Below are positions 1 through 64,000 of a stretch of DNA of 64,000 bases, in pieces. Every line of letters starts with the position of its first letter. Positions within the stretch are counted from its first letter, which is position 1. Under the pieces are notes generated by a model that saw only the letters and a program-made list of their open reading frames with translations, had not been told where the DNA came from and made no database searches. The translations under genes were made by a program, and so were the position numbers. Source of the DNA: Bacilli bacterium (GTDB lineage Bacteria; Bacillota_I; Bacilli_A; RF39; UBA660); contig JAFRUZ010000002.1 in the NCBI GenBank assembly GCA_017438635.1, positions 1 to 64,000 on the forward strand. The letters are read 5' to 3'.

Positions 1-9
1 CACGGGACC
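1..9 (-). tRNA. tRNA-Asp 5' end (truncated by window edge)
   Basis: The minus strand reads GGTCCCGTG, the usual 5' acceptor start of bacillar tRNA-Asp. It sits where tRNA-Asp follows Ser-fMet in classic Bacilli tRNA clusters. Only nine bases are visible, so this is inference from sequence start plus gene order. Confidence 0.45.
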
Positions 10-13
10 ACTT

Positions 14-90
<77 letters not shown>

Positions 91-103
91 ATATTATTAA
101 AAA

Positions 104-196
104 TGGCGGAGGAAAAGGGATTCGAACCCCTGCGCTGCTTTCACAACCTCCCGGTTTTCAAGACCGGTCCCTTCAACCAGACTTGGGTATTCCTCC
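104..196 (-). tRNA. tRNA-Ser (TGA)
   Basis: Acceptor GGAGGAA pairs with TTCCTCC. Discriminator G and encoded CCA follow, the anticodon is TGA, and there is the long variable arm expected of tRNA-Ser. Confidence 0.95.
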
Positions 197-209
197 GTTA
201 ATAATAAAA

Positions 210-298
210 TGGTGCCTAAGGCCGGACTTGAACCGGCACGAGGTTTAACCCTCGCAGGATTTTAAGTCCTGTGCGTCTACCTATTCCGCCACTCAGGC
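210..298 (-). tRNA. tRNA-Leu (TAA)
   Basis: Acceptor GCCTGAG pairs with CTTAGGC (one G:U). The anticodon is TAA, with a long variable arm, discriminator A and encoded CCA. Confidence 0.95.
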
Positions 299-307
299 TT
301 ATAAAAA

Positions 308-383
308 TGGTGTCCCGCTGGAGATTCGAACTCCAGACCCCTTGATTAAAAGTCAAGTGCTCTACCTACTGAGCTAGCGGGAC
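308..383 (-). tRNA. tRNA-Lys (TTT)
   Basis: A 76-base cloverleaf with acceptor GTCCCGC, anticodon TTT in loop CTTTTAA, T-loop TTCGAAT and encoded CCA. Confidence 0.95.
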
Positions 384-396
384 CTAAAACAAAAAT

Positions 397-471
397 TGGC
401 TGCCTCGGCTAGATTCGAACTAGCGCATGTCAGAGTCAAAGTCTGATGCCTTACCACTTGGCTACGAGGCA
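397..471 (-). tRNA. tRNA-Gln (TTG)
   Basis: A 75-base cloverleaf with acceptor TGCCTCG/CGAGGCA, anticodon TTG, discriminator G and encoded CCA. Confidence 0.95.
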
Positions 472-478
472 ATAAAAA

Positions 479-562
479 TGGTGGAGCGGGGTGGATTTGA
501 ACCATCGAACCCGAAGGAACAGATTTACAGTCTGCCGCGTTTGACCACTTCGCTACCGCTCC
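479..562 (-). tRNA. tRNA-Tyr (GTA)
   Basis: A class II tRNA with acceptor GGAGCGG, anticodon GTA in stem CAGA/TCTG, a long variable arm and encoded CCA. Confidence 0.95.
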
Positions 563-569
563 AAAAAAA

Positions 570-645
<76 letters not shown>

Positions 646-659
646 ACTAATATAAAAAA

Positions 660-736
660 TGGTGGGCGATGAGAGACTCGAACTCCCGACCCCTTGCTTG
701 TAAGGCAAGTGCTCTAACCAACTGAGCTAATCGCCC
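660..736 (-). tRNA. tRNA-Val (TAC), first gene of the cluster
   Basis: Acceptor GGGCGAT/ATCGCCC, anticodon TAC in loop CTTACAA, encoded CCA. It lies directly downstream of the cluster promoter. Confidence 0.95.
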
Positions 737-762
737 ATGTAATTTAATTGCTGACGTCTATA

Positions 763-791
763 AATATAATATATTATAAGGTTTTTGTCAA
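763..791 (-). promoter_or_regulatory. Promoter of the tRNA operon
   Basis: The -35 is TTGACA (786-791), a 17-base spacer, and the -10 is TATATT (763-768). Transcription would start about 20 bases before tRNA-Val. No other promoter is visible between the tRNAs, so they probably form one transcript. Confidence 0.85.
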
Positions 792-809
792 GTACAATTA
801 AATTTTTTT

Positions 810-1181
810 TCAACTTTTTATAGTATTATTAGCCTTTATATTCCCCTTTGCTTCATCAATCCATTTTGGAAGATTATCCTCTAAAATACCAAAACCACTA
901 CCTACTTCCTGAATATCTACCTTTTTTCTTGCTAAACTCTTATAATTAACATCTTTTATACTAAGTTTAACATGAAAAGACTCATCATCAACATCAATTA
1001 CTTTTACCTTTATTGTGTCTCCTAAAGAAACAAAATCATTAACATCTCTTACAAAGCCATGTGATATTTCAGAAATATGAATAAGTCCAGTATAGTAATC
1101 ATCTAAATTGACAAACACTCCATAATTCTCAATACCAGTTACAGTACCAAACACTAAGCTACCTACTTTATACTTTGACAT
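810..1181 (-). CDS. S1-domain RNA-binding protein (CvfD/YugI, general stress protein 13 type)
   Basis: This small cytoplasmic protein is nearly all one N-terminal S1 RNA-binding domain. The pattern KVGSLVFGTVTGIENYGVFV, then GLIHISEIS and LGDTIKVKVIDVD, is the five-strand OB fold of the S1 family. About 45 residues follow without a clear domain. Family members bind RNA or ribosomes and act in post-transcriptional stress control. I start at the ATG at 1181, because the only good promoter (-10 at 1201-1206) would begin transcription near 1194. That leaves the upstream in-frame TTG untranscribed, and GGAAGTGAT sits correctly before this ATG. It lies divergently from nfu. Confidence 0.85.
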   Translation of the reverse strand: MSKYKVGSLVFGTVTGIENYGVFVNLDDYYTGLIHISEISHGFVRDVNDFVSLGDTIKVKVIDVDDESFHVKLSIKDVNYKSLARKKVDIQEVGSGFGILEDNLPKWIDEAKGNIKANNTIKS

Positions 1182-1200
1182 AAGTATCACTTCCAACTAT

Positions 1201-1229
1201 ATTATACCTTATTTTAACACTTTTTTCAA
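1201..1229 (-). promoter_or_regulatory. Promoter of the S1-domain gene
   Basis: TTGAAA (1224-1229), 17 bases, TATAAT (1201-1206). It fixes the start codon of the S1-domain gene. It lies back to back with the nfu promoter. Confidence 0.8.
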
Positions 1230-1240
1230 AGTTTTTATCC

Positions 1241-1269
1241 TTTACAAAAAGGAAAACTGATTATATAAT
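1241..1269 (+). promoter_or_regulatory. Promoter of nfu
   Basis: TTTACA (1241-1246), 17 bases, TATAAT (1264-1269). The predicted start near 1276 leaves about ten leader bases carrying GGTGAT before the ATG at 1287. Confidence 0.8.
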
Positions 1270-1286
1270 TATAAATGGTGATTGAA

Positions 1287-1508
1287 ATGGAAGAAAAAGT
1301 TAAAGAAGTTCTTGATGATTTAAGACCATTTTTAATGAACGATGGTGGAAATGTAGAACTAATTAAAATCGAAGATAACATAGTTTATATAGCATTTCAA
1401 GGAGCATGTGCTGGATGTGCTCTTAGAGATATGACTCTAACCGAAGGTATTGAAAAAACTATTAAAGAAAAAGTGCCAGAAATTAAAGAAGTAAGATTAG
1501 TAAATTAG
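1287..1508 (+). CDS. nfu: NifU-like Fe-S scaffold or carrier protein (Nfu/YutI)
   Basis: A single NifU C-terminal (Nfu) domain of 73 residues that receives and hands over [4Fe-4S] clusters through a CxxC motif. The motif is visible as GACAGCALRDMTL, and the fold starts with the typical FLMNDGGNVELI. The start at 1287 is chosen because the ATG at 1275 would precede the transcription start and because GGTGAT lies just upstream of 1287. Its 3' end overlaps that of the convergent yutH-like gene by four bases. In Bacillus yutI (nfu) also neighbours yutH. Confidence 0.92.
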   Translation: MEEKVKEVLDDLRPFLMNDGGNVELIKIEDNIVYIAFQGACAGCALRDMTLTEGIEKTIKEKVPEIKEVRLVN

Positions 1509-2398
1509 CTAATCTCTTTTTTTATCCAACTAATATATGGAATATTTATATTAGTATATGCATTAAATATATGTTTTAAAACAAGTATAATATTTCTTTT
1601 ATTAACTATTTCTAACAGTTGCTTTTCATCTTCTTTATCTACAATAATATTTTCATATAAATCAAAGAAATAAGAAGGAAAAAGAAGTCTTGATATAACT
1701 AAAATAATACTTTCTCTAGACAAATTATTAAAGTATTTATCAATTAATTGAAAAGAAAAGTTCTTATTCATAGCAAATGACTTTATATATTCACCAATAT
1801 CTCTCTCTTTAAAATCAACAACAAAGTTAAGAGGATTTAAAAAATCATATAAATCCATATTAAAAAATATTCTCTTATGACAAATATACTTTTTATTATT
1901 AAAACTAACGTTATAATTAAAATAACTAATACCATTCTCCCAAATACCTATATAATAATCTATATATTTATCAATAATTGGATATTTATTTTTCATTTGA
2001 TTAAACTGATATTCTATAAAATCTATTTTTCTAGACCAAGATTCACCCCAATTAGATTTATCAAGTATTTTATATTTATTATTTACTAGAGTAGAAAAAC
2101 TAATAATATCATCATAAGTAATAATCCTGTTAATAACATTAGGAAATCTCATTAATATATAGTACTTATCTTCATACATAAATAATATTTCATTATTTTT
2201 AGTAAGAATAATAGTATAACCTATACCCCTATTTAAAACTTCTAAGTTTAAATTATATAAAAAAACAACCTCAGTAATATCACGATTATATAAATAAATG
2301 CCATAACTATTATTTAAATATTTAAAATAGTAATTATCATTTATTTTTTTTATACCTGAAACATTTATATTAAAAAAAAATAAAATAGCATTATTCAT
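1505..2398 (-). CDS. yutH: YutH-like spore coat-associated protein (CotS kinase-fold family)
   Basis: A 297-residue divergent member of the CotS/YutH family, whose members have an aminoglycoside-phosphotransferase-like fold and associate with the spore coat. Diagnostic stretches are WGESWSRKIDFIEYQ, HKRIFF, then NPLNFVVDFKERDIGEYIKS and later SRLLFPSYFFDLYEN. These correspond to the D..RDIaEyI and RLLFP..YF signatures known from Bacillus YutH. It lies next to nfu, as in Bacillus. It follows parE by 45 bases with GAGGTAAT before its ATG and may be co-transcribed. The N-terminal third is poorly conserved and unusually rich in Asn, Ile and Tyr. Confidence 0.75.
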   Translation of the reverse strand: MNNAILFFFNINVSGIKKINDNYYFKYLNNSYGIYLYNRDITEVVFLYNLNLEVLNRGIGYTIILTKNNEILFMYEDKYYILMRFPNVINRIITYDDIISFSTLVNNKYKILDKSNWGESWSRKIDFIEYQFNQMKNKYPIIDKYIDYYIGIWENGISYFNYNVSFNNKKYICHKRIFFNMDLYDFLNPLNFVVDFKERDIGEYIKSFAMNKNFSFQLIDKYFNNLSRESIILVISRLLFPSYFFDLYENIIVDKEDEKQLLEIVNKRNIILVLKHIFNAYTNINIPYISWIKKEIS

Positions 2399-2443
2399 AA
2401 TATTACCTCATTAAATAATATGAAAAACGCTATTATTTTAACC

Positions 2444-4345
2444 CTAAAATTTATAATCGTCTTCTAAAGAAAACTCTACATTCTCTTCAATCCATTCTTT
2501 TCTTGGTTCAACTTTATCTCCCATTAAAACACTAACTCTTTTTTCAGCGAGTAATGCATCATCAATATTGACTTTTATTAATGATCTAGTAAGAGGATTC
2601 ATTGTTGTTTCCCAAAGCTGATCTGAATTCATTTCTCCAAGACCCTTATAACGTTGAATTTCACATTTTTTTCCTTCAGTCATCTCTTTTAATTCATCGT
2701 TTTCATAAGCATAAGATACATCTTTACCACTTGTTACTTTATAAAGTGGTGGCATTGCTATATAAAGTTTACCTAACTCTATCAATGGTCTCATAAATCT
2801 ATAGAAGAACGTAAGTAATAATACTTGAATATGAGCACCATCATCGTCGGCATCAGTCATTATTATTACTTTATCATATTGAATATCATCAACATCAAAG
2901 TTAGAACCTACACCTGCTCCAATTGTATGAATCATTGTATTAATTTCTTCATTCTTAAATATATCTTCTTGTTTTGCTCTTTCTGTATTAAGCACTTTAC
3001 CACGAAGAGGAAGTATTGCTTGAAATTTACGATCTCTACCTTGCTTTGCAGATCCACCTGCAGAATCACCTTCGACTAAGAAAAGTTCATTCTTAGTTTT
3101 GTCTTTACCTCCCGCAGGGGTTAACTTCCCTGACAATAACTTTTCTTTAGCACCTTTACTCTTACCTTTTCTAATTTCCTCACGAGCTTTACGAGCAGCT
3201 TCACGAGCCATTTTACTTTTTAATGATTTTTCTATTACTTCAGTAGCTATTGCTTTATTCTCTTCAAGGAAGAACAAAAGTTTTTCAGTAGTTACTGCTT
3301 CTACTGCAGTACGTGCAGCAGGACTACCTAATTTAGATTTTGTTTGTCCTTCAAATTGAAGAAGATTTTCAGGTATTTTTAAAGATATTACAGCAGTAAG
3401 TCCCTCACGAACATCACTACCATCAAAACCTTTATCTTTTCCTTTAAAATATCCATTTGCTTTTCCATAATCATTAAACACTTTAGTAAGAGCTGTTTTA
3501 AACCCTACTTCATGAGTTCCACCATCTATTGTTTTCACATTGTTAACAAATGATATTATATTTTCATTATATGAATCAGTATACTGAAATGCTATATCCA
3601 TTTCTATATTGTTTTTAGAACCTGAAAAACTGTATACATTATGAAGAGGTTTCTTATTTTCATTAATCATTTCTACAAATGATAAAAGTCCATCATCATA
3701 ATGAAATTTATCATGTTTATTATCTTCAATATCTGCTATTTCAACAGTAAGTCCTTTTAAAAGAAAAGCACTTTCTTGCATTCTTTCACGAACCGTTGTA
3801 TATGAGAAATTTGCACCTTTAAACACTTCGTAATCAGGCATAAATCTAACAAGAGTACCATGTTTATTAGTAGTACCTACTTTCTTTAATGGTACTTTTA
3901 CTTTTCCACCATTTTCAAATCTTATATAGTATTCATACCCATCTCTTCTGATGGTAACTTCAAGCCATGATGAAAGTGCGTTTACTACAGAGGCTCCAAC
4001 ACCATGTAAACCACCAGAAACTTTATAACCACTTGTTTCAAATTTACCTCCTGCGTGAAGCACAGTAAAAATAACTTCCGGAGTAGTCTTTCCACTTGCA
4101 TGCATTCCTACAGGAAGTCCTCTACCTTTATCTTCTACTGAGCAAGATCCATCTTCATGTAATGTAACAGAAATATAATCACCAAAACCATTTATAACTT
4201 CATCTATTGAATTATCAACAATTTCCCATATTAGATGATGTAATCCTCTTTTATCAGTAGAACCTATATACATCCCAGGTCTTTTACGAACTGCTTCTAA
4301 ACCCTCAAGAATTTTTATACTACTTTCATCATACTTAAGTGCCAC
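2444..4345 (-). CDS. parE: DNA topoisomerase IV subunit B
   Basis: This is the ATPase subunit of topoisomerase IV, which decatenates replicated chromosomes with ParC. The GHKL ATPase is visible from EIVDNSIDE to GGLHGVGASVVNAL. The TOPRIM domain carries LVEGDSAGGSAKQGRDR and DADDDGAH. The C terminus has MGDKVEPRKEWIE, the ParE rather than GyrB form. I prefer the GTG start at 4345 (protein begins ALKYDESS, as in other ParE). A TATAAT at 4365-4370 places transcription start near 4358, after the upstream in-frame ATG at 4366, and GGAGATGAT precedes the GTG. parC is about 8 kb away rather than adjacent. Confidence 0.93.
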   Translation of the reverse strand: MALKYDESSIKILEGLEAVRKRPGMYIGSTDKRGLHHLIWEIVDNSIDEVINGFGDYISVTLHEDGSCSVEDKGRGLPVGMHASGKTTPEVIFTVLHAGGKFETSGYKVSGGLHGVGASVVNALSSWLEVTIRRDGYEYYIRFENGGKVKVPLKKVGTTNKHGTLVRFMPDYEVFKGANFSYTTVRERMQESAFLLKGLTVEIADIEDNKHDKFHYDDGLLSFVEMINENKKPLHNVYSFSGSKNNIEMDIAFQYTDSYNENIISFVNNVKTIDGGTHEVGFKTALTKVFNDYGKANGYFKGKDKGFDGSDVREGLTAVISLKIPENLLQFEGQTKSKLGSPAARTAVEAVTTEKLLFFLEENKAIATEVIEKSLKSKMAREAARKAREEIRKGKSKGAKEKLLSGKLTPAGGKDKTKNELFLVEGDSAGGSAKQGRDRKFQAILPLRGKVLNTERAKQEDIFKNEEINTMIHTIGAGVGSNFDVDDIQYDKVIIMTDADDDGAHIQVLLLTFFYRFMRPLIELGKLYIAMPPLYKVTSGKDVSYAYENDELKEMTEGKKCEIQRYKGLGEMNSDQLWETTMNPLTRSLIKVNIDDALLAEKRVSVLMGDKVEPRKEWIEENVEFSLEDDYKF

Positions 4346-4389
4346 AACTATCATCTCCATAATCATTATACCAAAAAATAAGGAAAAAC

Positions 4390-4419
4390 AAAAAAAAGAA
4401 TGTCAAACTTGACACTCTT
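4390..4419 (-). terminator. Rho-independent terminator after ddl
   Basis: On the minus strand AAGAGTGTCA and TGACATTCTT pair around a four-base loop, followed by a run of T. Confidence 0.8.
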
Positions 4420-4441
4420 AAATTAATCTAATGTAAATATT

Positions 4442-5644
4442 TTAATTCTTAGTCCCTTTAGCACCCTTCAAACCTTTTGTACCTTTGCTTCCAGAAAATC
4501 CTGCTAAAATATTACTTTCAAAACTCATAGTTTTTTTAGATTTATTCTTATATTCTTTAATAGCTATACTTATCATTTCATCAAGTAAATCTTTATACTC
4601 AACTCCAGATTCTCTCCATAGATAGAAAGATAAACTACCTGGAATAGTATTAGGTTCATTTACATAGTACTTTTCAGTCTTCTTATCTATTAAATAATCT
4701 ATTCTACAAACACCACTTAAGTTTAATAATCTAAACACTTCTTTTGAGGTGTCCTGTATTTTTTTAGTTAATTCTTTAGATATCCTAGCAGGTATTATTC
4801 TACTAGTAGAAGCCATTCCTTTACTACCAGTACCTTTAGTTTTTGCATTTGATAAATATTTATCAGAATAACTAAGTATTTCATCAAGTCCCATAACTTC
4901 TTCTAAAGGACTTACTTTTTGATTTTCATAATTACCTAATACGCTTGCATTAACTTCTACAAGATTATCAACTGCCTTTTCTATTACTATTTTATTATCG
5001 TAACTAATAGCATCATCTATTGCTTTTTCTATATCTTTTTCACTTTTTACAAATGTAATTCCTACACTACTTCCAAGTGTCGCAGGTTTAACAACTACTG
5101 GATAACCAAGACTCTTAACATTTTTTAATACTTTATTTTTATCATCTAAATATTCATTATCAAAAAACCAAATATAATCTACTATAGGAATTCCACTACT
5201 ACCCATAACTTGTTTCATAACAACTTTATCTTGTCCAAGAGCAGCTCCTAAAACATGAGGTCCAACATATGGAATACCAATTGTATCAAGAAATCCTGCA
5301 AGAGTACCATCTTCAACATTATTTCCATGAACTATAGGAAGTACTACATCTACATCTGTAATATCTTTTCTGATAAGACCAGTAGTATTTTGTAAATAAT
5401 ACTTACCTTCTTTTTTACATAATGATACTTCTTTTACACCTTTTCTATTATCTTCGAAACTTTTATATGCATCAATTTCTAACAAAGAATCTCCAGTATA
5501 TAAAACTTTATTCTTACCAATATATATTGGTATAACATCATACTTATCTTTGTTTAAATTTTGTATTGCTTGAAGTGCAGAAATTATACTTACTTCATGC
5601 TCAACTGTTTCCCCTCCAAACATAACACCTAATTTTACCTTCAT
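4442..5644 (-). CDS. ddl: D-alanine--D-alanine ligase with a Gly-X-Lys tail
   Basis: An ATP-grasp enzyme that joins two D-Ala to form the dipeptide MurF adds to the wall precursor. It has the N-terminal GGETVEHEVS loop, the ATP-binding stretch YPVVVKPATLGSSVGIT and the metal-binding end NEPNTIPGSLSFYLW. At 400 residues it is longer than usual. After the catalytic core it carries a basic tail of five consecutive G-X-K triplets (GSK GTK GLK GAK GTK) ending at the stop. The function of the tail is unknown. It follows murF by 11 bases and ends at a clear terminator, so it is last in a wall operon. Confidence 0.93.
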   Translation of the reverse strand: MKVKLGVMFGGETVEHEVSIISALQAIQNLNKDKYDVIPIYIGKNKVLYTGDSLLEIDAYKSFEDNRKGVKEVSLCKKEGKYYLQNTTGLIRKDITDVDVVLPIVHGNNVEDGTLAGFLDTIGIPYVGPHVLGAALGQDKVVMKQVMGSSGIPIVDYIWFFDNEYLDDKNKVLKNVKSLGYPVVVKPATLGSSVGITFVKSEKDIEKAIDDAISYDNKIVIEKAVDNLVEVNASVLGNYENQKVSPLEEVMGLDEILSYSDKYLSNAKTKGTGSKGMASTSRIIPARISKELTKKIQDTSKEVFRLLNLSGVCRIDYLIDKKTEKYYVNEPNTIPGSLSFYLWRESGVEYKDLLDEMISIAIKEYKNKSKKTMSFESNILAGFSGSKGTKGLKGAKGTKN

Positions 5645-5655
5645 ACAATCAACTC

Positions 5656-7248
5656 CTATTCATTAAATATATCTGGTAAATCATTTTCTAAAAGGACATA
5701 AGTTTCTTTTCCACTTAATCTATTCATAAGAGGAAATGCCTCTTTTACATCATTTAGAATATAAATATTCTTTTCATCATATTTAGATTTTTTTAATCCA
5801 TCAAGTATTGGTTTAGTTTGTTCTTCTCCAATAAGAATAACACTATCACAAACTTTTGCTATTTGTTTACCAAATTCCATATTGTATTCGTACTGTTTCT
5901 CACCAAGTTCTACCATACCTGGAGTAACAATTATTTTTTTGCCTTTCATCATTCCAAGTACAGAAACAGCCATCTCTGCTCCTACTGGATTAGAGTTATA
6001 TGCATCATCTATTATATTAATATTACCATACTTTTTTAATTCTAGTCTATGTTCAATCGGTTTAATTCTTTTTACTCCTGTTGCTATTTCCTTTAAGTCA
6101 AGTCCTAGATTATATGCCAGAGCTACTGCTTGTAAAATATTATATACATTTGCATCTCCTAAAAGAAGAGTTTCAAGTACTACACTTTTTTTACTATCTT
6201 TAAATGTTACTTTAAAACTAGTACCATCTCCAGAAAGTTTTATATCTGATGCATAAACATCCGCTTTTTTGTTTTTAAGTGATACCCATACTTTTTTACA
6301 ATTGCTCTTTATTTTATATTTTACTTGATAAGGATCATCCATATTTAATATAGCAATACCATCATCAGGTAAACTATCAATTAATTCAAATTTAGCTTTT
6401 TGTATATTCTCACGAGTCTTAAAAGTATCTAAATGTGCTGTCCCTATTATAGTAAGTATACCATACTGTGGATGAATTAAATCACATAGTTCTTTTATTT
6501 CTCCTTGTTTAAATGCTCCCATTTCTGTTATAAATACATCTGTAAATTTATCTAGTTTATTATTTACTGATATCATAAGACCATTCATGGTATTAAAACT
6601 TTTTTCTGTAGCATAAGAATTATACTTTACATTTAAAATATCATTTAGTATATTTTTAGAACTTGTCTTACCATAACTACCAGTAATAGCAATTCTTTTT
6701 AAATCAGTCATATCTTTTAATTTATTCTTTGCCATTTTTTTATAATGATTAAACACCATTTTTTCAATTGGTTTATTAATCATATTAGCAAGTAATACTA
6801 AATACCAATTCATAAAAATCATAAATCCAATTAATAAATAATAAACATTTATATAACTTTCATTATATCTAAAAATCATTGATGTTACTAATAGTAAAAA
6901 TAGTATTATTTCAGTAATATATAACCTTTTAACTCTTGCAGTAATAACAAGAGGTTTTTTACTCTGTTCATTTTCTAACTTTTTCTTATATGTGAAATAT
7001 GAAACTACATATAAAACAATGAATACAATCATAGATAGTAAACTATTCTTAATAAATTGAAGTAGTAAAAACACCAAGAATAATATATCAAAATTTAAAA
7101 ACATTTTTTTATAATTATTACTCATCCAATTAATATATCTACCATCGTCATTATAATAATTTTGTTGTAACATATGATATGCTTTTTTACTCTTGAACAA
7201 TAAATAGAAAAAAGAAATTAAAACTGAAACTACAAACAATATTTTCAT
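5656..7248 (-). CDS. murF: MurF-type ligase with N-terminal membrane domain
   Basis: A Mur ligase that most likely adds D-Ala-D-Ala to the UDP-MurNAc-tripeptide. The ATP loop is GSYGKTSSKN, followed by MurF-like TEMGAFKQGEI and GTAHLDTF, then DDAYNSNPVGAEMAV in the central domain. The unusual part is the first 165 or so residues, which contain four or five hydrophobic segments and would anchor the enzyme in the membrane. Ordinary MurF lacks this. Its ATG overlaps the stop of the upstream hydrolase (TAATG), and ddl, which makes its substrate, is next. A related D-glutamate-side ligase cannot be excluded, but the ddl context supports MurF. Confidence 0.8.
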   Translation of the reverse strand: MKILFVVSVLISFFYLLFKSKKAYHMLQQNYYNDDGRYINWMSNNYKKMFLNFDILFLVFLLLQFIKNSLLSMIVFIVLYVVSYFTYKKKLENEQSKKPLVITARVKRLYITEIILFLLLVTSMIFRYNESYINVYYLLIGFMIFMNWYLVLLANMINKPIEKMVFNHYKKMAKNKLKDMTDLKRIAITGSYGKTSSKNILNDILNVKYNSYATEKSFNTMNGLMISVNNKLDKFTDVFITEMGAFKQGEIKELCDLIHPQYGILTIIGTAHLDTFKTRENIQKAKFELIDSLPDDGIAILNMDDPYQVKYKIKSNCKKVWVSLKNKKADVYASDIKLSGDGTSFKVTFKDSKKSVVLETLLLGDANVYNILQAVALAYNLGLDLKEIATGVKRIKPIEHRLELKKYGNINIIDDAYNSNPVGAEMAVSVLGMMKGKKIIVTPGMVELGEKQYEYNMEFGKQIAKVCDSVILIGEEQTKPILDGLKKSKYDEKNIYILNDVKEAFPLMNRLSGKETYVLLENDLPDIFNE

Positions 7249-7976
7249 TATTTATCACTTCCTATAAAACTATCTAAAACACTAATAGTTTGGCTTAGTC
7301 TTTCTAAATATGCGTAATGAGTACAAGAATCATAAGTTACTAATCCACAATTAGGTATTAATTTTTCTAATTTTAAAGCATCTTCATAATCAACTGCTTC
7401 ATCATTAGTACCCCAAATAAGTAATGTTGGACATTTAATCTTTTTAACTTCAGCTTTTAAATCTAAATTAACATGTTTAACTAGTATATTTCTCATCATA
7501 TCAGAAGCATTTCTATAATCTGTACTTCCCATATGTTTTTTAGCAAAGTTAGCAAATGGAGTCTTTTTTAATAGTTTAAATACTTTCATTTTAAAAGTAG
7601 GTTTTGATATTTTTTTCTCATAAGGACTAGCAAGTAATACAAGTTTATTTACTCTATATTTTAAAGCATAACAAATAGAAATCTTACCTCCAAAAGAATG
7701 GCCTATTAAAATAGGATTATTAAGCTTTAAATCTTTTACAAAAGCATTCACCATATCAGCATAATCATATAAAGTCCATGCTTCTTTTGGTTCAGAAGAT
7801 GATCCAAATCCTGGTAAATCAATTACTAAAACATTATATTTATCCGTAAATGGTTTAGCAATTGGCATCATCATCTCTATATTTTGTCCCCATCCATGTA
7901 AATATATTAAACTTGTTTTTGATTTGTTATCATAAAAAACATAATTTATACTAGTATCTTTATATATTTTTTCCAT
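7248..7976 (-). CDS. Alpha/beta hydrolase
   Basis: A 242-residue alpha/beta-hydrolase. The oxyanion region is YLHGWGQN, the nucleophile elbow is GHSFGG (Ser), the acid is probably in WGTNDEAVDY, and the catalytic His is in CTHYAYLE. It has no signal peptide, so it is cytoplasmic. The substrate cannot be told from sequence. Being the first gene before murF and ddl, with a one-base overlap, suggests a link to wall metabolism, but that is only context. An extended -10 promoter lies just upstream and GGTGAG serves as ribosome-binding site. Confidence 0.8.
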   Translation of the reverse strand: MEKIYKDTSINYVFYDNKSKTSLIYLHGWGQNIEMMMPIAKPFTDKYNVLVIDLPGFGSSSEPKEAWTLYDYADMVNAFVKDLKLNNPILIGHSFGGKISICYALKYRVNKLVLLASPYEKKISKPTFKMKVFKLLKKTPFANFAKKHMGSTDYRNASDMMRNILVKHVNLDLKAEVKKIKCPTLLIWGTNDEAVDYEDALKLEKLIPNCGLVTYDSCTHYAYLERLSQTISVLDSFIGSDK

Positions 7977-7992
7977 CTACTCACCTACTTAA

Positions 7993-8001
7993 ATTATATC
8001 A
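7993..8001 (-). promoter_or_regulatory. Extended -10 promoter, hydrolase-murF-ddl operon
   Basis: TGATATAAT on the minus strand (TGn plus TATAAT) lies about 20 bases before the start codon. No good -35 is seen. The same TGTGATATAAT occurs before other genes in this window. Confidence 0.55.
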
Positions 8002-8029
8002 CAAAAGGATGTATTTAGAATTCTTTAAA

Positions 8030-9463
8030 TTATTCTTTTACCTTATTAAGTTCATTTTGCACTACTACAATATCTGTTTCATATGGAAGCCATTCCCCAT
8101 CTATCATTTGATAGTTTTCATCACCTTTTCCAAGAAGAGCAATGACATCATCTTTTGTAGCATCATGTATAGCTTTTAATATTGCTTCTTTTCTATCTTC
8201 AATTACTTCATAATTGTTATGATACTTTTCTATATATTTGATTATATCAGAACAAATATCTTTAACAGTACTATGTCCAGGATCCTCTGCTGTTAAATAT
8301 ATATAATCTGCAAACTCACCTGCAAGTAATCCCATGTCTTTTCTTCTATTAATTCCTTTATCACCAGGACAACCAAATACTACTTTAATATTTTTTCCAG
8401 GATAGTCTTCTTTTAAAGATTCATACAAAGCTCTGGCACTAAGTTCATTATGAGCATAATCCACTATAACAGGACAAACTCCTCCATAGAATACATTCAT
8501 TCTACCAGATACAGTGGTTTCCATAAGCCCTTTAATAACGTTTTCATAAGAGACATCTAAAAGATCTGCTACAGCAATAGCACAAGTAGCATTTATAACA
8601 TTAAATCTTCCTGCCATACTTATCTTATATGTTTTACCATTTACCTCAAAACTAAGACCTTCTTCATTAGTAATATTACTAATTATATAGTCAGCATCTT
8701 TAAATCCAAAAGTAATAACCTTTTTATCTTTTACAGCAGAGATAACTCTATCATAATTATCAGTATGTCTATAAACAATAACTGTATCACATTCTTTTAT
8801 AAATGCAATTTTTGAGTTTAAATAATCATCAAAATCACTATGTTCAAGTGGTGATATATGATCAGGACTTACATTTAAGAAGCATCCTACATTAAACTTC
8901 ATACCAAATACTCTATCGTGTTTTGGAGCTTGACTAGAAACTTCCATAGACATATATTCTATGTTGGAATTCATCATATCATTCAAATGTTTATGAAGTT
9001 CCAAACTCTCTGGAGTAGTTAAATGGTTTTCTCCTTCATCTTTACCACTATAAAAATAATGTGTTGCAAGTATTCCAGGTTTATATCCTAAATGATGTTT
9101 TAATATGTTGTGAATAAAATAATTAGTAGTAGTTTTTCCTTTAGTACCAGTTATTCCAATTTTAAATAAATTATCGGGATAAAATAAACTAGCTAATACT
9201 GCTAAAGCTTTTCTAGAATCGTTAACAATTATTTTTGGAATTGATACAGAAAAATCTGTTTCACTAACATAACAAATAACACCTTTTTCTATTGCAGACT
9301 CAAGATACTCTTTTTTAAATGTAACACCTTTACATACAAAAAGTGTCTTTTCCTTAACATCATTTGAATCATAAGAAATATATGAAAAATCAGCATCAAA
9401 ATCATCATGCGATACTAATAAATCATACTCCTTTAATCTTTCTAAAACATCATTAAATTTCAT
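8030..9463 (-). CDS. murE: UDP-N-acetylmuramyl-tripeptide synthetase
   Basis: Adds the third amino acid to UDP-MurNAc-L-Ala-D-Glu. It shows the ATP loop GITGTKGKTTT, the EVSSQ motif and NVSPDHI. The GTKGKTT loop resembles lysine-type streptococcal MurE. The DNPR motif that selects meso-diaminopimelate is absent, the equivalent stretch reading TAEDPGHST. The enzyme therefore probably uses L-Lys or another diamino acid (inference). The third of three consecutive Met codons (9463) is chosen for its spacing to AGGT. The start lies inside the end of the recombinase gene, indicating translational coupling. Confidence 0.9.
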   Translation of the reverse strand: MKFNDVLERLKEYDLLVSHDDFDADFSYISYDSNDVKEKTLFVCKGVTFKKEYLESAIEKGVICYVSETDFSVSIPKIIVNDSRKALAVLASLFYPDNLFKIGITGTKGKTTTNYFIHNILKHHLGYKPGILATHYFYSGKDEGENHLTTPESLELHKHLNDMMNSNIEYMSMEVSSQAPKHDRVFGMKFNVGCFLNVSPDHISPLEHSDFDDYLNSKIAFIKECDTVIVYRHTDNYDRVISAVKDKKVITFGFKDADYIISNITNEEGLSFEVNGKTYKISMAGRFNVINATCAIAVADLLDVSYENVIKGLMETTVSGRMNVFYGGVCPVIVDYAHNELSARALYESLKEDYPGKNIKVVFGCPGDKGINRRKDMGLLAGEFADYIYLTAEDPGHSTVKDICSDIIKYIEKYHNNYEVIEDRKEAILKAIHDATKDDVIALLGKGDENYQMIDGEWLPYETDIVVVQNELNKVKE

Positions 9464-10349
9464 CATCATTACCTACCTTTACATTTCCTCTAGGATGACT
9501 TTTTAAGTATACATCCTTTAATCTATCATTAGTAACATGTGTATATACTTGAGTAGCCCTAAGTGATTCGTGACCAAGAAGCTCTTGAACACTAAGTAAA
9601 TCACAACCCTCATTAAGTAAATGTGTTGCAAAAGAATGCCTTAACATATGAGGACTAACCTTTGTATTTAAACATGCTTTCTTGACTATTTTATCTAGTA
9701 TATATCGCATACCTCTAGCAGTAAGTCTTTCCTTTTTATTATTTATTAATAAGTATTCACAATTATCATCTCTTAAATCTAAATACATATCAAGTATCTC
9801 TCTAGCATAATCTCCAAAATAAACAATTCTCTCTTTATTACCCTTACCAAGAACCTTTATAGAATTATCATATAAATTTATATCCTTCACCTTGACCATT
9901 TCAAGTTCCCCAACTCTCATACCGGTAGCATATAATATCTCTAATAACAATCTGTCCCTAACACCAAAAAACTCTTCTAAATCACAAGCATCAAATAATT
10001 CTTCTAATTCATTATAATAAAGAAATTTAGGAAGAAGTTTATCTTTCTTAGGTCCCTTAGTAAGAGAAAAAGGATTAAACTTTATATGATCATTTCTTGC
10101 TAAATATTTATAAAAACTTCTTATAGAACTAATTTTTCTTGAAATAGTATTCTTTGAAAACTTTTGTTCATCCATATAGTTATAAAACTTTCTTATAAAT
10201 GAATAATCAATATCTAAAAAAGAAACTTTTTGCTTTTCTACATAATCCTTAAAAAAAAGTAAATCTTCTTTATAATTTAAAATGGTTAAATCAGAATAAT
10301 TCCTCTGATATACAAGATAATCTAGATATAAATCTATATACTTATCCAT
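9453..10349 (-). CDS. Tyrosine recombinase of the XerC/XerD family
   Basis: A site-specific recombinase with the SAM-like N-terminal domain (about residues 1-90) and the catalytic domain. Catalytic residues visible are Arg in ATGMRVGE, His-x-x-Arg in HMLRHSFATH, His in LGHES and Tyr in TQVYTHV. Length and the lack of added domains match chromosome-dimer-resolving Xer proteins rather than phage integrases. The ATG at 10349 follows TAGGTGGT. It is followed by murE with an overlap. I cannot decide between XerC and XerD, and I find no convincing dif site here. Confidence 0.88.
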   Translation of the reverse strand: MDKYIDLYLDYLVYQRNYSDLTILNYKEDLLFFKDYVEKQKVSFLDIDYSFIRKFYNYMDEQKFSKNTISRKISSIRSFYKYLARNDHIKFNPFSLTKGPKKDKLLPKFLYYNELEELFDACDLEEFFGVRDRLLLEILYATGMRVGELEMVKVKDINLYDNSIKVLGKGNKERIVYFGDYAREILDMYLDLRDDNCEYLLINNKKERLTARGMRYILDKIVKKACLNTKVSPHMLRHSFATHLLNEGCDLLSVQELLGHESLRATQVYTHVTNDRLKDVYLKSHPRGNVKVGNDDEI

Positions 10350-10421
10350 AACACCACCTACATAATATTTTATCATAAAAACAAAGACATTAAAAGTTTA
10401 GAGATAATAAAGGTGTAAAGT

Positions 10422-10461
10422 AAAAAGTATATAAATTATTATTCATAACTATATACTTTTT
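10422..10461 (-). terminator. Terminator after parC
   Basis: A 12-base stem, AAAAAGTATATA with TATATACTTTTT, directly downstream of the parC stop. The stem itself supplies the T run. Confidence 0.65.
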
Positions 10462-10465
10462 ATCC

Positions 10466-13006
10466 TTATCTATTATCATTTATAATTGTATCTATTTCTT
10501 TTAGTTTATCATCTATTTCTAATAATGATATTTGATGAGGTTGTTCTAAAACTTCAACAACTTCTTCCTCTTCTTCAACTTCTACATCATCTAAAGTTTC
10601 TATTTTCTTTTGGCAGAATACTGCATCTATATCTTGCTTAGAAATAGTAGAACCTGTTTTATAACGATCAGAAATAGCAATCTCTGTATTCTTTATATAA
10701 CTTATATCTTCACCTTTTTTAAGCCCTATATAAGCACGACTTTCAGTAGTGATAGCACTTATTACTTTATATGGATTAGTCTTAACTTCACGAAGTATTA
10801 CTAAGCCTCTTCTTGCTCTTGATGCCTTTTCAAATTCATCTAGTTTAACCCTTTTAGCAGTTCCCTTATCAGTAAATATTGTAATATATTCAAGTGATGA
10901 ATCAAAATTACTTGCACTTACTACAACATCACCTTTTAAATTAATTGATTTAACACCCGAAGATTTTATACCAGATAAAGGAATTTCGGAAACATCAAAC
11001 CAAAGCCCATATCCTTTATCAGTAGCAACAAATATATCGCTTTTATCATCTTCAAATATACTTATTACTTCATCTCCAGATTTTAATTTCATACAAGCCA
11101 TTGGTTTTGAATAACGACTAACTTTAAACTCTGAAAGAGATGTCTTTTTAATCATACCTAGTTTACTAGCAATAACTACATTAACTTTTTTATTAAAGTC
11201 TTTTACAGGAATACATCCTATAACTTCTTCATTTTCTGCAAGTTTTATTATATTACTTATATGCTTACCAAGTTGCTTCCATTTTATATCAGGTATTTCA
11301 TGAACAGGTAAGAATAAATAATTACCTAGATTAGTAAACAATAGAACTGTATCAAGAGTATTTAATTGATATAAACCAATTACGTAATCTCCTTCTTTTA
11401 AAAGTGGATCTTCTGTATTAGCTTTATACCCTCTCATAGAAGTTCTCTTAACATAACCATCTTTTGTAATTAAAGCTACAACTTCTTCACTTGGTATCAT
11501 ATCTTTTTCATCTATTTTTATTGTTGCTTCTTCTTCTGAAATAACTGTCTTTCTAGGAACAGCATATTCCTTCTTCATAGCTTTAAGTTCAGCTTTCATA
11601 ACTTTCTTTAATTCTTCTTCATCTTCAAGTATTTTTGTTAAAGCAGAAATAATTATACTTAAATTTTTAAGTTCTTCTTCTAAAGTAACAATATCAGTAT
11701 TAGTTAATCTATATAATTGTAATACTACAATCGCTTCTGCTTGATCTATAGTAAACCCAAATTCTTTTACTAAATTATCTTTAGCATCTCCTTTATTTTT
11801 ACTAGCACGAATTACTTTTATTACTTCATCTAAAATTGAAATTGCTTTTATTAAACCTTCAACAATATGAAGTCTTTTTTTAGCATGTGCTAAATCAAAA
11901 GCAGTTCTTTTTAGTACAACTTCTCTATAGTGAGCAAGATGAGCATCTAATATATCAAGTATTCCAAGCTGTCTAGGTCTTCTATTTACAATAGCAATCA
12001 TATTGTAATTATATGTAGTTTGAAGTTCTGTATTTTTATATAAATAGTTAAGTATTAAATCAGTGTTAGCACCTGCTTTTAATTCTATAACTAAACGTAT
12101 ACCATCTTTATCTGTCTCATCACGGACTTCTGCAATACCTTCAATTTTTTTATCAATTCTTATTTCATCTATTTTACGAGCAATATTACTTTTTATTACC
12201 TCAAAAGGTATTTCTGTAACAATAATACTAGTCTTACCTTTTACTTTTTCAAGTTCTACTTTTGCACGTACTGTTATCCTTCCTCTTCCAGAAGTAAAAG
12301 CATCTACAATTCCTTGAGAGTCATATACGACACCTCCAGTAGGAAAATCAGGACCTTTTACTATTTCCATAATTGTTTCAAGTCTACAATTAGGACTATC
12401 TATTCTCTTAATAGTAGCATCTATTATTTCCCCCAAATTATGTGGAGGTATATTAGTAGCATAACCTGCACTTATTCCTGTAGCACCATTTACAAGTAAA
12501 TTAGGAAACTTAGCAGGAAGTACAGTAGGTTCCATTTCAGTATCATCAAAATTTGGAGCCCAAACTACTGTATCTTTATCAATATCTTTTAATAACTCAT
12601 TACTAACTTTTGCTAAGCGAGCCTCAGTATAACGCATTGCAGCAGGACTATCACCATCTATTGATCCATTATTGCCTTGCATATCTATATATGGAGTATT
12701 TTGTTTCCACCACTGACTCATACGAACCATAGCATCATAGATAGAACTATCACCATGAGGATGATAATTACCCATTATATGACCAACAGTTTTAGCACTT
12801 TTTCTATATGGCTTATCATAAGTATTTCTTTCTCTAAACATTCCATATAATATTCTTCTTTGAACTGGCTTTAATCCATCACGCACATCTGGAATAGCAC
12901 GATCTTGAATAATATATTTAGAATATCTGCCAAAAGATTGACCCATTATTTCTTCTAAAGAATAGTTGTAAATTTTTTCTAATATGGCATTTGTAGAACT
13001 CTTCAT
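10466..13006 (-). CDS. parC: DNA topoisomerase IV subunit A
   Basis: The breakage-reunion subunit of topoisomerase [22 protein letters not shown] at the N terminus is the ParC-type signature, and the active tyrosine is Y126 in AAMRYTEAR. The quinolone-determining loop HGDSSIYD keeps Ser87 and Asp91, the usual unmutated state. A beta-pinwheel DNA-wrapping domain follows from about residue 500, and the last 40 residues are strongly acidic. The start at 13006 is chosen because GGTGAT lies 4 bases upstream. A good promoter lies just before it. The partner parE lies about 8 kb away on the same strand. Confidence 0.92.
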
Positions 13007-13022
13007 CTTTATCACCATTAAT

Positions 13023-13052
13023 ATTGTATCAGAAAAAACAATGATTTGACAA
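13023..13052 (-). promoter_or_regulatory. Promoter of parC
   Basis: TTGTCA (13047-13052), 18 bases, and an extended -10 TGATACAAT (hexamer 13023-13028). Confidence 0.75.
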
Positions 13053-13085
13053 ATATTTACTACTCTTTTACGTAAATATACACAT

Positions 13086-13108
13086 AAAAACTGAGTTTTT
13101 CACTCAGT
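13086..13108 (-). terminator. Terminator after leuS
   Basis: ACTGAGT and ACTCAGT pair around a five-base loop, followed by TTTTT on the minus strand. Confidence 0.85.
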
Positions 13109-13120
13109 CTTTAAATTATC

Positions 13121-15514
13121 TTATTTAACAACTACACTTACTATTCTATCTTTTATAACTATTACTTTAACTATTTCTTTTCCTTCAGTATGTTTTTTAA
13201 CATTATCTTCACTCAAAGCTTTTTCTTTTATATCTTCTTCAGTATCATTATCTGTAATAGTTATATTGCCACGAACTTTTCCATTTACTTGTACTGCTAT
13301 TTGCTTTTCTTCTTCCTTTGTTTTTTCTTCATCATATTCTGGCCATGACTCATTAGCAATTGTTTTATCATGTCCTAAAATACTCCAAAGTTCTTCAGTT
13401 ATAAATGGTGCTACAGGATTTAATAATTTTAAAAATCCTTCTGCATATTCTTTAGGAAATACTTCTTCTTTATAAACTGCATTTACAAATATCATCATTT
13501 GAGCAATAGCAGTATTAGCACTTAAGTTTTCATAGTCATTTGTAACTTTTTTAACTGTTTGATGATATACAGTTTCTAGTTTCTTATTAGTTTCATCTTT
13601 TATCTTTTTTTCTTCAGTATAAAGTCTCCATACTCTATCCAAGAATCTTCTTGAGCCTTCGACACCTGTATCTGACCATGGCTTATCAGCATCAAGTGGT
13701 CCCATAAACATTTCATATAATCTTAATGTATCTGCCCCATACTTTTCTACTATATCATTTGGATCAACAGCATATTTTGGATGACGTTTACCCATTTTTA
13801 AACCATTACTTCCTAAAATCATACCTTGATGTCTTAACTTTTTAAACGGTTCTTTATAAGGCACTAAACCTTTATCATACAAATATTCATTCCACATTCT
13901 AGCATATAGTAAATGACCTACTGAATGTTCTGGACCTCCAACATATAAATCTACTGGCATCCAATGTTTTAATAATTCATAATTTGCAAATTCCTTATCA
14001 TTATGTGGATCTATATATCTTAAGAAATACCAACTTGAACCTGCAGAACCAGGCATAGTAGAAGTCTCTCTTTTACCTTTCTTACCATTGTAAGTAACAT
14101 TAACCCAGTCTTCATTCTTAGCAAGCGGACTACTTCCATCTTTACTAGGAGCATAATCCTCAAGTTCTGGCAATACTAGTGGTAAATCTTTATCATCTAA
14201 AACTCCTTCACTTCCATCTTCATAATGAATTATTGGAATAGGTTCTCCCCAATATCTTTGTCTAGCAAATATCCAATTTCTAATTTTATAATTGATTTGT
14301 TTCTTACCAAGATTATTCTCTTCAAGCCATGAATTCATTTTAGAAAGAGCTTCTTCTTTATTTAATCCATCTAAGAAATCAGAATTAATATGTACTCCAT
14401 CTCCTACAAAAGCTTCTTTTTTTATATCTCCACCTTCTAAAACAGGAATAATTTTAATATCAAATTTCTTAGCAAATTCATAATCTCTTTCATCATGTGC
14501 TGGTACTGCCATAATAGCACCTGTTCCATAAGTAACTAAAACATAATCACTTATCCAAATTGGAAGTTCTTTACCATTTGCAGGATTAATAGCATAAGCA
14601 CCAGTAAATACTCCCGTTTTTTCTTTATTAAGTTCTGTACGCTCTAAATCTGATTTTGAAGCGCATTCCTTTTTATAGTTTTCAACTTCTTCTTTATGTT
14701 CTTCAGTTGTTATTTTATCAACTAATTCATGTTCTGGAGATAAAACACAATATGTAGCACCAAATAAAGTATCACTTCTAGTAGTAAACACTGTGAACTT
14801 TTCTTCACTATCTTTTACTTTAAAATCTATTAAAGCACCTTCACTTTTACCAATCCAGTTTCTTTGTACTTCTTTAGTAGATTCAGGCCAGTCTAATTCA
14901 TCTAATCCGTTTAATAATTCTTCTGCATATTTAGGAATTTCTATAACCCATTGCATCATATTCTTTCTAACAACAGGAAATCCGCCTCTTTCACTTTTTC
15001 CATCAATAACTTCGTCATTAGCAAGAACTGTTCCTAATTCTTCACACCAGTTAACAGGCATTTCTACTTCTTTAGCAAGTCCATCTTCATAAAGCCTTTT
15101 AAATATCCATTGTGTCCATTTATAAAAATCAGGATCAGTAGTAGAAAACTCTCTATCCCAGTCATAAGAAAAGCCAAGATTCTTTAATTGTTTTCTAAAA
15201 TTATCAATGTTTTCAAAAGTAAACTTACTAGGATGGTTCCCAGTATTAATAGCATATTGCTCAGCAGGTAAACCAAAAGAATCAAATCCCATAGGATGAA
15301 GGACATTAAAACCTTGCATCTTTTTCATTCTACAAACTATATCTGTAGCAGTATATCCTTCAGGATGCCCTGCATGTATTCCTACTCCACTTGGATAAGG
15401 AAACATATCAAGAGCATAAAACTTTGGTTTACTAAAATCTTTTATATCTGTTTTAAAAGTACTATTTTCTTCCCAATACTTTTTCCATTTTTCTTCTATT
15501 TGTTTATGATTCAT
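13121..15514 (-). CDS. leuS: Leucyl-tRNA synthetase
   Basis: A class Ia synthetase of 797 residues that charges tRNA-Leu. The HIGH-type motif is in [19 protein letters not shown] and an editing (CP1) domain with [11 protein letters not shown] and AVPAHDERD is present. The tRNA-binding and C-terminal domains follow, with VQVNGKVRG near the end. The KMSKS loop reads [14 protein letters not shown], with Gly in place of the usual Ser. leuS overlaps the upstream small membrane-protein gene by 11 bases and is translated from within its end. There is no T-box leader in front of it. Confidence 0.95.
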
Positions 15515-15869
15515 CTTCTGTCATTCCTTTCTTTTTTAGTATTAAACCAATTCCATTATAACTAAGATATAAGAGCAATAACATTGCAGGAATAGCTATA
15601 ACAAACTTTAAAAGAATATTATCAACAATATTAGTAAGTAAAAGTACTAAACCTATATTTATAGCATTAGTAGTAGTAACTATACGCATTAATTCTTTAT
15701 AATTCATTTTTTTCATATTAACTTTTTGTGTTTTTATAAAAACCTTAACATCAGTAGGTACATTATTCTTATTAAATTTTTTAATATTTCTAAGATCTAC
15801 AAATTTATAATATAACAGTACCAAAACAACCGCTATTAAAAACTCCCCAATATAAAAATACAATTTCAT
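15504..15869 (-). CDS. Small membrane protein of unknown function, upstream of leuS
   Basis: I do not recognise this family. The protein has about 121 residues with a hydrophobic N-terminal segment and two more between about residues 70 and 110, separated by a basic cytoplasmic-looking stretch ([19 protein letters not shown]). It ends in an acidic tail. The ATG at 15869 is chosen over the in-frame GTG at 15878 because GAAGTGAT precedes it. Its own promoter lies at 15903-15931 and its last codons overlap leuS, so the two are co-transcribed and probably coupled. Confidence 0.7.
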
Positions 15870-15902
15870 AAAAATCACTTCTTTCCAACATAATTCCCTT
15901 AT

Positions 15903-15931
15903 ATTATAATATTTTTCATAAAAATAGTAAA
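15903..15931 (-). promoter_or_regulatory. Promoter of the membrane-protein/leuS operon
   Basis: TTTACT (15926-15931), 17 bases, TATAAT (15903-15908), placed downstream of the small RNA terminator. Confidence 0.75.
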
Positions 15932-15952
15932 TAAGAATTAAGAAAAGAAAAC

Positions 15953-16018
15953 AAAAAAAGTCTATTGCAAAAGCAATAAGACTTATTTAGCTGTTACAAC
16001 CCCCAATACTAACAACCG
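15953..16018 (-). ncRNA. Candidate small RNA with G-rich loop
   Basis: A transcript of about 65 bases is bounded by a perfect promoter (TTGACA-17-TATAAT) and a strong terminator. The first hairpin pairs GTTGTTA with TAACAGC and exposes a loop containing GGGGG. The second is the terminator (TATTGC/GCAATA plus AAGTC/GACTT, then seven T). There is no open reading frame. It lies between mutM and the leuS operon. It could be an independent small RNA or an attenuated leader of that operon, although the operon has its own promoter. I match it to no known family. Confidence 0.6.
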
Positions 16019-16023
16019 GCATA

Positions 16024-16052
16024 ATTATACCACATAAACCATTTTTTGTCAA
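16024..16052 (-). promoter_or_regulatory. Consensus promoter of the small RNA
   Basis: TTGACA (16047-16052), exactly 17 bases, TATAAT (16024-16029). This is one of two fully consensus promoters in the window. Confidence 0.9.
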
Positions 16053-16062
16053 TAAAATGGGC

Positions 16063-16884
16063 TTAATGGCCCTGGCAGTTAGGACAATAATAACTACCTC
16101 TTCCCCCAATTTTTTCTTTAACTATAGCTTCTTTACATAATTTACAAGGTTCTTTTTCTCTCATATGAACGTATAAATTATTCTGATTATTACCCTTTAC
16201 TCCTTCTTCAGAAGTATAACTTCTTATAGTTGTTCCTTTTTCATCAATTGCCTTATCAAGTACTTGTTTTGTATTATCAATAATACTTTGTAATTCTTTT
16301 GTTTCTAAATCCTTTGCCTTTTTATGAGGATTTATTTTCGATAAAAACAGTATTTCATCAGCATATATATTACCTATTCCAGTTATTATACTTTGATCAA
16401 GTAATACTGTTTTAATAGGAAGATTTTTTCTTTTATATTTTTCTTTTAAATAAGAAGAATCTAGATTATCATCCCAAGGTTCTAATCCTAATTTAGAAAT
16501 AGGGCTATTTCCAACATCTTCTTTTTTTATTAAGTACATTTTCCCAAACTTTCTAACATCTCTATATCTTAAAGATATATCATTATCTATATTGAATAAA
16601 ACTAATTGATGTCTTTCAATTGGATCATTAATGTTTCTATAAACATATTTCCCTTCCATACGAAGATGACTTAATAAGTAATAATCATCAAGAACAAACT
16701 CTAACCATTTACCTCTTCTTAATATATCGTTTATAGTTTGATTCTTTATATTTTGTTTCACTTTTTCTATATCCTGTTTTTCAAACACATTATTATGCAA
16801 AATAGTTATTTCTTTAATTTGCTTTCCTTTTAATTTTTTTAAAAGAGCTCGTCTTACTGTCTCTACTTCAGGTAGTTCAGGCAT
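16063..16884 (-). CDS. mutM: Formamidopyrimidine-DNA glycosylase
   Basis: Removes oxidised purines such as 8-oxoguanine and cleaves the abasic site. It begins MPELPEVET, where the mature Pro and Glu are catalytic. The helix-two-turn-helix contains TGIGNIYADEILF, and the C-terminal zinc finger is CKLC-x16-CPNC. At 273 residues it is full length. It follows polA by 14 bases, the same polA-mutM order as in many Bacilli, so the two repair genes share a transcript from the polA promoter. Confidence 0.95.
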   Translation of the reverse strand: MPELPEVETVRRALLKKLKGKQIKEITILHNNVFEKQDIEKVKQNIKNQTINDILRRGKWLEFVLDDYYLLSHLRMEGKYVYRNINDPIERHQLVLFNIDNDISLRYRDVRKFGKMYLIKKEDVGNSPISKLGLEPWDDNLDSSYLKEKYKRKNLPIKTVLLDQSIITGIGNIYADEILFLSKINPHKKAKDLETKELQSIIDNTKQVLDKAIDEKGTTIRSYTSEEGVKGNNQNNLYVHMREKEPCKLCKEAIVKEKIGGRGSYYCPNCQGH

Positions 16885-16898
16885 ATTATACTTCCTTT

Positions 16899-19466
16899 CT
16901 ATTTTGCTTCATACCAATTGTTTCCATAATTGATATCAACTTTTAATGGCACTTTTAATTTACAAGCATTTTCCATTTTATTCTGTAATATTTCTTTTAC
17001 TTTGTCTAATTCATCTTTTGGACAATCTATTAATAATTCATCATGTACTTGAATTATTAGTTTAGCTTTTATTTTTTGTTTTTTAAATTCATTATATAAA
17101 TTAACCATAGCTATTTTTATTATATCTGCACTTGTTCCTTGTATCGGAGTATTAAGAGCCATTCTTTCTCCAGAAGATCTAACCATAAAGTTATTACTAG
17201 AAAGTTCATCAATTACTCTTTCTCTTCCAAATAATGTTTTTACATACCCGTTAGCATAAGCATCCTTTTTTAAAGATTCCATATAATCTTTTATACCAGG
17301 ATATGTCTCTAAATAGTTATCAATAAAATCTTTTGCTTCTTTTACATTTATTCCTAAATCTTCAGATAAACCAAAACTACTTATTCCGTATAATATTCCA
17401 AAATTTACAGCTTTAGCATTTCTTCTTAATCTTGGTGTTACTTTATCTTTTTCTATATGATATATATCCATAGCAGTTTTAGTATGAATATCCATATCAT
17501 TTTTAAAAGCCTCTATTAAATTTTCAGCATTTGACATATGTGCAAAAACTCTAAGTTCTATTTGTGAATAATCACTAGATATTATTACTGAATTAAAACT
17601 AGGTATAAAGGCTTTTCTAATCAATCTACCGTAGTCTTCTCTAATTGGTATATTTTGAAGATTTGGACTTGTTGAAGATAATCTACCTGTTCTCGTTAGT
17701 GTCTCATTAAAAATAGTATGAATCTTTCCATCTTCTTTTATAAAATCCATAAGTCCTACTATGTAATTAGAATATAGTTTTGTTAAAGTACGATATTCTA
17801 ATATTTTATCTACTATTTCATAATCTTTTAATTTATTTAAAATATCAACACTTGTAGAATAGCTTTTATCAGCCTTCACTTTTTTAGGATAAGGCATTCC
17901 TAAATCTTCGAAAAGAACTACTCCAAGTTGTTTTGGACTATTTATATTAAATTCATCATTATTAGCAAGAGTATGTATTTCTTTTTCTAAATCCTCTATT
18001 TTTTTATTTACTTCATCTTTCATTTTCAATAAATAATTTTTATCTACACTTACTCCTTCATATTCCATACTTGCTAAAACATAACAAAGTGGAAGATCTA
18101 TATCTTCATAAATAGATAAAAAATCTTTTTTTATTAACTCCTCGTAATACTTAGTTCTATTTTCAAAAATAAATTTAGTCTTTTTAACAATATTATCAGA
18201 AAACTCTTTTTTATCAATTTTATCTTTTTTCTTTAATAATTCTTCTGTTTCAATACTACTATAACCTGCAATACTCATTAAATAAGATATATCTTCTTTA
18301 ATAGGATAATTAAGTATATATGTTTCAATGTTTAAATCATCAGTTTTATTATCTAAAACAATACCATTTAACTTTAATAGTATTAATAACTTCTTTAAAT
18401 CATAAGTATAAAGATTTATATCTTTACCAAAACTTATATTTTTAATACTATCTTTTTCAAGATAATAACTTCCCTTTTTATTAACTATTCCAAGTCCTAT
18501 TATTTTATTATCGTGATAGTTACCCTCACACTCTATATAAATAGCACTATCAATATCTATATTTATACTATCTAGTACTTCATAATCTACTTCTTCTTTT
18601 TCTTCTTTAATATCTAACTTTTTTAGTAATGAAAAGAATTCATATTCTTTCATAAGAGGAATAAGTTTCGGAGTACTACCATTATACTTAATCTTATCTA
18701 AATCCTTATCAATAGGAACATCTCTATATATAGTAGCAAGTTCTTTTGAAAAAAAAGCATTATCTTTATCATTAAGTAATTTCTCTTTCATTTTTCCTTT
18801 TATTTCATCAATATGATCATATAAATTTTCAATAGTACCATAATCTTGTATAAGTTTTATAGCAGTTTTTTCTCCAATACCTTTTACTCCAGGGATATTA
18901 TCACTACTATCTCCCATAAGTCCTTTTAAATCAACCATTTGAAGAGGACTAAAACCATATGTTTCAACAAATGTTTTTTCATTCATTCTTATATAATCAT
19001 TTGTTTTTAATAATTTAACTTCATTATCAGATGATATAAGTTGTAATAAATCTTTATCACTACTTATAATAGTTGAAATAAAGTCATCTCTTTTATCTAC
19101 TTCTTTAGCAAAAGTACCTATGATGTCATCTGCTTCATAATTATCTATTTCAAAACATGGAATTCCCATTGCTTTAGCTATTTCTTTTGCTACTGGAAAT
19201 TGCATTTTAAGTTCATCTGGTGTTTCCCTTCTTCCATCTTTATAACCATCATATTTTTCATGACGAAAAGTCTTTCCTTTATCAAAAGCAATCATCATAT
19301 AAGAAGGATCTTCTTCAGATATTATTTTATTTAACATATTAATGAATCCATATAATCCATTAGTAGGAAATCCTTTTGAATTACGAAGAATTGGTCCACG
19401 ATAAGCAGTTGCATAATAACTCCTGAAAAGAAGATTATTTCCATCTACTAAGATAACTTTTTTCAT
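16899..19466 (-). CDS. polA: DNA polymerase I
   Basis: A repair and Okazaki-fragment-processing polymerase of 855 residues. Residues 1-290 form the 5'-3' nuclease (LVDGNNLLFRSYYA, GVKGIGEKTA). A degenerate 3'-5' exonuclease region follows without its acidic catalytic residues, as in Bacillus PolI, so it should lack proofreading. The polymerase domain has motif A SSDYSQIELRVFAH, motif B RRNAKAVNFGILYG and motif C QVHDELLID. The ATG at 19466 follows AGGTGAT. Promoter at 19484-19512. It is transcribed with mutM. Confidence 0.95.
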   Translation of the reverse strand: MKKVILVDGNNLLFRSYYATAYRGPILRNSKGFPTNGLYGFINMLNKIISEEDPSYMMIAFDKGKTFRHEKYDGYKDGRRETPDELKMQFPVAKEIAKAMGIPCFEIDNYEADDIIGTFAKEVDKRDDFISTIISSDKDLLQLISSDNEVKLLKTNDYIRMNEKTFVETYGFSPLQMVDLKGLMGDSSDNIPGVKGIGEKTAIKLIQDYGTIENLYDHIDEIKGKMKEKLLNDKDNAFFSKELATIYRDVPIDKDLDKIKYNGSTPKLIPLMKEYEFFSLLKKLDIKEEKEEVDYEVLDSINIDIDSAIYIECEGNYHDNKIIGLGIVNKKGSYYLEKDSIKNISFGKDINLYTYDLKKLLILLKLNGIVLDNKTDDLNIETYILNYPIKEDISYLMSIAGYSSIETEELLKKKDKIDKKEFSDNIVKKTKFIFENRTKYYEELIKKDFLSIYEDIDLPLCYVLASMEYEGVSVDKNYLLKMKDEVNKKIEDLEKEIHTLANNDEFNINSPKQLGVVLFEDLGMPYPKKVKADKSYSTSVDILNKLKDYEIVDKILEYRTLTKLYSNYIVGLMDFIKEDGKIHTIFNETLTRTGRLSSTSPNLQNIPIREDYGRLIRKAFIPSFNSVIISSDYSQIELRVFAHMSNAENLIEAFKNDMDIHTKTAMDIYHIEKDKVTPRLRRNAKAVNFGILYGISSFGLSEDLGINVKEAKDFIDNYLETYPGIKDYMESLKKDAYANGYVKTLFGRERVIDELSSNNFMVRSSGERMALNTPIQGTSADIIKIAMVNLYNEFKKQKIKAKLIIQVHDELLIDCPKDELDKVKEILQNKMENACKLKVPLKVDINYGNNWYEAK

Positions 19467-19483
19467 ATATATCACCTAAAATT

Positions 19484-19512
19484 ATTATAAAATATATTAC
19501 AAAAAAAGTAAA
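19484..19512 (-). promoter_or_regulatory. Promoter of polA-mutM
   Basis: TTTACT (19507-19512), 17 bases, TATAAT (19484-19489). It is back to back with the plus-strand small RNA promoter. Confidence 0.7.
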
Positions 19513-19518
19513 AAGATA

Positions 19519-19546
19519 TTGAATTATTTTAAAAATATGTTATTAT
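19519..19546 (+). promoter_or_regulatory. Promoter of the plus-strand small RNA
   Basis: TTGAAT (19519-19524), 16 bases, TATTAT (19541-19546). The TTGTGAA/TTCACAA inverted repeat just downstream (19551-19568) could be an operator or a 5' hairpin. Confidence 0.6.
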
Positions 19547-19552
19547 GTAATT

Positions 19553-19646
19553 GTGAAGAATTTCACAAAAAAGGAATGCTAAATTTTCGTATGTTAGGCA
19601 TTACCTCTAGGGTTATGCACCAACTAACTAGTTAGGTGCTTTTTTT
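19553..19646 (+). ncRNA. Candidate structured small RNA, three hairpins and terminator
   Basis: This non-coding plus-strand transcript lies in a region of minus-strand genes. Hairpin 1 is TTGTGAA/TTCACAA, partly upstream of the predicted start. Hairpin 2 pairs AATGCTAA (19575) with TTAGGCATT (19594), with one bulged G. The terminator pairs GCAC..CTAAC with GTTAG..GTGC (19617-19639) before seven T. An alternative helix GCATTACC/GGTTATGC (19598, 19611) excludes both hairpin 2 and the terminator, the arrangement seen in switches. No plus-strand gene follows; readthrough would run antisense into the ABC exporter gene. No known family recognised. Confidence 0.6.
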
Positions 19647-19719
19647 ATTGTTTTTAAATTTATTTATATATATCTAGAAATATATTCAAATTTAAAAGTA
19701 TAACTTATGCAAAACATAG

Positions 19720-19745
19720 AAAAAGAATAAAGTAAAAACTTTATT
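19720..19745 (-). terminator. Terminator after the ABC exporter
   Basis: AATAAAGT and ACTTTATT form an eight-base stem overlapping the stop codon, with T-rich sequence after it on the minus strand. Confidence 0.6.
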
Positions 19746-21516
19746 CTAATGTTTCAAACTGTGAATTATATAGCTCTGCATAGAAACCTTTTTTCTTTAG
19801 AAGTTCTTCATGATTTCCTTGTTCTACTATATTTCCTTCCTTCATTACAAGTATTAAATCAGCATTTTTTATAGTAGATAATCTATGAGCAATTATAAAA
19901 CTAGTTCTACCTTTTGTTAATTTATCCATTGCTTTTTGCACTAATTCTTCAGTTCTAGTATCTACACTACTTGTTGCTTCATCAAGTATTAAGAATGGCT
20001 TATCTGACAAATAAGCTCTTGCTATAGTAAGTAATTGTTTTTGACCAGAAGATAACGATTCAGTTTCATTTAATTCTGTATTATATCCTTTAGAAAGTGT
20101 TTTTATAAAATGGTCTAACCCCACTGCTTTACAGGCTTTTTCTACATCACTATCGCTTATTTTTTTATTGTTATATTTTACATTGTCATTAATAGTTCCT
20201 GTAAATACCCAAGTATCTTGAAGAACCATAGTAAATAAATCATGTATATTTTCTCTAGATAATTCTTTTATTGATATGCCATCTATTAATATATCTCCAT
20301 CTTTTATATCATAAAATTTCATAAGTAGATTTACCATTGTCGTTTTACCAGCTCCAGTAGGTCCAACAATAGCTATTTTTGAACCTGCTTTAGCATAAGC
20401 AGAGAATTTCTTGATAACTAATTTATCATCATCATATCCAAATGATATATTATTAAACTCAATATCACCTTTTATTTTATCTTTATTTAAAACTTTCTTA
20501 ACATCCTCTTTACTCATTTCTTCTTCTCCAAGGAAAGCAAATACTCTTCCTGAAGCTGCTGCAGCACTTTGTAATGTCGAAAATACCTGTGCTATTTGAC
20601 TAAGTGGATTACTAAATAATCTAATATAAATCATAAATGCTACGATTACTCCGAATGTTATATTACCATTTATAACTAATATTGACCCTACAACGCATAC
20701 TGCCACATAACCAAAGTTACCTATAAATCCCATAAGAGGTGGCATAAGTCCAGATAAAAATTGACTTTTTCTATTACTTACATATAGTTTTTCATTTATA
20801 GAGTCAAACTTATTACTAGCGTCATCCATTGCATTATATAACTTAACTACTGTTTGACCAGCATATATTTCTTCAATATGTCCATTTAAATTACCAAGTT
20901 GTTCTTGTTGTTCATTAAAATACTTTTGTGATTTACTTAGAATTAATCCCATAAAAGCAAACCCTATTAAACTAGATAGTATTGCAGTAATAGCCATTAT
21001 ATAATTAGTTTTAAACATCATAAATAGTGACCCTATGAATAATGTTGAACTTGTTACTAAAGTAGTAATGGTTTGATTTAATGTCATAGCAATTGTATCT
21101 ACATCATTAGTTACCCTAGATAAAACATCTCCGAAAGCAGTTTTATCGAAATATCTAAGTGGTAATCTATTTATTTTTTCCCCTATTTCACTTCTTAATC
21201 CTTTAGCGCATCTATTAGTTACAGTAGACATAATAAATCCTTGAATATATCCAAATACTGCCCCAATAACATATATAATTATTAAAAATATACCTATGCT
21301 CTTAACTTTATTTAAATCTATTCCTGTCATTATTCCTTCAGTTATTGTATCAGTCATATCTTTTAATTTATCAGGTCCAATTATTGAAATAACTGAACAT
21401 ATAAACGCTAGTATTACTGCAGGTATTATCAAATATAAATACTTTTTAATATAATTAAATAATTTTGAAATATTCTCTTTAAAATTAATATCTTTTTCTA
21501 TTGTTCTATTATGCAT
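19741..21516 (-). CDS. Heterodimeric ABC exporter subunit, catalytically intact half (BmrD/LmrD-like)
   Basis: A fused permease and ATPase of the multidrug/lipid exporter type. Six membrane helices occupy about residues 20-310. The nucleotide-binding domain has Walker A GPTGAGKTT, signature SLSSGQKQ and Walker B ILDEATSSVD with the catalytic Glu. The start at 21516 lies eight bases inside the end of the partner gene, with AGGAGG before it, so expression is tightly coupled. Paired with a degenerate partner it should form a BmrCD-type exporter with one active ATP site. Substrate unknown. Confidence 0.88.
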   Translation of the reverse strand: MHNRTIEKDINFKENISKLFNYIKKYLYLIIPAVILAFICSVISIIGPDKLKDMTDTITEGIMTGIDLNKVKSIGIFLIIIYVIGAVFGYIQGFIMSTVTNRCAKGLRSEIGEKINRLPLRYFDKTAFGDVLSRVTNDVDTIAMTLNQTITTLVTSSTLFIGSLFMMFKTNYIMAITAILSSLIGFAFMGLILSKSQKYFNEQQEQLGNLNGHIEEIYAGQTVVKLYNAMDDASNKFDSINEKLYVSNRKSQFLSGLMPPLMGFIGNFGYVAVCVVGSILVINGNITFGVIVAFMIYIRLFSNPLSQIAQVFSTLQSAAAASGRVFAFLGEEEMSKEDVKKVLNKDKIKGDIEFNNISFGYDDDKLVIKKFSAYAKAGSKIAIVGPTGAGKTTMVNLLMKFYDIKDGDILIDGISIKELSRENIHDLFTMVLQDTWVFTGTINDNVKYNNKKISDSDVEKACKAVGLDHFIKTLSKGYNTELNETESLSSGQKQLLTIARAYLSDKPFLILDEATSSVDTRTEELVQKAMDKLTKGRTSFIIAHRLSTIKNADLILVMKEGNIVEQGNHEELLKKKGFYAELYNSQFETLE

Positions 21517-23266
21517 TTTTAAGTTCCTCCTCTCCAAGTTGAGAAAGAGCAATTTCCTTATAAACTGAACAATTCTTTAATAGTTTGTCATGAGTTCCAG
21601 AACCTACTATCTCACCATCTTCAATTACAAATATTTGATCAGCGTCTTTTATAGTACCTATACGAGAAGCAACTATTACTACCGTTGCATCCTTTGTATA
21701 TTTATTTAATTCTTTTCTAAGAGCAAAATCTGTTTTGTAATCAAGTGCACTAAAAGAGTCATCAAATATATATATTTCGGGATCTCTAGCAATAGCTCTT
21801 GCAATAGATAATCTTTGTTTTTGACCTCCACTTACATTTGTACCTGATTCCGCAAGTGAATAAGAATATGTACCTGGAAGCTTACTTACAAATTCTTCTG
21901 CCTGTGCTACTTCTATTGCTTTTTTTATGTTTTTTTCTGATATCTTTTTATTATTCTTTTTACCAAAACCTACATTCTCTTTTATTGTCCCTTTAAACGT
22001 AACTGCTTTTTGAGAAATATATCCAATCTTATCATTAAGACTTTCTTCTTTGTATTCTTTTACATTTATTCCATCTACTAGTACTTCACCACTTGTTACA
22101 TCATAAAGTCTCGGTATTAGATTAACAACAGTGCTTTTTCCACTTCCTGTCCTTCCTATAAATGCTATTGTTTCTCCTTTTTTTGCTTTGAAATCTATAT
22201 CTTTTAAAACATAATCTTCAGCATCGGGATATTTAAATGAAACATTTTTAAACTCTATTGTACCTACTTCAGTACCCATTTCTTTAGTACCTTCTACAAT
22301 AGAACTCTTTGTTTCTAAAACTTCATTTATTCTCCTTGCTGCAACACTAGCACGTGGATATAGTATAAATATCATTGTAAGCATTGTAAATGACATTACT
22401 ACTTGCATTGCATAAGCAGAAAACACTACCATATCACTAAATAGATTTATTTTATCAAGCATATCTGCTTTGTTAATTAAATATGCTCCGATGAAATATA
22501 TTGATAAAGATAAACCCGACATTATTAAAGTCATAACTGGACTCATAATAGCCATTATTCTAGATGTAAATAAATGAGCACTTGTAAGTTCATTATTAGC
22601 ATCATCAAATCTATCCATTTGATACTTTTCAGCATTATAAGCTCTCACTACACGTATTCCTGTTAAGTTTTCACGAGTAATTCTATTTAAATTATCAGTA
22701 AGCCATTGTATCTTTTTAAATTTTGGAAAGGCTATTAAAATAAGTATTAAAATCATAATAGTTAAAACTACTAATGCCACTCCTGTAGCAAGAGTCCATT
22801 CATAACTTTTACCCGCAATTTTAGTCATAGCCCATATACCCATTATTGGAGCTCTTATTATTACTTGAAGCCCCATAGATATTAGAGTCCCTACTTGCGT
22901 AACATCGTTAGTAGTTCTAGTAATTAAACTACTAGTAGAAAAGTTCTTTATTTCTTCCATACCAAACTTTTGAGCACTATTAAAAACATCTTTTCTAAGT
23001 CTATAAGCAAATGATGCTGCAATATAAGCTGCAAAATAACCTACTATAATTGATGTTATTAAACTAGCAAAAGCGCACAAAATCATATACAACCCTGGAG
23101 TTAAAACGTCTTTTGTAGTTGTTCCCTTAGTTTGTATAAGTTTAGTAATCTCATTCATATAATCAGGTATTTTTAATTCAAGCCATACTTGAGTTGCTAC
23201 AAAACCTATACTAAATATAATAAATATTATTTGTTTTAACGTTAATTTTTTTACTAATTTAAACAT
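21509..23266 (-). CDS. Heterodimeric ABC exporter subunit, degenerate half (BmrC/LmrC-like)
   Basis: A permease-ATPase fusion of 585 residues, first gene of the exporter pair. Six membrane helices are followed by Walker A GRTGSGKST, signature NVSGGQKQR and Walker B IYIFDDSFSALD. Asp replaces the catalytic Glu after Walker B, the hallmark of the non-hydrolysing site in asymmetric exporters. Its promoter is at 23294-23322 and GGGAGGTAAGT precedes the ATG. The substrate could be a drug, lipid or peptide. Confidence 0.88.
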   Translation of the reverse strand: MFKLVKKLTLKQIIFIIFSIGFVATQVWLELKIPDYMNEITKLIQTKGTTTKDVLTPGLYMILCAFASLITSIIVGYFAAYIAASFAYRLRKDVFNSAQKFGMEEIKNFSTSSLITRTTNDVTQVGTLISMGLQVIIRAPIMGIWAMTKIAGKSYEWTLATGVALVVLTIMILILILIAFPKFKKIQWLTDNLNRITRENLTGIRVVRAYNAEKYQMDRFDDANNELTSAHLFTSRIMAIMSPVMTLIMSGLSLSIYFIGAYLINKADMLDKINLFSDMVVFSAYAMQVVMSFTMLTMIFILYPRASVAARRINEVLETKSSIVEGTKEMGTEVGTIEFKNVSFKYPDAEDYVLKDIDFKAKKGETIAFIGRTGSGKSTVVNLIPRLYDVTSGEVLVDGINVKEYKEESLNDKIGYISQKAVTFKGTIKENVGFGKKNNKKISEKNIKKAIEVAQAEEFVSKLPGTYSYSLAESGTNVSGGQKQRLSIARAIARDPEIYIFDDSFSALDYKTDFALRKELNKYTKDATVVIVASRIGTIKDADQIFVIEDGEIVGSGTHDKLLKNCSVYKEIALSQLGEEELKNA

Positions 23267-23293
23267 ACTTACCTCCCATCATCAGTCTTTATA

Positions 23294-23322
23294 ATTATAT
23301 GATAAAAACAAAAAAACAGCAA
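23294..23322 (-). promoter_or_regulatory. Promoter of the ABC exporter operon
   Basis: TTGCTG (23317-23322), 17 bases, TATAAT (23294-23299). Confidence 0.65.
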
Positions 23323-23331
23323 TGATTTAAT

Positions 23332-23359
23332 AAAAAAAAACCTTATACAAGATAAGGTT
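23332..23359 (-). terminator. Terminator of the zinc-ribbon gene cluster
   Basis: AACCTTAT and ATAAGGTT pair around five bases, followed by nine T on the minus strand. Confidence 0.85.
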
Positions 23360-23822
23360 AATGCTTAATTATAAGTAGAAGTCTAAGAACCCAAACTATA
23401 ATCAAGCCCACTATTTGAATAAGACATATAATTCTAGTTAATATTGGAAATATCCCTTTTTTATTATTACTATTTTCTGACAAAAGAAAGAACAAAATTG
23501 CAAGTCCTATTTTCAGAACAAGTATTTTAAGAAACAACCAACTTGATAAAGCTAGAACAAACACAATTACATCCATTGCCTCTACTTTTTTTGGTTTAAC
23601 ACTATCAGTAACTTTAACCTCATTTATAGGTTGTTGATCAACATTTTCTTGAGGCGTATAAAGATCATTAACATTATTTTGAATAATATCTTCAGTATTT
23701 TGTTAAAGCTGATTGACATCTGGATTTGATACTGCAGGATTAGTAACTAAACTTGCTCCGCACGCACCACATACTGTAGCTCCTTCTTGATTTAATCCAC
23801 CACAATTTTGACAACTTATCAC
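23358..23822 (-). pseudogene. Zinc-ribbon membrane protein, interrupted by an in-frame TAA
   Basis: Read from the GTG at 23822 (GGAGG seven bases upstream), the frame opens with a zinc ribbon, CQNCGG..CGACGAS. It runs 39 codons, meets TAA at 23703-23705, then continues without further stops to 23358. The second part holds the same Asn/Gln-rich linker style and C-terminal membrane helices as the next gene upstream (FFLLSENSNNKKG here, FFYIAESSNRKNS there). A single C-to-T change in a Gln codon, or one base change in a Leu codon, would explain the stop. The 72-codon remainder (23358-23576, ATG) might still be made, but no ribosome-binding site is evident. A sequencing error is possible. Confidence 0.75.
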
Positions 23823-23849
23823 ATTATTACCTCCACTACTTTTTATAAA

Positions 23850-24299
23850 TTAAAACTTAAAATATTTAAAGAATTCATTCATTATTTCTGAAGATGTAGT
23901 AAGTCTAAGTAACAAAGCAATTACAATACCAAGTATTTGTAGTGCAGTTACAATTCTAACTAAAACCAAGAAAGCTGAATTTTTACGATTACTACTCTCA
24001 GCAATATAAAAGAAAACAAATGCTATTACTAGTTTGATTAAACGATTAGGAATAAATATATAACTACATACTGAAGCTACAAACATTATAATATGCCAAG
24101 GACTAATAAAGGCATATTTATTCTTAACTTTATTAGCATCTGTAGGACTAGCAAAATCTCTATCATATAAAATGACTCCACTATCTTTCTTTTCATTTTT
24201 TGAAACATTGCCAGGCACATTTTCCAAATTAGTGCCACAAGCGCCACAGACTGTAGTTCCTATTGGACTAAGTCCCCCACATTTTGGACAATTAAACAT
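23850..24299 (-). CDS. Zinc-ribbon membrane protein
   Basis: About 149 residues. An N-terminal zinc ribbon (CPKCGG..CGACG) is followed by a charged linker of some 50 residues and three hydrophobic segments (about 60-80, 85-105, 115-140). It is the intact paralogue of the interrupted gene downstream and shares the ribbon with the larger gene upstream. Function unknown; such proteins are commonly small membrane sensors or assembly factors. GGTGAG..GATAAT precedes the ATG at 24299; an in-frame GTG at 24311 is the alternative start. It is in one operon with 24327-25343, 27 bases apart. Confidence 0.7.
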   Translation of the reverse strand: MFNCPKCGGLSPIGTTVCGACGTNLENVPGNVSKNEKKDSGVILYDRDFASPTDANKVKNKYAFISPWHIIMFVASVCSYIFIPNRLIKLVIAFVFFYIAESSNRKNSAFLVLVRIVTALQILGIVIALLLRLTTSSEIMNEFFKYFKF

Positions 24300-24326
24300 A
24301 TTATCACTCACCTTTTTTATTAATCA

Positions 24327-25343
24327 TTAACAAGCATCTGGAGCAGTTCCTATTAAAACTGATTCAGAAGATAAAGTTATTTCACTCGTATAACCAAAAC
24401 CATTTTTTCCTTCATCTATTAAGCATACTTTATATACGTAAGAACCATCCATAGTTTTTATTGCTTGCACTTTAGCGTCACTATAACTATTACCAAATGG
24501 ACTACTTAATAACTTTGTCTCTAACATATCATTTAACTCTTCCATAGTATAAACTTTAACATTGTCTTTCACTTCATTTACAAGAATATCTGATCTAGCC
24601 ACTTCAATTAATGTTCCCGCTTCTAAAACCATTGCTTCTTTCTTTTGCTCATCAGTATTTTCTCCCCAAATAGAGGAATATAATAAGAAAGCTAGAACAG
24701 GTAAACCTACAGAAAGAATAACCAAAACTATAATAGGTAAAACTGTCGTACCACCCTTCTTTGAACATATTGCCATAAGTTGTTCTTGAGAAAGATTAGC
24801 ATTTTTACTCTTTATAATAGCAACTTTATTATTAACATTCTTTAAATATAAATCTTTAAATTTTATAGCTACAAAGATATTAAATGCAAGTGAAACTAAG
24901 AAAGATCCTGCTGCTGCAATAGTAGGCTGAACTAATAAACCAACTAAAGCACTAACAACAATATTCATACCAAACCATATTAGTAATAATTTATACATTT
25001 TTCTATACCAAACATATATCCATCCGAAAAGAAATGCCCATATAGAAAACCCACTAGTTTTTATCTTATCTACATTCTTTTTAATATATGCGTTTACTAA
25101 TACATCATCAACATTATTTAAATCTAAACCTGTTACCTCAGGATTAATATTAGGATCATAAATTGGTTCTTGTGCAAACTCTCCCATATCTTGATTATCA
25201 TAAACTTGTTCTACAAAAACTTCAGGTTGAGGCATAGTATTTGTATTTTGTTCAACAGGATTATTTATTAAACTAGCACCACAAAAACTACAGTTAGGAT
25301 TCCCATAACCATTTAATCCACCACAGTTTGGACAATTTATCAT
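24327..25343 (-). CDS. Zinc-ribbon membrane protein with DUF2628-like core
   Basis: 338 residues. An N-terminal zinc ribbon (CPNCGG..CSFCGAS) and an Asn/Pro/Glu-rich linker lead to a membrane block. That block begins IWAFLFGWIYVWYRKMYK, typical of DUF2628-type integral membrane proteins. A further helix around residue 200 is followed by an extracytoplasmic C-terminal domain of about 115 residues that ends in a Cys. Function unknown. It is the first gene of a three-gene zinc-ribbon operon with AAGGAGTG before the ATG and an extended -10 promoter about 85 bases upstream. Confidence 0.72.
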   Translation of the reverse strand: MINCPNCGGLNGYGNPNCSFCGASLINNPVEQNTNTMPQPEVFVEQVYDNQDMGEFAQEPIYDPNINPEVTGLDLNNVDDVLVNAYIKKNVDKIKTSGFSIWAFLFGWIYVWYRKMYKLLLIWFGMNIVVSALVGLLVQPTIAAAGSFLVSLAFNIFVAIKFKDLYLKNVNNKVAIIKSKNANLSQEQLMAICSKKGGTTVLPIIVLVILSVGLPVLAFLLYSSIWGENTDEQKKEAMVLEAGTLIEVARSDILVNEVKDNVKVYTMEELNDMLETKLLSSPFGNSYSDAKVQAIKTMDGSYVYKVCLIDEGKNGFGYTSEITLSSESVLIGTAPDAC

Positions 25344-25425
25344 AGACCCACTCCTTTTCTATATAAATATATAGCATAAAAAGTTCATATATCTCATCAC
25401 AAAACAACCCACCGATTATAAATAA

Positions 25426-25453
25426 ATTATATCACAAAAATAGTAAAACACAA
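25426..25453 (-). promoter_or_regulatory. Promoter of the zinc-ribbon operon
   Basis: TTGTGT (25448-25453), 16 bases, extended -10 TGATATAAT (hexamer 25426-25431). The leader is about 75 bases with no clear structure. Confidence 0.6.
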
Positions 25454-25479
25454 AAAAAACTTAAGATAAATCTTAAGTT
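25452..25479 (-). terminator. Terminator after the 177-codon gene
   Basis: AACTTAAGA and TCTTAAGTT form a nine-base stem, followed by T8 on the minus strand. Confidence 0.85.
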
Positions 25480-26011
25480 ATTTTCTTATTCTACTTTTAC
25501 TTTCAAAATCATACATTTTACAACCAAATAAATCTTCATATTCTTCTTCAGTAATTATATTAAAAACATAACTATGAATATCGTTAAGATCTCCAAATAT
25601 CTTATCTAATTCTGAAAAAGTAACAGTTTTTTTATTACGTAAATAAGTAATAACTTTGCTATATAATGGAGCAACATATCTACGATATTGACTATCGTGT
25701 CTATTATCAGACTCATATCTAGAAAACAAATCACTTAAACGTATGATATCAGTTACTTTATGATATCTTTCCTCTCTAGTTAATTCATCTTTAGAATTTA
25801 AAACATAACCTTCTTCATCTATACCTAATAATTGATCAGTTTCAATATTTCTATACATTTCTAAAGACATATTATCAAGATTTAAGAAATATTTAGTTTT
25901 TTCTAAAAGAACATGGTCTTCCCATAATTGATACTCTTCTAAATACTCACTATATTCATCTTTTGCTTCCATTCCAATATAAAGATCATTAATATTAATT
26001 CTTTTATGCAT
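25478..26011 (-). CDS. Hypothetical protein, 177 residues
   Basis: I do not recognise it. The product is soluble, highly charged and rich in Tyr, Asp, Glu and Leu, with no signal peptide or membrane segment. Predicted mostly helical. It contains a stretch resembling a short winged-helix core (RNKKTVTFSELDKIFGDLND). GAGGG precedes the ATG. It sits between the zinc-ribbon cluster and two tiny sporulation-type genes, separated from both by terminators, so it is probably a single-gene transcript. Confidence 0.6.
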   Translation of the reverse strand: MHKRININDLYIGMEAKDEYSEYLEEYQLWEDHVLLEKTKYFLNLDNMSLEMYRNIETDQLLGIDEEGYVLNSKDELTREERYHKVTDIIRLSDLFSRYESDNRHDSQYRRYVAPLYSKVITYLRNKKTVTFSELDKIFGDLNDIHSYVFNIITEEEYEDLFGCKMYDFESKSRIRK

Positions 26012-26049
26012 ATACTATCCCTCACAAGTACAATATAATAACACTTTTA

Positions 26050-26082
26050 TAAAAAAAAATAAAGAGGAATTCCCTCTTTATT
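26050..26082 (-). terminator. Terminator after the tiny sporulation-type genes
   Basis: AATAAAGAGG and CCTCTTTATT form a ten-base stem overlapping the stop of the 38-codon gene, followed by T9. Confidence 0.88.
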
Positions 26083-26197
26083 AACATCCTCTCAATGAAC
26101 TTAAAACAATCACTAATAATATATATAAAACTATTGATATTAAAAGTCCAGAAGATGTATTAGGTCTAACTTCTTCATGACATGTATTATTATTCAT
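26081..26197 (-). CDS. Tiny single-helix membrane protein (YjcZ-like, 38 residues)
   Basis: A short gene that ordinary length cut-offs miss. The product has a hydrophilic N terminus (MNNNTCHEEVRPNTSSG) and one hydrophobic helix containing LYILLVIVLSS, and ends in Cys. AAGGGGGTG lies before the ATG and a terminator overlaps the stop. It follows the YjcZ-type gene by 12 bases and shares its transcript. The helix resembles those of small sporulation membrane proteins, but the match is weaker than for its neighbour. Confidence 0.6.
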   Translation of the reverse strand: MNNNTCHEEVRPNTSSGLLISIVLYILLVIVLSSLRGC

Positions 26198-26209
26198 TAC
26201 TACACCCCC

Positions 26210-26287
26210 TTAAAACCAAGCACCTAATATAATTATTAGTAAGATAAATAAAACTAAAACAATTGCTGATGATTGACCGTAATTCAT
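26210..26287 (-). CDS. YjcZ/SscA-type small sporulation protein (25 residues)
   Basis: Starts MNYGQSS and continues as one hydrophobic helix with VLVLFILLIIILGAW. This matches the YjcZ family of tiny spore proteins (glycine/aromatic head, then LFILLIIVG). A perfect AGGAGG stands 7 bases before the ATG. Upstream lies a candidate sigma-K promoter, fitting late expression in the mother cell. Too short for usual gene finders. Family members are abundant in spore-forming Bacilli; their exact role, probably in coat or membrane assembly, is unclear. Confidence 0.72.
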   Translation of the reverse strand: MNYGQSSAIVLVLFILLIIILGAWF

Positions 26288-26317
26288 ATTTATTCCTCCT
26301 TTTTTCTTGTTCTAGAT

Positions 26318-26346
26318 TATTTTATGGAATATATATCATTTTTGTG
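26318..26346 (-). promoter_or_regulatory. Candidate sigma-K promoter
   Basis: The minus strand reads CACA, 16 bases, CATAAAATA. This fits the published sigma-K consensus mACm-16-CATAnnnTA exactly. It lies 31 bases before the start codon of the YjcZ-type gene. AT-rich chance matches are possible. Confidence 0.5.
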
Positions 26347-26365
26347 ATTATTTAAACCTATTTTA

Positions 26366-26394
26366 TTGTCAACTTTTAATATTTCTGTTATTAT
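26366..26394 (+). promoter_or_regulatory. Promoter of prsA
   Basis: TTGTCA (26366-26371), 17 bases, TATTAT (26389-26394). Confidence 0.75.
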
Positions 26395-26421
26395 AGTCAT
26401 ATAACTTTGAAGGAGGAGAAT

Positions 26422-27414
26422 ATGAAGAACATAAAAAAAATAGTTATATTATCACTAATAATGCTTACAGTAGTAGGTTGTGGAGCTGTTCCCACACTAA
26501 AAAACGGAGAACAAAAAGTAGCATCACTTAAAAAAGATGGTATTTCAGCAGATGCCCTATATGAAAAGATGAAAACTAAATATGGAGCACAAGAATTTAT
26601 TGATTTATTAGATACTGAAATACTAAATCAAAAATATAAAGAAACAACTACAGAAAAAGAAAATATTAACTCACAAATCGAAGAATTAAAGAAATCTGCT
26701 AAAGAAAACAATGTCACTTATGAACAAATACTTTCATATTATGGATTTGAAAATGAAAAAAGTTTAAAAGATTATTTAAGATTATCATATAGAAGGAAAC
26801 AAGCAGTTAATGATTATGTTTCAAAAATGTTAAGTGACAAAGAAATTAAATCATACTATGATAAAAATATATATGGTGATATAAAAGCAAAACACATTTT
26901 AATATCACCAAATACTACAAGTGACATGACTACTGAACAAAAAGAAGAAGCAGAAAATAAAGCTAAGAAACAAGCAGAAGATATCATCAAAAAATTAGAT
27001 AAAAAAGAAGACTTCAGCAAACTAGCTAAGAAGTATTCTGATGATTCAGCTACTGCTAAAAAAGGTGGGGATTTAGGTTGGTTTTCTACAGGAGATATGG
27101 TTGCAGAATTTGATGAAGCAGCATTTAAACTTAAAAAAGGAACATATACAAAAACCCCAGTAAAGACAACATATGGATATCATATTATCTACAAAGTTGA
27201 TGAAAAGAAAAAACCTACGTTAAAAGATTCTAAAAAAACTATAGTTGATGCTCTTGTAAAAGAAAAACTAGAAAAAGATAAAGCATTATACTACACAGCA
27301 CTTGATAATATAAGAAAAAATGCTGGTCTAAAATTTGAAGATGATGACCTTAAAAAAGCTTATACTAAATATGTTCAAAATCAAAAATCACAAGCAACTA
27401 GTAGTGCACAATAA
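26422..27414 (+). CDS. prsA: PrsA-like foldase lipoprotein (parvulin peptidyl-prolyl isomerase)
   Basis: An extracytoplasmic membrane-anchored foldase that helps exported proteins fold. The signal peptide ends in the lipobox VVGC, with Cys20 as the lipidated residue. The chaperone-like N domain leads to a parvulin domain from about residue 150, IKAKHILIS..GGDLGWFS..TYGYHIIY. AAGGAGGAG before 26422 fixes this ATG; the in-frame TTG at 26407 lies in the Shine-Dalgarno region. It is one of only two plus-strand protein genes here. The subtilisin and other secreted proteins in the window are plausible clients (inference). Confidence 0.9.
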   Translation: MKNIKKIVILSLIMLTVVGCGAVPTLKNGEQKVASLKKDGISADALYEKMKTKYGAQEFIDLLDTEILNQKYKETTTEKENINSQIEELKKSAKENNVTYEQILSYYGFENEKSLKDYLRLSYRRKQAVNDYVSKMLSDKEIKSYYDKNIYGDIKAKHILISPNTTSDMTTEQKEEAENKAKKQAEDIIKKLDKKEDFSKLAKKYSDDSATAKKGGDLGWFSTGDMVAEFDEAAFKLKKGTYTKTPVKTTYGYHIIYKVDEKKKPTLKDSKKTIVDALVKEKLEKDKALYYTALDNIRKNAGLKFEDDDLKKAYTKYVQNQKSQATSSAQ

Positions 27415-27439
27415 AAGATCGTATAAAACGATCTTTTTT
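27413..27439 (+). terminator. Terminator after prsA (also usable by recX)
   Basis: AAAAGATCGT and ACGATCTTTT form a ten-base stem overlapping the prsA stop, followed by T. It is nearly symmetric and could serve the convergent recX too. Confidence 0.85.
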
Positions 27440-28169
27440 AATTTCTAAAACCTTTTTGATATAATTTTTCTTTTATTTTATATTCAAGTTCTTTACCACT
27501 ATACTTAGAAGACAGTTTCTTTTTAATTTTTTCATATTCAGCATTATAAGCATCAGATTCATCAATATCATAGTTTTCTAAACAATAAACTATGTCTTCC
27601 TTATAGAAACCTTTATCTATTAAAGATTTAAGTATTTTATTTTTTATCATTAAAGATGATTTATTTCTATTTAAACGTAGTTCTTTTTCAACTACTTTTT
27701 TTATTTTTTCACGTTGTAACTCTTCAGTAAAAGTTTCTAAAGATTCATCAATTAACGACTCTGGTAATTTAAGCATTAAAAGATCATTTTTTATTTTAAG
27801 TGGTCCTACTGTCTTTAAATTAATTTGATCATATACAAATGCTTGAACATAAACTGATTCATCTAAATAACCATCTTGTTTTAATCTATCAATAACACTA
27901 TCGACTGTCTTCAAAGAAAAATCTTTACTTAAGTATTTTTTTATTTCACTAGCACATCTAAGTCTAATATTTATATATGAAATAGCCTTATAATATGCTT
28001 CAAAAAACTCATTATCTTTTAAATAAAGATCTAATTCACTTTTACTGATATCATTTTTACTAAGTATATTATGTTTAAGTATAATATCTTCATATATTAT
28101 ATAGTTTTCATCTTCAATTGTTACTTTGTATTTACCATTTCCTAAATATTTATACTTTTCTATTTTCAT
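27438..28169 (-). CDS. recX: Regulatory protein RecX
   Basis: A modulator of RecA filament activity, 243 residues. It is built of three-helix repeats with the typical LRCASEIKKYLSKDF and VIDRLKQDGYLDESVYVQAFV, then GPLKIKNDLL. An N-terminal extension of about 70 residues is usual for bacillar RecX. It lies 24 bases downstream of rpoZ and is probably co-transcribed. recA itself is not in the window. Confidence 0.85.
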   Translation of the reverse strand: MKIEKYKYLGNGKYKVTIEDENYIIYEDIILKHNILSKNDISKSELDLYLKDNEFFEAYYKAISYINIRLRCASEIKKYLSKDFSLKTVDSVIDRLKQDGYLDESVYVQAFVYDQINLKTVGPLKIKNDLLMLKLPESLIDESLETFTEELQREKIKKVVEKELRLNRNKSSLMIKNKILKSLIDKGFYKEDIVYCLENYDIDESDAYNAEYEKIKKKLSSKYSGKELEYKIKEKLYQKGFRN

Positions 28170-28193
28170 ATTTTTCTCCTTAAAGAAAAAGAA

Positions 28194-28394
28194 CTAATTT
28201 TTATGAATTTCAATTAGATCTTTTTCAACTTCTTCAAGTGCTTTTCCTATGTTCTTAGCAGAAACATAAGAGTCTTGTGGCATTTGTAAATGCCCTGTGT
28301 CTTTAATTTCATTACTTCTTTGAGCTACTATATGAACTAAACGATATTTTGAGTCCACATGTTGTAACAACTTATCAATTGATGGATATATCAT
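28194..28394 (-). CDS. rpoZ: RNA polymerase omega subunit
   Basis: 66 residues, the usual Firmicutes length. The start MIYPSIDKLLQHVDSKYRLV matches the conserved omega N terminus that binds the beta' C terminus and helps assemble the core enzyme. It is normally next to gmk; here it precedes recX. GGGAG precedes the ATG. Confidence 0.9.
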   Translation of the reverse strand: MIYPSIDKLLQHVDSKYRLVHIVAQRSNEIKDTGHLQMPQDSYVSAKNIGKALEEVEKDLIEIHKN

Positions 28395-28465
28395 TGTATC
28401 ACACTCCCTAATTTAAGAATATAATACAATTAATTGCTTTACAACCTTTTTGTCAAAATTAGACA

Positions 28466-29752
28466 CTATTTTACATCTTTTTTTATGCTATTTAAAATTT
28501 CATCAAAGAATTTATCACTTTTTAAAGTAATAGGATATCTATTTGATATAGCTATTAAGTAAAGTGCTGCTAAAAAGTCTTTTTGAAATATTAAAGCAAT
28601 ATTGAATAATCTCTTATAAACAGAATCTTTATTAGTAGAATCCATATATTTATTATATATGTATCCAATAAGCATCTTACCTTTTAAGTTTTTATCTAAA
28701 GTAATATAATTCAAACTCTTTGCTTCTCGAATTAGTTTTCTATTAAACTTCTCAATACTATATACACAATCAGTATCAAGATCAAATAATGACCCTAAAT
28801 ATTCTAAAGAAGAGTTTACTTCTTTTTCTAAACTTTTACCTTGCTTAATATTCAAAAATATATTTTGATATCTTCTATTTTTAAGAATATTAGTAAGTTT
28901 AATCTTAGATTCATCTGATATTAATATCTTTTTTAACAGTTTAATATAATAATCACTAATATTGTTATAATTCTTAGTTAGATGTCCTTTTTTAAATGTA
29001 TATTTATTCCCATCCATTTTTTTAAAGTGCTTCATAGTATCGTTATAACCAACTTTAATATTTCTTTTTGCACTTTCAGGATCAAAATCTAAAATAAACT
29101 CACTTTTATTATCTTTTTTTATGTAATCTATTTTAATATCTTCATCTTTTACTTTTTGTTTAAGACCTATTGCTGATAAATCAACTGCTATTATTTCATC
29201 GGCTCCCATATCTATTGCCAAATTAATTGGTAAATTGTCATAATAACCACCATCAACATATGCTTCACCATCTATTTTTTTAACTTCAACCATAGGAAAA
29301 CATGTGGCAGATGCTATTATATAAGGAACTAATTTACCTTTTGGAATTTGATCTTTTGTTAAAGCCTTAGGAACTCTATTTTTTAAATTAAATGTGACTA
29401 ATCCAAAATCTATTTTTGATTTACGAATTCTATTTTCATCTAATACACTACTTAGAATAGCTTCTGCTTTATCAAACTTTAATCCTTTATTCTTAATAAT
29501 ATCCTTTGCAATTTTTGGATACTCTTTAGTTTTTTTAAATGTATAATTAAACACTTCATTTGAGGACATTTTAAGCCATAGTTTTTTAGCTCTTCGGTAA
29601 TCTCCAGTACATAACACAGCACCATTTAATGCTCCGATAGATGTACCAGTAATGATATCAATTTTTATACCAAGTCTCATCAAAGCTTTATAAACACCAA
29701 GCTCATAAGAACCTTTGGCTCCTCCACCAGACAGTACTAAAGCTCTTTTCAC
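28466..29752 (-). CDS. Patatin-like phospholipase
   Basis: A Ser/Asp-dyad lipid acyl hydrolase of 428 residues. The oxyanion loop is SGGGAKGSYELG, the nucleophile elbow is GTSIGALNG (Ser42), and the Asp is in YVDGGYYDNLP. The catalytic domain covers the first 230 residues; the remaining 200 are helical, charged and unassigned. There is no signal peptide, so it is cytoplasmic. The GTG start is supported by GAGAGGTGAT immediately upstream and by a promoter whose -10 is at 29770-29775. A role in membrane lipid turnover is likely. Confidence 0.87.
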   Translation of the reverse strand: MKRALVLSGGGAKGSYELGVYKALMRLGIKIDIITGTSIGALNGAVLCTGDYRRAKKLWLKMSSNEVFNYTFKKTKEYPKIAKDIIKNKGLKFDKAEAILSSVLDENRIRKSKIDFGLVTFNLKNRVPKALTKDQIPKGKLVPYIIASATCFPMVEVKKIDGEAYVDGGYYDNLPINLAIDMGADEIIAVDLSAIGLKQKVKDEDIKIDYIKKDNKSEFILDFDPESAKRNIKVGYNDTMKHFKKMDGNKYTFKKGHLTKNYNNISDYYIKLLKKILISDESKIKLTNILKNRRYQNIFLNIKQGKSLEKEVNSSLEYLGSLFDLDTDCVYSIEKFNRKLIREAKSLNYITLDKNLKGKMLIGYIYNKYMDSTNKDSVYKRLFNIALIFQKDFLAALYLIAISNRYPITLKSDKFFDEILNSIKKDVK

Positions 29753-29769
29753 AATATCACCTCTCTAAC

Positions 29770-29798
29770 ATTATAACACTATTTCTATGTTTTGTTTA
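29770..29798 (-). promoter_or_regulatory. Promoter of the patatin gene
   Basis: TAAACA (29793-29798), 17 bases, TATAAT (29770-29775). The -35 is a weak match. Confidence 0.5.
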
Positions 29799-29823
29799 TA
29801 GTAGAGAGACATACTTTACATAT

Positions 29824-29853
29824 AAAAAATAAAAACTGCTAAAGCAGTCTTTA
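29824..29853 (-). terminator. Terminator after the cotD-like gene
   Basis: ACTGCT/AGCAGT stem extended by A:T pairs, with T-rich sequence after it. Confidence 0.75.
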
Positions 29854-30198
29854 TTAATAATTACAACAAGAACCACAATCTACATTAGTACATACATTTT
29901 CTTCACAACATGAGTAATCTGGTCTATAAGTATGTTTAAAAATATGATGATTGATTATTTTAGTTCTAATTGGACAAACATGTGGAACTATATGTTCAAA
30001 AGTCCTATTTACAACTCTTTCTCTCATAGGTTCAATAATTGGAGTCCCAGTACTTACACCTCCGAAACTCATTGGACCATTATTTAAATTTTGGCCTTGT
30101 TCAAAATCAATATCAATAGTACCACTATTGTTAGTAATATCAATTGCACCATCTTGACCAGGCATCATAAATGGATTTTGATTAGCATTATCAAACAT
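29854..30198 (-). CDS. cotD: CotD-like spore coat protein
   Basis: 114 residues. The first 60 are Asn/Gly/Pro-rich and low in complexity. The second half, FEHIVPHVCPIRTKIINHHI then FKHTYRPDYSCCEENVC, matches the CotD inner-coat family with its pattern PHxxPxxTxxxNHHxxxH. It ends in a Cys cluster (CCEENVC, CGSCCNY) suited to cross-linking. TAGGAGG lies before the ATG. It is a single gene between terminators. With spoIVA and yutH it supports an endospore life cycle. The His content is lower than in Bacillus CotD. Confidence 0.75.
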   Translation of the reverse strand: MFDNANQNPFMMPGQDGAIDITNNSGTIDIDFEQGQNLNNGPMSFGGVSTGTPIIEPMRERVVNRTFEHIVPHVCPIRTKIINHHIFKHTYRPDYSCCEENVCTNVDCGSCCNY

Positions 30199-30260
30199 TA
30201 TATATCCTCCTATCTAGTGTATACTATTCAAAAGGATAAATACTGTATAATCAAAACACA

Positions 30261-30284
30261 TAAAAAGTACACCGAAGTGTACTT
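30261..30284 (-). terminator. Terminator of the arc operon
   Basis: AAGTACAC and GTGTACTT pair perfectly around a TTCG tetraloop, followed by T on the minus strand. Confidence 0.9.
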
Positions 30285-30294
30285 AATTTTTATA

Positions 30295-32682
30295 TTAGAA
30301 TATTAACATAGCCATGCAAAGTATTATTACTGATGCAAGAGCAAGAGATAGTATTACTTTTAATACCCATTTTAACCAAGTAGTATATTCTACACCTGCT
30401 AAAGCAAGACCAGCCATTATAGCACCACAAGTTGGTGTAAATAGATTAACTAATCCATTAGCAGCAACTATAGTCATTATACTTGATTCTACATTGTAGT
30501 TAAGTTGTGCAGCAAGAGGTCCAATAATTGGTGCAGATATTGCTGCAAGTCCACTAGAAGATGGAACTAAGAATGATAATCCTACATGTAATAAATAGTT
30601 AAGTGGTGTAAATAGTAATACTGGCATTCCTTTTAATCCTTCTGCAGCATTATATATTATGTAGTTATCTAAATGTGTAACTCCCATAAGTATTGTAACT
30701 CCACGAGCTACAGCAATTATAAGCACAACACTTAATATATCAGAAGCACCAGCTACAAAGTTATCTACAATTCCTTTTTCACCTTGCTTATTAATGATTC
30801 CAATTATAATTGCTGATATAAAGAACCATAATGCAGCGTCAAAGAACCACCAATCGCCAAGAGCTGCTCCTGTTAAGAATGAAGAGAATGATAACCATTT
30901 AGTATCTACAAATTCTCCCCAAGGAATGAATCCAAATACCATTACTAAGAATGTGAAAGCAAATATCCATAATGTAGCTTTTTGTCTACCAGTTAAACTA
31001 ACTTTTTCTGGATTCTTTTCTTCCTTACCATATTTCTTTTCCATTACTTTTTGTTCTTGTAATGATAAGAATGTAGATCCTTTATCTTTCTTTACCTTAG
31101 CAGCATAAGCCATAACAAATGCAACGGAAATACCAAGAGATACTAACCATAATGCTACACCAACTACCATGATTATACCTTGATTAACTGCTAACCCTTC
31201 AGGAAGTGCTGCTATCGCTGCTCCTGTTGCAAATGGGTTAACTGTAGATCCTAGAACCCCAGAACCTGCCCCTAATAATACTACTGCTGATGCAACAATA
31301 GTATCCATACCTGCAACTACCATAGTTGCTGCTAAAAGTGCATAGAATCCTACTGTTTCTTCAAGCATACCATATGTTGTACCTCCAATTGAGAAGATAA
31401 ACATAAGGATTGGAATAAGTATTAATTCACGCCCTTTTAGTTTTTGCACTAGAGCTTGTATACCATTTTCTAAAGCTCCACTTGCTGATACAATGTTTAG
31501 GAACCCTCCTAAAACAAATATGAAAATACCCACATCTATGGCATTCTCAAATCCTAGAATTGGAGCCATCAGTATATCTGATAATTTTGCTCTTACTACT
31601 CCTGAACCATTTACTATTTCATCATCAACAAAACGAGCTTGTGGTAAGAAATAAGTAATAATGCCAAGAATAATTATAAGAAGTAAAATAATTGAAAATG
31701 CTGATAACCCAAATTTTAGGTTTTTCTTTTTGGCTTCTTTTTTATTAGCCATCTTTCTATCCTCCTTTATTTCAGAACAAATAACAGTTCCAGTATTACC
31801 TCTTACAGCATCAAGTACTTTGTTTAAGGAAGTAATAACAGAATCCTTATTTGTTTCTACCGAAAACTTTAAACATGCTTTTATCTTAGGTAGCATACTA
31901 CCTTCTGCAAACTCAGAAGAAGACATATATTCATTAATTAATTTTTCATCTAAATATCTAATCCTTTGTTGATTCTTTTTACCATAATTTAAATATGCAT
32001 AATCAACATTAGTTAAAATTATAAATTTATCTGCCTTTATCTCTTTAGCAAGTAATGAACTTGATAAATCTTTATCTATTACTGCATCAACACCTACTAA
32101 TCTATCTCTAGTCCGTACTACAGGAATTCCTCCACCACCACATGCAATTACTATATTACCTTCATCTATTATCTTTTTAATTGCATCTATTTCAACTATT
32201 TCTTGTGGTTTTGGAGAAGGAACTACTCTCCTATAACTTTTGTTCATATATTCTTTGAAAACATACCCTTTTTCTTTTTCAAGAGCCTTTGCTTCTTTTT
32301 CTCTTAAAAAATTACCAATAGGTTTCGTAGGATTATTAAATGCTTCATCATCTTTGGATACTACTACTTGAGTAGTAACTGATACACATGTTTTCTTTAT
32401 ATTTCTTCTTTTTAATTCATTAGTTATAGATTGTCCTAAATGATAACCTATATAACCTTGGCTCATTGCATTACACTCTGGAAAAGGTATTTTATTATCG
32501 CCATTATCAAGTGCACTATTTATCATGCCTACTTGAGGCCCATTTCCATGAGTTATAACTACACTATATCCATTTTCTACTAAATCTACTATTTTCTTTG
32601 AAACATTTTTTACTTGTTTTAACTGTTCTTCATTAGTATTGCCTAAAGCATTACCACCAAGAGCAATTACTATTTTTTTCAT
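30295..32682 (-). CDS. arcC: Carbamate kinase fused in frame to a YfcC/ArcD-type transporter
   Basis: Residues 1-310 are a complete carbamate kinase: [31 protein letters not shown], ending GNTGTVI. It makes ATP from carbamoyl phosphate, the last step of the arginine deiminase pathway. Without a stop the frame runs into a YfcC-family carrier of about 485 residues with some twelve hydrophobic segments, the type that serves as arginine/ornithine antiporter ArcD. The junction holds AAAGGAGG and an ATG at 31752 (residue 311, [11 protein letters not shown]). The transporter can therefore also be translated alone. The start overlaps arcB by ATGA. Either a true bifunctional fusion or a lost stop codon. 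Confidence 0.85.
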
Positions 32683-33665
32683 TTTAATGTAGCATACATA
32701 ACAGCTTTTATAGTATGCATCCTATTTTCAGCTTCTTCAAAAACTTTTGATTTAGCAGATTCAAATACTTCATCAGTAACTTCCATTTCAGTTACTCCAA
32801 ACTTTTCTGCAATATCTTTACCAATTGTAGTATCTGTATTATGGAAAGATGGTAAACAATGTAAGAATATAGAGTTTTCACTAGTCATATTCATTAATTC
32901 AGTAGTAACTCTATATGGTGTAAGAAGATTAATTCTTTCAGCCCAAACTTCATCAGGTTCTCCCATAGATACCCATACATCTGTATAAACTACATCTTTA
33001 CCTGCAGCACCTTCATTAACATCTTCTGTCAAAGTAATTGTACAGTTATTTTCACTTGCAATAATTTTAGCAGTATTTATTAACTCTTCACTTGGCCAAA
33101 GTTCTTTTGGAGCGCAACATGTAAAATTAACTCCCATTTTAGCACTCATTATCATAAGTGAATTACCAGTATTAAATCTAGCATCTCCAAAATATACAAG
33201 ATTAAGTCCTTTTAAATGGCCAAAATGTTCAAGCATAGTCATAAAATCTGCAAGCATTTGAGTAGGATGAAATTCATTTGTTAATCCATTCCACACTGGA
33301 ACTCCACTGTACTCTGCAAGTTCTTCAACTTTGCTTTGTTCAAAGCCACGATACTCAATACCATCAAACATTCTACCAAGTACCCTAGCAGTATCTTTAA
33401 TTGTTTCTTTTTTACCCATTTGAGAACCAGTAGGCCCCAAATACGTAACATGCATTCCTAAATCATAAGATGCTACTTCAAAAGAACACCTAGTACGAGT
33501 TGAATCTTTTTCAAAAATACATGCAATATTCTTTCCAAGTAAATATCTGTGGTCCTTTCCTTGATGTTTTAGATTTTTTAACTCTACAGCAAGATCTATT
33601 AAGTATTGTAATTCTTCAGTAGTAAAATCTAAAACCTTTAAGAAATTTCTTCCACTTAAATTCAT
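32679..33665 (-). CDS. arcB: Ornithine carbamoyltransferase (catabolic)
   Basis: Converts citrulline and phosphate to ornithine and carbamoyl phosphate in the arginine deiminase pathway. Carbamoyl-phosphate-binding STRTRCSF and HPTQMLADF are present, and the ornithine-side HCLPSFHNT near the C terminus. 328 residues, full length. It sits one base after arcA and overlaps the carbamate kinase by four bases (ATGA), so translation is coupled. The operon context makes the catabolic direction likely. It ends with TGA, evidence against code 4. Confidence 0.95.
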
Positions 33666-33666
33666 A

Positions 33667-34893
33667 TTAATCCTCCCTTATAAGTGGCATACTCATACAA
33701 CGAGGTCCACCTCTTCCACGAGAAAGTTCAGCACTTCTCATTTCTAATACAGTTATTCCAAATCTTCTAAGAACATCATTTGTAACATTATTTCTGTCAT
33801 ATACTATTACCACTCCAGGAGCTATACATAAAGTATTAGAACCGTCATTCCATTGCTCTCTTTCAGCAGCTACTGGGTCACCTCCAGCACATGGTATTAA
33901 TGTAATTTCTCTTCCTAAATGTTCTTCAAGTATTTTATTAAGCATTCCACTTCTAGCTTTTACGTTTATATCATCTTCATCTTCGTCACCTTTTGTTATC
34001 TCATATACTTTAAGAGTACTTACGATTCCTGGATGATATGTGAATTTATCAACATCTATTTGAGTAAATACTGTATCTAAATGCATGAAAGCTCTACTTT
34101 CTGGAATTCTAAATGCAAGTACTGTTTCAATTGTAGCATCAGGATCTTTAAATATATTTCTAGCAAGTGTTTCAATAGCATTTGCACTTGTTCTTTGAGA
34201 TATTCCTATTGCTAATACTTTATCATTTAGATTAAGTATATCTCCACCTTCAATATTATACTCATTATATCTATCAAAATATTTTGGAGTATCTTTAAAG
34301 TCTGGATGATGATTAAATATATACTCTGCATATATTGTTTCTCTATTTCTAGTTACAGAATACATCTTATTTAAACTTATTCCATTACCTATAGAAGCAA
34401 AATCATCTCTCGTAAAATATAGATTTGGCATTGGATCAACTATAAACTCAGAATCACTTTCTATCATATCAATCAAAGATTTACCTTTTTTTGCTTTTTC
34501 TACAGTTATTTCTTTTATATTGATACCTTCCATTGTTTTTAATACTAATTGTCTACTTGACTTTATATCCATCAAAAAGTCATATACAAGTCCTCTGAAC
34601 TTTGGAGTTCTTACACCAGCCTCGTATATGTATTGTTTTATAAATGTTTCTTTTATTTCTGGATCCAAATCTAATACTTCTGTCATTAAGTCTTCCAAAT
34701 AAACAACTTCTACTCCATTATCTTTTAATATCCTTGCAAATTGATCATGTTCTTCTTGAGCTACCTTAAGATATGGTATATCATCAAAAAGAAGTCTTTC
34801 CAAAGTATCTGGAGTTAAATTTAATAATTCCTTTCCTGGTCTATGTAACAATACTTTCTTTAGTGGTTTAATTTCACTTTTTATATTAATCAT
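33667..34893 (-). CDS. arcA: Arginine deiminase
   Basis: Hydrolyses arginine to citrulline and ammonia, giving ATP and acid resistance through the pathway. Guanidino-group enzyme motifs are visible: [20 protein letters not shown] and the nucleophilic Cys in [12 protein letters not shown] near the C terminus. 408 residues, the usual length. The ATG at 34893 is preferred over the adjacent GTG at 34896. First gene of the arc operon, behind a leader with a terminator and antiterminator. Confidence 0.95.
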
Positions 34894-34940
34894 CACTTAC
34901 CCTACCTTCCTTATTCTAAAAATATTATACAACATTCTAC

Positions 34941-35012
34941 AAAAAAAGAAAAGCCTTTTTTACAGGCTTTTCAGAATAAGATTACCCAGTTTAGGCTCTC
35001 CCTTATTATTCC
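34941..35012 (-). promoter_or_regulatory. arc operon leader: terminator with competing antiterminator
   Basis: The RNA starting near 35012 reaches a terminator (GAAAAGCCT 34964-34972 with AGGCTTTTC 34948-34956, then T7) before arcA. An upstream element GGGAGAGCCT (34993-35002) can pair over ten bases, three of them G:U, with the same AGGCTTTTCT, preventing the terminator. A short stem AATAAG/CTTATT (35002-35007, 34975-34980) encloses about 21 bases and could be the sensing part, since it would occupy the edge of the antiterminator. There is no reading frame for a leader peptide and no T-box signature. This looks like a small riboswitch or protein-binding attenuator of unknown ligand. Confidence 0.6.
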
Positions 35013-35018
35013 AATTCT

Positions 35019-35047
35019 AATATAATATATTAAAAGAAAAATGTAAA
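35019..35047 (-). promoter_or_regulatory. Promoter of the arc operon
   Basis: TTTACA (35042-35047), 17 bases, TATATT (35019-35024). It lies upstream of the attenuator. A second TATAAT without a -35 (near 34923-34928) after the terminator might allow weak constitutive arcA transcription. Confidence 0.7.
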
Positions 35048-35105
35048 CACTTTGAAATAAAAATGTAATAATTTGACATATAATATGTAAATATAATACA
35101 AATAT

Positions 35106-35130
35106 AAAAAGGCGATTAATATCACCTTTT
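35106..35130 (-). terminator. Terminator of the LCP gene
   Basis: AAAAGG..GAT pairs with ATC..CCTTTT with one mismatch, abutting the stop codon and followed by T on the minus strand. Confidence 0.6.
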
Positions 35131-36886
35131 ATTCACCCACATCATCAACAGGTTCAGTAGTATCTGCTTCTCCCCCAGTAGAAGTGCCAGGATCATCTGG
35201 ATTATCTCCAGGAGTAACAACTTCCCCAGTAGGTTCTTCAGGATTTGTAATTACTTCTTCAGTATTCTCAGTTACCTCTTCAGTTGTTTGTTTCTCAGTT
35301 GTTTTCTTTTCTTCTTTCTTAGGAGTTACTTTCTTAGTAACTTTTTTCTCATTACTAGAAGTATTTGTAGTTGTAGACTTATATACTGCACTCTTAGTAA
35401 CAGTATGAGAATTGCTACCATCACCATCATATGAAGATTGTAATACTTCTCCATCTACTACTTTCTTAATCATTTCTTTAGAAAGTTTAATTGATTCTTC
35501 ATCAGGAACAGTTACATAAAGACTTTGATATGGATAAGTATATGTATAATCCATACTTCCTGTACCTGTTAGACTATTTGATGTAATAGTCCATTTAGAA
35601 TTATCTCTAAGTTGCATCTTAGCAAGTTTAATTATATTTCTCATAGGCATATCTGTAATCATACTATCCTCTAAAGAGTTTAATAATGAATTATATTTAA
35701 TAATAATTGAAGGTTTTGTACATTTTCTAAATATTGCTTCAATCATAGCTTGTTGATTCTTACCTCTTTGATTATCACCAGCATTAAATGTTTTTCTTTC
35801 ACGTACAAATGATAATGCTTCCTTACCATTTACTCTGTTATATCCTTTACTAAAGTTATAACCATTCCAACTTTGGAAATCATATTCAGAGTATACATCT
35901 ACTCCTCCCAAAGCATCTACTATATTAACTAGACTACTAAAGTTAACTTTAAAGTAATAATTAATTTTAATACCAAGTAAATCTTCAATAGTAGCAACAG
36001 AAGTATCAAGTCCATATATACCAGCATGTGTTAGCTTATCTTTATATCCATCAGTATCATGTAATTGTACATAATAATCTCTTGGAATATTTGTCAGTAA
36101 TATTTGCTTAGTTTTTGGATTAATAGTAATAACCATATTAACGTCACTTCTAGAAGTCTCTGCTACTTTGCCATATTGATCCATACCACTTATATAAATA
36201 TTAAATACATCTTTTGTAACATTTAAGCCATCTGATTTTATAGGCATCTTAACTTTAAATGTATATAAAACTCTTGTTTTATCACTAAAGCCTTTTATTG
36301 ATGCATTACCAGATTTTTCTAATTTTGCTTGTTGAGAACTTTCTAGTAAAATTCCTGCAATTTTTCTATTGAATAAACTTGTTGCTAAAGATTCTAAGTT
36401 TCCATAGCCAACATTAGTAGTTTTAACTTTATTAGTAAGTGTACTAAGTGCTTTCTTAGTAGCATCACTATTATCGTTATAATACCCTAAATTCTTATCT
36501 GCAATATCAGCAATATCTTTATAAACACTTTCAGATCTTACTAATACGTTATAAGTATATTCTTTATATTCCATACTCATATCATCTAACAATCCTAATG
36601 TCCTATAAATAAAGAATGAAGCTCCTAAGAATAGAACACATAATAGAAGTGCTAAAACAGTAAAGAATCTTCTAGGTTTTTTTCTTATTTTTCTCTTAAA
36701 CAAAAAGAAATTTATAATAAGGTTTATAAGAAATAGTACTCCTATAAATATAGATAAATACTTAATAGGAAGAACATTTGAAAGAAGTACTATTCCTAAA
36801 AGTATAATTGAACATATCATGAATAACATACCAACTACTTTATAGCCAGTAATTTTCTTTTTTCTATTGTTTTTACGTTTTCCCAT
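35129..36886 (-). CDS. LytR-CpsA-Psr (LCP) family wall polymer ligase
   Basis: A membrane enzyme that transfers anionic polymers from the lipid carrier to peptidoglycan. It has a very basic N terminus, three membrane helices (about residues 15-100), then an extracellular LCP domain. That domain has LTNIPRDYYVQL, KLTHAGIYG, the phosphate-binding RERKTFNAGDNQRG and GGVDVYSEYDF. The last 95 residues are rich in Thr, Glu and Pro, a flexible tail reaching the wall. 585 residues is long for the family. GAAGGAG precedes the ATG and is abutted by a small hairpin (36901-36918). Confidence 0.9.
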   Translation of the reverse strand: MGKRKNNRKKKITGYKVVGMLFMICSIILLGIVLLSNVLPIKYLSIFIGVLFLINLIINFFLFKRKIRKKPRRFFTVLALLLCVLFLGASFFIYRTLGLLDDMSMEYKEYTYNVLVRSESVYKDIADIADKNLGYYNDNSDATKKALSTLTNKVKTTNVGYGNLESLATSLFNRKIAGILLESSQQAKLEKSGNASIKGFSDKTRVLYTFKVKMPIKSDGLNVTKDVFNIYISGMDQYGKVAETSRSDVNMVITINPKTKQILLTNIPRDYYVQLHDTDGYKDKLTHAGIYGLDTSVATIEDLLGIKINYYFKVNFSSLVNIVDALGGVDVYSEYDFQSWNGYNFSKGYNRVNGKEALSFVRERKTFNAGDNQRGKNQQAMIEAIFRKCTKPSIIIKYNSLLNSLEDSMITDMPMRNIIKLAKMQLRDNSKWTITSNSLTGTGSMDYTYTYPYQSLYVTVPDEESIKLSKEMIKKVVDGEVLQSSYDGDGSNSHTVTKSAVYKSTTTNTSSNEKKVTKKVTPKKEEKKTTEKQTTEEVTENTEEVITNPEEPTGEVVTPGDNPDDPGTSTGGEADTTEPVDDVGE

Positions 36887-36900
36887 AAAACAACTCCTTC

Positions 36901-36918
36901 AGGCAACAAAAAATGCCT
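36901..36918 (-). promoter_or_regulatory. Leader hairpin abutting the LCP ribosome-binding site
   Basis: AGGCA and TGCCT pair around an eight-base U-rich loop immediately before GAAGGAG. The lack of a T run argues against a terminator. A role in translation or RNA stability is possible. Confidence 0.4.
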
Positions 36919-36925
36919 ATAGTCA

Positions 36926-36934
36926 ATTATATCA
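36926..36934 (-). promoter_or_regulatory. Extended -10 promoter of the LCP gene
   Basis: AGTGATATAAT on the minus strand gives TGn plus TATAAT. No clear -35. Confidence 0.5.
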
Positions 36935-36988
36935 CTAAAATGACATTTTATTAATACTTTATCAGTTTTTTGTTGAAAACTTTACACC

Positions 36989-37717
36989 TTAATATGCTTT
37001 ACCCCTTATACCATATATAAGGTCATTATTTATAAGATTAAAGGCATCATCTATATTATTAAGGATATCTTGAGCCTCTCTATAAGATAATTCTACGTTG
37101 AATTTTGCTTTCTTATCATCTTTTTTAGGATTAGCAGTAAGAACACTACTATCACAGTAAAAATACTTTTCTTTTCCATCTTTACTAACTATTTTAAGAA
37201 CATCTCCATTAGTAAGAACATAAAACTCTGTTCTGACATCATACCCTTCGAGCAAAGAAGCATTTCCATCTTTATCTCTAAGAGCTTTTTTACCTGATTT
37301 GACAATTCTCAGATACATACATTTACCTTCGAAATAATTACTAACTTTTGAATATCTCATTCTGCCTACAACTTCTTTGTTGCCTTGATTTGTTATCTCG
37401 TATTGAACGTTATCCTTGGTACATGTAGATTTATCACCATCTTGGATATATCTAAGTTCATTTATAAATCTTTCTCTTTTTAAATCATCAGTTTTTTCTC
37501 CAGAATTTCTAAAAATAATTTTACCGTTTTTACCATCAACATTAATATCTCTAGTTTGATTCTTAGAAACACATTTAATAGTGTTTTTATTAACACTCAC
37601 ATTTCTAAAATTACGCATTTCATTAACTTTATCTATTATGTCAGATACTATTTGATTTTCATCAAAGCAAAGAACCAATCTATCAATAAATTGATCAATT
37701 AACATATCTTTGTCCAT
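36989..37717 (-). CDS. Hypothetical protein, 242 residues
   Basis: Not recognised. A soluble, highly charged protein (many Lys and Asp) without signal peptide or membrane helix. The middle looks beta-rich with alternating charged and hydrophobic residues; the two ends look helical (LIDQFIDRLVLCFDENQI, EAQDILNNIDDAFNLINND). It has its own promoter (37739-37767) and sits just downstream of the tRNA-Arg terminator. GAGGTG precedes the ATG. Its GC content and codon use look like the surroundings. Confidence 0.6.
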   Translation of the reverse strand: MDKDMLIDQFIDRLVLCFDENQIVSDIIDKVNEMRNFRNVSVNKNTIKCVSKNQTRDINVDGKNGKIIFRNSGEKTDDLKRERFINELRYIQDGDKSTCTKDNVQYEITNQGNKEVVGRMRYSKVSNYFEGKCMYLRIVKSGKKALRDKDGNASLLEGYDVRTEFYVLTNGDVLKIVSKDGKEKYFYCDSSVLTANPKKDDKKAKFNVELSYREAQDILNNIDDAFNLINNDLIYGIRGKAY

Positions 37718-37738
37718 AATAACACCTCGGTCATCATA

Positions 37739-37767
37739 AGTATACTAAGAAAAACATAACTTTTCAA
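37739..37767 (-). promoter_or_regulatory. Promoter of the 242-codon gene
   Basis: TTGAAA (37762-37767), 17 bases, TATACT (37739-37744). Confidence 0.7.
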
Positions 37768-37768
37768 T

Positions 37769-37795
37769 AAAAAAAGACAATCTTAATTGATTATC
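37769..37795 (-). terminator. Terminator after tRNA-Arg
   Basis: GATAATC and GATTGTC pair (one G:U) around six bases, followed by T7 on the minus strand. Confidence 0.75.
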
Positions 37796-37807
37796 TAATA
37801 AACATAA

Positions 37808-37884
37808 TGGCGTCCCCGATTGGAATCGAACCAACGACCTATTGCTTAGGAGGCAATTGCTCTATCCTACTGAGCTACGAGGAC
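37808..37884 (-). tRNA. tRNA-Arg (CCT)
   Basis: A 77-base cloverleaf: acceptor GTCCTCG/CGGGGAC with one G:U, anticodon CCT in loop CTCCTAA, T-loop TTCGATT, discriminator G, encoded CCA. It reads the rare AGG codon. A solitary tRNA gene. Confidence 0.95.
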
Positions 37885-37888
37885 AAAA

Positions 37889-37938
37889 AATAATACCTTA
37901 TATATTATAACATATTATTATAGTTTTAAGGTATTATT
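37889..37938 (-). terminator. Possible terminator after the metallophosphoesterase gene
   Basis: AATAATACCTTA and TAAGGTATTATT form a 12-base stem, followed by T. The loop is long (26 bases) and contains TATAAT, which may be the -10 of tRNA-Arg, so the site could serve two purposes. Confidence 0.45.
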
Positions 37939-38830
37939 ATTTTCTACACCTAGTTTTTAAACTTTTGTGTTCAGTTCTAGAAACTTGTTTTATTTCATTG
38001 TTTTCGTTAATGATTAAATGATTTAATGCTAATTTTCTAACTTTTTCGTTTTCAGACTCTAATAGCAATTCTATAGCACCAGGATAATCATTTGTATGTA
38101 AAAAGTCACTTAATGTAGGAACGGTAACAGTAGGATTATAATCATCTGCTACAAATTTATATCTATGAGAATGCCCAGATAATCGTACTCCATTTGATTC
38201 AAAATTATGACTAGCATGACATATAACTATATCATCTTTAGTATGAATGCCTATGATTTGTTCACCATATCCAAGTGGTATTATATCATCACGATATTTC
38301 TCAATTACTGATTTTAAGTTTATACCATATTCTCGTAAAAATGCTTCTTCATGATTGCCAAAACCTAAAAAGGTTAAAATACCATCTACCTTTGGATAAT
38401 TCTCAATTAATTCTTCTAATTGTTCTTGAGGTGTTAATATACATTGCTTATCTCCTTGCAATAAATCACCACAATGAAAAACTATATTAATATTATGTTT
38501 AATACAGTAATCATACATCAATTCAGGATAACCCATATTATATTTAACATGTCCAATGTGAGTATCTGCTACGGCTAAAGCCCTAAAGTTTTTTCTATTT
38601 ATATCGTTATTAATAGTAACGATTTGTTCTGACTCTAAATTCTCTTTATTAAATACATAATTCCTAGTACCACTGTAATTATAAGAATTAGTTATATTAA
38701 AACCTTCGTTTTTTATGCTTTGAATTCTATTCTTTAATTCTTTCTTAGTAATACCTAACCTAGTACATATTATATCTGTTGATAATTCTTCTTTTATCAA
38801 ATTTAATAATTCTCTATTTATATCTGTCAT
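37937..38830 (-). CDS. Calcineurin-like metallophosphoesterase with N-terminal HTH
   Basis: About 297 residues. The first 50 or so resemble a helix-turn-helix (LLNLIKEELSTDIICTRLGI). The metallophosphoesterase core has all metal-binding motifs: ADTHIGH, CGDLLQG, FGNHE, CHASH and GHSH. Substrate unknown; the family includes nucleases, nucleotide and protein phosphatases. Starting at the second of two ATG codons gives seven bases from GGGGG. The promoter at 38849-38877 rules out the 28-codon upstream extension. The HTH-phosphoesterase combination is unusual and suggests a nucleic-acid-linked role (inference). Confidence 0.8.
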   Translation of the reverse strand: MTDINRELLNLIKEELSTDIICTRLGITKKELKNRIQSIKNEGFNITNSYNYSGTRNYVFNKENLESEQIVTINNDINRKNFRALAVADTHIGHVKYNMGYPELMYDYCIKHNINIVFHCGDLLQGDKQCILTPQEQLEELIENYPKVDGILTFLGFGNHEEAFLREYGINLKSVIEKYRDDIIPLGYGEQIIGIHTKDDIVICHASHNFESNGVRLSGHSHRYKFVADDYNPTVTVPTLSDFLHTNDYPGAIELLLESENEKVRKLALNHLIINENNEIKQVSRTEHKSLKTRCRK

Positions 38831-38848
38831 CATTATTCCCCCACTATA

Positions 38849-38877
38849 ATAGTACCATATCAAGGACATTTCTTCAA
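38849..38877 (-). promoter_or_regulatory. Promoter of the metallophosphoesterase gene
   Basis: TTGAAG (38872-38877), 17 bases, TACTAT (38849-38854). Confidence 0.6.
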
Positions 38878-38888
38878 GTTTAAAAAAT

Positions 38889-38911
38889 AAAAAAACTGCA
38901 TTAAATGCAGT
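38889..38911 (-). terminator. Terminator after ftsZ
   Basis: ACTGCA and TGCAGT pair around five A/T bases, followed by a T-rich run. Confidence 0.75.
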
Positions 38912-38919
38912 CATTTTTT

Positions 38920-39999
38920 TTAATAATTTTTATGCATAAATGTTGGGATTTCTATTTCTTGAGGTTCAAAGTATGAACCACCTTCATCATCCTCATCTTC
39001 ATCATCATCTATATAACTTGTTTCAATAGGAGCGTTAACTTGATTATACAATGCTTTTTTATTCTTCTTATCAAATCCTGTAGCAATTACAGTAACTATT
39101 ACTTCATCAGTTAAGTTTTCATTGATAACAGATCCAAATATTGTATTTATATCCGTATTAGCAGCAGCTCTTACTACTTCAGCAGCTTGTTCTGCTTCAA
39201 ATAATGTAAGATTTGCACCACCAGTTATATTTATAATAGCATCTGTAGCACCATGTATTGAAGTTTCAAGAAGTGGAGAGGCAACTGCTTGTTTCGCAGC
39301 TTCAATAGCTCTATCTTCTCCCATACCAATACCGATACCAATAATAGCATTACCAGAGTTTTCCATTACTGCACGTACGTCCGCAAAGTCTAGGTTAACA
39401 AGACCTACTACAGCAATAAGATCTGAAATTGATTGTACACCACGAAGTAAAACATTATCTACTTCTTTAAATGCATCAAGCATTGGTGTAGATTTATCAA
39501 TTATTTCTCTTAATCTATCATTAGGTATAACTATTAATGTATCTACATGTTCTCTTAGTTCTTCAATACCTTGCATAGCATTATTCATTCTTCTCTTACC
39601 TTCGAAAGAGAAAGGACGAGTTACTATACCAACAGTAAGTGCTCCTAAAGACTGAGCAATTTCTGCAATTATTGGAGCAGCACCAGTTCCAGTACCACCG
39701 CCCATACCACATGTAATAAATACCATGTCAGAACCTTTTAAGGCTTCTTCTATTTCTTTTTTTGCTTTTATAGCAGTTTCTTTACCAATTTCAGGTCTTC
39801 CCCCTGCACCAAGGGTACCTAGTTGTATCTTATGTTCTGCTTTTGAAGCATTAAGCGCTTGAGCATCAGTATTAACCGCAATAAAATCAACACCTCTAAC
39901 TCCAGCATCTATCATCCTGTTAATGGCGTTACCCCCGCCACCACCAACTCCTACTACTCTAATCTTAGCTAGTTGGTCTGCCATTGCTAAATCAAACAT
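38920..39999 (-). CDS. ftsZ: Cell division protein FtsZ
   Basis: The tubulin-like GTPase that forms the division ring. The GTP-binding tubulin signature [10 protein letters not shown] and the catalytic T7 loop [11 protein letters not shown] are present. At the C terminus an acidic linker leads to the conserved tail [12 protein letters not shown], where FtsA docks. 359 residues. AAGGAGATGA lies before the ATG. It lies 12 bases after ftsA, the normal order, and ends at a terminator. Confidence 0.97.
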
Positions 40000-40011
40000 A
40001 ACTTCATCTCC

Positions 40012-41247
40012 TTATTCAAATATCCTTCCAAATATTTTTCCTAGTACGCTGCCTGTCCCCATTTTTTTTCTTGCTTTTAGCATATCATCGACCTTTTCGT
40101 CTGAAAACATTGTATATTCTTTTTCTCTTAAATTAAGTTTATTAACAAAGTACTTAATAGCACCATAACAAGTTGCATACTTAACATCTCTTATACCGAT
40201 TATATTAGTACTAAGGACTTGACCCTTACTACCATAAACATCACTTACAAGAGCATCAAACCCTAACATTGCAGTAGATGCTCCTGTTACTATTATATAA
40301 CTTATTTCACGATTTGTTAAGTTGTTTACATCATTTTTGACATTTTTAAGCATCTCAATAATTTTAAATTCTATCGTTTCTGCTAAAGGGTATTGATTAA
40401 GTTCAAGTTCTTGATCTAATCTATTAACAATTTTATAATTTTCATCTGAATCTGCATATTTTCTATTAGCAACTCCATACTCTTCTTTAATTGTCTTAGA
40501 TTTATCCTCTTCAGTTTTATAATTGAAACTAATAGCTTCATCAATAGCATCAGAACCAATAGAAACAATTGACTCTTTTATAAGTATCCCTTTATTGAAA
40601 ACTGATAATACAGTCTTTTCTTTACCAATATCGATTATTGCAACAATCTTTTTATCAAACTCTTCATCAGATACTGCTGCATAATTAGCTATTGAAGAAG
40701 TAATAATATCAACTACCTCAATCCCCATATTTTCAAGTATTCCTACAACTGAATATACATTCTTTTTAGGTACAGATACTACAACAGATTTTATTGAAAG
40801 CTTATCACCTTGTAATCCTAATGGATTTTTTACTTTTTTATTATCATTTATTTTATATTCAATTGGCATAATACTAACTATTTCTGTTGAAGCATTAATA
40901 TTCTTCTTAACAGATTTTTGCATACAGTTGAATATAACATCACCATCTATAATATGATCATCTGAATGAATATTAATATCACCAGTTGCTATACTTATAT
41001 CTCTATTATTAGATGGAACAATGGCAAGTACTTGTTCTATTTTAGCCCCTAACTTACTTTCAAGTTCTTTAATGACTTTCTTAATAGCGCCAGTAATTGC
41101 ATTTGCATCTACAATTAACCCCTTTCTGACACCTTTCGAAGGAGAAATAGCAGTTGCTAATACATTAAATTTTTCGTTATACTCTTCCATTGTAACTGCT
41201 TTAATAGTATCAGTTCCAATATCAATACAAGTGAAAATCTTTCTCAT
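40012..41247 (-). CDS. ftsA: Cell division protein FtsA
   Basis: An actin-like membrane anchor of the Z-ring. It opens RKIFTCIDIGTDTIKAV with the phosphate-1 loop, and has a second phosphate loop AIIDIGKEKTVLSVF and an adenosine loop IIVTGASTAMLGFD. The C terminus ends GKIFGRIFE, a likely membrane-targeting helix. The start at 41247 is used because the promoter at 41273-41301 would not transcribe the 25 upstream codons, and GAGGG precedes this ATG. Operon ftsA-ftsZ. Confidence 0.93.
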   Translation of the reverse strand: MRKIFTCIDIGTDTIKAVTMEEYNEKFNVLATAISPSKGVRKGLIVDANAITGAIKKVIKELESKLGAKIEQVLAIVPSNNRDISIATGDINIHSDDHIIDGDVIFNCMQKSVKKNINASTEIVSIMPIEYKINDNKKVKNPLGLQGDKLSIKSVVVSVPKKNVYSVVGILENMGIEVVDIITSSIANYAAVSDEEFDKKIVAIIDIGKEKTVLSVFNKGILIKESIVSIGSDAIDEAISFNYKTEEDKSKTIKEEYGVANRKYADSDENYKIVNRLDQELELNQYPLAETIEFKIIEMLKNVKNDVNNLTNREISYIIVTGASTAMLGFDALVSDVYGSKGQVLSTNIIGIRDVKYATCYGAIKYFVNKLNLREKEYTMFSDEKVDDMLKARKKMGTGSVLGKIFGRIFE

Positions 41248-41272
41248 AAGCATCCCTCTATACCTTAATAAA

Positions 41273-41301
41273 ATTATACAATATATGTAGAAAAATAACA
41301 A
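41273..41301 (-). promoter_or_regulatory. Promoter of ftsA-ftsZ
   Basis: TTGTTA (41296-41301), 17 bases, TATAAT (41273-41278). Confidence 0.75.
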
Positions 41302-41320
41302 CCAAAAGTTATTAAAAAGC

Positions 41321-41346
41321 AAAAAACAATAGTTATATAACTATTG
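41321..41346 (-). terminator. Terminator after the 116-codon zinc-ribbon gene (copy 1 of a repeat)
   Basis: The perfect palindrome CAATAGTTATATAACTATTG is followed by T6 on the minus strand. The same 26 bases recur at 41754-41779. Confidence 0.8.
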
Positions 41347-41354
41347 TCATTAAG

Positions 41355-41705
41355 TTATTGCTGACAATTATAAGTTTTCTGTATAGTTCCACATCTAACA
41401 GAGATTGTTCCACTAAAAGGATATGTAGCACAATCAGATTCATATTTTAGTTGTCTATACTCACTTTTTAATTTTTGAATATAATAAGTGCCATCAGTAC
41501 AACTAACTAAACTATCAGGTTCATCATCACTGATATTAAAATAAATGAAAGCACCAACAAAGATAAGTAATAAAGCTATTGCTATTGTTAATTTATTATT
41601 AGACTTTTTTGCCTCTTTATCATTCAATTTATAACCACAATGAATACATGTTTTTATACTATCACTTATTTCTTTATTACACTCTGGACATTTTATCAAA
41701 GACAT
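41355..41705 (-). CDS. Zinc-ribbon single-pass membrane protein
   Basis: 116 residues: zinc ribbon (CPECNKEI..CIHCGYKL), a short basic linker, one membrane helix (about 37-58), then an extracytoplasmic part of about 58 residues with four Cys that may form disulfides. Function unknown. It is a fourth member of the zinc-ribbon membrane style seen at 23-25 kb, but not closely similar beyond the ribbon. Own promoter and terminator, placed between spoIVA and ftsA. Confidence 0.65.
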   Translation of the reverse strand: MSLIKCPECNKEISDSIKTCIHCGYKLNDKEAKKSNNKLTIAIALLLIFVGAFIYFNISDDEPDSLVSCTDGTYYIQKLKSEYRQLKYESDCATYPFSGTISVRCGTIQKTYNCQQ

Positions 41706-41732
41706 TTAAATCAACTCTTTTCTATCATATAT

Positions 41733-41741
41733 ATTATATCA
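41733..41741 (-). promoter_or_regulatory. Extended -10 promoter of the 116-codon zinc-ribbon gene
   Basis: TTTGATATAAT on the minus strand (TGn plus TATAAT), without a clear -35. Confidence 0.5.
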
Positions 41742-41753
41742 AACTAGCAAAAC

Positions 41754-41779
41754 AAAAAACAATAGTTATATAACTATTG
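41754..41779 (-). terminator. Terminator after spoIVA (copy 2 of a repeat)
   Basis: The palindrome CAATAGTTATATAACTATTG followed by T6, identical over 26 bases to 41321-41346. The stem begins inside the last spoIVA codons. Confidence 0.8.
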
Positions 41780-43241
41780 CTATTAAGTTATTAGAACCTT
41801 TATTAACTACTTTTGACATGGTCTGTTGAAATTTATATCTAACGTTTTCGGGCATCATTGCTATTTTAGATTGAATTCCTTCTTGAACAATTGTATCTAG
41901 ACTCCTTCCAAATATTTCAGAAGACCATATACTATTTGGATCATCTTTACTATCTTTCATTAAATGATCAATTAATTCTTTACTTTGAGACTCAGTACCT
42001 ATTATAGGTTCAAAACTAGACTCTACATCAACTCTAATCATATGAATTGAAGGCGCTTTTGCTTTTAATTTAATTCCGTATCTAGAACCTTGTTTAGTAA
42101 TCTCAGGTTTATCTAGTTTCATATCTTTTATCGTAGGATTAGCAACCCCATATCCTGTTGTTTTAACCATTTTAAGAGCAGTTTTAAACTGTTCGTATTC
42201 TTCTCTAGATTCTTTATATTCTTGAAACATAGAGAGCAAATTTGCCTTATTAGAAATATCAATATCTATCATCTCATTTAATACATCTTCAAATAAATCA
42301 TTTGGAGCTTCAAGATTTATAGTAATAATTCCTGTTTTAGGATCAACCTCAGACATATAGGCTTTTGATATATATGAAGAATCACTAAAATGATTAACTA
42401 TTCCATCTACATCTCGAAGTTTATCTACTTCCACTACACTCTCTTTAATTTTATCAATATAAGCCTTTTTAACATAATGATTTGGTTTTAAAACACCTAT
42501 CCACTCTGGAATATTAACATTAACTTCTAAAACAGGAAACTCGTATAATGCCTCACGAAGTATATTTGTAATTTCAACTTCATTCATATTTAATACATCT
42601 ATAGGAAGAACAGGAACTTTATATTTATCTTTTAATTCTCTAACTAAAAGTAACGTGCTAGAATCAGTAGGTTTTGTAGTATTTAAAACCATTATATAAG
42701 GTTTATGAATTGATTCAAGTTCTTTAACTACTTTCTCTTCAGCAGAAACATAATCATTTCTAGAAAACTCTCCAATAGAACCATCAGTAGTAATTATAAT
42801 ACCTATAGTAGAATGATCTTTTATTACTTTCTCTGTCCCTATCTCAGCAGCCTCAATAAAAGGTATTTCATCTGGATACCAAGGAGTTTTTACCATTCTA
42901 GGTCCATTTTCATCTTCATATCCTTTAGCATTATCTATTACATATCCCACACAATCTACTAATCTCATATTACAAACCATATCATCTATTTTAATTTTAG
43001 CGACATTATTAGGAACAAATTTAGGCTCAATAGTCATTATTGTCTTACCACCACTAGACTGTGGTATTTCATCTAAAGTTCTCTTTCTTTCATACTCATC
43101 TTCAATATTTGGAACAACAAGTGATTCAACTACTTTTTTTATAAATGTAGACTTACCTGTTCTAACAGCTCCTACTACTCCAAGATAAATATCTCCTCCA
43201 GTACGATAGGCAATATTTTTTATTATCTCTTGTTTATCCAC
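41766..43241 (-). CDS. spoIVA: Stage IV sporulation protein A, coat morphogenetic ATPase
   Basis: SpoIVA polymerises around the forespore using ATP and is the base on which the coat is built. It is conserved in endospore formers. Walker A is GAVRTGKST with Lys30, the same residue number as in Bacillus. The switch region has LVDCVGY, and the TRAFAC-type core contains IGIIITTDGSIGEFSR and VLNTTKP. The family-specific end reads RYKFQQTMSKVVNKGSNNLI. 491 residues, full length. GTG start preceded by GAGAGTGAT. It has its own promoter that fits sigma-E, isolated from the upstream gene by a terminator. Confidence 0.95.
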   Translation of the reverse strand: MDKQEIIKNIAYRTGGDIYLGVVGAVRTGKSTFIKKVVESLVVPNIEDEYERKRTLDEIPQSSGGKTIMTIEPKFVPNNVAKIKIDDMVCNMRLVDCVGYVIDNAKGYEDENGPRMVKTPWYPDEIPFIEAAEIGTEKVIKDHSTIGIIITTDGSIGEFSRNDYVSAEEKVVKELESIHKPYIMVLNTTKPTDSSTLLLVRELKDKYKVPVLPIDVLNMNEVEITNILREALYEFPVLEVNVNIPEWIGVLKPNHYVKKAYIDKIKESVVEVDKLRDVDGIVNHFSDSSYISKAYMSEVDPKTGIITINLEAPNDLFEDVLNEMIDIDISNKANLLSMFQEYKESREEYEQFKTALKMVKTTGYGVANPTIKDMKLDKPEITKQGSRYGIKLKAKAPSIHMIRVDVESSFEPIIGTESQSKELIDHLMKDSKDDPNSIWSSEIFGRSLDTIVQEGIQSKIAMMPENVRYKFQQTMSKVVNKGSNNLIAIVI

Positions 43242-43263
43242 ACAATCACTCTCTTTCTATTTA

Positions 43264-43291
43264 AATCTATGATAGAAAAAGATTATTATTA
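43264..43291 (-). promoter_or_regulatory. Candidate sigma-E promoter of spoIVA
   Basis: TAATAAT (43285-43291), 13 bases, CATAGATT (43264-43271). It matches kmATATT and CATACAnT at most positions, and lies between the upstream terminator and the spoIVA start. spoIVA is sigma-E controlled in Bacillus. No sigma-A promoter is visible in this gap. Confidence 0.55.
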
Positions 43292-43293
43292 CA

Positions 43294-43323
43294 AGAAAAA
43301 AGATATAATAAAATTATATCTTT
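43294..43323 (-). terminator. Terminator after the 246-codon gene
   Basis: AAAGATATAAT and ATTATATCTTT form an 11-base stem, followed by T. It separates this gene from spoIVA. Confidence 0.75.
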
Positions 43324-44062
43324 ATCTTTTTAATACTCTTTGTAATTCTACAAGTTGTTTATTATCTTGATATTCATAAATACCTGCAAAATCAGTATCA
43401 GATATTTGTCTATCATATATTCTTTTTGTTAACTCTTCTAAGTCCTTAACACTATAATCCATATCAGCATAGTATGGTTTTATAATTTGTAATTGCTTAG
43501 ATACAGAATAATCCACAAAAGGATAATTAATTTGAGCAGCCTCAATACTAGCAATATCATAATATCCTTTTTTTAGTTGTGTTGCAAGACGACTTTTTAG
43601 ATTACATAAAGAATGTTTTAAAGCAATAATAGTTTCATACTCAGTTGAAACTTTATCACTATTAGCATTATCTTTAATTAATTTAGACATTTTATCATAA
43701 ACTAAATCTGCTTTATCATAAGGAGTATAAAGAGCCAAGAAATACTTATCTAAATCTCTAAAACCTAACTTAATCTCTTCTCTTAATACACAAATGTCTT
43801 TAAGTTCAGAATTATTGATATAGTTATTAATAGTAGAAAATAAACCTAAATCTTTTTTAGTAGATCTAAAATAAATATATGATTCATTTATACTTTCTTC
43901 CATATGTCCTGCACAACAAGCACGTGTCATAGTACCATTTCCATAAGATGTTAATAATAGTCTTTCTAAACTCTCTCTACCTTCTGAAAATAGTTTGGCA
44001 TAATAATGCTTATTCTTTATTACCTCTCTTTTGTTATCAACACATTTCATAGTGCTACGCAT
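43322..44062 (-). CDS. Hypothetical protein, 246 residues
   Basis: Not recognised. A soluble helical protein with no signal peptide. Its most distinctive stretch, near residue 38, reads LTSYGNGTMTRACCAGHMEE, with two adjacent Cys and a His that could bind a metal or be catalytic. The rest is charged with heptad-like spacing. It is transcribed from a perfect TTGACA-17-TATAAT promoter (44114-44142) with AAGGGGG before the ATG, so it is probably well expressed in growing cells, unlike its neighbour spoIVA. Confidence 0.65.
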   Translation of the reverse strand: MRSTMKCVDNKREVIKNKHYYAKLFSEGRESLERLLLTSYGNGTMTRACCAGHMEESINESYIYFRSTKKDLGLFSTINNYINNSELKDICVLREEIKLGFRDLDKYFLALYTPYDKADLVYDKMSKLIKDNANSDKVSTEYETIIALKHSLCNLKSRLATQLKKGYYDIASIEAAQINYPFVDYSVSKQLQIIKPYYADMDYSVKDLEELTKRIYDRQISDTDFAGIYEYQDNKQLVELQRVLKR

Positions 44063-44113
44063 AAAATAACCCCCTTTTTATGTCAATATCCACATCTTGT
44101 TTTTACGGGCTAT

Positions 44114-44142
44114 ATTATAGCACATTTTCTTTGATTTGTCAA
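44114..44142 (-). promoter_or_regulatory. Consensus promoter of the 246-codon gene
   Basis: TTGACA (44137-44142), exactly 17 bases, TATAAT (44114-44119). The leader is about 45 bases. Confidence 0.9.
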
Positions 44143-44152
44143 TCATATCAAC

Positions 44153-44177
44153 AAAAAGGAACCACAAAAGTGATTCC
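44153..44177 (-). terminator. Terminator after the secreted 561-residue protein
   Basis: GGAATCAC and GTGGTTCC pair (one G:U) around four bases, followed by T5 on the minus strand. Confidence 0.75.
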
Positions 44178-44187
44178 CATAATTATT

Positions 44188-45873
44188 CTATTTAAATATT
44201 ACTTTTATAGTATGCTTTTTAGTTACATTTTTAAATGTATACTTTTCAGTAAGTTTTACTTTCTTACCATCAACATATATAGCACTTATCTTATAACCAA
44301 CAGTAGGTTTAATATTTACTGTATAACTTCTTCCATATTTTACAGTACCACTTTTTGTAATAGTACCTTTTCCAACTTTAGAAGTAGTTATTTTAAACTT
44401 ATATATGGTAGCTTCAGCTTTTTCTGAATATTCATAAACTAAATTGTATACCTCATCTATATCAGTTGAACTATTTATCAAACTAATACCTTTATTAACT
44501 ATAGATACAACCTTACTTTGATTGTATTTTTTATTATTTTTATATTTATTTAATTCTGCTACAGATTCTTTCTTAACTAATTTTAATCTTTGTGAATAAG
44601 TAGGTGTTTCATCAAGTATTTCTGTTAATCTTGATATAATATCTGAAGGTACTTCAACATCTTTAGTTACTTCATAATAATCGATTAATGAAATAGCCCT
44701 ATCTATTACGTATTCATTATAATCTGCATCAGTATCATAATATAAATCATAACTTGCATATGTCTTTTTTAAAGCTTGCATTTTATTAGTAAGTCTTTTA
44801 CTTCTAGCAGAATTATAGTCCTTATACTCTACTCCTGTAGTTTTAACAAGTTTTTCGATAGTTCTTTCATATAAAGACACCATTTCATCTACATTAACTG
44901 CGTTTGAAATTTCATTAACTGCATTATTAACTATATTAGTAACAGTACTATCTATTGGATAATTAGCTACTTCAAGTTGTCTATTATAATAGTTTTGAAT
45001 ATAAAGTGTTAATCCTTCTTTGATACTATTAATTTCTTTTTTAGTGTATATAACTTGTCCTATATAAATCTCAGGAGCAGTATTAATGCCTAATCTTTCT
45101 ATTATTTCATAATCATCTTCATCATAGTAATCGTCATCGTCATCATCATCGTAATCATCTTCATAAGAACAATAATAACTAGATTCTAAAGATTCCGCAA
45201 ATGAGTATAATTCATCATAATTACTAGCAATCATTCTTGATATTCCTAAAGCGTTTGCTAAAGATTCCCAATCAGTAGCAGCGGAAACTAAATTTTCAAC
45301 AGTGGTTTTATCACCTTGAACTATACTTGAGTAATAATCATTATATTGATCCTTTATGTTAGTATAACAACCAAATTCTTGATCAATAATTTCAAGCATA
45401 TTATCTTTAAATTCGTCAACTGTAGCTCCCATAACTTTATTATTATCAAACAAAACAAGAGTATCAAGAGTATATAAATCTTGGAACATTTCATCACTAT
45501 AAACTGGTATATACATTCCGAAAAAGTAGAATAATTGATCTATTAAATCACTTTGATTTTCAATGCTATTAACCTTATCACATAGATAATTATAATAACT
45601 ATCAATTATAGCTCTTATCTCATCAGAATACTCACGCTCAGAAGCAGAAAAATATATACTATCTACATCTTCTAATGCAATTTGTTTATAATATTCAAGT
45701 TCACTACCTACTGCTTTTATTTGTGCTTGAGTAGGTTTTGTTATTTTAAACTTTTGTCTTTCAGTAACTCTTTTTTGATTTAAAACTTTATTATTTGCGG
45801 CATTTACAGTATTAGGTGCAAATGTAATTAATAAAGATAAAACAATTGTAAATATAAATAATTTCTTTTTCAT
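44188..45873 (-). CDS. Secreted protein with poly-Asp run and C-terminal InlB-type repeat
   Basis: 561 residues. The signal peptide (KKKLFIFTIVLSLLITFA..VNA) is followed by a mainly helical, acidic region. Near residue 245 lies an Asp/Glu/Tyr run of about 17 residues (YEDDYDDDDDDDYYDEDD), a possible calcium-binding patch. The C-terminal 70 residues (KITTSKVGKGTITKSGTVKY..) are a beta-grasp InlB/Listeria-type repeat common on surface proteins. The start at 45873 follows TAGGAGG. It sits 10 bases downstream of the secreted subtilisin, in the same operon. Function unknown. Confidence 0.75.
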   Translation of the reverse strand: MKKKLFIFTIVLSLLITFAPNTVNAANNKVLNQKRVTERQKFKITKPTQAQIKAVGSELEYYKQIALEDVDSIYFSASEREYSDEIRAIIDSYYNYLCDKVNSIENQSDLIDQLFYFFGMYIPVYSDEMFQDLYTLDTLVLFDNNKVMGATVDEFKDNMLEIIDQEFGCYTNIKDQYNDYYSSIVQGDKTTVENLVSAATDWESLANALGISRMIASNYDELYSFAESLESSYYCSYEDDYDDDDDDDYYDEDDYEIIERLGINTAPEIYIGQVIYTKKEINSIKEGLTLYIQNYYNRQLEVANYPIDSTVTNIVNNAVNEISNAVNVDEMVSLYERTIEKLVKTTGVEYKDYNSARSKRLTNKMQALKKTYASYDLYYDTDADYNEYVIDRAISLIDYYEVTKDVEVPSDIISRLTEILDETPTYSQRLKLVKKESVAELNKYKNNKKYNQSKVVSIVNKGISLINSSTDIDEVYNLVYEYSEKAEATIYKFKITTSKVGKGTITKSGTVKYGRSYTVNIKPTVGYKISAIYVDGKKVKLTEKYTFKNVTKKHTIKVIFK

Positions 45874-45883
45874 TTGCAACCTC

Positions 45884-48502
45884 CTACTTTACTACCTTAT
45901 TAACAGTATTAGAATAAGAACTATATACTTTCTTACCATTTACTGTTCTATAAGCTTTTATTTTATAGAAATACTTCTTACCAGAAGTAAGTCCAGTATT
46001 GTTATATGAATTAGTAGTTACACTCTTTAATGCTGTATATTTACCATTTAAAGATGTAGATCTATAAATAGTATATCCATTAGCACCTGTTATCTTACCC
46101 CAAGATAGAGTAACAATGCCTTTCTTTGTGCTACTAACCTTTAATGTTGGTGCTTTCAAAATTGTTTTAGCGCCTTTTTTGTATGAATATCCAAAGAATA
46201 TATCTTCAGGTACTGCTTTATATTTTGCTCTAACTCTATAATAATAAGTAGTATTAAAGTTAAGATTAGTATTTGTATAAGAATTAGTAGTTACAGTAGC
46301 AATTTGTTTATATGTTCCATTTAAACTAGTAGATCTTTCAATACTATAAGATAAAGCAACTGGTATTTTATTCCATGTTAATTTAAGACTATTATATGAA
46401 TTATTAGTAACTTTCAAATTATAATCACTTTGAGAATAACTTGCTTTACCTACAGTTAGTTTAGAAGTAGCATTCACTTTATAATCCCTATATGGATTAT
46501 TAGCAGTAGCAACTATATATGTAACACCTGGAGCCTTTGCAGTTACTTTTCCTGTAACACTATTAACTGTTGCTACATTAGGATCTGTACTACTCCATAC
46601 TACACCTGCATTAAATGTTAAAGGATTATCTTCATCATCTAAAGCTTCTGCTTCATATGTGAATTCTTCACCAACAAGAAGTTTCCAATAACTAGCTCTT
46701 GATGTAATATTTACTTTTCTAGCATCTTTATGTACAGTGATATCTACACTATCACTTAAACTACCATCAAAATTCTTAACTGTTATAGTAGCAGTTCCAG
46801 CACTAACTGCAGTTAAATAACCCATTTCATCTACATCTACAACTTTTCTATTACTACTTTTATAGTAAACTTCTTGATTTGTAGCATCTGCTGGCATAAT
46901 TCTTACATTTAATGTTGTGTAGAATCCTATACTGACATCTTCTAAATCTTCTTTATCAAGAATAGCAATACTAGTTTGATGAACTACTCCATTAACTGTA
47001 ACTTGACAAGTAACTTCTTTACCATCTACTGTAGCTCTTATAGTAGTGGTACCAGCACTAACTCCAGTTACTTTTCCTGTTACAGAATCAACTGTAGCAA
47101 TTGAATTATCATCACTAGACCAAGTAACACTCTTTAATGATGTAGCAGGTCTTACAAGTGTTTCTAAATAAACATTATCACCTTCATCAACTGTAGCTTT
47201 ATCATCTTTGATAGTAAGTTCAGTAACACTTACAGAATCGCTTGCAGCATAAGCAGCTTCTACAGCAGCCTTTGCATTTACTACACCATAAGCCAACATT
47301 TCATCAAAACTATCTAAACTAGCACTAGCACATATTATATTGTAAATTTGTGCAGGTGTTAAATCAGGATTTGCATCTAACATAAGAGCTACAACTCCTG
47401 CAACTACAGGTGAAGCCATAGATGTACCACTCATATAGTCATAATCATCACCAGGTATAGTACTTAAAATATTATTACCCGGTGCAGTTATATCTTTATA
47501 TGTACCATAATCTGACCAATAAGTAGCATTATCATATTTATTTGAAGCATTAACACTAATTACTTCTTTAAAATCAGTTGGTGAAGAAAATGCATTAGTA
47601 CCATCATTACCAGCAGCTGCAACCATAACAATACCTGAATTATAAGCATCTCTTATAGCAGCTTCCATAGCCCTATCTCTTCCTTCTACACCAAAACTCA
47701 TATTCATTACTTTTGCGCCACTATCTTTAGCAAAATTTATAGCATCAATAATGTCTGCAGTATATAAATATTCTCCATCTGGACTAGATCCTACAACCAT
47801 TAGATCTACTAAATCATTATTTGACCCAGAAGCAACTCCTGTTACTCCAAAATTATTGTTTGAAGCAGCAATTATACCAGATACATGAGTACCGTGTTCT
47901 CCAATATCATAATCTTTAGGTATAGCGTTACCACCAACAGTTAAGTAATACTTTTCAGTGTCTACTAAAGTATCTTGTAAATCTTCATGTAAAACATCTA
48001 CACCAGTATCAATTACAGCAACTTTAGTAGTACTATAACCACCATGTCCTTCAATTACACTCCATGCTTCCCTAGCTTTAATATTATCTAAATGATATTG
48101 GTATTTAGGACCTTGATAAACAGCATTATCATTTTCGAAAAAGCTATACTTATAATTTGGTTGTACATACTCAACCTTGTCATTATCTTTAAACTTTTCA
48201 ATAGCCTCAACCATTGTATCTTCACTAGAAATTTCTACTAAAGATGCCTTGCTATCTTCAGAAACTTCAATTATATCTATACAAGAAGCATCTTCGCTTT
48301 TTACAGCAGATTTTATAGCTCTGTTAGACATATTATCTTTAAAGATAACAATTAATTCCCCTTCTTTATACTCTGACTGTTCTAACATTTCTTTAGCATC
48401 TATGTTTTCTTTATCTGCCTCTATACCTTCAGCATATACACAAACGCTTGGAAAAAGAGTTAAAATAGTCACAAAAAACAGTGTAAGTAATCTTTTTTTC
48501 AT
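45884..48502 (-). CDS. Secreted subtilisin-like protease with three Big2 and two FN3-type domains
   Basis: 872 residues. Signal peptide 1-25, an I9-type propeptide (about 46-125), and an S8 catalytic domain with Asp165 (VIDTGVD), His203 (EHGTHVSG), oxyanion Asn299 and Ser361 (SGTSMASP). Three Big2-like Ig domains (about 425-690, each with VTGKVT..AGT-type turns) and two fibronectin-III-like modules (about 700-870) follow. There is no LPXTG motif or membrane anchor, so wall or polymer binding must rely on the repeats. The first gene of a two-gene secretion operon; AAGGAGG precedes the ATG. PrsA is a plausible folding partner. Confidence 0.92.
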   Translation of the reverse strand: MKKRLLTLFFVTILTLFPSVCVYAEGIEADKENIDAKEMLEQSEYKEGELIVIFKDNMSNRAIKSAVKSEDASCIDIIEVSEDSKASLVEISSEDTMVEAIEKFKDNDKVEYVQPNYKYSFFENDNAVYQGPKYQYHLDNIKAREAWSVIEGHGGYSTTKVAVIDTGVDVLHEDLQDTLVDTEKYYLTVGGNAIPKDYDIGEHGTHVSGIIAASNNNFGVTGVASGSNNDLVDLMVVGSSPDGEYLYTADIIDAINFAKDSGAKVMNMSFGVEGRDRAMEAAIRDAYNSGIVMVAAAGNDGTNAFSSPTDFKEVISVNASNKYDNATYWSDYGTYKDITAPGNNILSTIPGDDYDYMSGTSMASPVVAGVVALMLDANPDLTPAQIYNIICASASLDSFDEMLAYGVVNAKAAVEAAYAASDSVSVTELTIKDDKATVDEGDNVYLETLVRPATSLKSVTWSSDDNSIATVDSVTGKVTGVSAGTTTIRATVDGKEVTCQVTVNGVVHQTSIAILDKEDLEDVSIGFYTTLNVRIMPADATNQEVYYKSSNRKVVDVDEMGYLTAVSAGTATITVKNFDGSLSDSVDITVHKDARKVNITSRASYWKLLVGEEFTYEAEALDDEDNPLTFNAGVVWSSTDPNVATVNSVTGKVTAKAPGVTYIVATANNPYRDYKVNATSKLTVGKASYSQSDYNLKVTNNSYNSLKLTWNKIPVALSYSIERSTSLNGTYKQIATVTTNSYTNTNLNFNTTYYYRVRAKYKAVPEDIFFGYSYKKGAKTILKAPTLKVSSTKKGIVTLSWGKITGANGYTIYRSTSLNGKYTALKSVTTNSYNNTGLTSGKKYFYKIKAYRTVNGKKVYSSYSNTVNKVVK

Positions 48503-48552
48503 ATCTATCCTCCTTATCTTACCTTACTATTTAAATATACCAAAAATATGAC

Positions 48553-48579
48553 AAAAAAACAAGTATAATACTTGTTTTT
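48553..48579 (-). terminator. Terminator after ylxM
   Basis: AAAAACAAGTA and TACTTGTTTTT pair, followed by further T. Confidence 0.85.
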
Positions 48580-48589
48580 ACATACTAAT

Positions 48590-48877
48590 TTAATCAAATA
48601 TTTTTTTAACTTTTTCCTTAAGTTTTTCATCGTCAATAATAGATAAAACTTTTTGCTCTTTATCATATAAACCAATAGCTTTTTCATATGATAGGATCTC
48701 TTCTTCAACCTTTTTTAATCTTTTATGAATAGCATTACGAGATATACCTAAATTATCAGATATTTCACCCAAAGAAAGATTATCAAAATAATAATTTTTA
48801 AAACATTCTCTATCTTTATCTTCCAAAAGCTTTTCATAGTAATCAAAAAGAATTGTTAAATATACTACATCTTTCAT
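48590..48877 (-). CDS. ylxM: YlxM/UPF0122 family SRP-associated helix-turn-helix protein
   Basis: 95 residues resembling sigma-70 region 4: LTILFDYYEKLLEDKDRECF then LSLGEISDNLGISRNAIHKR. Family members are encoded with SRP components and stimulate the SRP GTPases. The start overlaps the ftsY stop by four bases (ATGA), so the pair is translationally coupled. ffh is not in the window. The protein ends with a charged helix. Confidence 0.88.
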   Translation of the reverse strand: MKDVVYLTILFDYYEKLLEDKDRECFKNYYFDNLSLGEISDNLGISRNAIHKRLKKVEEEILSYEKAIGLYDKEQKVLSIIDDEKLKEKVKKIFD

Positions 48878-49863
48878 TTTATCATATCCTTAAATAAACC
48901 ATATATATACTTTTCTATATCAAATACACTTAAATCAGACTCTTTTTCACCAAGACCAACATATTTTACAGGAAGACCAACTTCATCTTTAATAGCAAGT
49001 ACAATACCACCTTTAGCAGTTCCATCTAATTTAGTAAGAACTATGCCTGTAACACTAGTAACTTCCTTAAAAGTTTTGGCTTGACTGATACCATTTTGTC
49101 CAGTTGTTGCATCTATTACAAGTAATGTTTCATGTGGTGCTTCGGGAATAAAATTAGATATAACTCTATTTATTTTTTCAAGTTCTTTCATTAGATTAAC
49201 TTTGTTTTGGAGTCTACCTGCAGTATCTATTAAAACAATATCAAAGTTCTCTTCTTTAGCCTTTTTTAAACCATCAAATACAACAGATGCTGGATCTTTT
49301 AAGTTTTCATCACCTACAAAAGATGAACCAGTTCTATCAGCCCATTCAGCAAGTTGTTTAACAGCTCCTGCCCTAAAAGTATCAGCTCCTACCATAAGTA
49401 CTTTCTTCCCTTTTTTTATTTCCTGAGCCGCTATTTTAGCAATTGTAGTAGTTTTTCCAACACCATTTACTCCTACAAATAAAACAACAGTAGGACCTTC
49501 TTTAGCATAATTAATTTTATTAACTAATACTTCATTATTAACATAAATAATAAACAGTTCATCTACTATTATCTCCCTAAGGTCAGAAGTATTTTCAATA
49601 TGTTCTTTTTTTACTCTATCACGAAGTCTATCCATAAATTTCATAACTGTATTAACACCAAGATCTGCCATGACAAGTATTTCTTCTAAATCCATAAAAA
49701 ACTCTTCTGTTATTTTATGATGCTTATCAGTTAAATTAACTAATTTAGATACAAAATTATCACGTGTCTTAGTAAGACCTTTATCATAAAGTTCAACTTC
49801 TTTTTGTTCCTCTTTAGAAGTATCCTTTTTAAAACTTTTTTTAAGTTTATCAAATAGACCCAT
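48874..49863 (-). CDS. ftsY: SRP receptor FtsY
   Basis: Delivers ribosome-nascent chain-SRP complexes to the membrane. A short charged A domain is followed by the NG GTPase: G1 GVNGVGKTTTIAKI, DTFRAGAVKQL, G3 DTAGRLQNK and G4 TKLDGTAKGG. 329 residues from the ATG at 49863, which follows AGGTGAT; the upstream in-frame codon is part of that site. Operon ftsY-ylxM. Confidence 0.96.
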   Translation of the reverse strand: MGLFDKLKKSFKKDTSKEEQKEVELYDKGLTKTRDNFVSKLVNLTDKHHKITEEFFMDLEEILVMADLGVNTVMKFMDRLRDRVKKEHIENTSDLREIIVDELFIIYVNNEVLVNKINYAKEGPTVVLFVGVNGVGKTTTIAKIAAQEIKKGKKVLMVGADTFRAGAVKQLAEWADRTGSSFVGDENLKDPASVVFDGLKKAKEENFDIVLIDTAGRLQNKVNLMKELEKINRVISNFIPEAPHETLLVIDATTGQNGISQAKTFKEVTSVTGIVLTKLDGTAKGGIVLAIKDEVGLPVKYVGLGEKESDLSVFDIEKYIYGLFKDMIK

Positions 49864-49880
49864 TAATATCACCTGACAAT

Positions 49881-49889
49881 ATTATAACA
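49881..49889 (-). promoter_or_regulatory. Extended -10 promoter of ftsY
   Basis: TGTTATAAT (TGn plus TATAAT) immediately after the upstream terminator stem; no clear -35. Confidence 0.5.
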
Positions 49890-49916
49890 AAAAAAATACA
49901 GTTATTAAACTGTATT
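49887..49916 (-). terminator. Terminator after the 83-codon gene
   Basis: AATACAGTT and AACTGTATT form a nine-base stem, followed by T8 on the minus strand. Confidence 0.85.
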
Positions 49917-50168
49917 TTATACATATTGTTCTAATATTTCTTGAAATTTTGGAGATAAAACTTGTAAAAGTGCAGGATCTACAACTTTTTCTAAAGTCCC
50001 ATCTTCATAATGCACTACCATTACCTTGTAATTATCAGTTACATCAGATTCATCAGGTAATATTTCGTTTACAAATACGTATTCTTCACCTTCATGAAGA
50101 AGCGCAGCTAAGACAACTACTTTATCATTGCCTTCAAAAGTTATTACATCATATCGTTTAAAAGTCAT
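49917..50168 (-). CDS. Hypothetical protein, 83 residues (DUF1292-like)
   Basis: A small acidic beta-rich protein: FKRYDVITFEGNDKVVVLAA then EGEEYVFVNEILPDESD and YEDGTLEKVVD. The layout resembles DUF1292-type proteins (a beta barrel with an acidic C terminus), but I am not certain. There is no signal peptide. AAAGGGG precedes the ATG. It follows the coiled-coil gene by 31 bases and probably shares its transcript. Confidence 0.6.
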   Translation of the reverse strand: MTFKRYDVITFEGNDKVVVLAALLHEGEEYVFVNEILPDESDVTDNYKVMVVHYEDGTLEKVVDPALLQVLSPKFQEILEQYV

Positions 50169-50199
50169 ATTAATTCCCCTTTCAGAACTTTTTTATATT

Positions 50200-52107
50200 T
50201 TAAAGTTTTCTACCTTTTTCAAACTCTTTAACAGCAGCAGCAGTAAGCACTCCACCACCACCTATAAAGGCAGTAGATCCAACACCAGCTGCTATTGTAC
50301 CTAATACAGTACCACCAACTGGTCCAGTAAGAACCACAGCAGCAAGACCAAGAGTACCTAATGTAGCCGCTAGTTTACGACCACCTTTTGTATCTACTAA
50401 CTCTCTAATTCTTGAGTTAACTCCATCCTTTATAGCTATAACTTTAGAGCGTACAACTGCCATTGTATTACCATCTATAACTGCAGAATTAACTTCTTCA
50501 ATAGGAACTTCAGGAACCTCAGGAGATGATTCAGGTACAGATCCGCTTTGAGTTTCATAATCAACATTAAATTCATTATTATTAGCCTCTAAATCGTCTT
50601 CTGTTTTAGTATCCTCGTCATTAGTACCTTTAATTTTTGCTATAGTTTCTTCTCTTGCTTTAGCATCATCTATTGAATTAGCAATTTCTATAATTTTATC
50701 TTCTCCAAGATTGTATTTATCTGCATTTTTAATAACAGATAGTTTATAATTATCATCATTCATACTTGACACTATATGAACTATTTCAAAATCACGTAAA
50801 TCAAATGCCTTAGCATCCTCTATAGCTACGTTCTTTAAATCATCATATTTAATAGACTCTAATACTCTAACAAAATCTGCAGCACGTAATTCTTTATTAG
50901 TACGATGATTTGATACGTAATTAGACATATACTCCATTATTTTATTCTTGTCATTAGTATTAATAAGTTCTTCAATTTCTTCCTCATTATAAAAATACTT
51001 TGCAGAGTTCGAAACATCTGATTTTATAGTACTCTTTATTCTATCTACATCTTCATCATTCAAACCATAATCTTTTGCATGATTCACAAATTCTTGCTTG
51101 AATGCATCATCATTAATAGTCAATAGTATATCACGTATACCTTCATGATTTAAACCAAAATCTTTGAAATTCTTTAAAACCTCAATTCTACTAGATTCTT
51201 TTTCCATTGAAAGAACAACCTCAGCTTTGTCATATGAATCAAGAATTTTATTACTTCTAAGTTCAAATACTTTTAAATAGTCTCTAGACAAGCCTTTAAC
51301 TCTGTCTAATTCAGCATCATGTAATTTTAAATGTTCATCTAAAGTCATTACTTTATCTCCAGAATCACTATTCTTTTGTGGTTCAACTGGTTCTGGTGCC
51401 TTTGTATTATTCTTTACAAATTCATTAAATTCAGCACTATACTTTCTTTTTATAGCCATTAAATCTTTATTCATTGAATAATCATTATAAACAGCTGAAT
51501 CAGGACCTTGTGATGATATAAACTGTGTAATTAAGTCCATTTCTTTATATTTTAATTGTTCTTCCTCTAATTTCTTTTGAGCGTTAGCATTAGCTCTTGC
51601 TTTAACAGATGCTATTTGACCTTTGTAACTTGCTATTGCATCATCTGCCATTCTAATTCTATTTAATAAAGATTCTCTTGCTTTTTGTTTTCCTTCACTA
51701 AAACTAGCTACTTCTTCTTCTAATTTTTTTGCTTTATCATCTTTTTCTTCTTTAAGATGTCCAATTTTAGCAGTTACACTTTTTATTTCTTCACCTTTTT
51801 CTTTTATCAAGCGATCATAACCAGCTATAGCAGGGTTTTTAATTGCAGCTGGAACACCTGTTCTTCTTTCTGCGGTTTCCCTTTTAGAAAGCAAATCAAA
51901 TAAGTCCATAGATAAATTTTGCAATTCTAAATCTAATGGTTCTATCTCCTCATCAATTTTTTTAAGATCTTCCTCTAAAATGCCTTCTAATTCTTTTCTT
52001 TTTTCCTCAATTTGTTCATCAATCTTGTTATTTTCTTCTTCTAGTTTTAATCTTTGTTCTTCTTTTGACTTTAAAACATTTTCTAATGCTTGTACACCTC
52101 TGTCCAT
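50200..52107 (-). CDS. Coiled-coil protein with helical repeats and C-terminal membrane hairpin
   Basis: Not a known family to me. 635 residues in four parts. Residues 1-200 are coiled coil, dense in Glu and Lys. From about 270 to 500 come helical repeats of some 40 residues with recurring INDDAFKQEFVNHAKDYGL- and MNDDNYKLSVIKNADKYNL-type units. An acidic linker follows to about 560. The end is a glycine-rich hydrophobic hairpin (TLGLAAVVLTGPVGGTVLG..GGGGVLTAA) that could insert in a membrane. There is no signal peptide, so the bulk is cytoplasmic. AAAGGAGG sits in a CCTTTTAAAAGG inverted repeat. Strong promoter at 52153-52181. Confidence 0.65.
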   Translation of the reverse strand: MDRGVQALENVLKSKEEQRLKLEEENNKIDEQIEEKRKELEGILEEDLKKIDEEIEPLDLELQNLSMDLFDLLSKRETAERRTGVPAAIKNPAIAGYDRLIKEKGEEIKSVTAKIGHLKEEKDDKAKKLEEEVASFSEGKQKARESLLNRIRMADDAIASYKGQIASVKARANANAQKKLEEEQLKYKEMDLITQFISSQGPDSAVYNDYSMNKDLMAIKRKYSAEFNEFVKNNTKAPEPVEPQKNSDSGDKVMTLDEHLKLHDAELDRVKGLSRDYLKVFELRSNKILDSYDKAEVVLSMEKESSRIEVLKNFKDFGLNHEGIRDILLTINDDAFKQEFVNHAKDYGLNDEDVDRIKSTIKSDVSNSAKYFYNEEEIEELINTNDKNKIMEYMSNYVSNHRTNKELRAADFVRVLESIKYDDLKNVAIEDAKAFDLRDFEIVHIVSSMNDDNYKLSVIKNADKYNLGEDKIIEIANSIDDAKAREETIAKIKGTNDEDTKTEDDLEANNNEFNVDYETQSGSVPESSPEVPEVPIEEVNSAVIDGNTMAVVRSKVIAIKDGVNSRIRELVDTKGGRKLAATLGTLGLAAVVLTGPVGGTVLGTIAAGVGSTAFIGGGGVLTAAAVKEFEKGRKL

Positions 52108-52152
52108 AGTCAATTCCTCCTTTTAAAAGGTTTGCCCCTTTTTTGCGCCCAT

Positions 52153-52181
52153 ATTATATCACAGCACAACAAAAATTGCAA
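52153..52181 (-). promoter_or_regulatory. Promoter of the 635-residue coiled-coil gene
   Basis: TTGCAA (52176-52181), 17 bases, extended -10 TGATATAAT (hexamer 52153-52158). Confidence 0.75.
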
Positions 52182-52205
52182 TATTTTACTACTTTAATAA
52201 TAACA

Positions 52206-52233
52206 CAAAAAAAAGTTTAAGTAAACTTTTTTT
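52206..52233 (-). terminator. Terminator after uppS
   Basis: The AAAAGTTTA/TAAACTTTT stem has a very short loop and is followed by T8. Confidence 0.65.
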
Positions 52234-52245
52234 ATCTGTATTTAT

Positions 52246-52950
52246 CTATTTTTTTACATTACCAAATCTTCTATCTCGGTTATAGTATTCTTCTATTGCT
52301 CTATCAAAACATTTCTCATCAAAATCTGGAAAATATTCTGGTGTAAACAAAAACTCTGCATAAGATATTTCCCATAATAAGAAATTACTTATTCTTTGTT
52401 CTCCACTCGTTCTAATTACATAATCTACATCAGGTAATTTATTATATAATTTTGTACTAAAATACTCTTCTGTTATATCTTTTTCCTCTATTAATCCTTC
52501 TTTTAATTCATTTGCTATTTTCTTTGAAGCATCTACTATTTCAGCTCTACCACCATAGTTTAGACAAAAATTAACTATTAATCCTTTATGATCTTTAGTC
52601 CTTTCTTCTAACTTTTTCATAGAAGAATAAACTTCATCACTAAGTGGTTCTTTCCTACCTGAAAATATTATTTTTATATCATCTTTTTTATATTTTTTAC
52701 TACTTACACTAAACCATTTCATAAACAGATTCATTAAGTAATCTACTTCATCTTTTGATCTTTTAAAGTTTTCTGTTGAAAAAACATATAAACTAAGTAC
52801 CTCTATATCAGTCTTTCTAGAAGCATGAAGTATTATCCTTTCTAACATTTTAGAACCCGCTAAATGACCTTCACTTCGTATTTTTCCTCTTTTTTTTGCC
52901 CATCTACCATTACCATCTACAATAATAGCAACGTGTCTAAGTTTTTCCAT
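52246..52950 (-). CDS. uppS: Undecaprenyl diphosphate synthase
   Basis: A cis-prenyltransferase that makes the C55 lipid carrier for wall synthesis. The diphosphate-binding motif is VAIIVDGNGRWAKKRG; further signatures are SLYVFSTENFKRS, NYGGRAEI and RTSGEQRISNFLLWEISYAE. 234 residues, full length. It normally heads the cdsA-dxr-rseP operon, but here it stands alone between coiled-coil genes. GAGGAGGG before the ATG. Confidence 0.95.
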   Translation of the reverse strand: MEKLRHVAIIVDGNGRWAKKRGKIRSEGHLAGSKMLERIILHASRKTDIEVLSLYVFSTENFKRSKDEVDYLMNLFMKWFSVSSKKYKKDDIKIIFSGRKEPLSDEVYSSMKKLEERTKDHKGLIVNFCLNYGGRAEIVDASKKIANELKEGLIEEKDITEEYFSTKLYNKLPDVDYVIRTSGEQRISNFLLWEISYAEFLFTPEYFPDFDEKCFDRAIEEYYNRDRRFGNVKK

Positions 52951-52987
52951 ATTCCCTCCTCATAATTAATTATATAATAAATAGTTT

Positions 52988-53015
52988 TAAAAAAACAAGG
53001 ACTTACATCCTTGTT
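52988..53015 (-). terminator. Terminator of the surface-protein operon
   Basis: AACAAGGA and TCCTTGTT pair around six bases, followed by T7. It overlaps the stop of the 527-codon gene. Confidence 0.85.
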
Positions 53016-54598
53016 TAATCAAACATATCACTTATTGTGTAAACATATATTATATCTTCTATAGAAAAATCACTTTTTTCTATAACATTATAATATAGTA
53101 TCTTATTTATATCATTTATTATAGTATCAATATTAGAAATATCTTCTAAAGAATTTTCAGGAATATTTATACTGCTTAATTCATACTTATCAGTAATAAC
53201 TTGTTTTATATCTTTATTATTCTCTATATTTATATTATTTATAATATTGTTATACGGACTAAGTATAAGTTTATTTATTTCATCTATTACTTCATCAGTT
53301 TTTAGGTCTTGCTCACCTATTAATTTATCTTGATATATGTAATATGAATTAGCAAGTTTAAACAACGATATTAGTTCACTATTACCATTAAAAAGTAAGA
53401 ACTTTTCATTGAAAATATCGGTATCTAATTCATCATAAAAACCCTTTAATTCCATTATCTGATTATCTATATCCATATATAGTTTATCTATTGCTTCATC
53501 TTTATTCTTCTTATTTTTTGAAGCCCAAGTAGCTTTAGTTAACTTATACATTAATCCTAATTTAACTTGTTCTTCACCACTTAATAAATAAACTTTTTTA
53601 GATAAATCACTTAGCTTACTCTCTGCTTTTTTGATTTCACCAGACTTAGTTTTTACTAAACCTTTATATTTATCTTTTTCATCATATAACTTTTTCATAT
53701 CATCTAAGATATAGTTATACTTTAAAACATAAGAATATTCTTCAAGAGTATGTTTTAATTTAATAAACTCTTCAATAACACCATCAATATTATCACCAAT
53801 AGCATTTAAATCAGTATAACTACCTATAACACTATCTATTTTTTCTTTAGTGAAATCATTTGGATTAAGTTCTTTATTCATAAACATATCATACACACTA
53901 GATATATTTATAATTTCATTATCATTAAGTTCTTTTAAACTTTGATATTGTTTTATTAAACTATTATTAAAATCTTTTAATAGTTTTTGTTGTTTTAGTG
54001 CTAAAAACTTATCAAAATTTGATTGATATTTATAATAAAGAGTCTTAAATGTTAATTCCATATGAGTAATTATATTTGATTCTTTCCAGTATAATTTTTC
54101 AAATGCTTCACGCAGAGTTCTATTATTTAAATCATCCTTATTTTGTAAGAAAATCTTCATATATTCATAAAATACTGGACTATATGAGAAATCGCTTAAT
54201 TGCAAATTAACTCCTGCTTCTTTATACATTGATAACACACTAGATATTGTTTTATTAACATCTTCATATGTTACTTTATCTTTACTCATAATATAAAGCA
54301 TTTTATCAAATTCCATCTTTTCATAAGAAGTATTATACTTACTAAACCAATGATATTCATTAGCTATTTTATTAATTAATTCACTTTTATCTGCATATTT
54401 TTCTTTTGGTAATTTAGCAAGTACTGCTTCTTTTCTAGATTTGATTTCTTTTATAACATCTTCTTCTTTTACTTTATACTTTTCTAGTTCTTTAGAAATA
54501 CTATCTTTATATTTCTCTATATTTTTTTTATTATTTTTAGGTAAAGTGGATAATACTTCTTTTTGAACTTCTATTTCTTTTTTTAACTCTTCTATCAT
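53015..54598 (-). CDS. Coiled-coil protein, 527 residues, last gene of the surface operon
   Basis: Not recognised. Almost entirely helical, Lys/Glu/Leu/Tyr-rich, with coiled-coil stretches at 1-60 and about 310-350. There is no signal peptide or membrane segment, so it should be cytoplasmic. Its ATG overlaps the stop of the 40-codon gene (ATGA), and that gene follows the giant surface protein by 11 bases. Position suggests a role in production or positioning of the surface structure, for example as a scaffold or chaperone, but nothing in the sequence proves it. Confidence 0.65.
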   Translation of the reverse strand: MIEELKKEIEVQKEVLSTLPKNNKKNIEKYKDSISKELEKYKVKEEDVIKEIKSRKEAVLAKLPKEKYADKSELINKIANEYHWFSKYNTSYEKMEFDKMLYIMSKDKVTYEDVNKTISSVLSMYKEAGVNLQLSDFSYSPVFYEYMKIFLQNKDDLNNRTLREAFEKLYWKESNIITHMELTFKTLYYKYQSNFDKFLALKQQKLLKDFNNSLIKQYQSLKELNDNEIINISSVYDMFMNKELNPNDFTKEKIDSVIGSYTDLNAIGDNIDGVIEEFIKLKHTLEEYSYVLKYNYILDDMKKLYDEKDKYKGLVKTKSGEIKKAESKLSDLSKKVYLLSGEEQVKLGLMYKLTKATWASKNKKNKDEAIDKLYMDIDNQIMELKGFYDELDTDIFNEKFLLFNGNSELISLFKLANSYYIYQDKLIGEQDLKTDEVIDEINKLILSPYNNIINNINIENNKDIKQVITDKYELSSINIPENSLEDISNIDTIINDINKILYYNVIEKSDFSIEDIIYVYTISDMFD

Positions 54599-54717
54599 TT
54601 TGCTTCTCCTTGCTCACTTGCATTTTGAAGTTCACCTGTTAAAAATTTTAAATAATCTTCAATTATTTTGTAAACCTCTAATAATTCATCATAAGATAAG
54701 TCCTTAATATTATCCAT
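54595..54717 (-). CDS. 40-residue helical peptide
   Basis: A short gene with good signals: GGAG eight bases before the ATG, and an ATGA overlap with the next gene. The product (begins MDNIKDLSYDELLEVYKIIE) is an amphipathic helix with an acidic/polar tail, with no membrane segment. Its conserved-looking placement between the giant gene and the coiled-coil gene suggests it is real; it may partner the 527-residue protein. It ends with TGA. Confidence 0.6.
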   Translation of the reverse strand: MDNIKDLSYDELLEVYKIIEDYLKFLTGELQNASEQGEAK

Positions 54718-54728
54718 TTTACCACTCC

Positions 54729-57700
54729 TTATTTTATTATTAAATATTGATATACTTCTCCAATATAATTATTTCCATCATACAGAGATATAACTACTCT
54801 ATATGTTCCAGATACTAAATTACTCTTAGTAGTTAAGAATATATTTGTATTATTTGCAGGATATCTTGTTAATAAGAATTCATTTGGTGTACTAGTAGTT
54901 GTAAATTGATTTTGGAAATAATCTCGTATATCTACTAACTCATACTCTGTTGAGAAAGGTGTATTATATTTTCTTCTTTTCATAGATATACGTATTTGTG
55001 GATTACTAAGCATAGAACTGTATTTGTATGTAAATACTTCTGTGTTATTGTCATTAAGATTCTTGCCTGTATCTTTATCTATTATAACTTGTTTTTCAGG
55101 CAATGTCACATCTAATCCGTAAACACTGTCAAGTACATTAAACGGAATTGTAGTATAATCCGAAGATACTAATCCGTAATATATACCATCAGGTGAGCTA
55201 AACGACTCTATTTTCATAGTATACTGACCAGGAGCCAAAGATTTTGTCGTATGAAGTTTAATTCTTGCAAGTACGTTTGAAATCCTTTCAGCAATCTTAA
55301 TTCTGGTTGTTCCATCGACTCTCGGATAATGTAAAACTCCATCTAGTTCATATGATACCCCAAGTAAACTAGCCCCAGTTACTTGATCATTATTAGAATC
55401 AAATATTGTTATTTTAATACCCATTTGACTTTCAAGAGCAGCTGTATCGTAAACTGGAACGCCTTGATATGTATTTTGAACATAATTAGTTGTTACATTA
55501 AGTCTTACTTCATCACCAGGATATATATTATTAGTACTTAAAGTACCTGTAACATCTATAACTGATTCATCACCATGAATCAAGTTGTATTGCATTGCTG
55601 CTTGTTGTAAACCTAAAACCCCTACAATAGTTTGTCCACCACTATTTCTTAATTCTATTAGTAATGATTTTCCTATTACATTTGAATTAATACCACTTTC
55701 ACTGAAATCTACTATAGCAATGAATTCCTCTTGTGCTATATCATTAGTTGTATCAAAATATGCAACATTGTTAGCAGAATCACTATAAGTGTTAGTAGGA
55801 CTTGTACTACCCATCCGTATAAACCGTGAGAAATCATAAGTTACTTCTTGATTCTGTTGAAACTCTGTCTGTGCAGCAGCATAATCTGCAGCACTAACTA
55901 TATAGTAATAGTAACTTGGATCAGCATGATTATGTAAATCTATTAGTGTTATCTTTGTTTTTTCAGGTAAAACATAATCTGAAACTAAAGTACGATAACA
56001 TCCAGTTTGATAGAAGTTTTGTTGTTGTACAAATAGTGAATAGTAATTACTATAACTACCAGTTGTAGTAATATTTATAGCATCACTTGCAAATAAACTG
56101 TAATGTTTACCAGGAGCTGCTGTACCTTCATAATCGTTTGTAGTAAATAGTGCTCTAGTTAAATGTATTTCAACATTAACTCTCTCTATTATACTTTCTA
56201 GATCGTTTACTGGTGTTACTACTACTAGTGAGATAACAACATCACCCATATTACCAGAAGTATACAAGTTCTTTGAATGGTACAAGTAAAATTGTAATAC
56301 TGGCGTCATTATCGAATTTTCACGTTTATAATTAATCGTACCATTTATAGGATGATCTGGATCAGATAAGAATACTGTTTCACCATTGTTCATCCAACCT
56401 GATGACGGTGTCTTTATCGCTAGCCCCATATTATTGTCAGCAGCTTGTTGACTACTAGCAATTCTTGGTATTGTTTCTGGATCTACTAGATTAACACCAT
56501 CCGCTAAATCTGCATAATTAAATCCTACGATAGAGAATACAGCATTTGGTCCAGAATGCATTACTAAAGGTAAATCAACAGTACCAAGAGTCAAGTATTT
56601 TGATGCTGTAATTGTCATTGGATAAGATGATACTTGTTCACCAATAGACCACATATAGTAATCTGCATCATCTGGCGTTGGAGTAATATAATCAACTTTT
56701 ATCTTTCCAGAATTATCCGCCAAATCAAAGTTAGAATAAAATCCATCTACAGTAATATCATGAGTTTGTCTATAGTGTTCACCAAGTACATAACTACCTC
56801 TACTATACATGTATAAATCTGTTGAAGGTACTACATCATCATAATCATATTGTTCATTATATAATCCTGTAGATATAACTCCTTCTCTTGTTCTTTGATA
56901 CATTCCAAAGAATGTCATTCCATGTACTTCACCTGGAACAGATATATTTTGAGTTTTGGCAATGTTTAAAACTTTTCCTTCAAGAATATATACTCTATTA
57001 TCAACATTCTTTGTAACTGTTTTATTTTCTTCATCAATATCTACTGCTGCAAGTGTTTCAACATTGTTTATATCTACAGCACTTGTAAATTCTTCAAGTA
57101 AGTTAGCACCTGTTTTTAAATATAATGTCGTTCCATTTTTTATTTTTAATTCTGCAATTCTACTTATTGAGAATTCTTCATCATCATAATCATTTGTTCT
57201 ATCCTTTGCACCATATAATTCAAAACAAGAATTATTAATTATTACTCTATCTGCTCTTTGTAATGAAATGTTTCTCTTTATATCATTAGCACTTCCATAA
57301 TTATCGATTGTTATATAACTGTAACCTGATGTAGAAGAAGCATTACCACTACCAAATATAGAACCATCAATATTGAAATTATTATGTGTCGCAGCATCTA
57401 TATATATATCTATTCCTCTAGTTACACTGATGAATGAGAAGTCGTAGTTTGCACTACCTGAAGCATTGGCTTCACCACCACCAAATACTGTTCCACCAAT
57501 TGAAATATCACCTTGAACTAAATTAGAATTATTAGGAATAGTATTATAACCGATGTTTACTCTTGTATAACCATATACTCTTGAGGTATTAGCTCCTCCG
57601 TAAACATTTCCACCAATAGTTGCACCCGCAATGTTTACTGTACTTATTGAATTGTTATTTGCTTCAATACCAGTTTGAGCGGCATTACCACCACCAAAGA

Positions 57701-60700
57701 CATTTCTACCTACATTTGTAGTTCCATCTATTGTAACTGTAGCATTTCCATTTACAACTGCAGCAGAACCATTACCACCGGCATATACACTATCTCCAAT
57801 AGTTGATGAAGAAATATATACATTTGTATTTCCAGTTACAACACCGGCATTACCTCCACCGTATATTGAACCGATTATACTCGAATTTACAAAATTTACA
57901 GTAGTGTTATTATTAACAGCAGCTTGGTTACCACCACCGTATAATTGTCCACCAATTGCTACACCATTACAATTTATATTTGCATAATTAACTGGTGCTA
58001 AGTTACCTCCACCATAAACATTGTGAACATAACCTTTAGTAAGATTTATATCAGTAGTACCAGTAAGACCACCACGGTTATTACCGCCATATAAATTAGA
58101 AACGATTAAGTTTTCACTATTTTGTACAAATGCATCTCCAGAAGATGATATTCCTACAATAGATTGTTCATCCATTTCAAAATTAGCCACTGGATCATTA
58201 GAATAAATAGTAAATGTAAATGAATGAGTAGCACCAGGTGCTAGTTCAAATGGATTATTTTCATCATATTTATTTATTTGATTAAAAGTATATATTCCGT
58301 CATCTTCTGTTATGTCATGATTACTATAATTTGAATAAAGAGTTGAACCTTGATCCTTAAGTACACCAGACCATTCTGTTATTGTTTTATCACTATTATT
58401 AGTAACAGTAACATTAACAGTTACCACAGAAGTATAATCTGTGTCTTGCCAATATGGATCTACTGCTACAGCACTAGTAGTAATATCCATATCTATTTCT
58501 GTTTCGTTATTAAATGTTGTTTTATTAGTTTGGGCAGTACTTATATGACTTGTTGTAACAGTACCAGATTGATTTGAACCACCAAATACATTTGTAGCAG
58601 TACCACTCTTTAAAATTATATTTGAAGTTGTAAGACCTGCTTGATTACCGCCACCAAATATACTTCTAGTGTTCGTACCATCTAAAGTTACAGTTGAAGT
58701 TGTAGTTGTAGCTTGATTACCACCACCGTACACATAAGTAGCTCTTCCAGAGTTTAAATTAACATATGTTGTAGTTGTTGTACCACCTGCATTATTGCCA
58801 CCATATACAGAAGTTGCTCTACCACCATTAATATTTACCGTACTTTGTGGTACCGTTCCAGAGGAATCTGATCCTCCGAATATTGAGCCGTTAACTGTAG
58901 CACCATTTTGATTTACTGTTGTTGATGTCGTAATACTTGCACTTTTACCACCACCAAATACATCGGTAGCAGTTCCGCTTGTTAAAGTAACTAACGTTTG
59001 AGTAGTAGTAGCTAATCGACCACCACCATAAATAGTACCTGCACTAGCACCATTTAAAGTAACATTTGCACTTGAAGTAACACCACCAGCATTATTACCA
59101 CCATATACATAGGTAGCACTTCCACTAGTTAAAGTTACATTAGAAGTTGTTACATTACCAGATTGATTAGAACCACCATATATTTCTCCGCAATTTGCAC
59201 CATCTAAAAGTACACTTGTTACCGGTACACCAGTTTGATTACCACCACCATAAGTGTAATCCACATCTCCGCCATATAGTTTAACTTGTACAGTACCATT
59301 TGGAGTACCTGCAGCATCGTTTCCACCAAAGACATTAGTAATATCTCCACCATTTATTGTTACTAATACATTACCTTCAACATATGGTGTATAAGTACTA
59401 GATCCTTTACCACCACCGAAAACTGAACCTATGTTACCTTTGTTTACGGTTACTCGTGTATCATAACTAGAAACTGTATTAGTATTAGTAGCACCATTTA
59501 CTGTACCATAAGCACTACCTCCGAATACTTCTCCAGAAATAGTAGGTCCAGGATTTATACTGCTATCTCCAATTGTTACTCTAACGTTTTGGGTAACGTA
59601 AGTACCAGGGTGATCATTATCATTAGCTATATAACCACCTTTTCCTCCACCAAAGACATTAGCAACAGTTCCATTTACTATATTTACATTTGTGCTTCCA
59701 TAAATTGTTCCTTTTTCATTAGAACCACCATAGACAGCACCAGATACTGTGCCTCCAGTCATTTCAATATTAACTGTAGAACTAATACTTGAAGATCCAG
59801 AACCATTGTTGTTACCTCCGCCATAGACAGAACCACTTATTGTTCCACCATGTACCCATATATTGGTCGTTGTTGTTCCACTTGTTTTACTAACCCCTAC
59901 AGCCGAGAAATTACCTCCACCATAGACATTACCATTAACAAGAGCATCCTCATCTATAATTACATTAGAATTGTCATTTGATCCGATTGTTTGAGACCCT
60001 GATTTACCATTACCGTTACCAAATACTGAACCGGCTTCAGCTCCCCACATAGTGTTATTATTGCTTGCCATTATTGTAGTATCTCCGATTTCTGCTCCGC
60101 CGCCAACATATACTAGTGAAGATCCTCTTAAAGTTCCATCACCTTCACTACCATCATAACCGTTTGATCCACCAAAGACGCTGTAATTTATTTTACCACC
60201 AGTAAGTTGAATAATTCTGTTACCATATGTAGCAGTAGTACCTGCTCCACCAGTTATCATATCGATGGTTCCACCTTTTTGATAAATATAAGTATCATTT
60301 ACACTACCCCTGTTAGTAGCAGTAAGTGGTCCACCGATTAAATTATATATATATCCACCAAGAATTGTAGCTTGTCTTGCAGCGTTATGAGTACCACCGT
60401 AACGACCACCTACATATATACCAGTAGTATGGTCTATCTTACCTCCACCAAAACTACCACTTTTTACTGTTAATTCAATAAATGTTTCTTTACCATTAAT
60501 AGCACTGTAAGCTCCTCCCCAAGTACCAGAAGCACAGTAATATACATCAAGTTTTGTATTATCATTTGCTACTCTATCATAGTCATTGCCATACTCTACT
60601 AAACCATCCATACTTATGGTAGGTACATTATTTGTAGAGTTATATGGTGTATTAGTATTTGAAATAGACATATAATGACCTTGTTCTATCATAAGTTTAT

Positions 60701-62390
60701 AATTTTTGTTACTGTTACTACTAGAGTTACCTCCAACTACTGCTATGAAGTTACCATTTGAACCTGTTCTAGTTATTCGTCTACCTATTTTAACATTGTG
60801 ATAGTTTCCATAGAAACCACCATTTCTACTTGTAGGATTAGATACATCACTAAATTCTATATCATCATCTTCAAGATTATAAAAATCAAAACTACAATTT
60901 ATTCTTATATTTTCAATTGTAGTATCTGCATAAGCATTTACTTGAATACCGTTTATAGTAGTTGTACTCCACCAACCACCACTTGTACTAACCGTTGCAA
61001 CTGTCCAGGTAGCATTAGAATCATAATTAGTAGTACCATCGTTATATTCAGTTGTTAATGTAAATGGTTTATTTTGACCACTAGCCCAAGTAGTATTCAT
61101 ACTATTAGTCATAACTATTATATTGGTATCTCTTGTTACCAAATAGTAATAAGTAGTATTATTAGCTGCGATGTTTGGATTATTATTTGAATCATAGTAT
61201 TGCATAAGTTCATAGTAATCGCAACCATTGGTAGCAGTACAGGATGTAACGACGTTACCATCTGCATCATAGAAATTTGCTCCTACTGTAGCACCTCTAG
61301 CAAAGTGTTGAGCTTTATAATAACCAGCAACATTTTTGTTACCGATATCTTCGTTATAATCTTCATGTGTTTGATCAGGTACTAATGGTAAAGTATCCGG
61401 ATCAACTAAACTCATACTATTATTTCTTAATCTATAATAATTATTACCTTCGGTATAGTATTCACCACTAGGTATTAGCCTGTAATAAGTACAAGTATTT
61501 TGGTTACAAGTACCACTAGTATATAATTGCCCTCTGTTACTATAGTAACCTACTCTTGATTGACCTCTTGTTAATATTACTTGCGCATAATATCCACCCA
61601 TATCATAAGGCAAGTATGAATCTACTACTGTAACTGATGATACAAGTGGTTGCATACCTTTAGCTTTTAAATCTCCAAAAGCTGTTGACCAGTTTCTGCT
61701 TGTAGAAACAGTAGTACTTGTAGCTACTACCCAGTTAGCATTAAAAGTTATTTCTATTGCTTCAGGTTCACCACTAGAATATGTAACAGGAACTTTTGCA
61801 AATCTTAAATAATGTCCTGCATCATATCTAAGAGTTACACCTTGATAATTAGTAGTCCATCCATTAAATGCTTTACCTGCCGGCCTTTTTGTAAATGGAT
61901 TATCAATAAGTTCTATTTCTATATAATCATCACTAGTACTATTAGTACCGTTATTATTAACAGGATAAACTTTATAGTATCTATATATACGTTGTGTTTC
62001 ATCATTTGATACATACCCTATTAAATTACTATTATCAGCATCTGTACTATCATATATTACTTCAGTTTGTACTAAGTTAGCATCACTATAAATGTGTTGA
62101 TTTGAGCCACTTGGAAGTGTTCCATTACTACTATAAGTGTAATTAAGACCCATATAATAATTATAATCTTTTCTAAGATCATCTACAGATACCACTGTAC
62201 TTGTCATTCCTGAATTTTCATTTCCATATCCAGGAAACTTACTACTAAACAGTGCATATGAAGGAAGAAAACTGATAATATTTAGTAGTATAACTAAAAA
62301 AAAGGATACAAGAAAAACTAAACGTATCGTTTTTGGAACACGCTTAACTTTTAAATTAATAGTTTTAAGTATTAATTTAAATTTTTCCAT
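54729..62390 (-). CDS. Giant cell-surface protein (2553 residues) with beta-solenoid-like GG repeats
   Basis: The basic N terminus is followed by one hydrophobic segment (about 23-48), a signal or anchor. Around 165-225 lies a Listeria/Bacteroides-type repeat (KAFNGWTTNYQGV..ITFNANWV). Residues about 735-1685 carry some 28 units with the core V/I-Y/F-GG-x-N, spaced as little as 24 residues apart, as expected for rungs of a parallel beta-helix. At about 1283-1433 an Ig-like insert (VTVTNNSDKTITEWSG..ELAPGATHSFTF) resembles a CBM2-type module. The C-terminal third has beta-sandwich-like stretches and no LPXTG. AAAGGAG precedes the ATG. Likely an adhesin or matrix protein. Confidence 0.8.
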   Translation of the reverse strand: MEKFKLILKTINLKVKRVPKTIRLVFLVSFFLVILLNIISFLPSYALFSSKFPGYGNENSGMTSTVVSVDDLRKDYNYYMGLNYTYSSNGTLPSGSNQHIYSDANLVQTEVIYDSTDADNSNLIGYVSNDETQRIYRYYKVYPVNNNGTNSTSDDYIEIELIDNPFTKRPAGKAFNGWTTNYQGVTLRYDAGHYLRFAKVPVTYSSGEPEAIEITFNANWVVATSTTVSTSRNWSTAFGDLKAKGMQPLVSSVTVVDSYLPYDMGGYYAQVILTRGQSRVGYYSNRGQLYTSGTCNQNTCTYYRLIPSGEYYTEGNNYYRLRNNSMSLVDPDTLPLVPDQTHEDYNEDIGNKNVAGYYKAQHFARGATVGANFYDADGNVVTSCTATNGCDYYELMQYYDSNNNPNIAANNTTYYYLVTRDTNIIVMTNSMNTTWASGQNKPFTLTTEYNDGTTNYDSNATWTVATVSTSGGWWSTTTINGIQVNAYADTTIENIRINCSFDFYNLEDDDIEFSDVSNPTSRNGGFYGNYHNVKIGRRITRTGSNGNFIAVVGGNSSSNSNKNYKLMIEQGHYMSISNTNTPYNSTNNVPTISMDGLVEYGNDYDRVANDNTKLDVYYCASGTWGGAYSAINGKETFIELTVKSGSFGGGKIDHTTGIYVGGRYGGTHNAARQATILGGYIYNLIGGPLTATNRGSVNDTYIYQKGGTIDMITGGAGTTATYGNRIIQLTGGKINYSVFGGSNGYDGSEGDGTLRGSSLVYVGGGAEIGDTTIMASNNNTMWGAEAGSVFGNGNGKSGSQTIGSNDNSNVIIDEDALVNGNVYGGGNFSAVGVSKTSGTTTTNIWVHGGTISGSVYGGGNNNGSGSSSISSTVNIEMTGGTVSGAVYGGSNEKGTIYGSTNVNIVNGTVANVFGGGKGGYIANDNDHPGTYVTQNVRVTIGDSSINPGPTISGEVFGGSAYGTVNGATNTNTVSSYDTRVTVNKGNIGSVFGGGKGSSTYTPYVEGNVLVTINGGDITNVFGGNDAAGTPNGTVQVKLYGGDVDYTYGGGNQTGVPVTSVLLDGANCGEIYGGSNQSGNVTTSNVTLTSGSATYVYGGNNAGGVTSSANVTLNGASAGTIYGGGRLATTTQTLVTLTSGTATDVFGGGKSASITTSTTVNQNGATVNGSIFGGSDSSGTVPQSTVNINGGRATSVYGGNNAGGTTTTTYVNLNSGRATYVYGGGNQATTTTSTVTLDGTNTRSIFGGGNQAGLTTSNIILKSGTATNVFGGSNQSGTVTTSHISTAQTNKTTFNNETEIDMDITTSAVAVDPYWQDTDYTSVVTVNVTVTNNSDKTITEWSGVLKDQGSTLYSNYSNHDITEDDGIYTFNQINKYDENNPFELAPGATHSFTFTIYSNDPVANFEMDEQSIVGISSSGDAFVQNSENLIVSNLYGGNNRGGLTGTTDINLTKGYVHNVYGGGNLAPVNYANINCNGVAIGGQLYGGGNQAAVNNNTTVNFVNSSIIGSIYGGGNAGVVTGNTNVYISSSTIGDSVYAGGNGSAAVVNGNATVTIDGTTNVGRNVFGGGNAAQTGIEANNNSISTVNIAGATIGGNVYGGANTSRVYGYTRVNIGYNTIPNNSNLVQGDISIGGTVFGGGEANASGSANYDFSFISVTRGIDIYIDAATHNNFNIDGSIFGSGNASSTSGYSYITIDNYGSANDIKRNISLQRADRVIINNSCFELYGAKDRTNDYDDEEFSISRIAELKIKNGTTLYLKTGANLLEEFTSAVDINNVETLAAVDIDEENKTVTKNVDNRVYILEGKVLNIAKTQNISVPGEVHGMTFFGMYQRTREGVISTGLYNEQYDYDDVVPSTDLYMYSRGSYVLGEHYRQTHDITVDGFYSNFDLADNSGKIKVDYITPTPDDADYYMWSIGEQVSSYPMTITASKYLTLGTVDLPLVMHSGPNAVFSIVGFNYADLADGVNLVDPETIPRIASSQQAADNNMGLAIKTPSSGWMNNGETVFLSDPDHPINGTINYKRENSIMTPVLQFYLYHSKNLYTSGNMGDVVISLVVVTPVNDLESIIERVNVEIHLTRALFTTNDYEGTAAPGKHYSLFASDAINITTTGSYSNYYSLFVQQQNFYQTGCYRTLVSDYVLPEKTKITLIDLHNHADPSYYYYIVSAADYAAAQTEFQQNQEVTYDFSRFIRMGSTSPTNTYSDSANNVAYFDTTNDIAQEEFIAIVDFSESGINSNVIGKSLLIELRNSGGQTIVGVLGLQQAAMQYNLIHGDESVIDVTGTLSTNNIYPGDEVRLNVTTNYVQNTYQGVPVYDTAALESQMGIKITIFDSNNDQVTGASLLGVSYELDGVLHYPRVDGTTRIKIAERISNVLARIKLHTTKSLAPGQYTMKIESFSSPDGIYYGLVSSDYTTIPFNVLDSVYGLDVTLPEKQVIIDKDTGKNLNDNNTEVFTYKYSSMLSNPQIRISMKRRKYNTPFSTEYELVDIRDYFQNQFTTTSTPNEFLLTRYPANNTNIFLTTKSNLVSGTYRVVISLYDGNNYIGEVYQYLIIK
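57340..60190 (-). repeat. Protein-coding tandem repeat region of the giant surface gene
   Basis: Recurrent bases such as ACCACCACCGTA and ACCACCAAATA on the plus strand encode the YGGGN and FGGGN turns. About 28 units are visible, irregular in the outer part and most regular at 58,570-59,330. They are interrupted once, at about 58,090-58,540, by the non-repeat insert. The units differ at many silent sites, so the repeats look old rather than recently amplified. Confidence 0.8.
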
Positions 62391-62419
62391 GTATTACTCC
62401 TTTTTTATTTTTTTATTTA

Positions 62420-63445
62420 TTAACTTGGATTAGTTGTAATTTGAAATTGGAATTCTAAATCTCCAGATGAAGAACCATTTTCACAGTCAACATCTTGTCC
62501 TTCAAGCCAGATATATACTCTGTATTTTGTAATACCTGCTTTTAAATCAAATATTTGTTGGTTGCTTGCAAAACCTGTTGATGTTTTATAATTAGCAGTT
62601 ACATTAGAAAAATATGCAGGATAGTTAGCAGCAGTTGCTTGTCCTAATGTAATGTTTTGAGATTCATTTATTATATTTGATACTCCAGAATAATTAAGTG
62701 GAGCGTTGTTAGCAGTTATTGTTTGTCCAAATAGTGAATAAGCATTAGCTATTCCTGTTGGAGAATGGGTATTTGCATTAGGTTCCCAAATATATAAATC
62801 AGAACTAGTTCCTCCTCTTAGTGATTGAATAGAACCTTGAGCTGATCCTATAGGAACTGTTCCTTCTTCTAGAAAAGCAATTCTTATAGCATTTTCTACT
62901 CCTGCATTATTATTGCCAGTAAAGGTAACTGTTGAATTTGGAGTTAGATATCCATCAGATGATTTATCAACTTTTAAGAAGAAATCAAACGCTAAGTAAT
63001 CTCCTTCATCACCACGAGCCTCAGGACTATTCACAGTGGTAATAATATAGTCACCATTTTCATTTCCTAGAATTACTCCACGGTACATAGTCATAAATCC
63101 ACTAGAAACACTTCCAACAGTAGAAGTTGGTATTAATGAATCTGGGAATTGATTAAGACTGGCAGGATAAGTTGAAACTGCTCCTTCCAATTCTTCTTGG
63201 TTGATAATTGTTTTCCAATTAAGACCATCTACAGATATTTCAATACCACCTTGCGATTCAACATGAACATTCAAAGAATTTACTGATACTATCCTGTTTG
63301 CAGTAAACCAAGCATATGTTGAAACACTTAGCATAAATCCTGTAAATACTAAGAGAAAAAATAGTAATAATAATCTATTTTTTCTACGTTCTTTGTATTT
63401 TGGGTCTTCTAAATAATCTAAATTTTTATCCTTCTTTTGTAGCAT
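62420..63445 (-). CDS. SipW-type exported protein with LEGxDxDC ending
   Basis: About 341 residues. A charged N terminus leads to one hydrophobic segment ending STYAWFTANR, the pattern of SipW-dependent signal peptides on TasA/CalY-type fibre proteins. The exported part is beta-rich with many Asn, Ser and Thr. The C terminus has YRVYIWLEGQDVDCENG, a motif shared with the upstream neighbour. I start at the second ATG (63445), nine bases from GAGGGGG. It overlaps the upstream gene and precedes the giant gene by 29 bases. Probably a fibre or anchor subunit. No SipW-like peptidase is in the window. Confidence 0.75.
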   Translation of the reverse strand: MLQKKDKNLDYLEDPKYKERRKNRLLLLFFLLVFTGFMLSVSTYAWFTANRIVSVNSLNVHVESQGGIEISVDGLNWKTIINQEELEGAVSTYPASLNQFPDSLIPTSTVGSVSSGFMTMYRGVILGNENGDYIITTVNSPEARGDEGDYLAFDFFLKVDKSSDGYLTPNSTVTFTGNNNAGVENAIRIAFLEEGTVPIGSAQGSIQSLRGGTSSDLYIWEPNANTHSPTGIANAYSLFGQTITANNAPLNYSGVSNIINESQNITLGQATAANYPAYFSNVTANYKTSTGFASNQQIFDLKAGITKYRVYIWLEGQDVDCENGSSSGDLEFQFQITTNPS

Positions 63446-64000
63446 TTTCATCTACCCCCTCAATATGAGATTCAATTATATCCATATGCATTTTTATTTC
63501 TCCACCAATAAGAGGATCCAAGCAATCTGGATCTGGTCCAGATAAATAAACAACAATCATAAACTTATCAACAGCATTTGGAGGCATCTTTGCTCTTTGT
63601 TCCAAAACTGCTATTTTATCTGAATAAAATGGCGTTGTTAATACATTAGAATCTTCTGTTCTTTTTTCTGGTGTTTTTGTATCACCATTAATTTTGGCAT
63701 ATACTTTTTCTTGACCATTTCGATATATTACTATTCTAATAGCTTCATCAACATGTCTAGTAACATCATCTATATCTATTTCATACCAATAATCAATAGT
63801 TCTTTGACCAGTATTTTCTGTATAAAAAGTATAAATCATAAGATTTTCATCATTATGTGCACCATCTTTTTCAAAATGGTTATTCTCTTTTAGTTTTTGA
63901 TAAACCCAATTATCTCCGACATTATCCATAAACTCTAATTCTTTAGCAAATAATCTTCTTTGTGACCTTTTTTCTATTTTGTCTTCGTATATGATTAATC
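63426..64000 (-). CDS. Exported-fibre-like protein, 5' end beyond the window
   Basis: The frame stays open to the window edge (upstream codons read LIIYEDKIEKRSQRRLFAKE), and no ribosome-binding site precedes the Met at 63929, so the true start lies outside. The visible 190 or so residues are beta-rich: LMIYTFYTENTGQRTIDYWY and KFMIVVYLSGPDPDCLDPL. The latter parallels YIWLEGQDVDC in the next gene, so the two are probably related subunits. A TasA/camelysin-type fold is likely by analogy. It overlaps the following gene, showing one operon. Confidence 0.65.
   Translation of the reverse strand, partial: LIIYEDKIEKRSQRRLFAKELEFMDNVGDNWVYQKLKENNHFEKDGAHNDENLMIYTFYTENTGQRTIDYWYEIDIDDVTRHVDEAIRIVIYRNGQEKVYAKINGDTKTPEKRTEDSNVLTTPFYSDKIAVLEQRAKMPPNAVDKFMIVVYLSGPDPDCLDPLIGGEIKMHMDIIESHIEGVDENATKEG

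Follow-up and report, generated by a model that had tools for sequence, protein, structure and literature searches.

The stretch of DNA analysed here, referred to as the window, comprises 64,000 nucleotides of contig JAFRUZ010000002.1 from a Bacilli bacterium (genome G000 below), and it was compared with four other genomes of the genus (G001 to G004; five congeneric genomes in total). On the minus strand, the genes follow in the order of an LCP-family gene (35129-36886), a short RNA unit, arcA for arginine deiminase (33667-34896; PF02274, E 1.2e-123; TIGR01078 above its cut-off), ornithine carbamoyltransferase, a carbamate kinase-YfcC-type fusion, and a CotD-like gene (29854-30198), the last of which was assigned by PF11122 (26.7 bits against a cut-off of 22) and by synteny. 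The fusion joins arcC (carbamate kinase) to a YfcC/DcuC-type transporter in one frame of 795 codons (30295-32682, minus strand; L074:790-3177). A frame of equal length is found at the same place in G003, domain searches having covered the G000 copy, and among the literature matches listed no fusion of carbamate kinase with YfcC was named by title.

The unit between the LCP-family gene and arcA consists of a promoter, a short purine-rich segment, a hairpin and a terminator, all on the minus strand. The promoter, TTTACA-17-TATATT (35047-35019), agrees with the consensus at 10 of 12 positions and was the best of five promoter-like sites in the 401 bases scanned, where 2.1 were expected; it predicts that transcription starts near 35012. 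The RNA would begin with GAATAATAAGGGAG (35011-34998), a Shine-Dalgarno (SD)-like string of 14 bases that does not vary among G000, G001 and G004; at another site in G000 (locus L114), this string stands ahead of a start codon. The strong intrinsic terminator, GAAAAGCCT-7-AGGCTTTTC followed by T7 (34972-34941), has a 9-bp stem and a 7-nt loop and was one of two found in 401 bases, with 0.2 expected. A sequence-only reading of this DNA had described a promoter and then a complete terminator with a nine-base stem and T7 before arcA, and both could be located. Likewise, the stem AATAAG (35007-35002)/CTTATT that it had noticed, enclosing 21 bases, is seen in the sequence as part of the weak P1 hairpin (35007-34975), in which, by the consensus of three orthologues, AATAAGG (35007-35001) would pair with TCTTATT (34981-34975). 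A possible antiterminator (35004-34945) would be formed by AAGGGAGAGCCT (35004-34993) and AGGCTTTTCTTT (34956-34945). The ten-base pairing with the 3′ arm of the terminator that had been proposed is conservative, because 12 contiguous pairs including G-U can form. The upstream sequence had also been said to mimic the 5′ arm exactly; GGGAGAGCCT and GAAAAGCCT do share AGCCT and a purine run, but the match is incomplete.

Both genes that can follow the unit appear to have promoters of their own. Downstream of the terminator, TATAAT (34929-34924, minus strand) is a candidate -10 of arcA, aligned by eye with the arcA promoter of G003: it is followed by 24 bases ending in TAGGG, and the same spacing is found after the TATAAT of G003 arcA. 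The corresponding -35 in G000 is poor, and the consensus scan reports no promoter there. From this alignment, arcA probably starts from its own -10 just past the terminator. The CotD-like gene is preceded in all five congeneric genomes by a conserved block, TTATACA ... GAATA.TATA.ACTAGATAGGAGG, after arc or unit alike (by eye). With these apparent promoters, neither gene needs read-through from the unit, though either may use it.

In each of the five congeneric genomes, the strongly conserved promoter and 5′ UTR block of the CotD-like gene has ACTAGATAGGAGGAT.TATAATG at its end. The gene itself is divided in some of them. For example, in G001 it is split by about 9 kb (G001:C2:5702-14564, L145), and the insert carries a large serine recombinase adjoining the right junction together with DNA methyltransferases, while in G003 two parts lie on separate contigs (C13 and C89; L146, L147). 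We take the split gene to resemble recombinase elements that interrupt spore genes.

Conservation and neighbourhood in relatives

The unit is found at the corresponding place in two congeneric genomes, G001 (95% complete) and G004 (93% complete), where the promoter reads TTTACA-17-TATACT; the promoter and the first 14 transcript bases are preserved in all three genomes. Between the transcripts of G000 and G001, 59 of 63 aligned bases are identical (94%), and seven of the eight gap positions fall in the terminator loop. Between those of G004 and G000, 51 of 54 aligned bases are identical, with 22 gap positions. The LCP genes of G000 and G001 share 70% identity at the protein level and 57% at 139 fourfold sites. 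It is the conservation in G001 and G004 that raises the element above chance, and the promoter-hairpin-terminator unit is, to judge from these alignments, maintained by selection.

The genes around the unit are more variable. G004 has the order of LCP gene, short-chain dehydrogenase gene (PF00106), unit and CotD-like gene, and G001 has the same with a shorter dehydrogenase-like reading frame; an arcA match is absent from both. In G003, three arc reading frames are followed by the CotD-like gene, and arcA comes after a long reading frame and a terminator-like site; its promoter is a plain TTTACA-16-TATAAT, with no unit directly before the gene. The dehydrogenase contig of G003 ends 9 bases past the stop codon, so that a unit distant from arcA may exist beyond the contig end. 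In G002 (52% complete), the apparent end of an arc operon precedes the CotD-like gene, and the contig ends inside the operon. Hence arc is present in G000, G003 and partly G002, and the unit is present with arc in G000 and without an arcA match in G001 and G004. A tree of LCP proteins (G002 not included) places G000 next to G001 as its sister (100/99), and G004 and G003 branch outside this pair. Between the two sisters, the presence of arc thus changes while the unit stays. Since G001 and G004 keep the unit in the absence of an arcA match, the RNA is set apart from arginine catabolism, and an attenuator specific to arginine is disfavoured on the same ground.

We therefore lean, tentatively and at slightly less than an even chance, to a separately promoted and terminated small RNA of about 70 nt, not to an arginine sensor, and arcA would probably use its own -10. 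The sequence features expected of such an RNA, a promoter and a terminator of its own and a conservation independent of the next gene, are found. The neighbourhoods could also have arisen in another way. The CotD-like gene is the neighbour of arc in G003 too and, up to the contig end, in G002, so that an ancestor may have had the order unit-arc-CotD; after two deletions of arc, the unit might be what remains in G001 and G004, although its conservation speaks against decay of this kind.

Folding and alternative pairing

The 89-nt region of the unit is more stable than all of 200 shuffles (z -2.65). For the part 5′ of the terminator, shuffles folding at least as well numbered 14 of 200 in G000, 34 of 200 in G001 and 157 of 200 in G004; this part is unremarkable on its own by folding. 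The minimum-energy folds of G000 and G004 alone use other registers of P1 than the consensus stem AATAAGG/TCTTATT. In an alignment of the three orthologues (A3), all seven P1 pairs are standard in all three sequences, and the two that vary do so on one side only. All seven pairs of the terminator stem are standard as well, and two are changed on both sides, in G004. The helix covariation of A3 was matched in score by 62 of 500 shuffles, three sequences having low power. Both helices, P1 and the terminator, can form in the two relatives, where two pairs of the terminator show compensatory changes; on three sequences and with little power, this favours the sequence-only reading, which had named conservation of both helices as a test.

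The alternative pairing could make the unit a true attenuator, a reading that we hold possible but doubtful. The 5′ purine run would compete with the 5′ arm of the terminator, and a signal, which may be a ligand, a protein or a ribosome at the SD-like sequence, would set the read-through into arcA or the CotD-like gene. The layout is suitable, with a promoter and then a complete terminator directly before arcA, and arc may be controlled in a way other than by ArgR, as no Arg_repressor match was obtained in the five genomes of the genus, of which one is 52% and another 80% complete (the control matched in 9 of 14 genomes). The element does not travel with the arc genes among relatives, however; the gene that follows there is a different, unrelated one, and the apparent promoters of arcA and the CotD-like gene also speak against control by read-through.

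The pairing itself can be read in both directions. It comprises 12 contiguous pairs in G000, 10 in G001 and 7 in G004, and on A3 standard pairs fill 30 of 30 cells, above versions slid by one to three columns (50.0-90.6%), but none of its pairs has changed on both sides in the three sequences of the alignment. The duplex energy of -15.3 kcal/mol is the best among the 17 window terminators tried with the 5′ part of the unit, and only the terminator of the unit has at least ten pairs with its own upstream 60 bases. Against this stands a null of base composition, in which 36 SD-like segments of the window were combined with the tails of the 17 window terminators: at least ten pairs were reached in 130 of the 612 combinations and at least 12 in 29, and with the terminator of the unit itself at least ten in 10 of 36 segments and at least 12 in 3 of 36. 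Furthermore, for the 5′ part of G004 the terminator of G000 is a better partner (8 pairs) than that of G004 itself (7 pairs), and the GCCU that reinforces the helix of G000 meets only GC in the terminator of G001. When the 5′ arm of the terminator is held unpaired, the G000 fold becomes 8.6 kcal/mol less stable, and G001 then favours P1 over the antiterminator. Judged by these pairings, the alternative helix is a real possibility, in good part expected from base composition, and unproven. The case illustrates how easily an SD-like purine run beside a terminator is mistaken for an antiterminator.

It is unlikely that the unit is a functionless relic, that is, the promoter and ordinary SD-bearing 5′ UTR (GAATAATAAGGGAG) of a gene or operon that was lost or moved, now capped by the terminator. 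Such an origin would explain why these 14 bases are also found ahead of a start codon at L114 and why the SD-like sequence of G000 is followed by no ATG, GTG or TTG before the terminator; it agrees poorly with 94% identity of aligned bases against 57% at fourfold sites between G000 and G001, and with the two double-sided changes in the terminator stem.

Further members and hairpins at arcA starts

Searches were extended to the 386 genomes of the family. The pattern GGGAGAGCCTAAACTGG, with up to two mismatches, was matched in seven of them, but a promoter and a terminator surround the match only in G000 and G001 (by eye), and G004 is missed by this pattern. A covariance model trained on the units of G000, G001 and G004 matched 61 of the 386 genomes at E≤0.05, the three training sequences scoring 72.6 to 93 bits and the next best 36.5. 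In a re-search of 26 loci, three of them training sequences, the seven non-training sequences among the ten alignments listed match the terminator, without GGGAG..CCUAA. By pattern and covariance model together, no further member was found among the family genomes. An exact-pattern scan of genome contigs gave three stretches, those of G001 and G004 and one in a Kangiellaceae contig, and the scan of viral contigs gave no match. The unit appears confined to this genus within the collections searched.

A covariance search over arcA upstream regions had been suggested as a check of the sequence-only reading. At 33 arcA loci of the family, the model scores high only at that of the window (82 bits); three of the 32 others give 18 to 20 bits, the best of them 20.3. 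The proposal that the RNA controls arginine catabolism is not borne out: other arcA loci score at most 20.3 bits, arcA of G003 is without the unit, and two species keep the unit before a CotD-like gene with no arcA match.

Some arcA upstream regions of the family have a feature of another kind, a short perfect hairpin with a loop of mostly purines, placed a few bases past the -10. For example, the hairpin is GATAATAG-GGAGG-CTATTATC at L173, TAGTAGG-GAG-CCTACTA at L139 and TATAGTA-GGG-TACTATA at L136, and further examples are seen at L143, L166-L168 and L172. Binding of CsrA to the GGA of the hairpin was considered and rejected, since no CsrA match was obtained in any of the five congeneric genomes (the control matched in 3 of 14 genomes). 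Because the lengths of loop and stem vary, an RNA hairpin would fit better than a fixed DNA operator.

By a rule set post hoc, after the hairpins had been noticed, a stem of at least seven pairs lies at the predicted start in 12 of 35 arcA promoters against 5 of 75 control genes (Fisher p 4e-4, relatives and related genera not being independent). The 35 are what is left of 53 unique upstream stretches after 18 without a promoter by the rule of the script were set aside; the 53 derive from 71 loci, from which duplicates and unfound starts were dropped, arcA of G000 being among the unfound. Among the 12 with a hairpin, the promoter is doubtful at L128 and L153. A cruder earlier count was weaker: stems of at least six pairs occurred at 12 of 45 arcA promoters, while 16% of 2394 promoter-like sites had one as well. 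To our knowledge, a small 5′ hairpin of arc transcripts with a purine-rich, often SD-like loop has not been described as a control element, and the arcA-start hairpin is a separate lead for control of arc without ArgR.

The unit of G004 can start with a similar hairpin, a weak fold equalled by 157 of 200 shuffles. One may imagine that arc transcripts of the family often begin with the purine-loop hairpin, and that this genus, in which no ArgR was found, split off the element as an independent terminated RNA that survived the loss of arc. We count this whole reading as improbable; its part that makes the unit a detached form of the arc hairpin, drawn from resemblance only, shares in that estimate.

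The small RNA and known systems

With the separate small RNA as the favoured reading, the promoter of the unit would give a minus-strand RNA of about 70 nt, which would start near 35012, end at the terminator at 34941 and act as a separate RNA. The unit would be an old element of the genus. On one side it has the LCP gene, in some genomes together with a short-chain dehydrogenase gene, and on the other a neighbour that varies, the arc operon in G000 and the CotD-like gene in the two relatives. Should it prove real, a small RNA or leader specific to one lineage would be present in bacteria that have small genomes and belong to an uncultured family.

That no known riboswitch, T-box or leader peptide fits, as had been stated from the sequence, agrees with the searches. 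Rfam gave nine matches at gathering score in the whole window, all of them tRNA, and at E≤10 five matches in 34880-35130, of which the best, BTnc231, has 17.9 bits where the gathering score is 80.4. From the predicted 5′ end to the terminator there is no ATG, GTG or TTG in G000, and in G001 a single TTG occurs, bordering on the terminator (both by eye). Translation from CTG was rejected as well, because the short peptides that it would give in G000 and G001 are unrelated and G004 has no CTG at this place (by eye). In the literature, no arginine riboswitch or arginine-sensing RNA tied to arginine deiminase was found, and no arc leader was named by title among the matches listed.

There are several known systems with a related layout. 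In guanidine-IV and Gd4v riboswitches, as described in the cited texts, a pseudoknot joins the loops of a first hairpin and of the terminator (PMC7736828, PMC11611296, PMC9788692). Like the unit, guanidine-IV (PMC7736828, PMC11611296) and Gd4v (PMC9788692) consist of a small hairpin and then a terminator, theirs being regulatory, and in the window the gene that follows acts on a guanidino compound; that the unit is of this type is nevertheless highly improbable, since there is no Rfam match (4227 models, among which guanidine-IV was not confirmed), the terminator loops differ among the three orthologues with no common complement in the first hairpin loop (by eye), and the pseudoknot of these riboswitches has no conserved counterpart in the unit (PMC7736828, PMC11611296, PMC9788692).

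Premature-terminator attenuators of unknown signal, in the outline given by PMC2965389, are similar to the unit in having a promoter, a leader with possible alternative pairing and a terminator before a gene; unlike in those, the gene after the unit varies among relatives and appears to have its own promoter (PMC2965389). For the separate small RNA, the comparison is ArgX of Lactococcus lactis, which, according to the cited account, is located after argR and lowers the arc mRNA (PMC6586332). ArgX and the unit are both short RNAs with their own promoters and a connection to the arginine deiminase pathway; they differ in that no Arg_repressor match accompanies the unit and that relatives without arc retain it (PMC6586332).
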